This document shows positions 1 to 48,188 of a stretch of 48,188 nt of DNA, piece after piece. Position numbers and translations under genes: made by a program. The notes under the pieces were generated by a model. The model was not told the DNA's origin. It saw nothing but the letters and a program-made list of their open reading frames with translations, and ran no database searches. The stretch's first letter is position 1; each line of letters begins with the position of its first letter. This DNA is from an uncultured Kiritimatiellota bacterium (GTDB taxonomy: Bacteria; Verrucomicrobiota; Kiritimatiellia; RFP12; DVOR01), in the NCBI GenBank assembly GCA_944389945.1, contig CALXOF010000017.1:1-48188 (forward strand), read 5' to 3'.

Positions 1-319
1 CCCTCCGACAACTACGCCCAATTCCTGCCATTTCCAGCCTAACCCCAACACCTGCGCAAAAAAACTTGCATTCTTCATCGTTTTGGTGACCGTATGGGAT
101 CTGAAAGGGCATCGCCAAAAGGCGTTCGGCGACTCCCCCGGCACGTGTGACCATCGAAGTATCAGAAGGATAAATCGTGGCATCGTCCGCAAGGCGGGGG
201 GGAGGGCGCATGGGCCACCCAGGGGGCGCGGGTCGGCATGGAAGCGCGGGCGGGGCCTCCGTTAGCTATTCCCTAACATTTCCAAAACAAAGATTTAACC
301 TAACCTTGAGGTTTGTATG
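1..319. other. Window edge and region upstream of the V-ATPase operon, no gene seen
   Basis: This stretch holds no convincing gene. A 60-codon open frame starting near 83 has no ribosome binding site and an arginine/glycine-rich composition typical of random frames in GC-rich DNA. Short inverted repeats occur (for example around 113-135), but no known RNA family could be recognised by eye. Confidence 0.4.
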
Positions 320-349
320 TTGACCCTGTGCGCGGGAATTTGGTACAAT
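320..349 (+). promoter_or_regulatory. Sigma-70-type promoter of the V-ATPase operon
   Basis: TTGACC at 320-325 and TACAAT at 344-349 are separated by 18 bp, and the -10 is preceded by TGG, giving an extended -10 (TGGTACAAT). Transcription should start near 356. A Shine-Dalgarno-like AAGAAAGGG at 367-375 precedes the ATG at 384. Similar extended -10 boxes recur in front of several other operons of this window. Confidence 0.65.
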
Positions 350-383
350 GCACACATTATCCTTTAAGAAAGGGAACGACAGC

Positions 384-959
384 ATGGAAAACCTGGACGC
401 ACTTTTGGAAAAGATCCGAACGGACGGCATTGAAGCCGCGAAGCAGGAGGCGGCGGACATCGTCGCAAAAGCCCAAAAGGAGGCGGCGGAGACCGTGGCG
501 AAGGCCAAGGCTGAAGCCCAGGCCGAGCGTGACCGGGCGAAGGCCGACGCGGAGCGTCTGGCGCAGGGTGCGGAAGCGACCATCCGTCAGGCCGCGCGCG
601 ACGTGCTGTTGAAGTTGGGGCAGGACATCGAGGCCCTCTTCGAGCGGACGCTCGGGGGCGCGGTGGATGAGGCTTTGGCCAAGGGCGCGACGGTGGAGGG
701 TCTCGTCGAGGCCGCCGTCAAGGGTTATATTAAGGAAGGCGACGTGACCATCGAGGCCGCGCCCGGGCTGGCGGAGGCGCTGAAGGCGCGTCTGGCCAAG
801 CAGGGTGAGGCGACGGTGGTGACGGACCCGCAGATGGGGACGGGCTTCAAGGTTCGTCTGGCGGGTGGCCGCGTGGAACACGATTTCTCGGGCGATGCCG
901 TGCGCGAGGCGCTGGCCGGCCTGTTGCGTCCGCAGCTGGCGAAGCTCCTGGAGGCCTAA
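384..959 (+). CDS. atpE: V-type ATP synthase subunit E
   Basis: Peripheral stalk subunit of an A/V-type rotary ATPase, about 191 residues, close to the usual 190-200. The N-terminal half is a long Ala/Glu/Lys-rich helix (residues about 8-75) that would form the right-handed coiled coil of the stator. The C-terminal half has the compact alpha/beta head expected to contact subunit B. The ATG at 384 was chosen over the ATG at 348 because AAGAAAGGG lies 8-16 bases upstream and because 348 falls inside the -10 box. It is the first gene of a seven-subunit-plus-insert operon and is followed after 3 bases by the DUF2764 gene. Confidence 0.9.
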   Translation: MENLDALLEKIRTDGIEAAKQEAADIVAKAQKEAAETVAKAKAEAQAERDRAKADAERLAQGAEATIRQAARDVLLKLGQDIEALFERTLGGAVDEALAKGATVEGLVEAAVKGYIKEGDVTIEAAPGLAEALKARLAKQGEATVVTDPQMGTGFKVRLAGGRVEHDFSGDAVREALAGLLRPQLAKLLEA

Positions 960-962
960 GGC

Positions 963-1487
963 GTGAGCCTGGTGTATTTGTTGGCTTCGTTGCCGATGCT
1001 GACCTATGGCCGTGCGCCGCAAATCACGGTGTCGGCGTTCGCGGAGGCTTGCGCCTCGGCGCTTTCGGCGAAGGACGCGGCGTGTGCGGCGGCTTTGGCC
1101 GCGGGCGCACCCTGTGACCATCCCGCGGCCCGTCAGTGGCAGGATTTGGAAGCCGCCATCGATGGGGCCATCGGACGGCGCCGTTTGGCGCGCCGTGCGC
1201 AGGGCGGCGGCGAGTTCGCCGCGCCGGAGACGGCCGCGTGCCCCGTGTGGCTGACGCGGATGGTCGATACGGCCTTTGAAGGCGCGCCCGACCCGTTGGC
1301 CCGGGAAGAGGCGCTTGATCGGGCCCGTTGGGCGGCGGCGGATGAACTGGGCGGTTTTGACCCCTTGGCGAAAGGTCAGGTCTTCGCCTACGCGGTGCGG
1401 TTGCGCCTGGCGGCGCGGCGTGCGGCGTTGGACGCGGCGCAAGGGCGGGAACGGCTGGAGGCCGCGCTCCCGAAGCAGACTCTTTGA
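963..1487 (+). CDS. DUF2764 family protein of the V-ATPase operon
   Basis: About 174 residues beginning with GTG. The opening (LVYLLASLPMLTYG) matches the conserved start of DUF2764 proteins, which are encoded between subunits E and A in the V-ATPase operons of Chlamydiae, Bacteroidetes and Spirochaetes. Its function is not established. Because these operons lack a recognisable subunit C, it may fill the stalk or collar position, which is inference. No signal peptide or membrane span is seen. It sits 3 bases after atpE and 7 bases before atpA, so co-expression is certain in practice. Confidence 0.82.
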   Translation: MSLVYLLASLPMLTYGRAPQITVSAFAEACASALSAKDAACAAALAAGAPCDHPAARQWQDLEAAIDGAIGRRRLARRAQGGGEFAAPETAACPVWLTRMVDTAFEGAPDPLAREEALDRARWAAADELGGFDPLAKGQVFAYAVRLRLAARRAALDAAQGRERLEAALPKQTL

Positions 1488-1494
1488 GGTAACT

Positions 1495-3237
1495 ATGGAT
1501 AAGACGATAGGCAAGGTTACGGGCGTCAACGGCAACATGATTACGGTGGCGTTCACCGGGGCCGTGGCGCAGAATGAGGTGGGTTACGCCTGCATCCCCG
1601 GCAAGGATCGCCCCCTGCGGCTGATGAGCGAGATTGTGCGTATCCGCGACGGTGTGGCCGATATGCAGGTCTTCGAAGACACGCGTGACCTGCAGGTCGG
1701 CGACGCGTTGGAGTTCTCCGGCGACATGCTCGCCGCGGAACTCGGCCCGGGCCTGCTCGGCCGCGTTTACGATGGCTTGCTGAACCCTCTCCCCGAGCTG
1801 GCCGAGCAGTGCGGCTTCTTCCTGCAGCGCGGCACCTATCTGCCTTCGCTCGACCGTACCACGAAGTGGGCCTTCACGCCTGTGGCCAAGCCCGGCGATC
1901 GCCTGACGGCCGGTGAGACGGTCGGCACGGTGCCCGAAGGCGTCCATACGCACCGCATCATGATTCCCTTCGCCTGGCGCGGCGTCTACACGGTGAAGTC
2001 CGTGGCCCCCGCGGGTGAGTATACGGTGGAAGACACGGTGGCGACGGTGACCGACGCCAAGGGCCAGGAGCACGAGGTGAAGCTGATGCAGCGTTGGCCC
2101 GTGAAACTCCCCATCACCTGCTACGCCGAGCGTCTGCGCCCCACCGAGACCCTCTCCACAGGCATCCGCTCCGTGGACACCTTCTTCCCCGTGGCCGTCG
2201 GCGGCACCTATTGCATCCCCGGTCCCTTCGGCGCCGGCAAGACGGTGATCCAGCACCAGACCTCGCAGTATGCGGACGTCGACATCGTGATCGTGGCGGC
2301 CTGCGGCGAGCGCGCCGGTGAGGTCGTCGAGACCCTCCGCGAGTTCCCCGAGCTGATTGACCCGAAGACGGGCCGCACGCTGATGGACCGCACGGTCATC
2401 ATCTGCAACACCTCGTCCATGCCCGTGGCGGCGCGTGAGGCCTCCGTCTACACCGCCGTCACCCTGGCCGGCTACTACCGCCAGATGGGCCTGAACGTCC
2501 TCCTCCTGGCCGACTCCACCTCCCGTTGGGCGCAGGCCCTCCGCGAGATGTCCGGTCGCCTGGAGGAAATCCCCGGCGACGAGGCCTTCCCCGCTTACTT
2601 GGAATCGGTCATCGCGGGCTTCTACGAGCGCGCCGGCCGCGTCCGCCTCAAAGACGGCTCCATCGGTTCGGTCACCATCGGCGGCACGGTTTCGCCCGCG
2701 GGCGGCAACTTCGATGAGCCGGTGACCCAGGCCACGCTCAAGGTCGTCGGCGCCTTCCACGGACTCTCCCGCGCCCGCTCCGACGCCCGCCGCTATCCCG
2801 CCATCGACCCGCTCGACTCCTGGAGCAAGTATCCCTCCGTCATCGAGCAGCCTCGCGTCGAGGCCCTGCGCGACCTCCTGCGCAAGGGCGCCGACGTCGA
2901 GCAGATGATGAAGGTTGTCGGCGAAGAAGGCACTGCGATGGACGACTTCATGGCCTTCCTCAAGAAGGAGCTCATCGACGCGGTCTACCTGCAGCAGAAC
3001 GCCTTCAATGAGGTGGATGCTTGCTGCCCCGTGGCGCGTCAGCGCGAGGCCTTCGACGTGCTCGAGAAGATTGTCTCCGAGCGTTATGCCTACGCCGACA
3101 AGGCCGAGGCCCGCCGCGCCTTCCTGCAGCTCCAGCAGGCATTCATCGACTGGAACAACACACCGGCAGACAGCCCGGACTACGCCACCCGCCGCGAGGC
3201 CGTGCTCAACTTCGTCGCGGAGGCTCCCCATGCGTAA
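1495..3237 (+). CDS. atpA: V-type ATP synthase catalytic subunit A
   Basis: Catalytic nucleotide-binding subunit, 580 residues, normal for the family. The P-loop GPFGAGKT lies at residues 243-250, preceded by the V/A-type non-homologous insert region (about 110-190). ATP would be hydrolysed or made at the A/B interface of the cytoplasmic A3B3 head. The start ATG at 1495 has GAGG five bases upstream. The gene overlaps atpB by 8 bases (ATG at 3230, TAA ending 3237), implying translational coupling. I see no truncation or missing catalytic motif. Confidence 0.97.
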
Positions 3238-4525
3238 GCTCTATCACCAAATCGACAACATTTCCGGCTCCGTCGTCACCCTTCGTGCGGAGGGCGTCAA
3301 GAACCGCGAACTCGCCGAAATCGACTCTCGCGTCGGCACGTCCCTGGCGCAGGTCATCAAACTCGCCGGCGACGAGGTCACCCTTCAGGTCTTCGCCGGC
3401 GCCCGCGGCGTGGCGACCGATGCGCAGGTGCGCTTCCTGGGCCACCCGATGCAGGTGCCCTTCGGCGATGAGCTCCTCGGCCGCGTCTTCACCGGCTCTG
3501 CCAAGCCGCGTGACAACGGCCCCGAGCTGACGATGAACCCCACCGACATCGGCACGCCTTCGGTCAACCCCGCCAAGCGTATCATTCCGCGTCACATGGT
3601 GCGCACCGGCATCCCGATGATCGATGTCTTCAACACCCTCGTCGAGAGCCAGAAGCTCCCCATCTTCGCCCGCGCCGGCGAGCCCTATAATGAGCTCCTC
3701 GCCCGCATCGCCCTCCAGGCCGAGGTCGACGTGATCATTTTGGGCGGCATGGGCCTGAAGCACGATGACTACCTCGCCTTCCGCGACAAGCTCGATGCCT
3801 CCGGCGCCCTCTCCCGCACCGTGATGTTCGTCCACACCGCGGCCGACCCCGTGGTGGAGTGCATGCTCGTGCCGGACGTCTCGCTGGCCGTGGCCGAGCA
3901 GTTCGCCCTCAAGGGCAAGCGCGTCCTCGTCCTGCTCACGGACATGACCTCCTTCGCCGATGCGATGAAGGAAATCGCCATCACCATGGAGCAGATTCCT
4001 TCCAACCGTGGCTATCCCGGCGACCTCTACTCCCAGCTCGCCGCCCGTTACGAGAAGGCCGTCGACTTCGAGGGCGCCGGCTCCATCACCATCCTTGCCG
4101 TGACCACCATGCCCGGCGACGACGTGACGCACCCCGTCCCGGACAACACGGGCTACATCACCGAGGGCCAGTTCTACCTCCGCAACGGCCGCATCGAGCC
4201 CTTCGGCTCCCTCTCTCGTCTCAAGCAGCAGGTCAACAAGGACACCCGCGAGGATCACCGCACCATCATGGACGCGATGATCAAGCTCTACGCGCAGTAC
4301 AAGGACGCCGCCGAAAAGCAGTCCATGGGCTTCCGCATGAGCGAGTGGGACAAGAAGCTCCTGCGCTATGGCGCCCGCTTCGAGGAGAAGATGATGGACC
4401 TCTCCGTGAACATCCCTCTGGAGCAGGCCCTCGACCTCGGCTGGCAAATCCTCGCCGAATGCTTCGAACCCATGGAGACCGGCATCCCCACCAAGATGTC
4501 CGATAAATTCTGGCCAAAAAGCTGA
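3230..4525 (+). CDS. atpB: V-type ATP synthase non-catalytic subunit B
   Basis: Regulatory subunit of the A3B3 head, 431 residues against a usual 430-470. It has the family start ([12 protein letters not shown]) and no Walker A motif, as expected for subunit B. Conserved stretches include [15 protein letters not shown] and [18 protein letters not shown]. The stop codon at 4523-4525 lies inside the left arm (4520-4553) of an inverted repeat, so the last codon or two of the gene are supplied by that repeat. Subunit D, its usual neighbour, starts only at 4986 because a four-helix-bundle gene is inserted between them. Confidence 0.96.
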
Positions 4526-4553
4526 TTGGCTGATTAGCTGATTGGCTGATTGG
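4520..4553 (+). repeat. Left arm of perfect 34-bp inverted repeat flanking the S23-type gene
   Basis: The arm consists of four copies of an 8-bp unit GCTGATTR plus one extra base at each end. It is identical over 34 of 34 bases to the reverse complement of 4947-4980. Identity stops abruptly on both sides. It contains the stop codon of atpB. In the mRNA the two arms could form a 34-bp duplex with the S23-type gene in the loop. Confidence 0.95.
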
Positions 4554-4567
4554 AACGCAAAGCGTCA

Positions 4568-4966
4568 ATGCAATCCCAGCAGACAGAGAAAGCCGTCTTT
4601 CGCCATCGGCAGTTGGAGGTTTGGCATGCTGCCATGTCTCTGGCCAAGGGCGTGCATGTTCAGATTGCGAATTTTCCGATTGAGGAGCGGTTTGGCCTCT
4701 ATTCACAGCTTAGCCGCACCTCTGTCGCGGTTCCGTCAAATATCGCGGAAGGTGCTTCTCGGCGAACTCCAATAGATTTCGCTCATTTCCTTGGTATTGC
4801 GCGGGGCGCATTGGCGGAGCTTGACACGCAATTGGAGTTGGCGGAGGCGTTCGGTTTCCTGACGTATACCCAAGAGAGAAAGGAGGAGATTGCGCAATTG
4901 GCAAGACGGTTGAATGCATTGGTGCGCCGGTTGACTTGCGAACCTACCAATCAGCCAATCAGCTAA
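4568..4966 (+). CDS. Four-helix-bundle protein (S23 / 23S rRNA intervening-sequence protein family)
   Basis: About 132 residues from ATG 4568; a TTG at 4550 inside the left repeat is an alternative start. The pattern fits the S23/IVP four-helix-bundle family: LEVWHAAMSLAK in helix 1, the hallmark PSNIAEGASR between helices 2 and 3, and GALAELDTQLELAEAFGFL in helix 3. Relatives are encoded inside intervening sequences of 23S rRNA genes and, as Avd, in diversity-generating retroelements; their cellular role is poorly defined. No reverse transcriptase or template repeat is nearby. The stop codon and the last residues (NQPIS) are encoded by the right inverted repeat. It splits the V-ATPase operon between B and D and has no clear ribosome binding site. 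Confidence 0.85.
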   Translation: MQSQQTEKAVFRHRQLEVWHAAMSLAKGVHVQIANFPIEERFGLYSQLSRTSVAVPSNIAEGASRRTPIDFAHFLGIARGALAELDTQLELAEAFGFLTYTQERKEEIAQLARRLNALVRRLTCEPTNQPIS

Positions 4967-4980
4967 TCAGCCAATCAGCT
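4947..4980 (-). repeat. Right arm of perfect 34-bp inverted repeat flanking the S23-type gene
   Basis: Exact reverse complement of 4520-4553. It contains the stop codon of the four-helix-bundle gene (4964-4966) and ends 5 bases before the ATG of atpD at 4986. Any original Shine-Dalgarno sequence of atpD would be expected here, and none is visible. Folding of the two arms would bring the stop of atpB within a few bases of the start of atpD. Confidence 0.95.
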
Positions 4981-4985
4981 CTCTT

Positions 4986-5597
4986 ATGGCAAAAATCAAA
5001 CACACTAAAACTGAGCTCAAGGCGCAGACGGATGCGCTGAAGCGTTTCCAGCGCTTCCTGCCCATGCTGCAATTGAAGAAGCAGCAACTGCAGGCTGAGA
5101 TTGCTGGCATCACCGCCAAACTCGGTGAGGTGCAGAAGCGTGAGGCAGAGGCTCGCAAGCGCCTCGATGCCTGGATTGCGCTTTATGCTGATAGTGAGGT
5201 CGCCCCCGACGCGCTCGTCACCTTCAAGGGCGTCCGCACCGCGCAGGGCAACATCGCCGGCGTGGGTATTCCCCTCTACGAGGGCATCGACGCCGAGCCC
5301 GCCTCCCTCGACCCCTATCGCACCCCCGCCTGGACCGACGACGCCCAGGCCATGCTCGCCGAGCTCATGGCCCTCAAGGCCGAGGGCGACGTCCTGGTCC
5401 GTCAGCGCGAGCTCGTCCAGGAAGAGCTCCACACCACCGGCCAGCGCGTCAACCTCTTCGAGAAGGTGAAGATTCCCGAGTGCAAGGAAAATATCCGCGT
5501 CATCCGCATCTTCATCGGTGACGAGCAGACCGCCGCCGTCGTCCGCGGCAAAATCGCCAAGGGCCGCACGGCCAAACAAAAGGAGGCGACCGCATGA
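4986..5597 (+). CDS. atpD: V-type ATP synthase subunit D (central rotor)
   Basis: Central-shaft subunit, 203 residues, the usual length. It is built of long N- and C-terminal helices that form an antiparallel coiled coil inside the A3B3 head. The start MAKIKHTKTELKAQ and the following LPMLQLKKQQL are typical of subunit D. The sequence just upstream is the right arm of the inverted repeat, and no Shine-Dalgarno motif is apparent. The stop overlaps the atpI start by 4 bases (ATGA). Confidence 0.95.
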   Translation: MAKIKHTKTELKAQTDALKRFQRFLPMLQLKKQQLQAEIAGITAKLGEVQKREAEARKRLDAWIALYADSEVAPDALVTFKGVRTAQGNIAGVGIPLYEGIDAEPASLDPYRTPAWTDDAQAMLAELMALKAEGDVLVRQRELVQEELHTTGQRVNLFEKVKIPECKENIRVIRIFIGDEQTAAVVRGKIAKGRTAKQKEATA

Positions 5598-7429
5598 TTG
5601 TCCCGATGTTGCGCCTGACCCTGCTTTGCGCGGCCAAGGAGCGCCTCGCCGCGCTCAACGCCCTCCGCGCCATCGGGTGCGTCCACGTTGCCCTTGAGGT
5701 GCGCGATGGCGAAGGCATCCGCCGCGCCGCCTCCGCCGTTGCTTCCGCCGAACAGGCCCTCCGCGTCCTCGACGCCGCCGGAAAGGGCGGGGCCTTCGTC
5801 TTCAAGCCGGACGCCGCCTCCCCGGTCGCCGCGATGAACTTCGAGGCGCTCCTCGCCGCCGCGAAGAACCCCGCCAAGCCCGCTTCCGCCGCCGAGGTCA
5901 ACCGTCTGGCCGAGCTTGCCACTCGCCTCTCCGAGGAGGCCTTCGGTTATTCTCTGGCCCTCCGCCGCTACGCGTCCTTCGGTGAGGTTGACCCCGTCAC
6001 CGTCGCCGCGCTGGCTGCCGCCGGTCTGCCTGTGCGCCTCTTCAAGGCCCCGCAGAAGGTCGCCGCCGAGCTTGGCGCGAATGCTTACCTCTTCTCTACC
6101 GAGGCCGGCTTCACCTATGGCGCCTGGATCTCCGCGGAGCCGCTCCCCGCGTCCTGCGAGGCTATCCCGCTCCCGGAGTTGTCCACCGCAGTCATGCGCG
6201 CCCGCGCCCTCGATGCCGAGGCCGCCGCCGAGTCTCTCAAGGTGCAACTCGCCGCTTGCGAAACCCTGCGTCCCGAGTTGCGCCGCGAGGTCTCCGCCGC
6301 GCTTGCCGACCGCACCGCCGCCGAGGTTTCCGCCAATCTGCGTGACGCCGGCGAAATCGCCTACCTTCGTGGCTACATTCCCGCTCGCGCCGAGACCGAC
6401 CTCCTTGCCAAAGCCAAGTCCGAAGGTTGGGGTGTCGTCACCGAGGAGCCCGACGCGGACGATCCCAACGTCCCCGTCCTGCTCGAACCGCCGCGCATTT
6501 TCCGCTCCATCGGCGTGGTCTTCAAGGGCCTTGGCATCCTCCCCGGCTACACCGAGGGTGATGTCTCCATCCCCTTCTACGCCTTCTTCTCCCTCTTCTT
6601 CGCCATGCTCGTGGGCGACGCCGGCTACGGCGCGCTCATGTTCGCGGCCGTCGTTGCCGCGGCTGTCGCGCTGTGGAAGAAACCCGCCGCGCGCCCCGCG
6701 CTCACGGTCTTTGCCGTCTTCAGCCTTTCCACCATTCTGTGGGGCGTCCTCTCCGGCACCTACTTCGGCATTGCGAAGGCAGACCTTCCCGGTTTCCTCA
6801 CCGCCATCCCGACGGTCGGCTGGCTGGGCCAGGACGCGAACATGATGTTCCTCTGCTTCCTCATCGGCGCGGTGCACATCTCCATCGCCCGCCTGTGGAA
6901 CGCCGTCCTCCTCTGCCCCAGCCTCAAGATGGTCGGCGAAGTTGGCTGGCTCTGCGTCACGTGGGGCATGTTCACCGTCGTCTGCAACATCGTCGTGGCC
7001 TGGTTCTCCGCCCCCGTGGGGCTGATGGCCGGCCTCGTCGGCGCGGGCGTCGTCCTCATCCTCATCCCGCTTGTCGCCGACATCAAGAACGAGGGCGTGA
7101 ACGTCGGCATGCTGCCGCTCAACGTCATCAGCGCGATGGGCGACATCATCAGCTACGTCCGCCTCTTCGCCGTCGGCCTGGCCTCCGTCAAGGTCGCCGA
7201 AAACTTCAACAGCATGGCCTTGGGGCTCGACCTTCCCATCGCCCTGCGCGTCCTCGCCGTCGTGGCCATCCTGCTCATCGGGCACGGTCTGAACCTGGCC
7301 ATGGGCGCGCTCTCCGTCCTCGTGCACGCCGTCCGTCTCAACACCCTGGAGTTCTCCAACGCCAAGGGCATCACCTGGGCCGGGCAGCCCTACGCACCCT
7401 TCAGCCAACCGCAACATTGTCAACAGTAA
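5594..7429 (+). CDS. atpI: V-type ATP synthase subunit I (a-type stator subunit)
   Basis: Membrane stator subunit, 611 residues. The N-terminal part (about 1-310) is soluble and alpha-helical and would dock onto the peripheral stalk. The C-terminal part holds about seven membrane helices, starting around residue 318 (YAFFSLFFAMLVGDAGYG), and forms the ion half-channels facing the K ring. The motif ISYVRLFAVGLA near residues 518-529 carries the essential arginine of the family. It overlaps atpD by 4 bases and is followed after 13 bases by atpK. Confidence 0.95.
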   Translation: MIVPMLRLTLLCAAKERLAALNALRAIGCVHVALEVRDGEGIRRAASAVASAEQALRVLDAAGKGGAFVFKPDAASPVAAMNFEALLAAAKNPAKPASAAEVNRLAELATRLSEEAFGYSLALRRYASFGEVDPVTVAALAAAGLPVRLFKAPQKVAAELGANAYLFSTEAGFTYGAWISAEPLPASCEAIPLPELSTAVMRARALDAEAAAESLKVQLAACETLRPELRREVSAALADRTAAEVSANLRDAGEIAYLRGYIPARAETDLLAKAKSEGWGVVTEEPDADDPNVPVLLEPPRIFRSIGVVFKGLGILPGYTEGDVSIPFYAFFSLFFAMLVGDAGYGALMFAAVVAAAVALWKKPAARPALTVFAVFSLSTILWGVLSGTYFGIAKADLPGFLTAIPTVGWLGQDANMMFLCFLIGAVHISIARLWNAVLLCPSLKMVGEVGWLCVTWGMFTVVCNIVVAWFSAPVGLMAGLVGAGVVLILIPLVADIKNEGVNVGMLPLNVISAMGDIISYVRLFAVGLASVKVAENFNSMALGLDLPIALRVLAVVAILLIGHGLNLAMGALSVLVHAVRLNTLEFSNAKGITWAGQPYAPFSQPQHCQQ

Positions 7430-7442
7430 AGGAACACATACC

Positions 7443-7898
7443 ATGATGGATCCGCTCATCGTCGCAGGCGCCGTTGCCTGTCTCGCCCTCTCCGGCCTTG
7501 GCTCTGCCATTGGCACGGGTTTTGCCGCCGCCGGCGCCATCGGCGCCTGGAAGAAGTGCTACGCGCAGAACCGCCCCGCGCCCTTCCTCCTCCTCGCCTA
7601 CGTCGGCGCCCCCATCACCCAGACGCTCTACGGGATGATCCTCATGTTCACCATGATCGGCGTCCAGAATCCCGTCCCCGGCGCCGGGTTCGCCATGCTC
7701 ATCCTCGGCATCTTCGCCGGCGCTGGCATCGGCATGTCCGCCATCTTCCAGGGCCGCGCGGGCGGTTGCTCCGCCGATGCCCACGGCGAGACCGGGCAGG
7801 GCCTCACCAACAACCTCGCCGCCCTCGGTGTCATTGAGACCACGGCCATCTTCATCATGGTCTTCACCCTCATCGCCGTCGGCAACCTCGCCGCCTAA
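7443..7898 (+). CDS. atpK: V-type ATP synthase subunit K (16-kDa proteolipid ring)
   Basis: Proteolipid of 151 residues with four membrane helices in two hairpins, forming the rotor ring. The ion-binding carboxylate is Glu132 in helix 4 (VIETTAIF). The residues that ligate Na+ in Enterococcus hirae NtpK (Thr64, Gln65, Gln110, Glu139) have apparent counterparts here in Thr59-Gln60 (PITQTLYG), Gln103 (IFQG) and Glu132. This suggests sodium rather than proton coupling, which is inference from alignment by eye. AAAGGA precedes the start at 7443; the second ATG at 7446 is equally possible. It is the last gene of the operon. Confidence 0.95.
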   Translation: MMDPLIVAGAVACLALSGLGSAIGTGFAAAGAIGAWKKCYAQNRPAPFLLLAYVGAPITQTLYGMILMFTMIGVQNPVPGAGFAMLILGIFAGAGIGMSAIFQGRAGGCSADAHGETGQGLTNNLAALGVIETTAIFIMVFTLIAVGNLAA

Positions 7899-7921
7899 GG
7901 CACCACCTTTCCCGTTTCCTC

Positions 7922-7957
7922 GCCGCCCTTCGGTTCTTGCCGAAGGGCGGCTTTTTT
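7922..7957 (+). terminator. Rho-independent terminator of the V-ATPase operon
   Basis: A perfect 12-bp GC-rich stem (7922-7933 with 7940-7951), a 6-base loop and six T residues, placed 23 bases after the atpK stop codon. Confidence 0.95.
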
Positions 7958-7986
7958 GTTGCCGTCTCACAGGGCGCACCGCTTCG

Positions 7987-8108
7987 CTTAAGGGGCCTTT
8001 TGAGACCCTATAGTGGTCCGAGGTCAACCACTATAGTGGTCGGGGGCGAGACCCTATAGTGGTCCGACCCGAAACCCTTAAGGGTCCGCCAAAGCCCCTT
8101 TTGGGGTC
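7987..8108. repeat. 23-bp-period palindromic repeat array, copy 1
   Basis: CTATAGTGGTC heads start at 8008, 8031 and 8054, exactly 23 bp apart. Degenerate heads continue the register at 8077 (CTTAAGGGTCC) and about 8100 (TTTGGGGTC), with another at 7987. The heads are parts of palindromes such as ACCACTATAGTGGT (8027-8040) and CCCTTAAGGG (8075-8084). The roughly 12 bases between heads vary. The array lies between the V-ATPase terminator and the next operon. Three further copies lie in this window near 22868, 32097 and 41707. Confidence 0.9.
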
Positions 8109-8192
8109 TTTTTGGAAGTGGTATGAGGAAGGCGCGTAAATCCTCAACGTGGCCTTTGGTGTGGGTGGATGATTTTGTATAACTCTTTATAG

Positions 8193-8225
8193 TTGACGGG
8201 GGGGGGGAAGTATGTTACCTTATAA
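8193..8225 (+). promoter_or_regulatory. Possible promoter with a ten-G tract in its spacer
   Basis: TTGACG at 8193-8198 runs directly into a homopolymer of ten G residues (8198-8207), followed by TTATAA at 8220-8225. The -35 to -10 spacing is 21 bp, too long for a strong sigma-70 promoter. A change in G number would alter it. The next gene starts at 8272 with AAGGA six bases or so upstream. Confidence 0.3.
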
Positions 8226-8271
8226 GCACCATTGGGAGCAGTTCCCGGTGTGACACACTAAGGATGAATGC

Positions 8272-8970
8272 ATGAAAAAGATTGGATTGTTGGGCCTCAT
8301 GCTTTGCGCCGCCGGCGCGGCGAGTGCGGCGGCAACAGGTTGGACGGCGGGGAACTTTATCGCGCAGACCTCCACCTTTACCGTAGCGGCGGCTTTCACT
8401 TATGATGATTTGGACTCGTCCTCTACGAACTCGTTGCTCTATGTCGGCTATCCTGCGACGCCCGGTGCCGGCCCATGGATTGAGGTTTCCGCGGATGGCA
8501 AGATTCGTCGTCGGCATGCTCAGGCGGCTGAGAGCGGCGGATCCACCACTTCGGATACCATCACCGGAACGTCTGATAGCAACAGCAACTGGACGTCGAG
8601 CGAATCGATTCTCGGTTCTATTAAGGACGATGGCAAAACGCACGTGTTGGGCATCACCGTGGAGGTGCGGAATACTAGCACGTCTGACTTCGACGCCATC
8701 TACACCATCTCTATTGATGGACAGGTGGTTGGCGTTGTCAGCCACAATAACATCGGTTCTGCGGTGCAGTCGTGGCAGAATCTTTCCTCCGAGGCGTTGG
8801 ATGAGAACGCGCTTTACTGGATGACCGGCAAGGCGACGGACGAGCAGTGGGGTGCCCTGTTGGATTCGCTGAATCCTGATCCGGTCGATCCGTCGGTTCC
8901 TGAGCCGACGGCACTGGCGCTGTTGGCGTTGGGCGTGGCGGGCGTGGCGCTTCGCCGTCGCGTGGCCTAA
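8272..8970 (+). CDS. PEP-CTERM sorting-domain protein
   Basis: Exported surface protein of 232 residues. It has an N-terminal signal peptide (residues 1-20, Lys-Lys then a hydrophobic core ending ASA). The central Ser/Thr/Asp-rich region (about 25-170) looks like a LamG/concanavalin-type beta sandwich. The C-terminal tripartite signal is PEPTALALLALG, a hydrophobic segment, and a terminal Arg cluster (RRR). PEP-CTERM tails are recognised by exosortase systems; none is encoded in this window. It precedes a secreted protein and a sulfatase on the same strand, suggesting a cell-surface or polysaccharide-related role (inference). Confidence 0.85.
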   Translation: MKKIGLLGLMLCAAGAASAAATGWTAGNFIAQTSTFTVAAAFTYDDLDSSSTNSLLYVGYPATPGAGPWIEVSADGKIRRRHAQAAESGGSTTSDTITGTSDSNSNWTSSESILGSIKDDGKTHVLGITVEVRNTSTSDFDAIYTISIDGQVVGVVSHNNIGSAVQSWQNLSSEALDENALYWMTGKATDEQWGALLDSLNPDPVDPSVPEPTALALLALGVAGVALRRRVA

Positions 8971-9052
8971 GGACAGGAAGTCCTTACGAATGGTCGGGCG
9001 CGGCTCCGGTTGGGGTCGCGCCCACCTTTTATCCCATGCAAGGAGGTCGGCG

Positions 9053-10090
9053 ATGAGAGGTTGGCTCATGATGGTTGCGGCGGGCGCGGCGGCGATGGTC
9101 GGCGCAGTGGAAGTCACCTTTTCCGGGAAGACGGCTACAAGTATCACGGCCTCGACCCCGCTGGAGTTTGTCTCGCTGGAGCCGGGCGTGGGCTTCATGA
9201 CAGCGGGTTCCGCGGCGCAGGACTCCACCTTCTTCAGTCCGGACATCAACATCCAGAAGGCGGATACGGATGGCTACTGGACGGTGATCTTCCGCGCGAC
9301 GGAGGTGGCGATCTTTCAGACGCTGACGTTGGATGTGGGCATTTTCAACTCCGAAGGAAAACCGCAGGGAGCCAACACCGAGCGCACGGCGACCTTCGAG
9401 GCGACGGCGGGCGGCAAGACGATTTCGACGAAACACATGTGCGTGGGTGCGGACCCCCTCTCCAACCAGAACAACGCCGTGACCTTGGACTTTGGGCGAA
9501 CGGTCGCCCTTGGGGTGGGGGATGAGCTCAAGGTTTCCTGCAAACGGGCCGAGGAGACGCTGGGGTGTTATTTTGGTCTCAAGTCCCTCTCATGGGAGGA
9601 GGTGGCGCCAACGGTCGGCGCGGAAGGGCTGACGTGGCCCAAGGGCGCGGAGGAACTGACGGTCGTCTTTGACGGCGGCACGCTGACCGTCCCCTCGGGC
9701 GTGACGGGGCAGCGTCTGCGCGTGGCCGAGGGCGGCTCGGGCATGGGGCAGATTGTGATTGAGTCCGGCGCGACGTTGGGAGGCGTAGACACGGGTGAGC
9801 CGTGGGTGCCTGCCTTCGCCATTCCTCCGGAGGTCGTGGTACGAGTGGAGAACAAGGGCGCGTTGCTGATGGATGGTCGGCTCTCCTGCCCTGTGACGGC
9901 GATGTCGGGTGCGCGCCTGGGCGCGGCCACGGAGAGCGGAACGTTGACGCTCGATAACCTGAAGACGGAGGGCGCGCCGATAGTCATCATGGGCTGTCTG
10001 GAGGTCTACCGCGTGTGGGACTTCGCGTTCGCCGAGGGCGCGGTCTTGCGCCGGTGGGACGGGAACGGTTATACTTTGCGACTGAGATAA
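9053..10090 (+). CDS. Secreted protein of unknown function
   Basis: About 345 residues. The ATG at 9053 was chosen because AAGGAGG lies 7 bases upstream and because it gives a clean signal peptide (MRGWLMMVAAGAAAMVGA, cleavage near residue 18-19). The mature protein is rich in Gly, Thr and Val with alternating hydrophobic residues, as in a beta-sandwich or beta-helix. No catalytic motif or PEP-CTERM tail was recognised. It lies 12 bases upstream of the sulfatase start and is probably co-transcribed with it. A carbohydrate-binding or anchoring role is only a guess from context. Confidence 0.7.
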   Translation: MRGWLMMVAAGAAAMVGAVEVTFSGKTATSITASTPLEFVSLEPGVGFMTAGSAAQDSTFFSPDINIQKADTDGYWTVIFRATEVAIFQTLTLDVGIFNSEGKPQGANTERTATFEATAGGKTISTKHMCVGADPLSNQNNAVTLDFGRTVALGVGDELKVSCKRAEETLGCYFGLKSLSWEEVAPTVGAEGLTWPKGAEELTVVFDGGTLTVPSGVTGQRLRVAEGGSGMGQIVIESGATLGGVDTGEPWVPAFAIPPEVVVRVENKGALLMDGRLSCPVTAMSGARLGAATESGTLTLDNLKTEGAPIVIMGCLEVYRVWDFAFAEGAVLRRWDGNGYTLRLR

Positions 10091-10102
10091 GGAGGCGTGA
10101 CG

Positions 10103-12391
10103 ATGCGCAGAAGAGACTTTCTGAAGGCGATTGGGGCGTGCGCGGTGTGCGCGGTGCCCGGCGCGATGTGGGCCATCGGGCCCGAAGAACAGACGACGGT
10201 GCGGCCCGGGACGGCGCCGAACCCCGCCCACGGCAAGAAGCCCAACGTCATCCTGGTGCTCTGCGATGACCTCGGGTGGGGTGACTTGGGTGCCTTCTGG
10301 CAGAACAAGCGCGCCGATGGGAATCAGCCTCACATCGACACGCCGAATCTGGACGACGCGATGCGCCGCGGCGTGATGCTCACGAATGCTTACACCACTT
10401 CGCCCGTTTGCGCACCGGCCCGTGCCTCGATGGTCTCGGGCAAGCACCAGGGCAACTGCAACCTGCGCGACAATATGTTTGACCGGCCCGTGGACGCGCG
10501 TATGACCCTCGGCACCGTGATGAAGCAGGCCGGCTACGCCACGTGGCACATCGGCAAGTGGGGCATCGGCGGCGGCTATGAGAGCGGAACGAATGGCAAT
10601 GGCACACAGAGCGGCGGCCAACCGCGCCGTTCTATGGCCTGCGACGCGGGCTTTGACTACTCCTACGGCTATCCCGCCCATGCCCACGGCCATTCCTTCT
10701 ACCATTGGGAAGGGAAGGAAAAGGGCTACGACTGGCGTACCCAGAAGCAGGGGTCGCCCCTGGTGGAGAACCTCTCCGCCCAGGCCAAGGACGATACCTT
10801 CTACGCGGGGCTCTCCCTCGGCGCGACCGATTGGGAGCGGGACGCGGAGGGCAACTATTGGCGGCGGTTGATCTCCGATGCCGAGGTGCGCCATTGCTAC
10901 GACACCGACCTCTTCACCGCCAAGATCAAGCAACTCATCAAGGCCCACCAAGACTCCGGGTGCGAGGCGCCCTTCTTCTGCTACGCCTGTTACACCACCT
11001 GCCACGGCGCGGGGCAGTCTGGGACCCAGGCCGACCCGAACCTTGGCTCGACCACGGAGTTCCACATCCCCGGCAACGCCTATCCGGCCCTCAGTGAGGA
11101 TAAGGAGTGGGGCGGCGGCGTGACGTGGGAGCAGGATGCGGAAGGCCACTTGCCTTTCCGGGCCGTGGACGCGCAGGGCAAGGCGACCTCCAACACCTAC
11201 GTCTACGACGAATACAAGGACTACACCACCTCGCAACAGCGCTACGCCTCCAACGTGCGGCGAATCGATGAGGCGCTGGGCGACCTGCTCCACTTCCTCA
11301 AGTTGCGCGGGCTGGACAAGGACACCCTCTTCATCTTCACCTCTGACAACGGCCCCGCCGGCGAATATCTCTCCCCTGGCAATATCACTTGGGTGAACGA
11401 CGCCTTCGACTCTAATGGCCCCTTCAAGGGCATGAAGCGGTGGTGTTACGAGGGCGGTCTGCGTGAACCGACATTCGTTCTCTGGCCCGGCACCGTCCCC
11501 GCCTCCGGCACGGAGACGCCGCGCACGAGTGACTTCCCCTTCCAGTTCCCCGCGTGGATGGCCACGCTGGCCGACGTCGCGGGTTTGCCCCAGCCCGCCC
11601 ATTGCGATGGTGTGTCGCTCCTGCCCACCCTCATGGGAGAGGGAAGACAGTTGCCTATGCGGATTTATGCGGAGTATCAAGACGGCGGCTCCCAGCAGAA
11701 CTTCCAGTTTGAGCAGATGGTGCGCGACGGCGACTACGTGCTTATCCGTAACCGCGGAGCCTCCGGGACGGTCGAGCTCTACAACGTGGTCGAGGACGAG
11801 GGGCAGACCCAGAACCTCGCCGCCTCCAACCCCGACCGCGTGCGTTGGATGACTGACCTGCTCATTGCCTGCCGCGTGCCTTGCGGCAAGGTGCCCGCCG
11901 CTTGCGGCGCGCTCGGGAGCTACTGGAACGACCAACATGGCACCATCGATGGGATGGCGATGCCCGCGACGCCTCTGCGTGGGGCCTTGCCGCAACTTCA
12001 GGTGCGGGTCTTCCGTACGGGCGCGGATGCTTGGCCCTGGGTGCCGAACTTCCGCACGCTCGAGCCCGACGCCGGGTTCCTCGCCGTGGACACCGTTGCG
12101 TTGCGTGAGCGTCTCGCCAAGGAAAGCGGCCCCTTCGGCTTGGCCGTCGAGGGATGGATTGAGGCCGACTCCGAGCGCGAGGTCACCTTCACCGCCTCCG
12201 GCGCGGGCGGTTGTCAGCTTTGGCTTCATGAGTCCCACATCTTGGAATACGAGGCCGGCGATTGCGTTGCTGGCCGCTCCATCACGATGAAGCTCGCCAA
12301 GGGCCGCCATCCCTACCGTCTCTACCTTACCGCCCCCAAGGGATTCGGCGACCTCTGTACCGTCATGGCCGAAGGAAAGTCTCTGGCCTGA
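10103..12391 (+). CDS. Tat-exported sulfatase with extra C-terminal domain
   Basis: Type I (formylglycine) sulfatase of 762 residues. The start RRRDFLKAIG (residues 2-11) is a twin-arginine signal. KPNVILVLCDDLGWGDLG at about 46-63 gives the first metal ligands, CAPAR at 103-107 is the C-x-P-x-R site whose Cys becomes formylglycine, and a GKWGIGG motif follows. A second metal-site region is seen in the TSDNGPAGE stretch. The protein is longer than usual (450-600): residues from about 640 form a beta-rich domain resembling PA14-type carbohydrate-binding modules. AAGGAGG at 10089-10095 supports the ATG at 10103 rather than the GTG at 10097. Likely substrate is a sulfated glycan, which cannot be narrowed from sequence alone. 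Confidence 0.93.
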   Translation: MRRRDFLKAIGACAVCAVPGAMWAIGPEEQTTVRPGTAPNPAHGKKPNVILVLCDDLGWGDLGAFWQNKRADGNQPHIDTPNLDDAMRRGVMLTNAYTTSPVCAPARASMVSGKHQGNCNLRDNMFDRPVDARMTLGTVMKQAGYATWHIGKWGIGGGYESGTNGNGTQSGGQPRRSMACDAGFDYSYGYPAHAHGHSFYHWEGKEKGYDWRTQKQGSPLVENLSAQAKDDTFYAGLSLGATDWERDAEGNYWRRLISDAEVRHCYDTDLFTAKIKQLIKAHQDSGCEAPFFCYACYTTCHGAGQSGTQADPNLGSTTEFHIPGNAYPALSEDKEWGGGVTWEQDAEGHLPFRAVDAQGKATSNTYVYDEYKDYTTSQQRYASNVRRIDEALGDLLHFLKLRGLDKDTLFIFTSDNGPAGEYLSPGNITWVNDAFDSNGPFKGMKRWCYEGGLREPTFVLWPGTVPASGTETPRTSDFPFQFPAWMATLADVAGLPQPAHCDGVSLLPTLMGEGRQLPMRIYAEYQDGGSQQNFQFEQMVRDGDYVLIRNRGASGTVELYNVVEDEGQTQNLAASNPDRVRWMTDLLIACRVPCGKVPAACGALGSYWNDQHGTIDGMAMPATPLRGALPQLQVRVFRTGADAWPWVPNFRTLEPDAGFLAVDTVALRERLAKESGPFGLAVEGWIEADSEREVTFTASGAGGCQLWLHESHILEYEAGDCVAGRSITMKLAKGRHPYRLYLTAPKGFGDLCTVMAEGKSLA

Positions 12392-12713
12392 GGAATCTGA
12401 GTCTGGGGAGGTTTTACCGCGAAGACGGTTTGGCGTGGAAACCCGGCGGGCTCCATCGCTCCCGTTGGTCGCGCCGCCCTTGGGATTTCCACGCTATCGC
12501 GCCCACACTGGAAGCTTGGAAGTTTGGAGGTTTGGAAGCTTGGTTTTCGGGGAGAGGCTTTGCCCCACCCCCTATTTTCTTACTTCAAGGCGCGAAACGG
12601 AGGGCGGCGGTCGCGGTCAGCGGCGAAGCCGCAGAGCGACCGATGGAGCCCGGGCGTTTCGCGCCTCCTTTTGCGTCTTTGCGGTTTCTACCTTCCGTTG
12701 GAGCCACTGGCTG
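12392..12713. repeat. Intergenic region rich in inverted and tandem repeats
   Basis: Convergent gap between the sulfatase and yraN. It contains an inverted repeat GCGTGGAAA (12433-12441) with 12486-12494, a 34-bp tandem array at 12510-12543, and a longer inverted repeat GGCGCGAAACG (about 12590-12600) with 12655-12665. Within the latter an inner GGTCGC/GCGACC pair would extend the hairpin. The motif GGGCTCCATCG occurs at 12448-12458 and inverted at 12641-12651, and again at 32013. No gene was found. Confidence 0.6.
12510..12543. repeat. Solo 34-bp arm made of four 8-bp units
   Basis: Four tandem copies of an 8-bp unit of the form GGARGYTT followed by GG. The total length is 34 bp, the same unit size, copy number and total length as the inverted arms at 4520-4553 and 4947-4980, though with a different unit sequence. 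No matching inverted partner was found nearby. Confidence 0.8.
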
Positions 12714-13187
12714 TCAGCGGGTGGGCATGTGGAGGCGTTGGACCCAGCGGAGGGTGGGGGGATGGCCCGGGGTGCCGATGACCTCGATGGCGTCAAAGCG
12801 ACAGGGGTGGTTTTGCAGACGGTTCTGCGCGAGCCAGTGAGCGGCGGCTTTGCGGAGGTGGGTGCGCTTGTTGGCGTTGATGGCATCAAGCGGGCGGCCG
12901 TGGGCCTCGTCTTGACGGGTCTTGACCTCCACGATGAGGATGGTGCCGCGGCGGCTAGCGATGATGTCAATCTCGTCACGCCGGGTGGGGCGGACGTTGC
13001 GGGCCAGGATTTTGCATCCGCTGGCCTGAAGGAGATGGGCGGCCCAGCGTTCGCCCCAAGCGCCACGGTTTGTGTCGTGGGGACGGAGGCGTTCGAGGAG
13101 GCCCCAGACGGTCAAGCGGGCGCGGGCCAGGAGGCCCGGGTGGACCAGTCGGCCGAAGTCGTCCGCGTCGTCCGGGGGCGGGGTCAT
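12714..13187 (-). CDS. yraN: YraN family (UPF0102) putative endonuclease
   Basis: About 157 residues of the UPF0102 family, which has a PD-(D/E)XK-like nuclease fold. The conserved signature is GERWAAHLL near residue 43, EIDIIA near 72 and IVEVKTR near 85, the last two supplying the Asp/Glu and Lys of the presumed active site. Its role in bacteria is unproven; a part in DNA processing or repair is suggested. The N-terminal 40 residues are longer than usual. It overlaps the upstream methyltransferase gene by 4 bases and ends the resB-to-yraN operon. Confidence 0.88.
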   Translation of the reverse strand: MTPPPDDADDFGRLVHPGLLARARLTVWGLLERLRPHDTNRGAWGERWAAHLLQASGCKILARNVRPTRRDEIDIIASRRGTILIVEVKTRQDEAHGRPLDAINANKRTHLRKAAAHWLAQNRLQNHPCRFDAIEVIGTPGHPPTLRWVQRLHMPTR

Positions 13188-14356
13188 TGCTTTTCCGCGA
13201 GGAGGACGGTGTAGCCGCGGCGAGGGAAGGAACCGAGCGGGTTGAGGCCGTTGGCCTGGAGGAACTCGAGAGGCTTGGACTCGCGTTTGGCGACGAAGGC
13301 GATGAGGCCGCCGCGCTTGAGGAGTCGGGCGGCGGTCTGGATGAAGAACTCCGCGATACGCCAGTCGCCGAAGTAGGGCGGGTTGGCGAGGACGAGGCTA
13401 TAGGCGTTGGGGTCACCGAGGCCGTCGGCGGAGAAGAGGAAGCGGGCGCGGTGGGGATGGAGACGGAGGTTCTCCAGCGTGCTGTCGCGTGCGGAGGCGT
13501 TGGAGTCCTGGTAGTCGACGCGGAGGTCCTTGTCGGGGAAGGCGGTGGCGAGGAGGAGACCGACCATGCCGCACCCGCAGCCCAGGTCCATCACGCGGTC
13601 ACCGGGGTCGAAGGCGACCTGCTCGGCGACGACCTCGGCGAGGGCCAGGCCGCCCATGTCGGCGCGGCGGTGGCAGAAGCATCCGGGCCAGGTGACGAGC
13701 TCGATGGGCGCGTGGCCCTTGAGGGAGACCTCGAAGGTGGCGCGGTGGTTGGGGAGTTTGTCGGCGGGGATGGGCTTGGCGACGACGCCGGTGAGGAGGG
13801 TGACGGCGCCCTCGCGGCGGAGGGTGACGTGGGCGCAGGCCTTGCGGAAGCGCTCGACGAAGGTGGGGTTGGGGGCCTCCGCGGCGATGAGGAGGCGGCG
13901 ACCGGCCCGCTCGGGGCCGCAGACCAACTGCTCCAGCACGAAGAGGTCGCGTTCGGCCGTGCCGTCGCCCTTGGAGAGTTGCCAGAAGACCGTGTCGCAG
14001 TCGAGCGCCGCGAGGTCGAGCGTGGTGGAGACGGCGCAGGCGTTGGGGACGGAGGCGTCCTCGACGGCGGCGTTGTTCTCGGCGAGGTTGCGCCGGAGGA
14101 TGGCCTCGGTGTGGGCGTCGAAGGTGTGGAGGGTCAGGCCGCCGGCGCCCCAGCCGCGGAGTCGGGCGGCGAGGGCCAACGCACCGGTGCGTCCGCCCAG
14201 GAAGAGGGGACGCGGCCGGGGTTCCAAGGTGGGAAGGAGGGCCAGGAGGGTGGACTCGGTGGGATTGAGACCGCTGCGGGAGACCACGCGCAGACCGTTG
14301 TCCCAGAAGCGCTCTTTGCGCGCGTGCGGCAGGTGGGTGAGAGAGATGGTGAGCAT
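13184..14356 (-). CDS. RsmC/RlmG-like class I SAM methyltransferase
   Basis: 390 residues with the duplicated architecture of RsmC/RlmG rRNA guanine-N2 methyltransferases. A degenerate N-terminal domain (about 1-190) is followed by an active C-terminal domain with the SAM-binding motif DLGCGCGMVG (about 248-257) and the catalytic NPPY motif (LANPPYFGD, about 312-320). It would transfer a methyl group to the exocyclic amine of a guanine in rRNA; which position cannot be told. The gene starts 14 bases after murA and overlaps yraN by 4 bases. Confidence 0.85.
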   Translation of the reverse strand: MLTISLTHLPHARKERFWDNGLRVVSRSGLNPTESTLLALLPTLEPRPRPLFLGGRTGALALAARLRGWGAGGLTLHTFDAHTEAILRRNLAENNAAVEDASVPNACAVSTTLDLAALDCDTVFWQLSKGDGTAERDLFVLEQLVCGPERAGRRLLIAAEAPNPTFVERFRKACAHVTLRREGAVTLLTGVVAKPIPADKLPNHRATFEVSLKGHAPIELVTWPGCFCHRRADMGGLALAEVVAEQVAFDPGDRVMDLGCGCGMVGLLLATAFPDKDLRVDYQDSNASARDSTLENLRLHPHRARFLFSADGLGDPNAYSLVLANPPYFGDWRIAEFFIQTAARLLKRGGLIAFVAKRESKPLEFLQANGLNPLGSFPRRGYTVLLAEKQ

Positions 14357-14370
14357 GGCGTGTCGGGGGG

Positions 14371-15669
14371 TTAGGGCTCGCGGATGATGTCAGCGCCGAG
14401 GGCGCGCAGATTGGCATCGACGGCTTCGTAGCCGCGGTCGATGGAGTCTGCGTTGTGGATGACGGTGCGGCCCTTGGCACAGAGGGCGGCGATGATGAGG
14501 GCCATGCCGGCGCGGATGTCGGGACTGGTGACGGTGCCGCCCTGGAGGGCGGTGGGGCCGGTGACGACGGCGCGGTGGGGGTCGCACTGGACGATTTTGG
14601 CGCCCATGCCGATGAGATGGTCGACGAAGTAGAGGCGGCTCTCGAACATCTTCTCGAAGAAGAGTTCGGTGCCGCGGGTCTGGGTGGCCAGGACGATGAG
14701 GGGGCTGAGGAGGTCGGAGGGGATCATGGGCCAGGGACCGTCCTCGATTTTGGGGATGGCGGCGCCGAGGTCGTAGGCAGTGCGGAGGCGTTGGCGGGGC
14801 GGCAGACGCAGGGTCTCCTCGTCTTCCCACACCCAGCGGACGCCGAGTTTGCGGAAGGCGGGCTTGAGGACGGCCATGTCGGCCTGGGAGACGCCTTGGA
14901 GGGTGATGGAGCCGCGGGTGGCGGCGGCGGCGATGAGGTAGGAGGCAGCCTCGATGGCGTCGCCGCCGACGCGGAAGGTGCCGCCGGAGAGGCGCTGGAC
15001 GCCCTCGATGACGAGGCGGTTGGTGCCGATGCCCTCGATGTGGGCGCCCATTTGGTTGAGCATGGCGCAGAGGTTCTGCACGTGGGGCTCACAGGCGGTG
15101 TTGTAGAGGACGGTGCGGCCCTTGGCGAGGACGGCGGCCATGACGAGGTTCTCGGTGCCCATGACGGAGGCCTCGTCGAGCATGAAGTCGGTGCCGAGGA
15201 GGCCTTTGGGCGCGAGGGCGGTGGCGGAGCCGGTCTTGCGGAGGGTGACTTTGGCGCCAAGAGCGGTGAAGCCGTTGACGTGGGTGTCGAGGCGGCGGCG
15301 GCCGATGCTGTCGCCGCCGGGGGCGCCACGGAGGCGGATTCGGCCCTTGCGGGCCAGGAGGGGGCCGACAAAGAGGAAGGAGGTGCGGATGCGGGTGCAG
15401 ATGTCGGCGGGGAGGACGGGGTCGGCGCGGAGGCGGCGCGGGTCGACGGTCAGGGTGTGTTCGGCGATGGAGCCGGTGACCTTGGCGCCGAGGGCGACCA
15501 GGCCGTCGGCCATGACGCGGACGTCGGCGATGTTGGGGAGGTTGGTGAGGGTGACGGGGCCGTCGGCGAGGAGGGTGGCGGCGAGCATGGGGAGGGCGGC
15601 ATTCTTGTTGCCGGGCACGATGTGGTGGCCGGAGAGGGGTTTGCCGCCGCGGATGATGAGTTTGGACAT
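14371..15669 (-). CDS. murA: UDP-N-acetylglucosamine 1-carboxyvinyltransferase with Cys-to-Asp active site
   Basis: First committed enzyme of peptidoglycan synthesis, joining enolpyruvate from PEP to UDP-GlcNAc. It has 432 residues, the normal size. Lys22 in the NKNAAL motif and Asp319 (PSD, matching E. coli Asp305) are kept. The loop that carries Cys115 in E. coli reads GGDSIGRRRLDTH here, placing Asp120 at the cysteine position. The same substitution occurs in Mycobacterium and Chlamydia, where it prevents covalent attack by fosfomycin. The start MSKLIIRGGK at 15669 was chosen over an upstream in-frame ATG because it matches the family N-terminus. It lies 4 bases after the uracil-DNA glycosylase-like gene. 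Confidence 0.95.
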   Translation of the reverse strand: MSKLIIRGGKPLSGHHIVPGNKNAALPMLAATLLADGPVTLTNLPNIADVRVMADGLVALGAKVTGSIAEHTLTVDPRRLRADPVLPADICTRIRTSFLFVGPLLARKGRIRLRGAPGGDSIGRRRLDTHVNGFTALGAKVTLRKTGSATALAPKGLLGTDFMLDEASVMGTENLVMAAVLAKGRTVLYNTACEPHVQNLCAMLNQMGAHIEGIGTNRLVIEGVQRLSGGTFRVGGDAIEAASYLIAAAATRGSITLQGVSQADMAVLKPAFRKLGVRWVWEDEETLRLPPRQRLRTAYDLGAAIPKIEDGPWPMIPSDLLSPLIVLATQTRGTELFFEKMFESRLYFVDHLIGMGAKIVQCDPHRAVVTGPTALQGGTVTSPDIRAGMALIIAALCAKGRTVIHNADSIDRGYEAVDANLRALGADIIREP

Positions 15670-15673
15670 GGCT

Positions 15674-16468
15674 TCAGGGGGTGCGCAGACGCGCCTGCAG
15701 GGCACGCAGGGCGGCCAAGTTCTCGAGCTTGAGGGGTCTGACCAAGTCTTTGCCGGCGAGAATCAGGCGCATGGGGTGGTGCAGGGTGATGGTGGGGATG
15801 TGCCCAAGGAGGTTCCATTGGCCGACCTTGCCGGTGGCGGCCACACCGGTGGGGTGGAGGGCGCGGGCGGCGACGGGGCCAAGCAGGACGATGGCACGGG
15901 GATTGACAAGGGTGAGTTCGCGGCGGAGGTACGCGGAGCAGACGCGGAGGGCGGCTTGGGTGGGGCGGCCGGTGGCGGGGCACTTGAGCGCGGGGGTGAC
16001 ATAGAGCGCGGCGCGGGTCAGGCCGATGACGCCGAACATCTTGTCGAAGAGCGCGCCGGCCTCGCCCTCCAGGCGGGAACCGATGGCGATGGGGTCGTCG
16101 CCTGCGAGCTGTGCGCCGTTGACGACGGCGACCTCGGGGTTGTAGCAGGGGCCTTGGCCCTCCAACTTGGTCTCGGCCGCGTAGGGGCATCCCTGGCAGG
16201 CGGCGATTTGTCCGCGCAAGGCGGAGAGGACCGCGGCGCGGGCATCGGGGGTGTCCGCGGGGGCGCCTTGAGGGGCGGGGCGTTCGGCTTGGGCGGGTGC
16301 GGGGACGCGCGGCATGGCTTGGGCCGGGGTGGGGGCCGTGAAGGCGCGCCAGACCTCGGGCTCGATGGGCAGGGTCTTCACGCCGCTTTCGCGCAGGTAG
16401 GTGAGCGCGGCGAGGGTGTCGTCGAGCGCTTGGACGAAGGGATGGTTCTCGACGTCAGAGCCCGGCAT
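15674..16468 (-). CDS. Divergent family-4-type uracil-DNA glycosylase-like protein
   Basis: 264 residues. The C-terminal 190 resemble iron-sulfur uracil-DNA glycosylases: CQGC, then a KC and a VC supply four cysteines for a 4Fe-4S cluster, and the fold is recognisable in EGEAGALFDKMF and NPRAIVLLGPVAARAL. Several catalytic-site motifs are altered: the usual GEAPG is replaced by a stretch reading VNGAQLAGDD, the Asn of the VYITN motif is Pro (YVTPALKC), and HPS is HPM. It could be an active enzyme of a separate subfamily or a DNA-binding relative. Residues 40-80 are a Pro/Ala linker. It overlaps ccsA by 14 bases. Confidence 0.75.
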   Translation of the reverse strand: MPGSDVENHPFVQALDDTLAALTYLRESGVKTLPIEPEVWRAFTAPTPAQAMPRVPAPAQAERPAPQGAPADTPDARAAVLSALRGQIAACQGCPYAAETKLEGQGPCYNPEVAVVNGAQLAGDDPIAIGSRLEGEAGALFDKMFGVIGLTRAALYVTPALKCPATGRPTQAALRVCSAYLRRELTLVNPRAIVLLGPVAARALHPTGVAATGKVGQWNLLGHIPTITLHHPMRLILAGKDLVRPLKLENLAALRALQARLRTP

Positions 16469-17183
16469 AACTGTGCAACCCAGGGAAAAGCTTGGAGAGG
16501 TTGATCCAGGTCACCGTGAGGATGATGGCGAGGAGGCCGATGCCCAGGAGCGTGAGGCGCCAGGGACGGGAGGCGGGCACGTGCCAGAGCGCGGCGTAGA
16601 CCAGCCAGGTGGCGAGGGACCATTGCTCCTTGGGGTCCCACTGCCAATAGGCGCCCCAGGCCTCGTTGCCCCAGATGGAGCCGAGCGCGAGGGCCAGCGA
16701 GATGAGGAAGAAGCCCCAAGCGAAGCTGCGCCGCGCGGCGTCAAAGCACCGGGCGCACTCCAGCGCGAAGGCGCGCGCCATCAAGGCGTAGGCCAACATA
16801 TAGCCCAAGACGTGCGGCACGAAGAGCGGACTTTGCAACGCGGGCATGAGTTGCCCTTCCTCGGCGGAGAAGACGAAGGCCAAGGGGAAGGCGACGATGA
16901 AGCCGAGCAGGGCGTCCAGGCGAACCGTCCAGACCTTGTCGCGCCAGGCGGTGAGGAAGGTCGCGCCGGCGAGGATGGGCGGCAACCAGAGGAAGGCCTC
17001 AAAGAGGTTGCGCATCGGCGGATGGTCGACGGCGCCCCAGCGCACCAGGATGGCCGCCGCGCCAAGCGGCAACACCGCGCCCCAGACCCAGCGGCCGATC
17101 CGTTTGGGCAACGCCACGCCGAGCACGGCGAGCAGGACCTGCGCGTTGAGCAGCCATCCGAGAAGGTCGGTCTTGAGTGTCAT
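16455..17183 (-). CDS. ccsA: Cytochrome c biogenesis protein CcsA (ResC-like)
   Basis: Integral membrane protein of 242 residues with about eight helices. The tryptophan-rich motif WGNEAWGAYWQWDPKEQW near residue 168-185 is the WWD-type haem-handling segment of System II cytochrome c synthases. His residues around it (HPP near 54, HVLGY near 125, WHVP near 200) are candidate haem ligands. With ResB it exports haem and attaches it to apocytochrome c outside the membrane. It overlaps resB by 4 bases. Confidence 0.9.
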   Translation of the reverse strand: MTLKTDLLGWLLNAQVLLAVLGVALPKRIGRWVWGAVLPLGAAAILVRWGAVDHPPMRNLFEAFLWLPPILAGATFLTAWRDKVWTVRLDALLGFIVAFPLAFVFSAEEGQLMPALQSPLFVPHVLGYMLAYALMARAFALECARCFDAARRSFAWGFFLISLALALGSIWGNEAWGAYWQWDPKEQWSLATWLVYAALWHVPASRPWRLTLLGIGLLAIILTVTWINLSKLFPGLHSYAGL

Positions 17184-17827
17184 CGCAGGGTCTCCCGAAT
17201 GGCCAGCCCAAAGGCGGCGAGGACAAGCAGGCCATAGCCCGCGAAGACAATGGGCGCGCCGGGGTCATAGCGCAGAGACAGAACAGTCGCCCACCAGCTG
17301 TGGCCCATTGGGTCGATCGCCTGCGTGTAAGACATCTGATAGTAAGTGATGTTGTCCCGGCGGAGCGGCTGGTTCACCGCGAGCGTGCGGTCGCCCTCGG
17401 GGAAGGTCAGTGTGGTGCGATATTGCTTGGGCATGCCATCTGGATAGCGCTCAATCTCAAAGGTCTTGAGCGTCACGGTGTCGCCGTTCACGATGCGCTG
17501 GCGCAGTTCGCGCGGGGCCAACGGCGCATCCACCAACTCCACCTGCCAGGTCTGTGCCAAGAAGGCCGTGACCAGTCCGCCGACCGCCACCGCCGCCGCG
17601 CCCGCATGGAAGAGTGTGCTTAGCCACCGCCGCTTGAAGAGCGCCGCCACCGCCGCCGTCGCGCAGACCAACGCAAATGCCGCCACCGCACCTTTGGCCC
17701 AAGGCGTCCCGAGCATCCATTGAGTCTTGGGAAAGGCCAAAATGGCCGACAATGCGGCCAAAAACAACAACGTCACGACCGCCCCGAGCCGTGTCCCAAA
17801 TACTGTCTTTGCGCCATTCGAAAACAT
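17180..17827 (-). CDS. resB: ResB-like cytochrome c biogenesis protein
   Basis: 215 residues, much shorter than full ResB (400-550), as in the reduced ResB-like proteins that pair with CcsA. It has three membrane helices near residues 12-30, 41-58 and 66-85, an extracytoplasmic domain with a YYQMSYTQ motif typical of ResB, and a last helix near residues 192-210. The start at 17827 is the only Met before the first helix. The predicted -10 box (TATACT, reverse of 17835-17840) lies so close that the mRNA may begin at or next to the ATG. Confidence 0.85.
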   Translation of the reverse strand: MFSNGAKTVFGTRLGAVVTLLFLAALSAILAFPKTQWMLGTPWAKGAVAAFALVCATAAVAALFKRRWLSTLFHAGAAAVAVGGLVTAFLAQTWQVELVDAPLAPRELRQRIVNGDTVTLKTFEIERYPDGMPKQYRTTLTFPEGDRTLAVNQPLRRDNITYYQMSYTQAIDPMGHSWWATVLSLRYDPGAPIVFAGYGLLVLAAFGLAIRETLR

Positions 17828-17930
17828 AATGCGTAGTATACCAAATCCACACTTCCCCATTGCGTCTGGTATTGGATTTCCCCGCTTTTCCTCGGGCATC
17901 ATTGACGGATGTGGTATACTTCCGCGCGAC
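17828..17930. promoter_or_regulatory. Divergent promoters with TGGTATACT extended -10 boxes
   Basis: The minus-strand promoter of resB reads TGGTATACT (reverse complement of 17835-17843), and the plus-strand promoter of the DUF1275 gene reads TGGTATACT at 17912-17920. Neither has a good -35 hexamer at 17 bp. Expected start sites fall within about 4 bases of the respective ATG codons, so both transcripts may be leaderless. Confidence 0.55.
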
Positions 17931-18608
17931 ATGAAACCAGAGCAAGTGAGCGGAGCTGTTGGGCAGATGTCCGAGACCTTTCGTGTCGGGGCGCTGTTGG
18001 CGTGCGTCGGTGGATTCTTGGACGCGTATACCTTTCTTTGCCGGGGCGGCGTCTTTGCCAACGCGCAAACGGGCAATTTGGCGTTGCTTGGCACGCGCTT
18101 GGCGGTCGGCGATTGGGTGGGCGCCTGTGGGTATCTCTTCCCGGTGCTGGCCTTCATCCTTGGGGTGTTGTTGGCGGAGGGGGCGCGCCGATTGCCGTGG
18201 GGCGATTCGTTGTTTCATTGGCGTCAGCCGCTCTTGCTTGTCGAGGCGGCGGTGTTGGCGCTTTGCGTGTGCTGTCCGGGTTTGGGCGATGCGATGGTCA
18301 ATATGGCCATCTCCTTTGTCTGCGCGATTCAGGTGCAGGGGTTTCGCAAGATTCATGGGAGCCCCATCGCCACGACCATGTGCACCGGAAATCTGCGTTC
18401 CGCCATTGAGGCCGCGCTGGCGTGGCGCCGTGGCACCGATCCCGCCGCCCTGCGTCGCGGGTTGCATACGTTGGGGGCTACGGCGTGTTTTGTCGTGGGC
18501 GCAGCAATTGGAGCCGCCGCGGTCCTGCGATTTGGGCATGAGGCGCTTTGGCTACCGGTCGGTCTGCTTCTCTTGGTTTGTCTGCTTTTGGTACGCCGCC
18601 CGGCATGA
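17931..18608 (+). CDS. DUF1275 (YoaK-like) membrane protein
   Basis: 225 residues with about six membrane helices. The pattern LLACVGGFLDAYTFLCRGGVFANAQTGN is typed by GGFLDAYTF and ANAQTGN, both hallmarks of DUF1275. IQVQGFRKIHGSPIATTMCTGNLR in the second half is equally characteristic. Function of the family is unknown. The ATG at 17931 fits a near-leaderless transcript; the ATG at 17967 (MSETFRVG) matches many family members better and is a real alternative. The stop lies next to the first of the repeated TGTGCCA sites of the dnaK control region. Confidence 0.8.
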   Translation: MKPEQVSGAVGQMSETFRVGALLACVGGFLDAYTFLCRGGVFANAQTGNLALLGTRLAVGDWVGACGYLFPVLAFILGVLLAEGARRLPWGDSLFHWRQPLLLVEAAVLALCVCCPGLGDAMVNMAISFVCAIQVQGFRKIHGSPIATTMCTGNLRSAIEAALAWRRGTDPAALRRGLHTLGATACFVVGAAIGAAAVLRFGHEALWLPVGLLLLVCLLLVRRPA

Positions 18609-18617
18609 GGGGAAAGG

Positions 18618-18690
18618 TGTGCCAGAAAGGATGTGCCAGTGGGGGAGAGTGTGCCAAATGGCCTGACAAGATGTGGCACGGTTTTGGCAC
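18618..18690 (+). promoter_or_regulatory. Repeated TGTGCCA / TGGCAC sites upstream of dnaK
   Basis: TGTGCCA occurs at 18618-18624, 18632-18638 and 18650-18656, and its inverse TGGCAC at 18674-18679 and 18685-18690. Together these make inverted pairs about 45-115 bp upstream of a sigma-54 promoter, the usual place for enhancer-binding-protein sites. The 18674 site with GC at 18687-18688 also satisfies the GG-N10-GC spacing of a weak second sigma-54 promoter. Confidence 0.5.
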
Positions 18691-18731
18691 GATTGGGGAA
18701 ACGGTAGCGTGGATGAGCGGGGAAAAGGGAA

Positions 18732-18748
18732 TTGGCACGGGAGTTGCA
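18732..18748 (+). promoter_or_regulatory. Sigma-54 (RpoN) promoter of dnaK
   Basis: TTGGCACG, four bases, then TTGCA: the -24 GG (18734-18735) and -12 GC (18746-18747) are exactly 10 bases apart, an essentially perfect match to the consensus TGGCACG-N4-TTGC. Transcription would start near 18759, and the dnaK ATG is at 18796 with AAAGGA at 18783-18788. Confidence 0.75.
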
Positions 18749-18795
18749 AAAGGAGGCGTCAGGCCGCGGTGACCCCGCGCAGAAAGGAACGACTT

Positions 18796-20685
<1,890 letters not shown>

Positions 20686-20692
20686 CCGAACC

Positions 20693-20719
20693 CCGGGGTG
20701 GGGGACTCCCCCGCCCCGG
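20693..20719 (+). terminator. GC-rich hairpin between dnaK and groES
   Basis: A 12-bp stem (20693-20704 with 20708-20719, one G-U pair) with a 3-base loop. It is not followed by a T run, so it is more likely an attenuator or mRNA-stability element than a full terminator. GroES starts 39 bases later. Confidence 0.5.
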
Positions 20720-20757
20720 ATCCACCCCTTTAACGATTTAGAAAGGATACAGACACC

Positions 20758-21054
20758 ATGTCCAACAAACCCGCCATCCGCCCGCTGGGCGACCGCGTCT
20801 TGGTTCAACCCAAGGAAGAGAAAGAAGTCACCCGCGGCGGCATCATCATCCCTGACACCGCCAAGGAAAAGCCCATGGAAGGCACCGTCATCGCCGTCGG
20901 CATCAAGCGCGACAAGGACGGCAAGGAAGTGCCCTTCGACGTCAAGCCCGGCGACACCGTCCTTCTCCCGAAGTACGGCGGCACCGAAGTCAAGCTCGAC
21001 GACGTCGTCTACCAGATCGTCCGTTCCGACGACCTCCTCGGCATCCTCGGCTAA
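20758..21054 (+). CDS. groES: Co-chaperonin GroES
   Basis: Ten-kilodalton lid of the chaperonin, 98 residues. It starts [12 protein letters not shown] and has the mobile-loop region [19 protein letters not shown] near residues 21-39 that contacts GroEL. AAAGGA lies about 10 bases upstream. It is followed after 30 bases by groEL, and shares the dnaK transcript unless the hairpin at 20693-20719 stops it. Confidence 0.97.
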
Positions 21055-21084
21055 CATCCATTTCCTGAAAGGAGAACATCTATC

Positions 21085-22719
<1,635 letters not shown>

Positions 22720-22742
22720 GCCGCACGCTTACTCAAGCAATC

Positions 22743-22775
22743 AAAAAGCCCCGGCCCAACGCCGGGGCTTTTTTT
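22743..22775 (+). terminator. Rho-independent terminator after groEL
   Basis: The stem AGCCCCGGC / GCCGGGGCT (22747-22755 with 22761-22769) has a 5-base loop, an A run before and a run of seven T residues after. It lies 24 bases downstream of the groEL stop. Confidence 0.95.
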
Positions 22776-22802
22776 GTCTTTAGATGCTCCCATGTTGGCC
22801 AT

Positions 22803-23063
22803 CAGTGTCCGGGGAAAGCGTTTCGCGACCTCCCTCCGGCAATCCTCAGTGGGCACATCCTAAAAGGGTCTCTCTGGACCACTATAAGGGTTCGCCCCTG
22901 ACCACTATAAGGGTTGACCTCGGACCACTATAGGGTCTCACCCCGAAACCCTTAAGGGTCCAGAAAACCCCTTTTAGCGGCTCTCCCACGAACCCTCACT
23001 TGTGCTCTCTGTGCCATGCTGTAATCTAAACCTGTCGCACTTCGTTTTCCCGGCCAGGACTAC
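22803..23063. repeat. Composite element enclosing repeat array copy 2, with possible terminal inverted repeats
   Basis: The left end reads CAGTGTCCGGGGAAA from 22803. The right end, 23045-23063, read on the minus strand is GTAGTCCTGGCCGGGAAAA, an imperfect inverted match to the AGTGTCCGGGGAAAA block. Between them lies the 23-bp-period array. This would be a roughly 260-bp element without coding capacity, as in a MITE, but the right-end match needs gaps. Confidence 0.4.
22868..22980. repeat. 23-bp-period palindromic repeat array, copy 2 (inverted orientation)
   Basis: GACCACTATA heads start at 22877, 22900 and 22923, exactly 23 bp apart. A CCCTTAAGGG head follows at about 22945-22958 and a degenerate CCCCTTTT unit at about 22968. 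Orientation is opposite to copies 1, 3 and 4. It lies between the groEL terminator and the tilS promoter. Confidence 0.9.
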
Positions 23064-23098
23064 CTGTTGGGGTGTCTGGGAACGAGGAGGGGCGGGTT

Positions 23099-23107
23099 TG
23101 CTACAAT
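23099..23107 (+). promoter_or_regulatory. Extended -10 box of tilS
   Basis: TGCTACAAT (TG-N-TACAAT), preceded by TT, lies about 39 bases before the tilS ATG. No convincing -35 hexamer was seen. Confidence 0.4.
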
Positions 23108-23145
23108 GATGGCGAGGATTGCATGGAAACGGACAAAGGACAACG

Positions 23146-24105
23146 ATGGGATTGGACGCGAGAGCCATCAATGGTCTCTTGCGGGAACACGTGTCGGGAA
23201 TGGTGCGCAGAGGGGAATATCCCATGAGATTACCACAGGATGTGACGCAGGAGCGGTGGGCGCTGGGGTTGAGCGGCGGAGCAGACTCCGTGGCGCTGTT
23301 GCTGAAGTGTCTGGAGGTTGGCGTACGGCCGGTGGCGTTGTACTTCAATCATGCCTTTGCAGATGAGAACGGCGATGAAGCGGAGGCGTTTTGCCGGGAG
23401 CTTTGTGCGTCGCTTGGGGTTGCGTTGGTCGTTGGCCGGCGGCAAGTGTGTGGGCAGGAGCGCGGTTCCAAGGAGAGTCGGGCGCGGGCGGCGCGGATGG
23501 CCTTCTTCGCTCGGGAAATCCCCGCGGCCGGCTGTGTGGGCATTCTGTTGGCACATCAAGCGGATGACCGGGCAGAGAATCTCATTTTGCGTTTGGCGCG
23601 TGGGTGTGGTGCGGAGGGTTTGTCCAGTTTCGGATGGGGCGGGGCAGTGCCGGGTGCGCCGCTGTTGCGCGTGTGGCGACCTTTGCTCGATGAGACGCAT
23701 GCAGCGCAAGTGGCTTGGTTGAAGGCGCGGGGCCAAAGCTGGGTGGAGGATGTGTCGAACGCAGATGTGACGATTCCTCGGAATGCCATTAGGCATCTAT
23801 TGACGCCTGTGTTGCCGCATTTCACCGCCGGGGCCAATGCATCTGCGGATTTATTGGCGGAGGAGTCCGCGTGCCTGGCGCGTCTGGCGGAGGCGGCAAT
23901 CGTCTCGCGAACAGAACAGACCTTGGAATTATGTCCGGAGACGGATGCCGTGCTGGCTCGGCGGGCACTGCGGAAGTGGTTGCCGAACGTGATGACGCGG
24001 CATCAAACGGAAGCGTTGCTTGCGTTGCCGGTGGGCGGCGTGACGCAAGTGGAGGGAGGCATTACGGTCAAACGCGTTGGGGACTGGACGTGGGTCAGGC
24101 TTTGA
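23146..24105 (+). CDS. tilS: tRNA(Ile)-lysidine synthase TilS
   Basis: N-type ATP pyrophosphatase that adds lysine to C34 of the CAU-anticodon tRNA-Ile, so that it reads AUA. It has 319 residues, in the short TilS class. The PP-loop SGGADS lies at residues 43-48, and the substrate motifs RxxRY/H-type region and HQADDRAENLILRLARG near 137-153 are present. The segment EDVSNADVTIPRNAIRH near 202-218 matches the conserved DxxNxD...RNxIR motif. The ATG at 23146 has AAAGGA 6-11 bases upstream. Its 3' end overlaps the convergent gene at 24095 by 11 bases. Confidence 0.93.
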   Translation: MGLDARAINGLLREHVSGMVRRGEYPMRLPQDVTQERWALGLSGGADSVALLLKCLEVGVRPVALYFNHAFADENGDEAEAFCRELCASLGVALVVGRRQVCGQERGSKESRARAARMAFFAREIPAAGCVGILLAHQADDRAENLILRLARGCGAEGLSSFGWGGAVPGAPLLRVWRPLLDETHAAQVAWLKARGQSWVEDVSNADVTIPRNAIRHLLTPVLPHFTAGANASADLLAEESACLARLAEAAIVSRTEQTLELCPETDAVLARRALRKWLPNVMTRHQTEALLALPVGGVTQVEGGITVKRVGDWTWVRL

Positions 24106-26200
24106 CGAAGACGTCGCGGACGTAGTCCATGAAGCGTTCCCGGAGGGCGGGAAGATCTTTCGCGGCGGCATCGAGCGCCCAAAGCGCGAAGTCCAGTTTA
24201 GGGCGGAAGTTGAAGGTTTTACGAAGCCCGGGGTCAAAGGCATCGAAGTGCGCCTTGCCCTGGGTGTAAATCCAATGCATCGCCTTTACCTTCTGTTCGA
24301 AGCCGTTGAAGAAGGCAGCGGCGCATTCGTTGAGGGTGCAGGCATCTTTGTGGGCCATCCAGTAGTCACCAAGGGCGGCGGCGTACTGGCGGAAATAGAA
24401 ACGATAGGAATCGAGGAGATTGGTCTCGTCTTGTGTGAGATTGGGCCAACCCATTGTTCCTCGGATGGAGCAGACCTGCACGTGGGCCGGCATCAAGCGA
24501 TGAAGGAAGGGGTCGTAGGCGAACTCGAAGATTTCCTTCCCGATACCAAAACGGCAGGTCGGCGGTGGGCCGGCGATGTATTTCTTGACCACCATGTTTT
24601 GGGCGGCGGCACTGCCATAGAGGCGTGCCAGAGCGAGGATGACATCCGGGAGTTCCGGGCTGTCCAAGTTCTCCGGGTTACTCTTGAAGAGGGTGGGCGG
24701 GATGGCATCCAGCGGATTGCCGGGGCTGCGGGTGCGCAGGAAGAAAGGAGCCGTGCGGCGGTGTCCGCCGGAGGTGTCGGTGAGCAGTTGAAATGCCGGA
24801 TAATCCGCACCAAGCGCACGGAAGACGTTGGCGCGGGTGAGCAGATAGTCGGCGTACCCGGCACGGACGCTGCCAAGGTGTTTCTGGATGAATGAGACCG
24901 GGATTGGCAAGCGGTTGGTCTTAGCCACAATCTCGCGTGTTTGGCCGCGACCGGTGGAGAGATCCTTGGAGGAGCGCACCTCGTAGACGTTGACGTATTC
25001 CATGCGTTCGTTGAGGCTGAGGCGGCTGGTGAGGTGTTGGATGACCTCCAAGGTCTGTCGATCGGCACCCACATGCGGGATTGGACAATTCTCCCCATTG
25101 GGGCCATGGCCGAAGGAGGCGCCTGGGAGCGCCACGCGGCGTGCGTCAAAGTCGACCTGACCAGGGATTATATCGTGGATATCGTCCGCGACGTAAGCGT
25201 AGAGGGCTCGGATGGTTGCCTCTGCGTCAAGATCTGCGTAGGCGGGGTTGGTGAGGAGGCGGCGGTAAAGCAGCGCGAGCCCGGCCAATGTGTCGGCCAT
25301 GTCCTCGTTGTTCATGCGGCCAAGGGTCATGCCTTCGATGAGGCGTTCCACGGCTGGAATCAAGAGACCTTCCGCGTCATCGCGAGAGAGTCCGAAGAAT
25401 TCCACAGCGTGTCTGCCTCTGCCCTTTTCGCGCCGCATGGCGTTTGCGCTCTCGCCGGGGGCCATTGAGGCCCATTCCCGCAGACAGGCCAAGGTCTTGC
25501 TTGGGTCAGTTCGCGCTAAGTCCGCCAAGTGGGTGAATTCTTGGACAGTGACCCAATGAACACCACGGATACTGACATAATAGCGCGCAGCGGTGTCAAC
25601 GCACAACCACGCCTTGTTCACGGCTTCTCGCATCTCAGAGAGCGTGTAGACGCGGGGGCGCACACGCCAGACTTGCCCCAGTCGTTCTGTATAGGCCAAC
25701 GCTTCCGGTGTCCGTTCCCCAAAGATGACCTCGTTCAGACCAAATCCCTGGTCGGCAAGCCACGTCGAGGCTTCTGCGACCAAGGTGAAGTCGGCTTCTC
25801 GTTGCAACAGCTCGGCTACGGCACCAGAGATGTTCGCAAGCACAACGCGTTTGGCCAACACCTTTGAGCGGTTGGCTTTGGGCACACGGCAGAATTCCTT
25901 GCCCAAGGCACCAGTGAAGAGGGGGGTCAGAATCGTTCCAAAATATCCTGTCCCCAATGCGCATAGCCAACCTCGTTTGCCAATACGCAAGTCCTTACGC
26001 TCAATCAAGACCATCGAACGCCGTCGCGTTCTGGCACTTGCAAGTGTCTCAGGCTCACGCTGCAACAGAAAGAGGTCATTCCCCAGGGAGTAAACATCAA
26101 AAACACGTGACTCCACTGTGCTTTTGGCGCAAGCGCTTCCCAAGCGCCGGCCAAGCCGTTGCACCCTCCCAATCATTCGTTCACATGCGTGCAGTGCCAT
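24095..26200 (-). CDS. Unrecognised 701-residue protein at the end of the ebo-kinase operon
   Basis: I do not recognise this protein. It has no clear signal peptide or membrane helix and is predicted cytoplasmic with mixed alpha/beta character. Distinctive stretches are ADFTLVAEASTWLADQGFGL (about 142-161), a region near 370-385 with SFGHGPNGENCPIPH, a segment near 550-560 reading RFGIGKEIFEF, and CSIRGTMGWPNL near 580-591. GAGGG lies 5 bases before the ATG at 26200; a GTG at 26212 is the alternative. It follows the UbiA-type gene by 65 bases on the same strand. Base composition looks somewhat less GC-rich than its neighbours. The coding call is secure from length and context; the function is open. 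Confidence 0.75.
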   Translation of the reverse strand: MALHACERMIGRVQRLGRRLGSACAKSTVESRVFDVYSLGNDLFLLQREPETLASARTRRRSMVLIERKDLRIGKRGWLCALGTGYFGTILTPLFTGALGKEFCRVPKANRSKVLAKRVVLANISGAVAELLQREADFTLVAEASTWLADQGFGLNEVIFGERTPEALAYTERLGQVWRVRPRVYTLSEMREAVNKAWLCVDTAARYYVSIRGVHWVTVQEFTHLADLARTDPSKTLACLREWASMAPGESANAMRREKGRGRHAVEFFGLSRDDAEGLLIPAVERLIEGMTLGRMNNEDMADTLAGLALLYRRLLTNPAYADLDAEATIRALYAYVADDIHDIIPGQVDFDARRVALPGASFGHGPNGENCPIPHVGADRQTLEVIQHLTSRLSLNERMEYVNVYEVRSSKDLSTGRGQTREIVAKTNRLPIPVSFIQKHLGSVRAGYADYLLTRANVFRALGADYPAFQLLTDTSGGHRRTAPFFLRTRSPGNPLDAIPPTLFKSNPENLDSPELPDVILALARLYGSAAAQNMVVKKYIAGPPPTCRFGIGKEIFEFAYDPFLHRLMPAHVQVCSIRGTMGWPNLTQDETNLLDSYRFYFRQYAAALGDYWMAHKDACTLNECAAAFFNGFEQKVKAMHWIYTQGKAHFDAFDPGLRKTFNFRPKLDFALWALDAAAKDLPALRERFMDYVRDVFVKA

Positions 26201-26265
26201 CGTATCCCTCACTTCTGACTAGAGTCTATCATAATCGCTCTTGTTTGTGAAGGCAAAGGTAAGGG

Positions 26266-27129
26266 TCAGGAACCTTGGAAAAAGAGAGACGAGATGGTGC
26301 TCAGCACCCAAAGGCAGAGCAACGTTGCCGGGATAAAAAACAGGTCAGGCGACAGCGCAATCATGCACCAAACAATTTGCAAAGGAATCATGTGGCGGAT
26401 GTGTGCCGCAACCAAAGCGGGGATATTGCGCCGCAACAGGACGAACGGTAACATGAGCGCAGCCGCAAGCAGAGGCGGCCATAGCGGACTTTTTCCCGTA
26501 ATCCAGAAGAGTGGCACCAGGCACAGTGTGAGCAATACGGGAGACCACCGAATCCACTGAGAGGGGGTGACGGTTGAATCGGCCTCGTTACGCGCGACAA
26601 TGGAAATCAAAAGCGTGTAAAGCACAAAGAATCCAATCGCAACGAGCATCAGACGGTTTTGCAAGATGGCTTCTGGTGAGGCCACGCAAAGCGCCCCGAA
26701 CAGGACATTGGCGCCCCGGCAAGTACCCATCGTCAGGACGCCTAGCCCTGGGATGCGCTTGGCAATCACATCGTAAAAGACGACGAGGCCAAGCAGTGTC
26801 GCGGCACAGGGCCAATTCTGCCATGCCAAAACGAGTCCGAGCGTGCCCAATAGGGGCGTCACGGCGAGGACCGACCGGAGGGAGACGCGACCGGAGGGGA
26901 TGGGGCGTTGAGGGCGTTCACGGGTGTCTACCCGGACATCCATGACATCATTGAGAAGCAAGCCGGTGGCATAGAGGCACAGTGAGGCCATAATCGTCAA
27001 GCAGATAGGCCAAGTGTCGTGTGCGAGGCCGCCCATCAGACACCATCCGACCAAGACGTCGCCGGGGACGGTGAAGAGGTTCGGCAACCTCAACAGCTCC
27101 AGCCACGCTTTTATCTTTTGTGCGACCAT
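26266..27129 (-). CDS. eboC: UbiA-family prenyltransferase, EboC-like
   Basis: Integral membrane protein of 287 residues with about eight or nine helices. The prenyl-diphosphate motif NDVMDVRVDTRERPQRPIPSG is seen near residues 60-80 (NDxxDxxxD), and a second, weaker YDVIAKRIPG motif near 118-128. The family attaches prenyl groups to aromatic or sugar acceptors. Assignment to EboC rests on the EboB homologue in the same operon and the short length; a menaquinone- or haem-type UbiA is less likely but possible. It is 14 bases after pyrK. Confidence 0.8.
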   Translation of the reverse strand: MVAQKIKAWLELLRLPNLFTVPGDVLVGWCLMGGLAHDTWPICLTIMASLCLYATGLLLNDVMDVRVDTRERPQRPIPSGRVSLRSVLAVTPLLGTLGLVLAWQNWPCAATLLGLVVFYDVIAKRIPGLGVLTMGTCRGANVLFGALCVASPEAILQNRLMLVAIGFFVLYTLLISIVARNEADSTVTPSQWIRWSPVLLTLCLVPLFWITGKSPLWPPLLAAALMLPFVLLRRNIPALVAAHIRHMIPLQIVWCMIALSPDLFFIPATLLCLWVLSTISSLFFQGS

Positions 27130-27143
27130 GCCTAAACTCCTTG

Positions 27144-27917
27144 TTACCAGACGATTTCTCTGGCCTCAAAGACGGGACCGTCCACGCAGACTCTGGCAAG
27201 GACTTCGGAACCATCCTCGCGGCGAATTTTCTGGACGCAAGCGAGGCAAGCGCCAACGCCGCAGACCATGTGCTTGTCGAGCGAAAGCCACCCTTTGATT
27301 CCTGCGGCGATGGCGCGTTCACCGACGGCGCGGAGCATACCGTCTGGGCCGCAGGCATAGAGTTCGGCTTGAGGCTTGTCCGCGAGCGCAGCATCGAGCG
27401 GGGCCGTGACGAGCCCCATGGTGCCGCGGCTCCCATCCTGCGTGGCAATGCGGACTTCCCAGCCGGCTTCCTCGAAGCGATCGGTTTCAAGGATATCCGC
27501 CGCCGTGCGGCCACCCACGAAGAGGATGCCTTTGCGCGGCAGACGCGAGGCCAGGAACCAAAGCGGCGCCACGCCATATCCGCCGCCGATGAGATAGGGG
27601 GTGCCCTCCGGTTTCAATGGGAAGGGGCGACCGATTGGGCCCAGCACGGGGAGTTCTGTGCCAACGGGGAGCACTGCGAGATGACGTGTACCTAGACCGA
27701 CAGTTTTGTAGAGGATGTGGAGGCGGCCGGTCACGGGGTCTGCGTCATAAATGCTGAAGGGGCGGCGCAGACGCGCGGCATCGAGCGAAGGCACGCGGAC
27801 GTGTACGAATTGCCCAGGCTGGGCCTCCGCGGCAATTGCAGGTACCGCGAGAGTCAACACTTGATAACCTTGCGCAAGCGGGCGGATGGAAAGAATGCGG
27901 GCGGATTCGTCGATCAT
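27144..27917 (-). CDS. pyrK: Dihydroorotate dehydrogenase electron-transfer subunit PyrK
   Basis: Iron-sulfur flavoprotein of 257 residues that passes electrons from PyrD1B-type dihydroorotate dehydrogenase to NAD+. FAD is bound through RRPFSIYD (51-58) and the NAD-binding lobe starts at LIGGGYGVAP. The 2Fe-2S cluster ligands are Cys219, Cys224, Cys227 and Cys244 (CGVGACLAC and VCVDGPVF). The catalytic partner pyrD is not in this window. The gene overlaps the kinase gene by 4 bases, so it is translationally coupled to it. Confidence 0.92.
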   Translation of the reverse strand: MIDESARILSIRPLAQGYQVLTLAVPAIAAEAQPGQFVHVRVPSLDAARLRRPFSIYDADPVTGRLHILYKTVGLGTRHLAVLPVGTELPVLGPIGRPFPLKPEGTPYLIGGGYGVAPLWFLASRLPRKGILFVGGRTAADILETDRFEEAGWEVRIATQDGSRGTMGLVTAPLDAALADKPQAELYACGPDGMLRAVGERAIAAGIKGWLSLDKHMVCGVGACLACVQKIRREDGSEVLARVCVDGPVFEAREIVW

Positions 27918-30900
27918 GGTTGCGGTTCCGATTGGGCCATGGGCGGGGTGGGGACGGTTATGGTTTGCGGCGGCAGGCCGGCCTCCGGGTCAAGCCCCAG
28001 GTCTGGTTGCATGGGTTGCGGGGTGACGGCCGGCTGTGGGATGGGCTGCGCGGCAGGGGTGGCGGCGGGTGTCTGCGTGGGTTGCGGATGGGGCGCCGCC
28101 GGTGCGACGGAACGCGTCACGGCGGCGTAACCGCGGCTTTGGCGGATTTCCCGAATCTCTTGGTTGACGACGGAGGCGGAGTCCAGCTTTCCGGCCTTGG
28201 TCAACTCGGTCTTGCGCTTTTCCATACCGGCCAAGTAGTCGTTGTAGACGATTGATTTGGCGGTGTTGCGCTTCTCGGCCACGGACTGCAACCGTTGAAT
28301 GAAGGTCTCTTGGATTTGGCGCAGACCGTCCGGGTCCTCCACGAGGTTTTGCGGCGTGAGGGTGTTCTCCGCCTCGAAACGCGAGCGTTCGAGAGCCACG
28401 GCTTCCCAGGCATTGAAGTTGCCGGACTGCTGGAAGGTGGTGATGAGGTTGTTCAGTGCGGCTTCGTAGTCGCTGGGCCAGTCGCCGAGGGCTTTGCTGC
28501 ACTCCTCGTTGATGGCGCGCAACTTGCCGCGTAACTCTTCGCGGGTGGCGCGGAGTTCCTCGCGCAATTGTTCGGTCTCGGCCAAGGAGGCTTCGTCGCC
28601 CAGGAAGAGGTCGTTCTTGGAGGACTTGAGGAGGGTCAGCGCGGCCGTCACTTCCGGCAACGCCTGGATACGCTTGACCTCTTCCTGCACCAGACCGGCC
28701 TTGTCCATTTCGCCTTGTTTGGTGTAGGTTTTGCTCTTTTCCTCTAGCGCTTCGCGATACTTCCGGACGACCATGCGGGTCTGACGCGCGGCGAGGATTT
28801 CCTGCTCCTCGTGGCGGCGGGCCATACGGAGCTTAATCCCTGCGAGGAAGGGCGGATCGTCCGGCAAGACGGCACCCAGGGCATTGCTTTCGGTGTAGGC
28901 CTCGATGGCGCGCGTTACGGCCACCACGCCGTCATAATTGCCGGCCTTCTGCGCACTGTCGTGGGCGGCTGTCAGCTCGTCCAAATACTGTGTGAGCAGG
29001 TCATTATGCTGATCATGGCGGCGGCGCTCAATCTCGTCAAGTCGGTTGGCGAATTGCGAACGCGCCTTTTCCAGGTCCTCTGGCAACGCGGGTAACGCCG
29101 TTGTGGCCTTGATTACATTAGGCACTTCTTGGGGGCGCTCCGCAGGCTCTTGGGCAGACCGGAAGTAGTCGTCGAAGTCCTGCTTGTCAGTGAACAGGGT
29201 CGCGTAGCGCGACATCAAGAAATGGATGCCCGGGATGTGTGCGATGCCGCGTGCGGGGGTGTAAAGCGTGCTGGAAACCGGGCCGAACGTTCCGCCCGCC
29301 AACCGCGCGGCAAGCGGCATGGAGAGCAGATAGAGCACGACAGACACGGCGATACCACCGCCCAGGGCAATCTTCCGGAAGCGCCGCGAATGCAACAACA
29401 CACGGGAGCGGACGTCCTGGTATTCCGGGTTGTTGCCATAGGTGGCGGCAAGATTTTCCGTGAGGCGCCGCGCGGTGGACCAATCGTGGAGGCGGATACA
29501 TTGGCGGATGCGGGCCAGATCACGCGTCAAAATCTTATTGGGGATTTCCCGGAGCTCCTCCTCATAGACCATCGCGTCTTCGTTGAGCGTGCGAAACTCC
29601 TCGATGAAGGCTTGGGCGCGTTCGTAGTTTTCGGCCTTGAGTTCATTCGGAATGAGCGCGGCCAGACGGTTACGCCGGGCCACCTTGCGCTCGGCCTCCT
29701 CCACACGGGCGTGGGCATCGCTGAGCATCTTTCGGCCGGTGGGGCCGGCGGGCTCGAATCCATGCAGACGGCCCGCGATGGTGGCGATGCGCTCGAAGTG
29801 GCGGTCTTCCCATGCTTGATCCATGAGGGCGATGATGGAGGAGACGTGCTCGTACATCCGGCAATCCGCGCCGCAGCTGGGGCAGTATTGTTGGCCGACG
29901 AAGATTTCCGCGCCGCACTCTCGGCAACGTTCGCTGCCATCCCACCCGCATTCTGCGCAGAATTTGGTGGAGATGGGGTTTACCGCGTCGCACCATTTGC
30001 AGCGCCACGTGGTCTTGATGGTGGGCGCCACTGTGCGGCCATGGCTGGCGGCCTCCGTAAGGGCCTTAACAAAGTCCTGCGCCGTGCGATACCGTTGCTC
30101 GCGAACGGTCTCCAGACTGCGCCGCATCACTTCGCGCAGGAAGGCCGGCACGTCTTGCTCGCGGTAATAACGCGGGTTGCGCCCCGTCAGCAGGAAATAG
30201 AGGATGGCGCCCAACGAATAGATGTCCGCCCGCACATCGCTGCACGAGGCATCCTGCTCCAATTCCGGCGCGGAATAGCCTAGGCTGATCAATTTCTCGC
30301 CCGGCACGGTCAGCTCGGCCACCTGCGTGCGCCCCTCTTGCGGGGAAATGCGCGCCAATCCAAAGTCGACCAACTTCGGCTCCATCGAAGGGTCAAGTAG
30401 GATGTTCGCCGGCTTCAGATCGCGATGGATGACGCCGCAACTGTGCGCATAGACCATCGTGTTGGCGATCTTCAGAATCATCGACACCGCCTCGTCCGCA
30501 GTCATGGGACCGTTGCGGTTGATGAATTGCTCCAACGTCAGATTCTTTGGCGGTTGGGAGTCCTGTCCGGCGCTGACGACTTCCGTTCCCGCCGGACCGG
30601 AGACATACTCCATGATGATGTAAGGCCCCAGCGCGTCCTCGCCCAACGCATAGATATGGACGATGTGCGCATGGTTCAACGCCGCCACCGCCCGCGCCTC
30701 TTGCAGGAAGCGTTGTCGCAGGATGGGGTCTGCCAACGCCTTCTCGTTCAGGCGTTTGATGGCCACATAACGCCCGAGCCGCCGGTCCCGCGCCAGATAG
30801 ACCACGCCCATGCCGCCATCGCCCACCTTGCCGCAGATGGCATAATCATCCATCGGCCCATGGTGTTGAGCGGGGTCGTCATGCAAGAGGTCCGTTGTCA

Positions 30901-31021
30901 CACCCTCATCGCCAGGGCGGATGGCTACCGTCCTTGTGGGGTCGATTCGCACCGTCTTGTCGGTGGAAGCCGTGTTGTCCTGCTGGGGTGGGGGCGGCGT
31001 CTGCGGCGTCTCGTCGGCCAT
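27914..31021 (-). CDS. Membrane Ser/Thr protein kinase with zinc ribbons and coiled-coil C-terminal domain
   Basis: 1035 residues. Residues about 60-325 form a Hanks-type kinase: glycine loop GKVGDGGMG (64-72), Lys89 (VAIK), HRDLKPAN (199-206), DFGLA (219-223) and SAPE (250-253). All catalytic residues are present. Residues 341-383 hold four CxxC pairs (CKWC, CAEC, CREC, CPSC), a double zinc ribbon. A helical linker leads to one membrane helix at about 551-572. The rest, predicted extracytoplasmic, is largely coiled coil rich in Glu, Arg and Lys up to about 975, with a Pro/Gln/Ala tail. It lies between eboB (13 bases upstream) and pyrK. It could sense the envelope and signal inward. Confidence 0.93.
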   Translation of the reverse strand: MADETPQTPPPPQQDNTASTDKTVRIDPTRTVAIRPGDEGVTTDLLHDDPAQHHGPMDDYAICGKVGDGGMGVVYLARDRRLGRYVAIKRLNEKALADPILRQRFLQEARAVAALNHAHIVHIYALGEDALGPYIIMEYVSGPAGTEVVSAGQDSQPPKNLTLEQFINRNGPMTADEAVSMILKIANTMVYAHSCGVIHRDLKPANILLDPSMEPKLVDFGLARISPQEGRTQVAELTVPGEKLISLGYSAPELEQDASCSDVRADIYSLGAILYFLLTGRNPRYYREQDVPAFLREVMRRSLETVREQRYRTAQDFVKALTEAASHGRTVAPTIKTTWRCKWCDAVNPISTKFCAECGWDGSERCRECGAEIFVGQQYCPSCGADCRMYEHVSSIIALMDQAWEDRHFERIATIAGRLHGFEPAGPTGRKMLSDAHARVEEAERKVARRNRLAALIPNELKAENYERAQAFIEEFRTLNEDAMVYEEELREIPNKILTRDLARIRQCIRLHDWSTARRLTENLAATYGNNPEYQDVRSRVLLHSRRFRKIALGGGIAVSVVLYLLSMPLAARLAGGTFGPVSSTLYTPARGIAHIPGIHFLMSRYATLFTDKQDFDDYFRSAQEPAERPQEVPNVIKATTALPALPEDLEKARSQFANRLDEIERRRHDQHNDLLTQYLDELTAAHDSAQKAGNYDGVVAVTRAIEAYTESNALGAVLPDDPPFLAGIKLRMARRHEEQEILAARQTRMVVRKYREALEEKSKTYTKQGEMDKAGLVQEEVKRIQALPEVTAALTLLKSSKNDLFLGDEASLAETEQLREELRATREELRGKLRAINEECSKALGDWPSDYEAALNNLITTFQQSGNFNAWEAVALERSRFEAENTLTPQNLVEDPDGLRQIQETFIQRLQSVAEKRNTAKSIVYNDYLAGMEKRKTELTKAGKLDSASVVNQEIREIRQSRGYAAVTRSVAPAAPHPQPTQTPAATPAAQPIPQPAVTPQPMQPDLGLDPEAGLPPQTITVPTPPMAQSEPQP

Positions 31022-31034
31022 GGTGGCTCTCCGG

Positions 31035-31880
31035 TCAAGGCTGGCGTTGATAGGTGGTCGGGTCCTGCGGCACCACGTCGAAGTCGGGCTTCCAATGCGG
31101 CGAGGCAGAATAGAAGGTCATCGGCGTGTCATGCGTGATGGCTTCGATGACCTTTTCCTCAAAGCCATCCTTTCGCAGTTGCGCCACTACCTTGATGAGC
31201 GACAGCGGGTCGCTGATGCCCCAGTCCGCCGAGCCGTTCACAATCACGCGCTCGTGCCCATGCTCCTTAATCATCGCGCTCACGCGCTCCGGCGAGAGCT
31301 TGGAGTAAGGATACACCGTCATGCCCGCGTAACAGCCGCTCTCCAAGGCCAGGCCGATGGTCTCTTCCACGTTGTGGTCGATGTCAATGCGCTCGCACGT
31401 CAGGCCTTCGCCTTTGATGATTTCCAGCACGCGCTTAATGCCCTTGAGCTTGTTGAAGTGCGGCAAGTGCAACACCACCGGCATCTTCCGCTCTTCAGCC
31501 ATCAGCAACTGCCGCACCAAGGCGTGTTCTTCGTTCTCCGTGATGTTGTTGAAACCGATTTCGCCCAACGCCACACACCGCGGATGGTCCAGATATTCGG
31601 CCATTCCATCGATGACTTCATCCGCCAGCTTACGGTTTTCCGCCTCCTTCGGGTTCATCCCGATGGCGCTCCAATGGTCGATGCCATACCGCGCCGCGCG
31701 CGTGTGCTCAAATTCCAGCGACAGTCGGAAATAATCGAAGAACGAACCCGCGTAACGGCGGTTTTCCCCCAACCAGAAGGAAGGCTCCACGCACACGCGG
31801 ATGCCATTCGCGCGCATCGCCATGTAGTCATCGGTCGTTCGCGCAATCATGTGGATATGGGGCTCAATGATCGGTTTCAT
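31035..31880 (-). CDS. eboB: TatD-family metal-dependent hydrolase, EboB-like
   Basis: 281 residues. It begins with IEPHIHMIARTTDDYMAM, the conserved opening of EboB proteins, followed by EPSFWLGE and the YGIDHWSAIGMNPKEA segment. Metal ligands of the amidohydrolase/TatD fold are visible as HIH, ALGEIG (Glu), VLHLPH, DHN and SADWG (Asp). The start at 31880 is fixed by AAGGAGG six bases upstream. In cyanobacteria the ebo cluster takes part in moving a scytonemin precursor to the periplasm; the exact reaction of EboB is unknown. It is the first gene of a five-gene operon. Confidence 0.85.
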   Translation of the reverse strand: MKPIIEPHIHMIARTTDDYMAMRANGIRVCVEPSFWLGENRRYAGSFFDYFRLSLEFEHTRAARYGIDHWSAIGMNPKEAENRKLADEVIDGMAEYLDHPRCVALGEIGFNNITENEEHALVRQLLMAEERKMPVVLHLPHFNKLKGIKRVLEIIKGEGLTCERIDIDHNVEETIGLALESGCYAGMTVYPYSKLSPERVSAMIKEHGHERVIVNGSADWGISDPLSLIKVVAQLRKDGFEEKVIEAITHDTPMTFYSASPHWKPDFDVVPQDPTTYQRQP

Positions 31881-31903
31881 GCAAAACCTCCTTGCAAACA
31901 TCT

Positions 31904-31912
31904 CTTATACTA
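31904..31912 (-). promoter_or_regulatory. Candidate -10 box of the eboB operon
   Basis: On the minus strand TAGTATAAG (with TATAAG at 31909-31904) lies about 24 bases upstream of the eboB ATG, after a T-rich segment (GGGATTTTGTGG). The leader would be short and includes the AAGGAGG ribosome binding site. Confidence 0.4.
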
Positions 31913-31956
31913 CCACAAAATCCCACCTTCCGTTGCGATGCCGAGGCGTTTCGCAG

Positions 31957-32051
31957 TAGTGTCCGGGGAAAATGGGGCCCGCAAAGACGGCACTGTGGGC
32001 ATGAAATACCTCGGGCTCCATCGGGCGCGCTGCGGCTTCGTCGCCAACCGC
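31957..32051. repeat. Shared AGTGTCC block and GGGCTCCATCG repeat beside array copy 3
   Basis: TAGTGTCCGGGGAAAA at 31957-31972, followed by CACTGTGGGC, aligns with 41603-41640 near array 4 and more weakly with 22803-22817 near array 2. GGGCTCCATCG at 32013-32023 and the following bases align with the minus strand of the 12590-12651 repeat over about 30 bases. Confidence 0.6.
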
Positions 32052-32096
32052 TCCCGCCGCCTCAGCGGCACCACCCCAGACCCTCTCGTCTAAGCT

Positions 32097-32199
32097 CCCA
32101 AAGGGTCCGCCGCGAGACCCTATAGTGGTCCGAGGTCAACCACTATAGTGGTCGGGGTCGAGACCCTATAGTGGTCCACCCCGAAACCCTTAAGGGTCT
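32097..32199. repeat. 23-bp-period palindromic repeat array, copy 3
   Basis: Heads at 32097 (CCCAAAGGGTC), 32120, 32143 and 32166 (all CTATAGTGGTC) and 32189 (CTTAAGGGTCT): five units at an exact 23-bp period. Long stretches are identical to copy 1. It lies between the end of tlpA and the promoter of eboB. Confidence 0.92.
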
Positions 32200-32295
32200 G
32201 CGGAGGGGGGCTGAAGGCTCCTGTTGCACCTGCACTGTCGTCTCTTGGCAGGGCGCAGACGTGCCTGCGGGTGCAGGGCGTGTTTCCCCTTACCG

Positions 32296-32315
32296 GGGCG
32301 TGCGGTAGCACGCCC
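32296..32315. terminator. Short hairpin downstream of the tlpA-like gene
   Basis: GGGCGTGC-GGTA-GCACGCCC, a perfect 8-bp stem with a 4-base loop, about 37 bases past the end of the minus-strand operon. It has no T run, so termination here is uncertain. Confidence 0.35.
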
Positions 32316-32351
32316 TAGATCTGCCCAATATTTGCGTAATCTGCGGATCCC

Positions 32352-33341
32352 TTAGGGGAGGGAGTCGATGAAGGTTTGCCACTCGGTGCGAAGAGCCTGG
32401 AGGTCGGGGTCATCTGGCGTGGCGATGGAAGAGAGGCGGCGGAGCTGGAGCGTGGCGGAGGACTTGACGCGGGAGGGATTCTGCGCGGCGGTCTTGCGGA
32501 GGTTGGCGAGGGCCAGGCGAGAGGTGGCGAGAGCCTTGATGCGGGGATCTTTGATCAGCGGGTCAAGAAGCGGTTTGAGGTCGGCGGCCTTGGAGGGGAG
32601 GGTGCGCAGGAGGGTCTGGCCGTCGGCGAGGGCTTGGGAGGGATTGGTCTCGATGTTGGCGCGGATGGCGGCCTCGGTCTCCTTCGCCCAGTCTTGGCAA
32701 CGGGTGAGGAGGGCGCGGGCCTCTTCGCCGGCGGGGCCGGAGCGGCGGGCGCGGGATTGGAGTTGGCGGAGGGCGGACTCGATGTTCTGGCCGATCATGA
32801 GGCGGCGGGCGAAGTCTTGGTTGTAGCGGAGGGACATGCCGTCGGCGATGGAGCCGGGGACGGGCTTGGGCGCGGCTTTGATGGCGTCCTTAACGGCCTT
32901 TTCGAAGGCGGCGAAGTCCTCGAGGGTGTTGCCGGCCCAGACGACTTCGCCATCGTGGCCAACGACATAGCCGGTGGGGAGGAGGCTGCCGGCGGAGGGC
33001 GCGCCGGGGACACCGAGGAATTGGTAGGTGGAGAGGTTGGGGCACCCGGCGGACTCGAGGACGGCGCGGACGGCGGCGTCATCGCGACCCTGGAGGTGGG
33101 AGCCGAGGAAGACGACGCGGGTTTCCTTGGCGAGGTCGTCGGCGAGCTTGGCGACCTTGGGGAAGGCGGCCTTGCAGCGGGGGCAGAAGCGGCCGAAATC
33201 GTAGATGGCAACGACCTTGCCATCGAGGGATTCGGGGGAGACTTCGGGGCCGGCGATGTGGTTGTCGGCGGAGAGGCCGGAGAGGTCGAGGGCGCAGAGG
33301 GGCGCGGCGACGAGGGCGGCAAGGAGTGGAAGCAGGCGCAT
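32352..33341 (-). CDS. TlpA-like secreted thioredoxin-fold protein
   Basis: 329 residues with a signal peptide (MRLLPLLAALVAAPLCALD, cleavage near residue 18). A redoxin domain at about 35-160 carries the CPRC pair (FGRFCPRCKAAFPK, near 53-66), as in TlpA/ResA-type reductases of envelope disulfides or apocytochromes. Residues about 165-329 are an extra helical domain without a known family. AAGGA precedes the ATG at 33341, just after the ahbAB stop. It may supply reductant to System II cytochrome c assembly (ccsA, resB at 16455-17827), which is inference. Confidence 0.8.
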   Translation of the reverse strand: MRLLPLLAALVAAPLCALDLSGLSADNHIAGPEVSPESLDGKVVAIYDFGRFCPRCKAAFPKVAKLADDLAKETRVVFLGSHLQGRDDAAVRAVLESAGCPNLSTYQFLGVPGAPSAGSLLPTGYVVGHDGEVVWAGNTLEDFAAFEKAVKDAIKAAPKPVPGSIADGMSLRYNQDFARRLMIGQNIESALRQLQSRARRSGPAGEEARALLTRCQDWAKETEAAIRANIETNPSQALADGQTLLRTLPSKAADLKPLLDPLIKDPRIKALATSRLALANLRKTAAQNPSRVKSSATLQLRRLSSIATPDDPDLQALRTEWQTFIDSLP

Positions 33342-33343
33342 GG

Positions 33344-34339
33344 TCAATCCTTCTCAAGGAAGAAGCGGACGGAGCTCTTTTTGTATTCGCGGGTGGAGAA
33401 GAGGACCTTGCCGGGGGGCAGGCCCGCGACGCGGGTGAGGCGCCGGAAGGCATCGAACCCTTCTTGCCAGGAGGTCTTGTGGATCATGGCGTAGAGGTTG
33501 AAGGGGAAGATGGGGGAGAGGGGACGGGCGTAGCAGTGGGTCACGTCCGGGTCGGCGGCGAGGCGGCGGCCGAAGGTGTCGGTCTCGGCCTCCGGGACGC
33601 GCCAGCAACACATGCCGTTGGCGGCGAACCCGCTGGCGCGGTGGAAGAGGAGAAGGGCGAAGCGGCGGAGGGTGCCGTCGGTCTGCCAGGCGCGGAGCTG
33701 GGGGAGGTCTTCGGGGCGGAAGGGGGCGGCGGGGTCGGGCACGTCGTCCTGGTAGCGGCGGACGAGGGCGCGGAGGGGCTCCGATGGAATCGGGGCGGGG
33801 CGCGGCTCGGCGGGGGCGGCGTATTCGGTGCGCTCATCGCGGGCTTGGGTGCGGGGATCGAAGACGACGTCGATTTTGTAGCGGACGAGGGCAGGGAAGG
33901 GGAGGGGGCGGAGGTCGGCGAGGCGGGCAGTCTCGGCCTCGAAGCGGTCGCCGCGGGCGGAAAGGGTGAACCAGAGGCGGGGCAGGCCGGCGTAGTCGGC
34001 GGCGGAGATACCATCGAGGGTCAGGCCCTCGGGCCAGCCGCGGATATAGGCGTGGGTGACGCCGGGGAGGGCCGCGAGGCGGTGGGCGGCGGCCTCTTCC
34101 TCGGCGGGCGACTGCGGCGGCAGGGCGAAGAGACAACTGCGATAGCCCAGGCGGCGAGCGTCGAAGACGGCACCGATGCGGCGGACGAGGCCTTGGGCGC
34201 GAAGGTCGGCAATGAAGCGGAGGAGGTCGGCCTCGGAGGCACCGAGGGTGTCGGCGAGGGCGGCAAGGGGGCGCTCAACCAGGGGCCAGGGGCGCTGGAG
34301 GGCGTAGAGCCAGTCTGCTTCTTGGGGGGTCAGTCGCAT
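33344..34339 (-). CDS. ahbAB: Siroheme decarboxylase, AhbA-AhbB fusion
   Basis: 331 residues holding two Lrp/AsnC-like halves. Residues about 1-150 contain the winged helix and the motif RRIGAVFDARRLGYRS, with a VTHAYIR strand near 98; residues about 175-331 repeat the pattern with GMCCWRVPE and DVTHCYARP. This matches AhbA and AhbB, normally separate subunits that remove two acetate carboxyl groups from siroheme to give 12,18-didecarboxysiroheme. The NirDLGH proteins of haem d1 synthesis are the closest alternative. AhbC at 45693-46880 in the same window supports the haem b route. It overlaps the nuclease gene by 10 bases. Confidence 0.85.
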   Translation of the reverse strand: MRLTPQEADWLYALQRPWPLVERPLAALADTLGASEADLLRFIADLRAQGLVRRIGAVFDARRLGYRSCLFALPPQSPAEEEAAAHRLAALPGVTHAYIRGWPEGLTLDGISAADYAGLPRLWFTLSARGDRFEAETARLADLRPLPFPALVRYKIDVVFDPRTQARDERTEYAAPAEPRPAPIPSEPLRALVRRYQDDVPDPAAPFRPEDLPQLRAWQTDGTLRRFALLLFHRASGFAANGMCCWRVPEAETDTFGRRLAADPDVTHCYARPLSPIFPFNLYAMIHKTSWQEGFDAFRRLTRVAGLPPGKVLFSTREYKKSSVRFFLEKD

Positions 34340-37068
34340 GGGACGGTAGGTTCCGTGAGGAGCTTGAGAAGTTTGAGGAATGGGTCTCTGGAGTCGTCGA
34401 CATCCGCCGGGAGGGGCTCTTGGCCCAGGGCGAGAAGGTCGCGGAGGGTTGCTTGGAGGTCGCGGAGGGTGGCGGCCTCGTCTTCGGGATCGTCGTAACG
34501 GGCGAAGGAGGCCTGGCCCATGGCGGGGAGGAGAAAGTAATCGAGCTCGATGGGCGTGTCGGCAGGAATGGAGAGGGCGTGGTGGGCGAGGAGGCGGTAG
34601 AGGGGGAGTTGGAAGCTCATCCAACGGAAGTCGCCGTCTCGGGACTTGGCGTAGTGGGTGTTGTTGGGCGGGTCGCCGTTTTTGCCGGTCTTGTAATCGA
34701 CAATGCGCCAGGCACCGGTGTGGCGGTTGCGGTCGATGCGGTCAATCTGTCCGTAGAGGGTGAGGACGTGGCCATCAACATCGAAGGGCAATTCCCATTC
34801 GGGCTTGCGCGTCTCGCGTTCGGTGAGTTGGGTCTCCCAACCGTCCAAGCGGGATTGCGATTCGAGGCGCGCGGCGGCGCGGAGGCGGCCATGGGCGGCG
34901 GCACGGGCGGCAAGGAGCTCGATGCCTGGGTGGTCGCCATAACGTTCATGGAAGGCCTGGTCATAGGCCGCGATTAAGGTGTCCGTGAGTGTGTCCGGGT
35001 CGGTTGCGTCGGTGTCACGGAGGGATTCGAGCGCGGCGTGGATGAGGATGCCGAAGGCGGCGGCGTCCATGCCGTCGGGGAGGTCTTCGGCGTCGGCCAA
35101 GCGAAGGCGGTCGGTAATCCAGTAGACGAGGGGCGAGGCGAGGAAGCGGGCGATGGCCGAGGCGGAGAGGCGGGTAGGCGGGGGGACCTCACGCCAGTAG
35201 ACGGGGTTTTGCGCGAAGGCAAGCGAGGTTCCCGGGGGCGGCACTGGCGGACGCGGCGTGGGATCGAGGAAGAGGGCGCGGGCGCGGGCGGCACGGGTGG
35301 CGGCGTCGCAACGGAAGAAGAGGCGCGTAGGTTTGAGCCAGTCGCCGCGGAGGTTGGTGCGGGCGCAGGTGAGCAGGAGGTCTTCGGGGGCGCGCCAGGC
35401 GGTGGCGGCGACGAGGAGGTAGGCATCACGAGCGGCGCGGGTGGCATCGTTACGGAGGCCAAGGGCGCGGCGGAAGGCGTTGGGGAGGAAGGCGTCCTCG
35501 AAGGTGGTGTCCGGGAAGAGGCCTTCGTTCAGGCCGATGAGGGCGAGAAGGGGCGCACGCGACCAGAGAATCTCCAGACGGCCCTCGTAAGCGCAGTCGG
35601 CGTCGCCGCGGACGGGGCGGATGGATTCGTCGGCAAGGCGCGCGGTGAGGAGGTCGGCATCGGGCACGCCCTCGTCAGTGCGGAGGGCGGCGAGTTCGTT
35701 GAGGAGGCCGCGAAGCGCATCAAAGGTTGCGAAGCGGACGGGGTCACGGGTGGGGTCGATGGAGACGGCACCGTAGAGGTCGATGAGGAAGGTTCGCGCG
35801 GCAGGGATGGGATTGGCGCGGAAGGCGTTGGCCCAGGTTTGGCACTTCAGGAGGAAGTCGCGGAGGGGACCATCCGGAACGAAGTGGAGGGCGTCGCGGC
35901 GCGTGGAGGGGTTGTGCTCGGCCATGAGCGCGTCGTAGTCGGCACGGAGGCGCGCGACCGAGACGTCGATAGTGGCGGCGGCCTCGGGAAGCGTGAGGAG
36001 CGGGAGCAAGGCGGCGGGGGTGGGGTCGCGCAAGAGAGCGGAGAGAGCGATCAACGCCCGAGCGGGGGCTTGCTTGGCGAGGGCGATGGGCTCGGGCTCG
36101 AAGATGGTCACGTTGTGCTCGGCCAGGGCCGCGGTGAGGGGCGGCAGGGCCTCGCGGTCGAGCGCGCAGAGGCAGAGGTCGGCTGGGTCGATGCGGCGGT
36201 GGGCATCCAGGAAGGCCTCAACGGCATCGGCCTCGCCTTGAGGGTTTTCTGCGGGGCGGAGTGCGACATTCGGGAGCGGGATATCGCAGGTGGCCCAAGC
36301 CTCCGGGGATGGCAGACCATGGGGGGAGAAGCGGTCGGCGTCGGCAGGTTCGGCGAGGACCAGAATGTCGCAGGCGGGGGCGGCATCGAAGAGGCGCGTG
36401 AGGGCGGGCATGAGATCGGGCACGCAGGCCACGATGAGGCGCCAGTCGGCGGCGGCTTCCTGGGGTTGCGGCACGGGGTTGCGCAGGATGGCAAGTTGGC
36501 GGTCGGCGGGGTCTTCCAGGCCGAGCGTGGCGAGGGTCTCGCGGCACTTGGTCTCAAGGAGGTCAAGGGCGGCCCAACGGTTCCGCTCGCGGTCGCCGAG
36601 AAGCGCCGTCTGTGGGTGGGCGGCGACGGCGGCGAAGTCGAGGCACTGCTCCGCGAGGGTGTCGCGCAGGGCCATGAGGCGGCGGGCGAGGGCGTAACGT
36701 GCGGCGGGGCGGTTAAGCCAGGCACGTTGGCCGGGAAAGAGGCTGGCGAGCACGGCATCGGAAGGGTCCGCTTGACGGAGCCAATCGAAGACGCGCGACC
36801 AGACGCGGAGCATCTCGGAGGGCGTCGCGGGTTGGGTCTCGGCGGGTGGCGCAAAAAGCGAGGGCAACGCCGAGGGTGTGAGGAACCGGATGCCCTGGAA
36901 GGAACCGTAGGCATCGATGAGCGCATCGCGCAGACGGCGCAGGGCGAGGGAGGTGGGCACGCAGAAGATGAGGCCCGGCGGCAACGCCTCCGGCCATTGA
37001 CCGCGGCACCAATGCACGATTCGCGCGGGTGCGGCCTCGGACCATCCGATGAAGTGTCGCGCGATCAT
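34330..37068 (-). CDS. AddB-like PD-(D/E)XK nuclease-family protein
   Basis: 912 residues. The C-terminal domain (about 650-900) has the RecB-type nuclease signature: FGILIHAALE, GQIDRIDR, WRIVDYKTGK and QLPLYRLL, giving Asp, Asp and Lys of the active site. The N-terminal 600 residues resemble the helicase-like part of AddB/RexB but show no Walker A P-loop. The cysteine iron-sulfur staple of AddB was not seen. AddA is not in the window. A role in recombination-linked end processing is likely, supported by recN in the same operon. It begins 3 bases after the hexokinase. Confidence 0.82.
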   Translation of the reverse strand: MIARHFIGWSEAAPARIVHWCRGQWPEALPPGLIFCVPTSLALRRLRDALIDAYGSFQGIRFLTPSALPSLFAPPAETQPATPSEMLRVWSRVFDWLRQADPSDAVLASLFPGQRAWLNRPAARYALARRLMALRDTLAEQCLDFAAVAAHPQTALLGDRERNRWAALDLLETKCRETLATLGLEDPADRQLAILRNPVPQPQEAAADWRLIVACVPDLMPALTRLFDAAPACDILVLAEPADADRFSPHGLPSPEAWATCDIPLPNVALRPAENPQGEADAVEAFLDAHRRIDPADLCLCALDREALPPLTAALAEHNVTIFEPEPIALAKQAPARALIALSALLRDPTPAALLPLLTLPEAAATIDVSVARLRADYDALMAEHNPSTRRDALHFVPDGPLRDFLLKCQTWANAFRANPIPAARTFLIDLYGAVSIDPTRDPVRFATFDALRGLLNELAALRTDEGVPDADLLTARLADESIRPVRGDADCAYEGRLEILWSRAPLLALIGLNEGLFPDTTFEDAFLPNAFRRALGLRNDATRAARDAYLLVAATAWRAPEDLLLTCARTNLRGDWLKPTRLFFRCDAATRAARARALFLDPTPRPPVPPPGTSLAFAQNPVYWREVPPPTRLSASAIARFLASPLVYWITDRLRLADAEDLPDGMDAAAFGILIHAALESLRDTDATDPDTLTDTLIAAYDQAFHERYGDHPGIELLAARAAAHGRLRAAARLESQSRLDGWETQLTERETRKPEWELPFDVDGHVLTLYGQIDRIDRNRHTGAWRIVDYKTGKNGDPPNNTHYAKSRDGDFRWMSFQLPLYRLLAHHALSIPADTPIELDYFLLPAMGQASFARYDDPEDEAATLRDLQATLRDLLALGQEPLPADVDDSRDPFLKLLKLLTEPTVPCD

Positions 37069-37071
37069 GGG

Positions 37072-38322
37072 TCAACGGGCGGCCGCGGCCAAGGCCGCTC
37101 CGATGAGCGGGGCATCGTCGATTTGCAGGATATCGACCGTGAAGCCCTTGGGCCCGAGGAGTGCCGCAAGGTGCTCTTTGACGCGGTCGACGAAGGGGAT
37201 GCAGGCGGTCTTCCAGAAGGTCGAGCCATCCGCGTTGACACGGATGACGCCGGACGTCCGGCCACGTGCGTGGGCGGAGGCGAGGCCGGCGGCGGCGATG
37301 TTGATGGCCGCGAAGAGGGCGGCGCGCTCGTAGATCGGAATCAGCAACGCACGCACGGTGCGGGCCTCGCCGGGCGCGCAGAAGAGCACGTCGTCGCGGC
37401 GGCCGGCGCAGAAGTCGTCCAGCTCGATGTTGGAGAAGCAACGGGAGTGCACAGAGTCGCGCAGGCCGGGGGAGAGGAGCCCCGCATCGGCGGCGCTACG
37501 GAGGACCAGGGTGCCCAGTTCGCCCAGGTGTGCGCCCGAGATGCACCGCTCCCAAAAGCCGTGGCCCGTGCCGTTGGCTCGCTCATAGGCCTCGTCGAAG
37601 GCCGAGCGGGGAAAGTTCGAGAAGTTACCGCTCTCGCAGTTGATGGGGACAAGCACGCCCGAGGGCAGATTCGGCTGCTTAATAATGCGGTCTGAGCGCT
37701 CGGCGTAGGCGGTGTTGGTGCCCGTTCCGAGGATGAAGCCCACAACCCCGGCGTAATCCTCGGCCCCCGCGTGGGCATAGGCTGCGAGCAGGGCCGCGAC
37801 GGTGTCGTTGAGGATACGGACGCGGCAATCGGGGATGCCGTTTGCGGCGAGGGCTGCGGCGAGGTCATCGCGCACGTCGGTGCCGACGATGTCGTCGGCC
37901 TGGATGCCTTTAGTCCAATAGAGCAGACGGCCGTTCTCGTCGACGGGGTAGGAGAAGCAGTAGCCGAGGGTCTCGCCGGGGTGGATGTTGTCGGTGAGCA
38001 CGTCGCAGAGGATACGGTAGAACTCCGCATGTGTCACATGGCCGCGGGACCCCGGCATGAAGCCGCGCTGGAGATGCTCCACAGTGGGCGAGCCGGAGGA
38101 ACCGAAGCGTACGCGCGCCGAGCGGATGTTGGTGCCGCCGACGTCGAAGGCCGGGACCTCCTTGTCACGGATGGGGCCGTCTGGCAGATGAAGATCCGAG
38201 GGAATCATCGGGAGCGATCCCCCGCCGCCCAAGCCCTTCTCCATCTCTTTCAAGAAGGCGTCAAGCAACGCCTGCGCGTCGATGGCTTTGAGGTCAAGGC
38301 CGTTGTCCTGCAAGAATCCCAT
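37072..38322 (-). CDS. Hexokinase (eukaryotic-type family)
   Basis: 416 residues. Motifs of the hexokinase family are FDVGGTNIRSARVRF (phosphate 1, near residue 59), CFSYPVDENGRLLYWTKG (sugar-binding region, near 119), NDTVAALLAAYAH, LGTGTNTAYAE and INCESGNF. It phosphorylates hexoses with ATP in glycolysis. It differs from the ROK-type glucokinases common in bacteria. AGGAGG seven bases or so before 38322 fixes the start, which overlaps the end of aroKB by 29 bases. Confidence 0.9.
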   Translation of the reverse strand: MGFLQDNGLDLKAIDAQALLDAFLKEMEKGLGGGGSLPMIPSDLHLPDGPIRDKEVPAFDVGGTNIRSARVRFGSSGSPTVEHLQRGFMPGSRGHVTHAEFYRILCDVLTDNIHPGETLGYCFSYPVDENGRLLYWTKGIQADDIVGTDVRDDLAAALAANGIPDCRVRILNDTVAALLAAYAHAGAEDYAGVVGFILGTGTNTAYAERSDRIIKQPNLPSGVLVPINCESGNFSNFPRSAFDEAYERANGTGHGFWERCISGAHLGELGTLVLRSAADAGLLSPGLRDSVHSRCFSNIELDDFCAGRRDDVLFCAPGEARTVRALLIPIYERAALFAAINIAAAGLASAHARGRTSGVIRVNADGSTFWKTACIPFVDRVKEHLAALLGPKGFTVDILQIDDAPLIGAALAAAAR

Positions 38323-39877
38323 TGAGCACCTCCTCCGGCACAATGCAGCCGGTTTGCACGTCTCCAATGGCCTTGGGCAGGGCGAAGCGCACCCGGCCGT
38401 CGGCCTTCTTTTTGTCGTGAGAAAGGTATTGCCGCAGTTCCTGCGGGTCGAGTCCCGCGGGGATTTCGGTGGGCAGACCGAGGGTGGCGAGCGCACGCGC
38501 AAGGGTCTCCGCCAAGCCGGACTTGGCCAGCCCCAGGCGTTCACTGATACGCGCGGCGGCGACGGTGCCGATGGCCACGGCCTCGCCGTGCGCCACGGTG
38601 AAACGGCTTGCGGCCTCCACCGCGTGCCCCACCGTATGGCCCAAATTGAGTGCGGCGCGTCGGCCGGTCTTCTCGAAGGGGTCTTCCTGGATGGTGCGCA
38701 CCTTCACGCCCACCGAACGGATGACCAACTGCGTGAGGAAGTCAATGTCTCCACGCTTGGCCGCGAAGTCCCCGAGCATGTCCAGGAGTCCCGGGTCGCC
38801 AATGACGGCGTGTTTAAGCGTCTCGGCTAGTCCGCACCGCAATTCGCGCTCGGGGAGCGTGGCGAGAGTTTCGGTGTCGGAGAGGACGGCGCAGGGCGGA
38901 TGGAAGGCGCCAATCAGATTCTTGCCCGCGGGCAGGTCGGCTCCCGTCTTACCGCCGACGCCCGCGTCGACCATCGCCAGGAGGGTCGTGGGCAGATTGA
39001 GCCAGCGGATACCGCGGAGCCAGGCCGAGGCCGCGAAGCCGGTGAGGTCGCCCACCACGCCGCCGCCCAGAGCGATGACCAATGCGCCGCGTTCCATTCC
39101 GGCCGCGAGCATTGCACCCCAGATGCGCTCCACGGTGGCGAGGGTCTTATGCTCCTCCCCGGCGGGAATCTCGAAGGTCGGGATCTCACGGCCCAAGGCC
39201 GCAAAGACCTTTTCCTTATATAAAGGCATCGTGTTGGAGTCGCCCACCAGGAGGAGTTGTTTCGGCACGGGCTCCAACTTCGCAATCGTACGCGGCAACT
39301 CCGCGAAGGCATTCGGCGCGACCGTCACCGTGTAGGGCGCGGCCATCCCCGCCACGCGGTAGCGTCCGAACGCCGTGAGCACACGCGGCCAGACCTCTTG
39401 CGGGCTGGGGTCGCCGGTCAGGTTCACGCGCAGGGGGAAGGAGGCGTAGTGCTCCCGCCGCTCCTCCAACGTCTTGCGCAGGGCGGCGGCGTCCTTCGAG
39501 AAGGGGCGGCTTCCGGCCTTGCGCTCTACGCGCTTGGCGAGTACCTCCGGCGGCGTGACGATGCAGACGATGGGACCGCAGGCCTCGGTCATCGCGCGGT
39601 TTTGCGGCCGCAACAGCGTACCGCCGCCCAAGGCGACGACCGCGTCGGGGCGTTCGTTGCAGAGGGCCCGGAGTGTCTCGGTCTCGGCGTCCCGGAAGGC
39701 TTCACCCCCGGCCTTCGCCACGTATTCCGGAATGGTCATCCCCACGCGTTGCTCCACCAGCGTGTCCAAATCGATGGCCGTCTTGCCGAGCGCCACGGCC
39801 AGATTACGTGCGCAGGTAGACTTGCCCGTCGCGGGCGGGCCGTAAAGGAAGAGGGTGGGGGATGCCAACGGAATCAT
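38294..39877 (-). CDS. aroKB: Shikimate kinase / 3-dehydroquinate synthase fusion
   Basis: 527 residues joining two shikimate-pathway enzymes. Residues 1-170 are AroK, with the P-loop GPPATGKS (13-20) and ALGGGT near 83-88. Residues about 175-527 are AroB, with GDSNTMPLY, GGGVVGDLTGFAAS, the metal-site Glu in LAETLKHAV, and His in NLGHTVGHA and FTVAHGEAVA. It makes 3-dehydroquinate from DAHP and, two steps later, shikimate 3-phosphate. It overlaps recN by 4 bases. It is a true AroB rather than EboD, although other ebo genes are in the window. Confidence 0.95.
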   Translation of the reverse strand: MIPLASPTLFLYGPPATGKSTCARNLAVALGKTAIDLDTLVEQRVGMTIPEYVAKAGGEAFRDAETETLRALCNERPDAVVALGGGTLLRPQNRAMTEACGPIVCIVTPPEVLAKRVERKAGSRPFSKDAAALRKTLEERREHYASFPLRVNLTGDPSPQEVWPRVLTAFGRYRVAGMAAPYTVTVAPNAFAELPRTIAKLEPVPKQLLLVGDSNTMPLYKEKVFAALGREIPTFEIPAGEEHKTLATVERIWGAMLAAGMERGALVIALGGGVVGDLTGFAASAWLRGIRWLNLPTTLLAMVDAGVGGKTGADLPAGKNLIGAFHPPCAVLSDTETLATLPERELRCGLAETLKHAVIGDPGLLDMLGDFAAKRGDIDFLTQLVIRSVGVKVRTIQEDPFEKTGRRAALNLGHTVGHAVEAASRFTVAHGEAVAIGTVAAARISERLGLAKSGLAETLARALATLGLPTEIPAGLDPQELRQYLSHDKKKADGRVRFALPKAIGDVQTGCIVPEEVLNGILAGQRP

Positions 39878-41553
39878 AGAGCGAGTTCCTCCTGTTCAGG
39901 GCGGGTCTCGGCGAGCAGGGCCTGGGCATGACGCGCCGCGGCCTCGCCGCCGCCAAGCATACGCGCGAGCTCCTCGGTGCGGGCCTCCGGCGCGAGACGT
40001 TCGATGCGGGTGACGGTACGTCCGCCCTCCACCGACTTGCTCACGCGGAAGTGGGTCTGCCCATAGACCGCCGCCTGCGGCTGGTGGGTGATGCACAACA
40101 CCTGCGTATCTTCGGCCAGACGGCGCAACTTTTGGCCCACGCGGCGACCCGTCTCACCGCCCACGTTCGCATCGATTTCATCAAAGACCAAGGTCGGCGT
40201 GCCGTCATGCCGCGCGAGAATCACCTTTACCGCCAGCATCACGCGGGCGATTTCGCCCGAGGACGCGATGTCCGCGAGTGGCCGGGGCGCTTCGCCGGGG
40301 TTCGGCTCGAACGAAAAGACGGTCTTGTCCATTCCCGTTGGCCCCGGCGCGCAGGGTTCCAAGGCGATGGGGAAAGAGGCTTGGGCGAAGCCCAGGTCGC
40401 GCAGTTCCGCCGTAATGGCCGCGGCAAGCTTGGGGGCGGCCGCGGCGCGCTTGGCCCGCAGGATCTCTCCGGCTTGACGCAACGCGCGCTCGGCCTCGAC
40501 CACTTGATTGCGCAAAAGCTGCAAGTCGCCTTCTGCGGCGTTGATGGCGTCCAATCGTTCCTTGTCCGCCTCCCAATGGGCCAACACGTCTTCCAGGGTC
40601 GGACCGTATTTGCGCTTCAGGCGTTGAATCTGCCCCAAACGCGCCTCCAGACGCTCCAGCCCTTCCGGGTCGGCTTCAATCTGCGACAGTCGCATGGCGA
40701 TGGACTTCGAGAGCTCCTGCAACGCCACCTGCGCCGACGTCAGCTCCTCGCCCCAATCTTCCGCCTCCGGCAGAAGCCCGGCAAGGGACCGCAACGCGCG
40801 GTGCACCTCCATCAGCTGTTCCGTGAGTGCGCCTTCGCCGTCGGAGAGACGGTCTGTGAGGGCGTTACCAATAGAAAGGATTTCTTCCGCGTTCGCGGCG
40901 GCCTTGTGGCGTTCCGTCAGCGGGTCACCGTCGTCCTCGGTGGGGTTCACCTGGCGGAGTTCCTCGAGTTCCTCGACCAAGCGGTCAATTTCGGCTTTTC
41001 GTTCCCCCGGCTCACCTTCGGCCTCCTGCAAGCGCGCCTTGAGGGCCAACAGGGCCTCCCAACGGCGTTGATAGGCCTCCAACTCTCGGTCCGCCCCGGC
41101 ATAGGCCGTGAGCAGACGCAGTTGGAAACCCGCATCGAGGAGCGACAGATTGTCCGTCGGCCCATGGATGTCCGTGAGCAACGGCGCCAACTTGCGCAGG
41201 AGCGCGGCGGTCGCGGGAGCATCGTTCACGCGGATGCGGCCATTGCCATTTGCCAGAATGGCGCGCTTGAGGATGAGCGTCCCCTCCTCGCACGGCGGTA
41301 CGTCCGCTTCGCGCAGAATGGCGTCCACCGCACGCGTATCGGCCAGTTCATAGACCGCACTCACCGCGGCCTCCTCGGCCCCTGTACGGATGGCCGAACG
41401 GTCGGCCCGCTCGCCCAAAATCAGATGCAAGGCCCCCATGAGCACGGATTTACCCGCGCCGGTCTCACCGGTGATGACGTTTAACCCCGGGCCGAACAGC
41501 GCTTCCGCCGCCTCGACCACTGCCAGATTCTTCACTGCCAGCCGCACCAACAT
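39874..41553 (-). CDS. recN: DNA repair protein RecN
   Basis: SMC-like ATPase of double-strand-break repair, 559 residues, normal length. It has the Walker A motif GETGAGKS near residue 32-39, a central coiled coil (about 150-370), and the Walker B region LVFDEIDANVGG near 460-471. A CITHQPQAA segment follows. The start MLVRLAVKNLAVV matches the family. It is first in the operon recN, aroKB, hexokinase, nuclease, ahbAB, tlpA. Confidence 0.96.
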   Translation of the reverse strand: MLVRLAVKNLAVVEAAEALFGPGLNVITGETGAGKSVLMGALHLILGERADRSAIRTGAEEAAVSAVYELADTRAVDAILREADVPPCEEGTLILKRAILANGNGRIRVNDAPATAALLRKLAPLLTDIHGPTDNLSLLDAGFQLRLLTAYAGADRELEAYQRRWEALLALKARLQEAEGEPGERKAEIDRLVEELEELRQVNPTEDDGDPLTERHKAAANAEEILSIGNALTDRLSDGEGALTEQLMEVHRALRSLAGLLPEAEDWGEELTSAQVALQELSKSIAMRLSQIEADPEGLERLEARLGQIQRLKRKYGPTLEDVLAHWEADKERLDAINAAEGDLQLLRNQVVEAERALRQAGEILRAKRAAAAPKLAAAITAELRDLGFAQASFPIALEPCAPGPTGMDKTVFSFEPNPGEAPRPLADIASSGEIARVMLAVKVILARHDGTPTLVFDEIDANVGGETGRRVGQKLRRLAEDTQVLCITHQPQAAVYGQTHFRVSKSVEGGRTVTRIERLAPEARTEELARMLGGGEAAARHAQALLAETRPEQEELAL

Positions 41554-41563
41554 AATGCCCCTT

Positions 41564-41572
41564 AGGATACCA
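41564..41572 (-). promoter_or_regulatory. Extended -10 box of the recN operon
   Basis: The minus strand reads TTTTTTGGTATCCTAAGG, with the extended -10 TGGTATCCT at 41572-41564. The predicted start site is about 4 bases from the ATG at 41553, with AAGGGG in between. It resembles the box in front of the TPR lipoprotein gene (TTTTTTGGTATACT). Confidence 0.5.
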
Positions 41573-41602
41573 AAAAACGCCCCATCCCGCACTTGCCCGT
41601 AA

Positions 41603-41667
41603 TAGTGTCCTGGAAAAATCGAAACCGTAAGACACAACTGTGGGGGCGAAACGGAGGTCGGCGGTCG
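41603..41667. repeat. Shared AGTGTCC block beside array copy 4
   Basis: TAGTGTCCTGGAAAAA at 41603-41618 and the later AACTGTGGG align with 31957-32000. The following GCGAAACGGAGGTCGGCGG resembles the 12592-12611 repeat. Confidence 0.6.
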
Positions 41668-41706
41668 CCTATAGTCTATAGTATGTGGTATGGGGCGATG
41701 TCCTAC

Positions 41707-41830
41707 CCATAAAGGGCGGTTTCTGGACCCCTAAGGGTTTCGGGTCGAGACCCTATAGTGGTCCGAGGTCAATCCCTATAGTGGTCGGGGTCGGACCCCT
41801 ATAGTGGTCCAGAAAGGACCCTTATGGGAT
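41707..41830. repeat. 23-bp-period palindromic repeat array, copy 4
   Basis: CTATAGTGGTC heads at 41753, 41776 and 41799, exactly 23 bp apart. Degenerate heads continue the register at about 41707 (CCATAAAGGG), 41730 (CCTAAGGGTTT) and 41821 (CTTATGGGA). It lies between the recN promoter and the end of the rsm22-like gene. Confidence 0.9.
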
Positions 41831-41902
41831 GTGCTACAGAGGGTTGACGAGGGGCTTCGCGCGCACTGGCGTCTACGTGGGAAACGGCCCTGGCAGTGCA
41901 GT

Positions 41903-43051
41903 TTAGACGGAGAAGGAGAAGTCTTCGAGGTCGTCGAGGGCGGGGGGCGGGTCGTCGGGGAAACGGAGGTCGGCGGCGCGCTGAATGGCGCCGAGATCGA
42001 CTTGGCGGCGAGCATCGAGCGGACCGTCGAGCCAGGCACAGTCGCCGCGCTGGCGTTGGAGGAGGGCGTGGCGGCGCTCGGCGGGGAGGGCGGCGGCGGG
42101 GAGTTCTAGGCGGCGGACGGCGCCGTCGCCCATGCAGACGCGGCAGGCAAGGACGCCTTTGGCTTTGTCGACGGGGCCGATGAGGCGGAGGAAGTCTGGG
42201 TCACCGAAGCCTTCGGTCTGGGGACCGCCGGGGCGGCCGAAGGCGAGGAGGGCATATTTCACGTCGCTCACGGTGCGGCGGAGGCGACGGCAGAGAAGAA
42301 CGAGGGGGCGGCCGGGTCGGAAGCGGCGGACATCGTGGCAGACACCGTCTTGCACGGGGTTGAGAGGGCAGGGGCCGCGGTGGGGACAGGGGGCGTAAAG
42401 CGGGAGTTCGGGGAGGAGTCCGCGGAGGGCATGGAGGCGCGGGACGCTGGCACGGTCGGCGGGTTCGAGGAGGAGGATAAAGGCGGGGGCGTCGGTGGCG
42501 AGTGCGTCGGCCCAGCGGCGGAGGGCGGCCGCGGCGGCTTGGGGGTCGGGCCAACATTCGTTGACGGCGAAGGAGGCGATGATGATGTCGTAGGGGCCTT
42601 CGGGGGTGTAGCGGCGGAGGTCGGCGCGGACGGTTTTGGCCTCGGGGAGGAGTTCTTTGACGGCGGCGAGGGCGGCCTCGGACCAGTCGACGCAGGTGGG
42701 GTTGATGGGGCCGAGGAGGTCCTTGGCGGCGAGGGAGGCGGAGGCGAGTCCGCATCCGAGGTCGAGCACGCGGAGGGGGCGCTTGGGGAAATCGGGGAGG
42801 CGGGCGAGGATGCCGGCGAGCGCGGCGGAGACGCGGGCGTGGGTCTGCGGCGCGAAGGCGAGGGCGTAGGCGGTGAGGGCGTCCGGGGTGTCGAGGTAGG
42901 GGACGAAGGCCTCGGGGCGCTCGGCGGTGAAGGCGGCGGAGAGCGTGGCGACCTGCGGCTCCAGGCGGCGGAGGTCGCGCAGGGGACAACGGGCGAGGCC
43001 CCAGGCTTCGAGCGCGGCGATGCCGGGGGGCGTGGGCTCAGAGGGTGTCAT
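41903..43051 (-). CDS. Rsm22-like class I SAM methyltransferase
   Basis: 382 residues of the Rsm22 family (small-ribosomal-subunit-associated methyltransferase). The SAM motif LDLGCGLASAS lies near residues 91-101, with CVDWSEAAL after it. The cysteine-rich APCPHRGPCPLNPVQDGVCHD region near 218-238 supplies probable metal ligands, a family hallmark. The C-terminal 140 residues are beta-rich. The start at 43051 overlaps dnaG by 14 bases. Mitochondrial relatives are needed for ribosome assembly; the bacterial substrate is unknown. Confidence 0.85.
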   Translation of the reverse strand: MTPSEPTPPGIAALEAWGLARCPLRDLRRLEPQVATLSAAFTAERPEAFVPYLDTPDALTAYALAFAPQTHARVSAALAGILARLPDFPKRPLRVLDLGCGLASASLAAKDLLGPINPTCVDWSEAALAAVKELLPEAKTVRADLRRYTPEGPYDIIIASFAVNECWPDPQAAAAALRRWADALATDAPAFILLLEPADRASVPRLHALRGLLPELPLYAPCPHRGPCPLNPVQDGVCHDVRRFRPGRPLVLLCRRLRRTVSDVKYALLAFGRPGGPQTEGFGDPDFLRLIGPVDKAKGVLACRVCMGDGAVRRLELPAAALPAERRHALLQRQRGDCAWLDGPLDARRQVDLGAIQRAADLRFPDDPPPALDDLEDFSFSV

Positions 43052-45173
43052 AGATGTCTTCTTCCTCGTCGGGCGGGTCCCAGGCGGGGGGGAGGTTGGG
43101 GTCGGGGATGGGTGGCGGCGGTGTCGCATCGTAGTCGGCGGTGTCGCCATCGGAGGGGAGGTAGTCCTCTTGAAGGGCTCCTTCCCCGTGTTTGGACTGC
43201 TCGGAAGGCGGCGGAGGGGCCGGTTTGGGCGCGGCGAGGACGGGGTTGAGGGCGTCGAGATAGGGCTCGGCGGCTTGCCAAGAGAGGGATTGGAGGCGCT
43301 TGCGGGACTGGGTGAGGGTGAAGGCCTCGATGGAGTCCGGGTCGAGCATCTTGGCGCGGCGCTCGTATTCGCGGAGCCAGTAGGCGCGGACGAGGTCTTG
43401 GGCGTAAGTGAGGGGGGTGATGTCCTCGCCGGCGGCGACGATACGGTCCGGCGCGGCGAAGATGCGGGCGAGGTAGTCCTTGAAGGCGGGGTCGTCGTCC
43501 GGCGGGGAAAGGGTTCTGGCACCGTTGAGGGAGGCCGCGACGGCGAGGTCGTAGACTTTGGAGGCGAAAGGGTTGTGGACGAAGGCGGGCGGCAGATGAC
43601 GGATAAGGCACCCCATCACGTCGGGCTCGTGGAAGTGGTGGGCGAGGAGCTCGCAGAGGGCGCCGGCCAGGTTGCGGGAGGCCTCGAGGTCGGCGAGGGC
43701 GGGTGCGGGCTCCGGCTCGGCGCTGTCCTCTGGATAGACATCCAAGGGGGCCACGTCGGCATCATCCCACCCATCATCGAAGGGTGGGGGTTGTTCGATG
43801 GCGACGGTGGGTTGGGCCTCCTGGCGGGCACGGAAGGCTTCGCGGCGGCGTTCGGCCTCGGCGGCATCGGCGCGCAGGCTCTCAAGGTCTTGGGTGAGGG
43901 TCTCGACGGGGAGGTGGAGGGCGTTGGCGGCGTCTTGCAGGAAGCGGGCGGTGAGGACGGGCTCCGGGCAGTCAAGGACGGTGGCGACGGCGGCCTTGGC
44001 GATGCGCATGACGGCATCCATCGCATCGGGCGCGGACTCTTGCTGACGGAGGCGGCGGACCAGGAAGGGCGCGGGGTCCTCGGCGCTGTCGAGGCAGGCG
44101 CGGAAGGCCTCGGCACCCTGCTTGCGAAGGAGGGAGTCGGGGTCGTCCTCCGGGGGAAGGGAGACGATGCGCACGGGCATGCCAGCGGCGAGGAAGAGGC
44201 CCATGGTGCGAATGGCGGCCTTGACGCCGGCCTTGTCGCCGTCGAAGACGAGGTCGGCGGAGTCCGCGCAACGCCGCAGGAGTGCGACATGCTCGGCGGT
44301 AAAGGCGGTGCCCTGCGAGGCGACGGCGGTGGGGAAGCCGCAGACGTGGCAGCGGATGACATCTATCTGGCCTTCGCAGACGATGGCGCGGCGGGGGACG
44401 GCCTTGGCGATGTTGGGGCGGGCCAGATGGAAGGCATAGAGCGTGTCGGCCTTCTTGAAGATTTCAGTCTCCGGGCTGTTGACGTATTTGCCGGTGTGCT
44501 TGGATTCGCGCAAGAGACGGCAGGAGAAGGCGATGACACGGCCCTGCGGGTCGCAGATGGGGAAGGTGAGGCGGCCGTGGAAACGGTCGTAATAGGAGTC
44601 TCCGGGCGTGCGCGGGGCTGCTAGCACGCCGGCGGCGACCAGCTCATCGGGCGTGAAGTCGTGGCGCTTGGCCCATTCGAGGAGTGCGCCGCGGATGTTT
44701 GGCGCGTAGCCGATGCCGAAACGTTCGGCGGGCTCGCCCCAGAGGTCGCGCCCTTTCAGATAGTCGCGGGCCTCCTGCGCCTCGGCGGTCTGCTCCAGGC
44801 AACGGCGATAGAAGGCGGCGAGTTCTTGATTGATTTGGTAGAGGCGGGCGCGGGCCTTGGCTTGTGGGTCGAAGCGCTCTTCGATTTTCACGCCGGCGCG
44901 CTCGGCCAGCTTGCGTACGGCCTCCACGAAGGTGATGCCCTCCATCTTCTGGACGAAGGTGATGGCATCGCCGCTTTCGCCGCACCCGAAGCATTTGTAG
45001 AAGCCACGGTCGACGTTAATAATGAAGGAGGGGGTCTTTTCCTTATGGAAGGGACAACAAGCCTTGACGGACGACCCGGCGCGCCGCAGGTCGACGCCAT
45101 ATTCGGAGATGAGGTCCGCTAGGTCGATGCGTGCCTTGATTTCGGCGAGGGCGTTGGCATCAATGCCCGCCAT
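43038..45173 (-). CDS. dnaG: DNA primase DnaG
   Basis: Replication primase of 711 residues, longer than the usual 580-660. The zinc-binding domain uses Cys40, His43, Cys61 and Cys64 (CPFH...CFGC). The TOPRIM catalytic residues are Glu267 (CEGQIDVI) and Asp311/Asp313 (VFDGDKAG). Residues about 430-500 form a low-complexity acidic/Pro linker, and about 510-640 the helicase-interaction domain. The last 60 residues are a Pro/Asp/Glu-rich tail. It overlaps cvpA by 14 bases. Confidence 0.96.
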   Translation of the reverse strand: MAGIDANALAEIKARIDLADLISEYGVDLRRAGSSVKACCPFHKEKTPSFIINVDRGFYKCFGCGESGDAITFVQKMEGITFVEAVRKLAERAGVKIEERFDPQAKARARLYQINQELAAFYRRCLEQTAEAQEARDYLKGRDLWGEPAERFGIGYAPNIRGALLEWAKRHDFTPDELVAAGVLAAPRTPGDSYYDRFHGRLTFPICDPQGRVIAFSCRLLRESKHTGKYVNSPETEIFKKADTLYAFHLARPNIAKAVPRRAIVCEGQIDVIRCHVCGFPTAVASQGTAFTAEHVALLRRCADSADLVFDGDKAGVKAAIRTMGLFLAAGMPVRIVSLPPEDDPDSLLRKQGAEAFRACLDSAEDPAPFLVRRLRQQESAPDAMDAVMRIAKAAVATVLDCPEPVLTARFLQDAANALHLPVETLTQDLESLRADAAEAERRREAFRARQEAQPTVAIEQPPPFDDGWDDADVAPLDVYPEDSAEPEPAPALADLEASRNLAGALCELLAHHFHEPDVMGCLIRHLPPAFVHNPFASKVYDLAVAASLNGARTLSPPDDDPAFKDYLARIFAAPDRIVAAGEDITPLTYAQDLVRAYWLREYERRAKMLDPDSIEAFTLTQSRKRLQSLSWQAAEPYLDALNPVLAAPKPAPPPPSEQSKHGEGALQEDYLPSDGDTADYDATPPPPIPDPNLPPAWDPPDEEEDIYDTL

Positions 45174-45693
45174 CCGAGGACTCCTTGGTAGTCACCGTCA
45201 CCTCCGGGTTTACCTTTACCGAGACCTGGAATCGGTCCACCCAGAAATCAGAGGTTGAGGCGACGATGGGGTTACCCCCGGCACTGGCATTTTGGAAACG
45301 CTCGGCGCGGTCCCTTACCATCCAAACAACACTTGCCGTTGTGCTGATGAGGAAGAAACCTTTGGCCGCACCGACCAGACCGCCTAGAATCGCGTCGAAG
45401 GGTTGCGGGAGAATGAAGGAGAAGAGCCCCCGCGCCAGGTAGGCAATCGCGACGAAAATCGCCACGCCCACCACAACGACGGAAAGCGCGCAGTAGTAGG
45501 CCGCCGAATTTCCTGCGGAGTCGGCCAGCATCAACATGGCGCCATGATAAATAGGCTCATAGCCAAAGGCAATCACGCCCACGGCAGCTACTAACCCGAG
45601 CAGGGAGGCGATTTCACCGGAGAACCCGAGGACAATTCCCCGCAACAAAAAGAAACAGAAGGCAATCCCGATGACGCACATCCAGAGGTCCAT
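45160..45693 (-). CDS. cvpA: CvpA family membrane protein
   Basis: 177 residues with four membrane helices (near 5-20, 27-45, 64-88 and 99-122), and a GIVLGFSGEIASLLGLVAAV opening typical of CvpA/colicin V production proteins. Family members act in envelope homeostasis; the exact role is unclear. Its start overlaps the ahbC stop by one base (TGATG), and its end overlaps dnaG. Confidence 0.8.
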   Translation of the reverse strand: MDLWMCVIGIAFCFFLLRGIVLGFSGEIASLLGLVAAVGVIAFGYEPIYHGAMLMLADSAGNSAAYYCALSVVVVGVAIFVAIAYLARGLFSFILPQPFDAILGGLVGAAKGFFLISTTASVVWMVRDRAERFQNASAGGNPIVASTSDFWVDRFQVSVKVNPEVTVTTKESSDGGH

Positions 45694-46880
45694 CAGAGGT
45701 CTCCCTTGATTTCCTCATCGGTCAAGTAGCAGGCGGGGTCTTCGCCCCAGATGTCGCCCGTGGCGGCCTCGCCGCGTGCGCGGAAGTTGCCTCCGCAAAT
45801 GGAGAGGAAGCGACAATCGCGGCACCGGCCCTTCACGTGAAGCGGCTTCTCGCGGAGTTGCGCCAGGAAGGAACCTTCCGGCGGATTCCCCCAGATTTCC
45901 CCGAAGGGGCGTTCACGGACATTGCCGAGCGGCTTATCGCGCCAAAACTGGTCGGGGTAGACCGTGCCGTCCCACGAAACGCAGGAGAGTCCGTTGCCGC
46001 TGGAGTTGCCGCCGTTCATGCGCAGAAGGCGCAACACGTCGTCGGCGCGGGGATTGCCCTCGCGCACCATGCGGAGCCAGAGGTAAGGTGCGTCGGCGTG
46101 GTTGTCCACCGTGAGCACCTCCAAGGGGGAGCCGGCGTCGAACGCCGCCTTCGTCTCATCGATGATGCGGTCGACCGCGGCGCGCGTCTCCTCATGGGAG
46201 AGGTCGTTGGCGCGGAGGTTCGCGCCGCGCCCGGAGTAGACCAAGTGGTAGAGACAGATGCGCGGGATGCGTTCTTCGCGCATGAGTCGGAAAATGGCGG
46301 GAATCTCGCGGACGTTGTCGCGGGTGAGGGTGACGCGTAGGCCGACCTTCACGCCGGCGTCGCGGCAGGCGCGGATGGCCGCGAGGGAACGGTCGTAGGC
46401 ACCGGGCACACCGCGGAAGGCGTCGTGAGTCTCGCGCACGCCGTCGATGCTGATGCCCACGTAACTCGCGCCGATGGCCTTGATGCGCTCGGCGATGGCG
46501 GGGGTGATGAGCGTACCGTTGGTGGAGAAGACCACGCGGCGGCCCTTTTCGCGCGCATAGGCCGCCAAGTCCAGCAGGTCAGGCCGGGAGAAGGGCTCGC
46601 CACCGGAGAAGAGGACGACCGGGCACCCGAAGTCCGCGAATCCGTCGATGGCGCGGCGGCACTCCTCGGTCGTCAATTCCTTGGAGATATCCGGCTCACC
46701 GGCCGCATAGCAGTGCTTACACTTGAGGTTGCAGCGCTGGGTGATGTTCCAGACGACGATGGGCTTCTTGTCCCGCGAGAACTGCAACAGATGGCTAGGC
46801 AGGTTCGCGCTCAGACGCCCATAACGCAAGGGGTCGGAGGCCTCGGCCTGCCCCATGTAGAGCTTGGAAATACCAATCAT
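45693..46880 (-). CDS. ahbC: Radical SAM 12,18-didecarboxysiroheme deacetylase AhbC
   Basis: 395 residues. Cys50, Cys54 and Cys57 (CNLKCKHC) bind the radical-SAM 4Fe-4S cluster, and FSGGEP near residue 95 binds SAM. A second set of cysteines near the C-terminus (CRDCRFLSICGGN) suggests an auxiliary cluster. The opening MIGISKLY, then DPLRYGRLSANLPSHLLQFS, and the LTVDNHADAPYLWL and NGGNSSGNGLSCVSWDG segments match AhbC. The enzyme removes two acetate side chains from didecarboxysiroheme to give Fe-coproporphyrin III. AhbD, the next enzyme, is a related possibility but fits less well and was not found elsewhere in the window. Confidence 0.87.
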   Translation of the reverse strand: MIGISKLYMGQAEASDPLRYGRLSANLPSHLLQFSRDKKPIVVWNITQRCNLKCKHCYAAGEPDISKELTTEECRRAIDGFADFGCPVVLFSGGEPFSRPDLLDLAAYAREKGRRVVFSTNGTLITPAIAERIKAIGASYVGISIDGVRETHDAFRGVPGAYDRSLAAIRACRDAGVKVGLRVTLTRDNVREIPAIFRLMREERIPRICLYHLVYSGRGANLRANDLSHEETRAAVDRIIDETKAAFDAGSPLEVLTVDNHADAPYLWLRMVREGNPRADDVLRLLRMNGGNSSGNGLSCVSWDGTVYPDQFWRDKPLGNVRERPFGEIWGNPPEGSFLAQLREKPLHVKGRCRDCRFLSICGGNFRARGEAATGDIWGEDPACYLTDEEIKGDL

Positions 46881-46882
46881 GG

Positions 46883-48037
46883 TCAGTCCTTCGGCAAACT
46901 GTCGACGAACTTTCGGTAAGCCTCGGTCGCGTTCGGCATGAGCGCCAGGCAATATTCGCCCCACACCCGCGCGTCCGTCCCCTTCTGTTGCGCGTAGAGG
47001 ATACGCATCATCAGGTCCGCGGCAGAAAGATTCTTGGGCTGGGTGAGCAGGAGCGGACGCAGGAAGTTGGCCGCGTCGCCATAACGCTTCATCGTGTACG
47101 CCAGGCGGGCCGCCTCATAACGCGCCTCCGGGGAGGCCGAGCGCAACACCAAGGCCGCTTCATAGGCCTGCAACGCGTCGCTTTGGTGGTTGTTCTGCGT
47201 GCAGAGTCGGCCCAAGGTGAGCGCGGCTTCGAAGTTGGCGGGGTCGGCTTGGGTGGCTTGGCGGGCGTAATCCTCCGCACTGCGCCAGCGCTTACGGCTC
47301 ATGTTCTCCCGTGCTTTGCGCAGATACTCCGCGCCTTTGCGGGTGTTGCCCGGGCTGGGGGGCACTTGACGGAGACGGTTCAGGTTGCTTTCCAGACGCG
47401 TGATCCAGGTCTTTGCTTTTGCGCGCTCCGGGGTACCCTCCGGCAATGTCCGCTCAGCCAGGCGGAAATAATCCAGCGACGACTGCCGCAGACGCAGGGG
47501 TTCATTTACGCAGAGCAAGCCCAGGTTATAGAGTGTCAAAGCGTCCTGCGGTGCTTCGCTATAGGCCGCCAGCAACATGGCCAACGCACTGTCTGCACGC
47601 TTTTGCTTTGCGTAGAGCCGCGCCAGACGGGAGCGGACTCGCGTACGCATCGTTGTGTCGTCCGAGTTCAAAAGCGCGTGGTACGCCCGTGCGGCGGTGG
47701 TGAAGTCCTGACGCGCCTCGGCCGCCATACCGGAGAGCTCCCGCGCACGCTCCGCTGTCGGGCCGTCCCCTTCCTGCATCAACGCTTTGTCCGCGCAGGT
47801 TTTGGCATACTCCAAATCTTGGGCACCCAGCGCGCACTGCGCCAGGTTTGTGTAGGTCATTGCATCCTCGCCGGAGACCTCCAACAACCGCTCATAGGCT
47901 GCAATCGCCTTACCGTATTCACCGGCGGCGTAAGCCGCTTCGGCTTCGGAGGACAGCCGTTCCGGGGTGTCTGGGGCGCATCCTGCAAGGAACGCCGCCG
48001 CGGCCGCCATCGCAATCAAGCTCGCAAATCGTCTCAT
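46883..48037 (-). CDS. TPR-repeat lipoprotein
   Basis: 384 residues with a lipoprotein signal peptide; the lipobox LAGC ends at Cys20. The rest is a run of tetratricopeptide-like helical pairs, for example AYAAGEYGKAIAAYERLL near 38-55, ALTLGRLCTQNNHQSDALQA and AARLAYTMKRYGDAANFL. Such proteins scaffold envelope complexes; the partner is unknown. GGAG eight bases before the ATG at 48037 fixes the start. It heads the operon TPR, ahbC, cvpA, dnaG, rsm22. Confidence 0.88.
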   Translation of the reverse strand: MRRFASLIAMAAAAAFLAGCAPDTPERLSSEAEAAYAAGEYGKAIAAYERLLEVSGEDAMTYTNLAQCALGAQDLEYAKTCADKALMQEGDGPTAERARELSGMAAEARQDFTTAARAYHALLNSDDTTMRTRVRSRLARLYAKQKRADSALAMLLAAYSEAPQDALTLYNLGLLCVNEPLRLRQSSLDYFRLAERTLPEGTPERAKAKTWITRLESNLNRLRQVPPSPGNTRKGAEYLRKARENMSRKRWRSAEDYARQATQADPANFEAALTLGRLCTQNNHQSDALQAYEAALVLRSASPEARYEAARLAYTMKRYGDAANFLRPLLLTQPKNLSAADLMMRILYAQQKGTDARVWGEYCLALMPNATEAYRKFVDSLPKD

Positions 48038-48060
48038 GTACACTCCAAATTATCGCCTCA

Positions 48061-48069
48061 AGTATACCA
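48061..48069 (-). promoter_or_regulatory. Extended -10 box of the TPR-ahbC-cvpA-dnaG operon
   Basis: The minus strand reads TTTTTTGGTATACTTGAGG, with TGGTATACT at 48069-48061. Transcription should start near 48054, leaving a 17-base leader with GGAG. Confidence 0.6.
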
Positions 48070-48188
48070 AAAAATGTCCTCTTTCGTTGCTTCAGTCGAG
48101 GCTTGCGAGAGGGGAGGGAAAGTGTAGAATTAGGTCGTACGTTTTCTAAGGGTGGAAAGAGACGGCCCTCTGGGGGCCCCCCGGGGGG
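48070..48188. other. Window edge, no gene seen
   Basis: Non-coding sequence upstream of the TPR operon, ending in a C/G homopolymer-rich stretch. It may hold the promoter of a plus-strand gene outside the window (TAGAAT near 48125), but nothing firm can be said. Confidence 0.3.

Follow-up and report, generated by a model that had tools for sequence, protein, structure and literature searches.

Near-palindromic units at a pitch of 22-23 bp form intergenic arrays that are spread evenly along a Kiritimatiellota chromosome. The geometry of the arrays is kept while the letters change and their distribution is regular, which supports a multivalent double-stranded target. We tentatively propose that the arrays are sites for several copies of a predicted dimeric DNA-binding protein and that they may organise the chromosome as evenly spread anchors or boundaries.

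The window arrays are members of a genome-wide family

The window is the whole 48,188-bp stretch of DNA that was analysed. It belongs to an incomplete Kiritimatiellota MAG (G000) of 2,325,100 bp in 34 contigs, 92.3% complete, of which 999,896 bp (~1.0 Mb) were examined for arrays. The preliminary description placed four arrays in the window (7987-8108, 22868-22980, 32097-32199 and 41707-41830), and all four were confirmed at these positions. Within each, four or five units keep the register and follow the pattern ACC-N6..8-GGT around an AT-rich centre, and degenerate units lie outside them. Array 1 (7987-8108, plus strand) has four in-register units at 8005-8085 (ACCCTATAGTGGT, ACCACTATAGTGGT, ACCCTATAGTGGT and ACCCTTAAGGGT) and lies 3′ of a V-type ATPase subunit K gene (7443-7898) that is followed by a terminator-like hairpin and T-run, as judged by eye. 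Array 2 (minus strand) runs opposite to arrays 1, 3 and 4. It lies where it was described but starts earlier: the first of its five units (22857-22959) begins at 22857, and the array spans 22857-22980. It is 3′ of groEL (21085-22719), again after a terminator-like hairpin and T-run (by eye). Array 3 (32097-32199, plus strand) has four units at 32117-32197 and is flanked by minus-strand genes at 31035-31880 (a weak TatD match, under the curated cut-off) and 32352-33341. A location of array 3 inside a repeated gene was considered and rejected: the ORF at 30921-32093 is without a family match, and the gene caller favours the other strand. Array 4 (41707-41830, plus strand) has five units (41727-41830). 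The genes on either side are both on the minus strand; one is SMC/RecN-like (39874-41553) and the other encodes an Rsm22-like methyltransferase (41903-43051). The window neighbours with a Pfam match include no replication gene, and the window contains no tRNA and no Rfam match at gathering scores.

The 15-mer ACCNCTATAGNGGTC was matched 28 times in the window with ≤3 mismatches, compared to a mean of 5.8 and a maximum of 13 in shuffled sequence (n = 100), and 25 of the 28 matches fall inside the four arrays. The paired word CTATAGTGGTC-N12-CTATAGTGGTC, also with ≤3 mismatches, has 344 matches genome-wide versus 0 for the reversed control. The family is thus not unique to the window, and the 23-bp spacing is kept in its other copies. 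A first sample (contigs C1, C2 and C3 plus the window) contained 43 arrays and contigs C4 and C5 contained 21; a degenerate array on C4 was added to these 64 to give 65 arrays in the 999,896 bp, or ~150 per genome by extrapolation. The first 448 kb of G000 holds 26 arrays, and a profile search of that 448 kb returned no additional match at E <0.1. Solitary copies of the 11-mer head (≤1 mismatch) are absent from the first 448 kb and number three on C4 and C5; base composition predicts ~9.5 in 1.0 Mb. An autoregulatory solitary site was rejected; one of the three solitary heads is a degenerate array and no regulator gene was seen beside any of them by eye.

Units recur at a 22-23 bp pitch

The number of units per array ranges from 2 to 7, mostly 3-7, with a mode of 4. 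Centre-to-centre steps were measured in 57 arrays (43 of G000, 13 of its congener G005 and 1 of its congener G004; several chains are incomplete). All 187 steps fall within 21-23.5 bp and 174/187 within 22.5-23.5 bp, under a chaining rule that allowed only 21-25 bp. Because the chaining itself admitted only these distances, the spacing of palindrome triples provides an independent test of the pitch. Triples of the ACC/GGT type in 448 kb formed 4 groups at 22 bp, 24 groups at 23 bp and 1 group across the 23 other spacings between 15 and 39 bp. A sequence-agnostic palindrome scan was insensitive, and the known arrays themselves were not recovered by it. The preliminary description had the 23-bp register running through the degenerate units as well. 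This is correct for the core units, but the outermost degenerate heads are 1-2 bp off (21 bp from the head at 7987 to the next, and 22 bp between the head at 8099 and its neighbour).

The ACC and GGT ends of the half-sites are constant and 6-8 bp between them are variable. The heads were described as parts of palindromes, and a perfect palindrome is present in 93/329 units; the commonest unit, ACCACTATAGGGT (128/329), is nevertheless a poor palindrome with 6/13 positions self-complementary. Mixed arms occur in 20/66 14-mers and a compensated pair in 0/66 (few cells; Fisher P 0.34). The suggestion made from the window, that the arrays resemble operators bound by an oligomeric protein, is still the best reading. 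The fixed pitch, the constant ACC/GGT ends, the variable centre, the pitch across inverted units of a congener and the lack of strand bias all support such a putative binder. The other suggestion, strict iterons of the kind found at replication origins, is a poor fit because there are ~150 array copies per genome.

Arrays are evenly spaced and enriched in convergent gaps

The 65 arrays define 59 intervals with a mean of 14,955 bp and a coefficient of variation (CV) of 0.555. Random-gap nulls gave CVs of 0.91 (context-weighted) and 0.88 (context and length), with P values of 5e-5 and 1e-4, respectively. Intervals <7.5 kb are depleted, with 8/59 observed compared to 23.2 and 22.5 expected under the two nulls. 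The evenness was first seen on C1, C2, C3 and the window (43 arrays, CV 0.57, P ≤0.0007) and was repeated on C4 and C5, which were added after the effect was first seen (21 arrays, CV 0.571, P 0.011 and 0.021). Among the remaining intergenic repeats of the first G000 sample, five families have CVs of 0.94-1.32 and do not differ from their nulls; two of these five have just 9 and 10 intervals, and a sixth family with 3 copies was left out. The evenness is weak in G005 alone (13 arrays, CV 0.58, P 0.03, 0.05 and 0.09 depending on the null) and is not significant in a third congener, G011 (11 clusters, CV 0.82, P 0.28).

Gene calls from our own codon-usage gene caller underlie all placement and context counts. 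None of 64 listed arrays overlaps a called gene by >30 bp, which bears out the intergenic location noted in the window. Gaps of ≥150 bp contain 63 of the arrays, one further array sits in a shorter gap, and the occupied gaps comprise 23/49 convergent, 11/53 divergent and 29/176 co-directional gaps. The excess in convergent gaps is significant (23/49 versus 40/229 other gaps, P 4e-5). Array orientation shows no strand bias with respect to gene direction (15 with, 14 against). The genes adjacent to arrays (126/707) have ordinary, varied functions and no gene family is enriched among the 126; the largest family (17 members) has 5 adjacent members versus ~3 expected.

Other dispersed sequences were observed in the same genome. 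A 34-bp perfect inverted repeat of the GATTGGCTGATTAGC type lies at 4520-4553 and 4947-4980 of the window with its arms 393 bp apart, and in the first G000 sample the corresponding word recurs without even spacing at 40 loci, of which 39 are intergenic. The dispersed intergenic repeat CGACCGATGGAGCCCG is present at 12603-12652 and 32012-32061 of the window. This repeat and AGTGTCCGGGGAAA-like words occupy G005 gaps whose G000 counterparts hold arrays.

Congeners carry different units at the same pitch

The window unit type was detected in 3/288 genomes sampled from the class, all in this genus. Window-type pairs number 344 in G000, 237 in G005, 8 in G004 and 0 in the other congeners, some of which carry arrays at 22-bp pitch with other unit sequences (GATACGGAGC and AACCCTTAGGGTT). 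Pairs of GATACGGAGC at 22 bp occur 97 times in G011 versus 0 in its control and 0 in G000. There are 3 such pairs in G006, 1 in G007 and 1 in G015, and 10/42 genomes outside the genus have 1 each, which is the chance level. Unit centres are 22 or 44 bp apart in 9/11 intergenic clusters in 199 kb of G011, including inverted neighbours whose raw offsets of 19, 25 and 41 bp become 22, 22 and 44 bp once centred; the two exceptions show 20 and 68 bp. This set keeps a cluster at 151977 that is probably due to chance and excludes one at C2 13473 that has the right pitch but was called inside a gene. Another set of congener clusters has 8/9 members at the 22/44-bp pitch and the ninth, in G007, at 12 bp. 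Pairs of the ACCCTTAAGGGT type 44 bp apart number 108 in G008, 23 in G015 and 2 in G000, and a middle unit at 22 bp is often present. The pitch is not explained by copying alone because the different unit of G011 keeps the 22/44-bp distances even between inverted neighbours.

Two further repeat loci were observed in the genus. Palindromes of the GTTACGGAGGTAAC type are repeated within ~100 bp at positions 6880-6990 of locus L135 (G015) and may represent a further unit family, and direct intergenic repeats of GGCGAAATTGAGTC have a period of 22-23 bp at positions 467-531 of locus L194 (G016).

Arrays are gained, lost and copied

The array cores are 94-100% alike over ~86-90 bp (best 40 copies scored, query included). 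Cores this similar indicate that copying has spread the arrays, a behaviour shared with selfish repeats. Eight sites were inspected in G000 and G005, leaving out five further G000 arrays with matched flanks; an array is present in both genomes at 5 sites and is missing beside matched flanks in G005 at 3. At the site of array 1, the V-ATPase gene and its terminator-like hairpin are followed by an array in G005 too, but one of different sequence and opposite orientation. A further site has matching flanks in three genomes and encloses 1 unit in G000 (27 bp), 4 in G005 (95 bp) and 7 in G004 (164 bp). The lengths differ by 68 and 69 bp, and arrays thus grow and shrink by ~23 bp per unit. For the arrays at 22868 and 32097, the two flanks map to separate places in G005. 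The semi-conserved outer motif AAGGG-N-CCTTTCTG is inverted at both array ends, as judged by eye.

A non-autonomous spreading repeat, either a satellite or MITE/REP-like, would account for many of these features with no host role, and a target-immunity-like process or the recombinational loss of close copies would then produce the evenness. We consider this a serious alternative with perhaps a one-in-three standing. The many copies with near-identical cores, the inverted outer motifs, the gain and loss between close relatives and the variable unit number between the same flanks are all in line with such a repeat, and the same genome is rich in other intergenic repeat families. The other tested repeat families are not evenly spaced, however, and spreading alone leaves unexplained a pitch that is kept across species with other unit sequences. 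Single units are also scarce where they were counted, with 0 solitary heads in the first 448 kb and 3 on C4 and C5. The transposase family searched, RAYT (PF01797), has no match in G000 or G005; RAYT/REP was rejected on these 0 matches, and 2/17 congeners have matches, one of them over the cut-off.

A proposed architectural role for protein-binding arrays

The reading that we propose is that several copies of the predicted dimeric protein would occupy one array side by side, with each dimer contacting ACC/GGT-type half-sites. The 22-23 bp pitch would put the proposed cooperative binding on one face of the helix. Bound arrays might then serve as a loop anchor, a supercoil-domain boundary or a nucleoid-positioning mark and not in gene regulation. 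We infer all four elements of this scheme: protein binding, a dimer with ACC/GGT-type half-sites, cooperative binding on the same helix face and an architectural job. Geometry and distribution make an architectural role the most economical reading, and we favour it cautiously, with a self-avoiding repeat as a serious rival. An extended version is more speculative and we think it unlikely to hold in full. It envisages a genus-wide grid in which a docking array about every 15 kb would divide the chromosome into near-equal segments, the pitch would be under selection, and the site sequence and its putative binder would co-evolve so fast that sister species have unrelated sequences.

A review counts the nature of the barriers to supercoil diffusion in bacteria among the open questions and describes these barriers as randomly placed (PMC6907758). 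If the architectural reading is true, sequence-defined, evenly spread multivalent sites would make the supercoil-barrier question directly testable, and the constant-size tandem repeats of bacteria, which are unexplained, would gain a suggested function. If the arrays are selfish instead, they would represent a repeat that keeps away from existing copies of itself, and this also requires a mechanism.

A special case of the architectural reading is that the arrays mark the chromosome for a cell-division or segregation factor (Noc-, SlmA-, MatP- or ParB-like), which we regard as improbable. The NBS, SBS and matS sites of such factors are mostly single sites. Excerpts of the published accounts describe Noc/NBS, SlmA/SBS and MatP/matS as systems in which palindromic 12-14 bp sites, dispersed like the arrays over the chromosome or else over its Ter part, are read for division or chromosome organisation, with ~70 NBS, 24-52 SBS and 23 matS per genome (PMC4726725, PMC3116907). 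According to the same excerpts, NBS and SBS are underrepresented in Ter and matS is confined to Ter (PMC4726725, PMC3116907), and the distribution of NBS and SBS is uneven (PMC4726725). The arrays differ in that they mostly have 3-7 units, number ~150 per genome (extrapolated) and are evenly spread. The genus also has its own parS word, TGTTCCACGTGGAACA, which differs from the array unit and is present in 12/17 genomes, with two places in G000; parS was rejected as the identity of the arrays. The ParB_N family has two matches in G000, of which one is strong and the other weaker. Five parS words lie 45-51 bp apart at one locus of another congener (G014:C7:1603-1807); the word occurs twice in nine congeners and three times in two others.

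Control of the genes beside the arrays by one regulator has a very low probability. The sites are palindromic, operator-sized and intergenic, and at least one gene start faces 40/63 of the array gaps ≥150 bp (29 co-directional, 11 divergent). The excess in convergent gaps (23/49), where no gene start faces the array, the even spacing, the lack of orientation bias and the lack of an enriched gene family among the 126 neighbours argue against regulation.

The least probable of these alternatives is that the arrays act as RNA, in the form of hairpin chains at transcript ends that would be terminators, stabilisers or small RNAs. Strong folding is predicted for either strand of all four arrays in the window (z -2.6 to -7.1), as tandem palindromes give by construction, and the text available on the 52-nt repeats of Bacillus coagulans reports that these are transcribed (PMC8161180, PMC8625621). 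The earlier idea that each unit forms a small RNA hairpin is not favoured by the unit statistics despite this strong folding, with the commonest unit self-complementary at 6/13 positions and compensated changes at 0/66 (few cells). A whole-array hairpin with covarying outer arms was suggested by eye and rejected: the complementarity of an outer arm to its own partner does not exceed that to swapped partners (P 0.46-0.96; 8 scorings, 76/77 arrays), and another scoring of the outer arms was likewise null (P 0.22-0.94; 12 scorings, several chains incomplete). With no hairpin compensation and no array-specific outer covariation, an RNA role is therefore not favoured. The arrays also show no strand preference, the window lacks Rfam matches at gathering scores, and arrays 1 and 2 sit beyond terminator-like hairpins (by eye).

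Relation to known repeats

The preliminary description knew of no named family of this form. This has to be qualified, as Subirana and Messeguer have described bacterial tandem repeats whose size is constant (20-23 or 52 nt) while the sequence varies (PMC8161180). These repeats are the closest class, with a fixed length given in the available sections as 20-21/20-23 or 52 nt compared to 22-23 here (PMC8161180). They resemble the arrays in being non-coding, with many per genome, a species-specific sequence and partial turnover between strains (PMC8161180, PMC6749651), and both have short conserved words, which in the 52-nt class often occur with their reverse (PMC8161180). The constant length of 20-23 nt that characterises the class in these sections (PMC8161180) has its counterpart here in 22-23 bp only (28 groups versus 1), with 22 bp in G011 and 44 bp in G008 and G015, and its species-specific sequence has a counterpart in the window, GATACGGAGC and ACCCTTAAGGGT types of different congeners. 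Subirana and Messeguer also propose a polymerising nucleoid protein, or RNA (PMC8161180). The arrays differ from the class, as far as these sections describe it, in their near-palindromic units, in-phase inverted neighbours and short length (mode 4), in their even occurrence every ~15 kb and excess in convergent gaps, and in the Kiritimatiellota host. The survey setting was ≥4 repeats per array (PMC8161180), and some of the arrays here, with 2-7 units, fall below it. To the constant-size, variable-sequence class as it appears in the available sections, the present arrays add palindromic units in phase and an even spacing along the chromosome.

The REP/BIME elements are, in the parts of the reports available, also extragenic, palindromic, often clustered and frequent in convergent gaps (PMC1525189, PMC6907758), and BIME can hinder supercoil diffusion (PMC1525189, PMC6907758). 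REP units are 21-65 nt (PMC1525189, PMC6907758), whereas the arrays have a strict pitch, no RAYT and no hairpin compensation. No paper on palindromic intergenic repeats in Kiritimatiellota was found in the PMC open-access literature. In the available portions of the literature on constant-size repeats, REP/BIME and NBS/SBS/matS, no report of even spacing or in-phase palindromic arrays was found.

Tandem in-phase sites about two helical turns apart are also known from plasmid iterons and sopC/parC-type centromeres. These occur as one or a few per replicon beside the gene of their own protein, whereas the arrays are dispersed and are not beside any one gene family.

Two similar arrays were seen outside the Kiritimatiellota set. 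An intergenic tandem array of GACCACTATAGTGATCATGCCGC with a period of 23 bp, very like the window unit, lies at ~2520-2790 of locus L087 on a contig binned as Thiomargarita, and the array word is confined to one contig of that genome record. On a 99.9-kb viral contig (locus L096, 1360-1510), CTATAGTGGTC occurs four times at distances of 23, 21 and 21 bp, together with a variant copy. These are possibly iterons, and the ORF downstream of them may encode a replication initiator.
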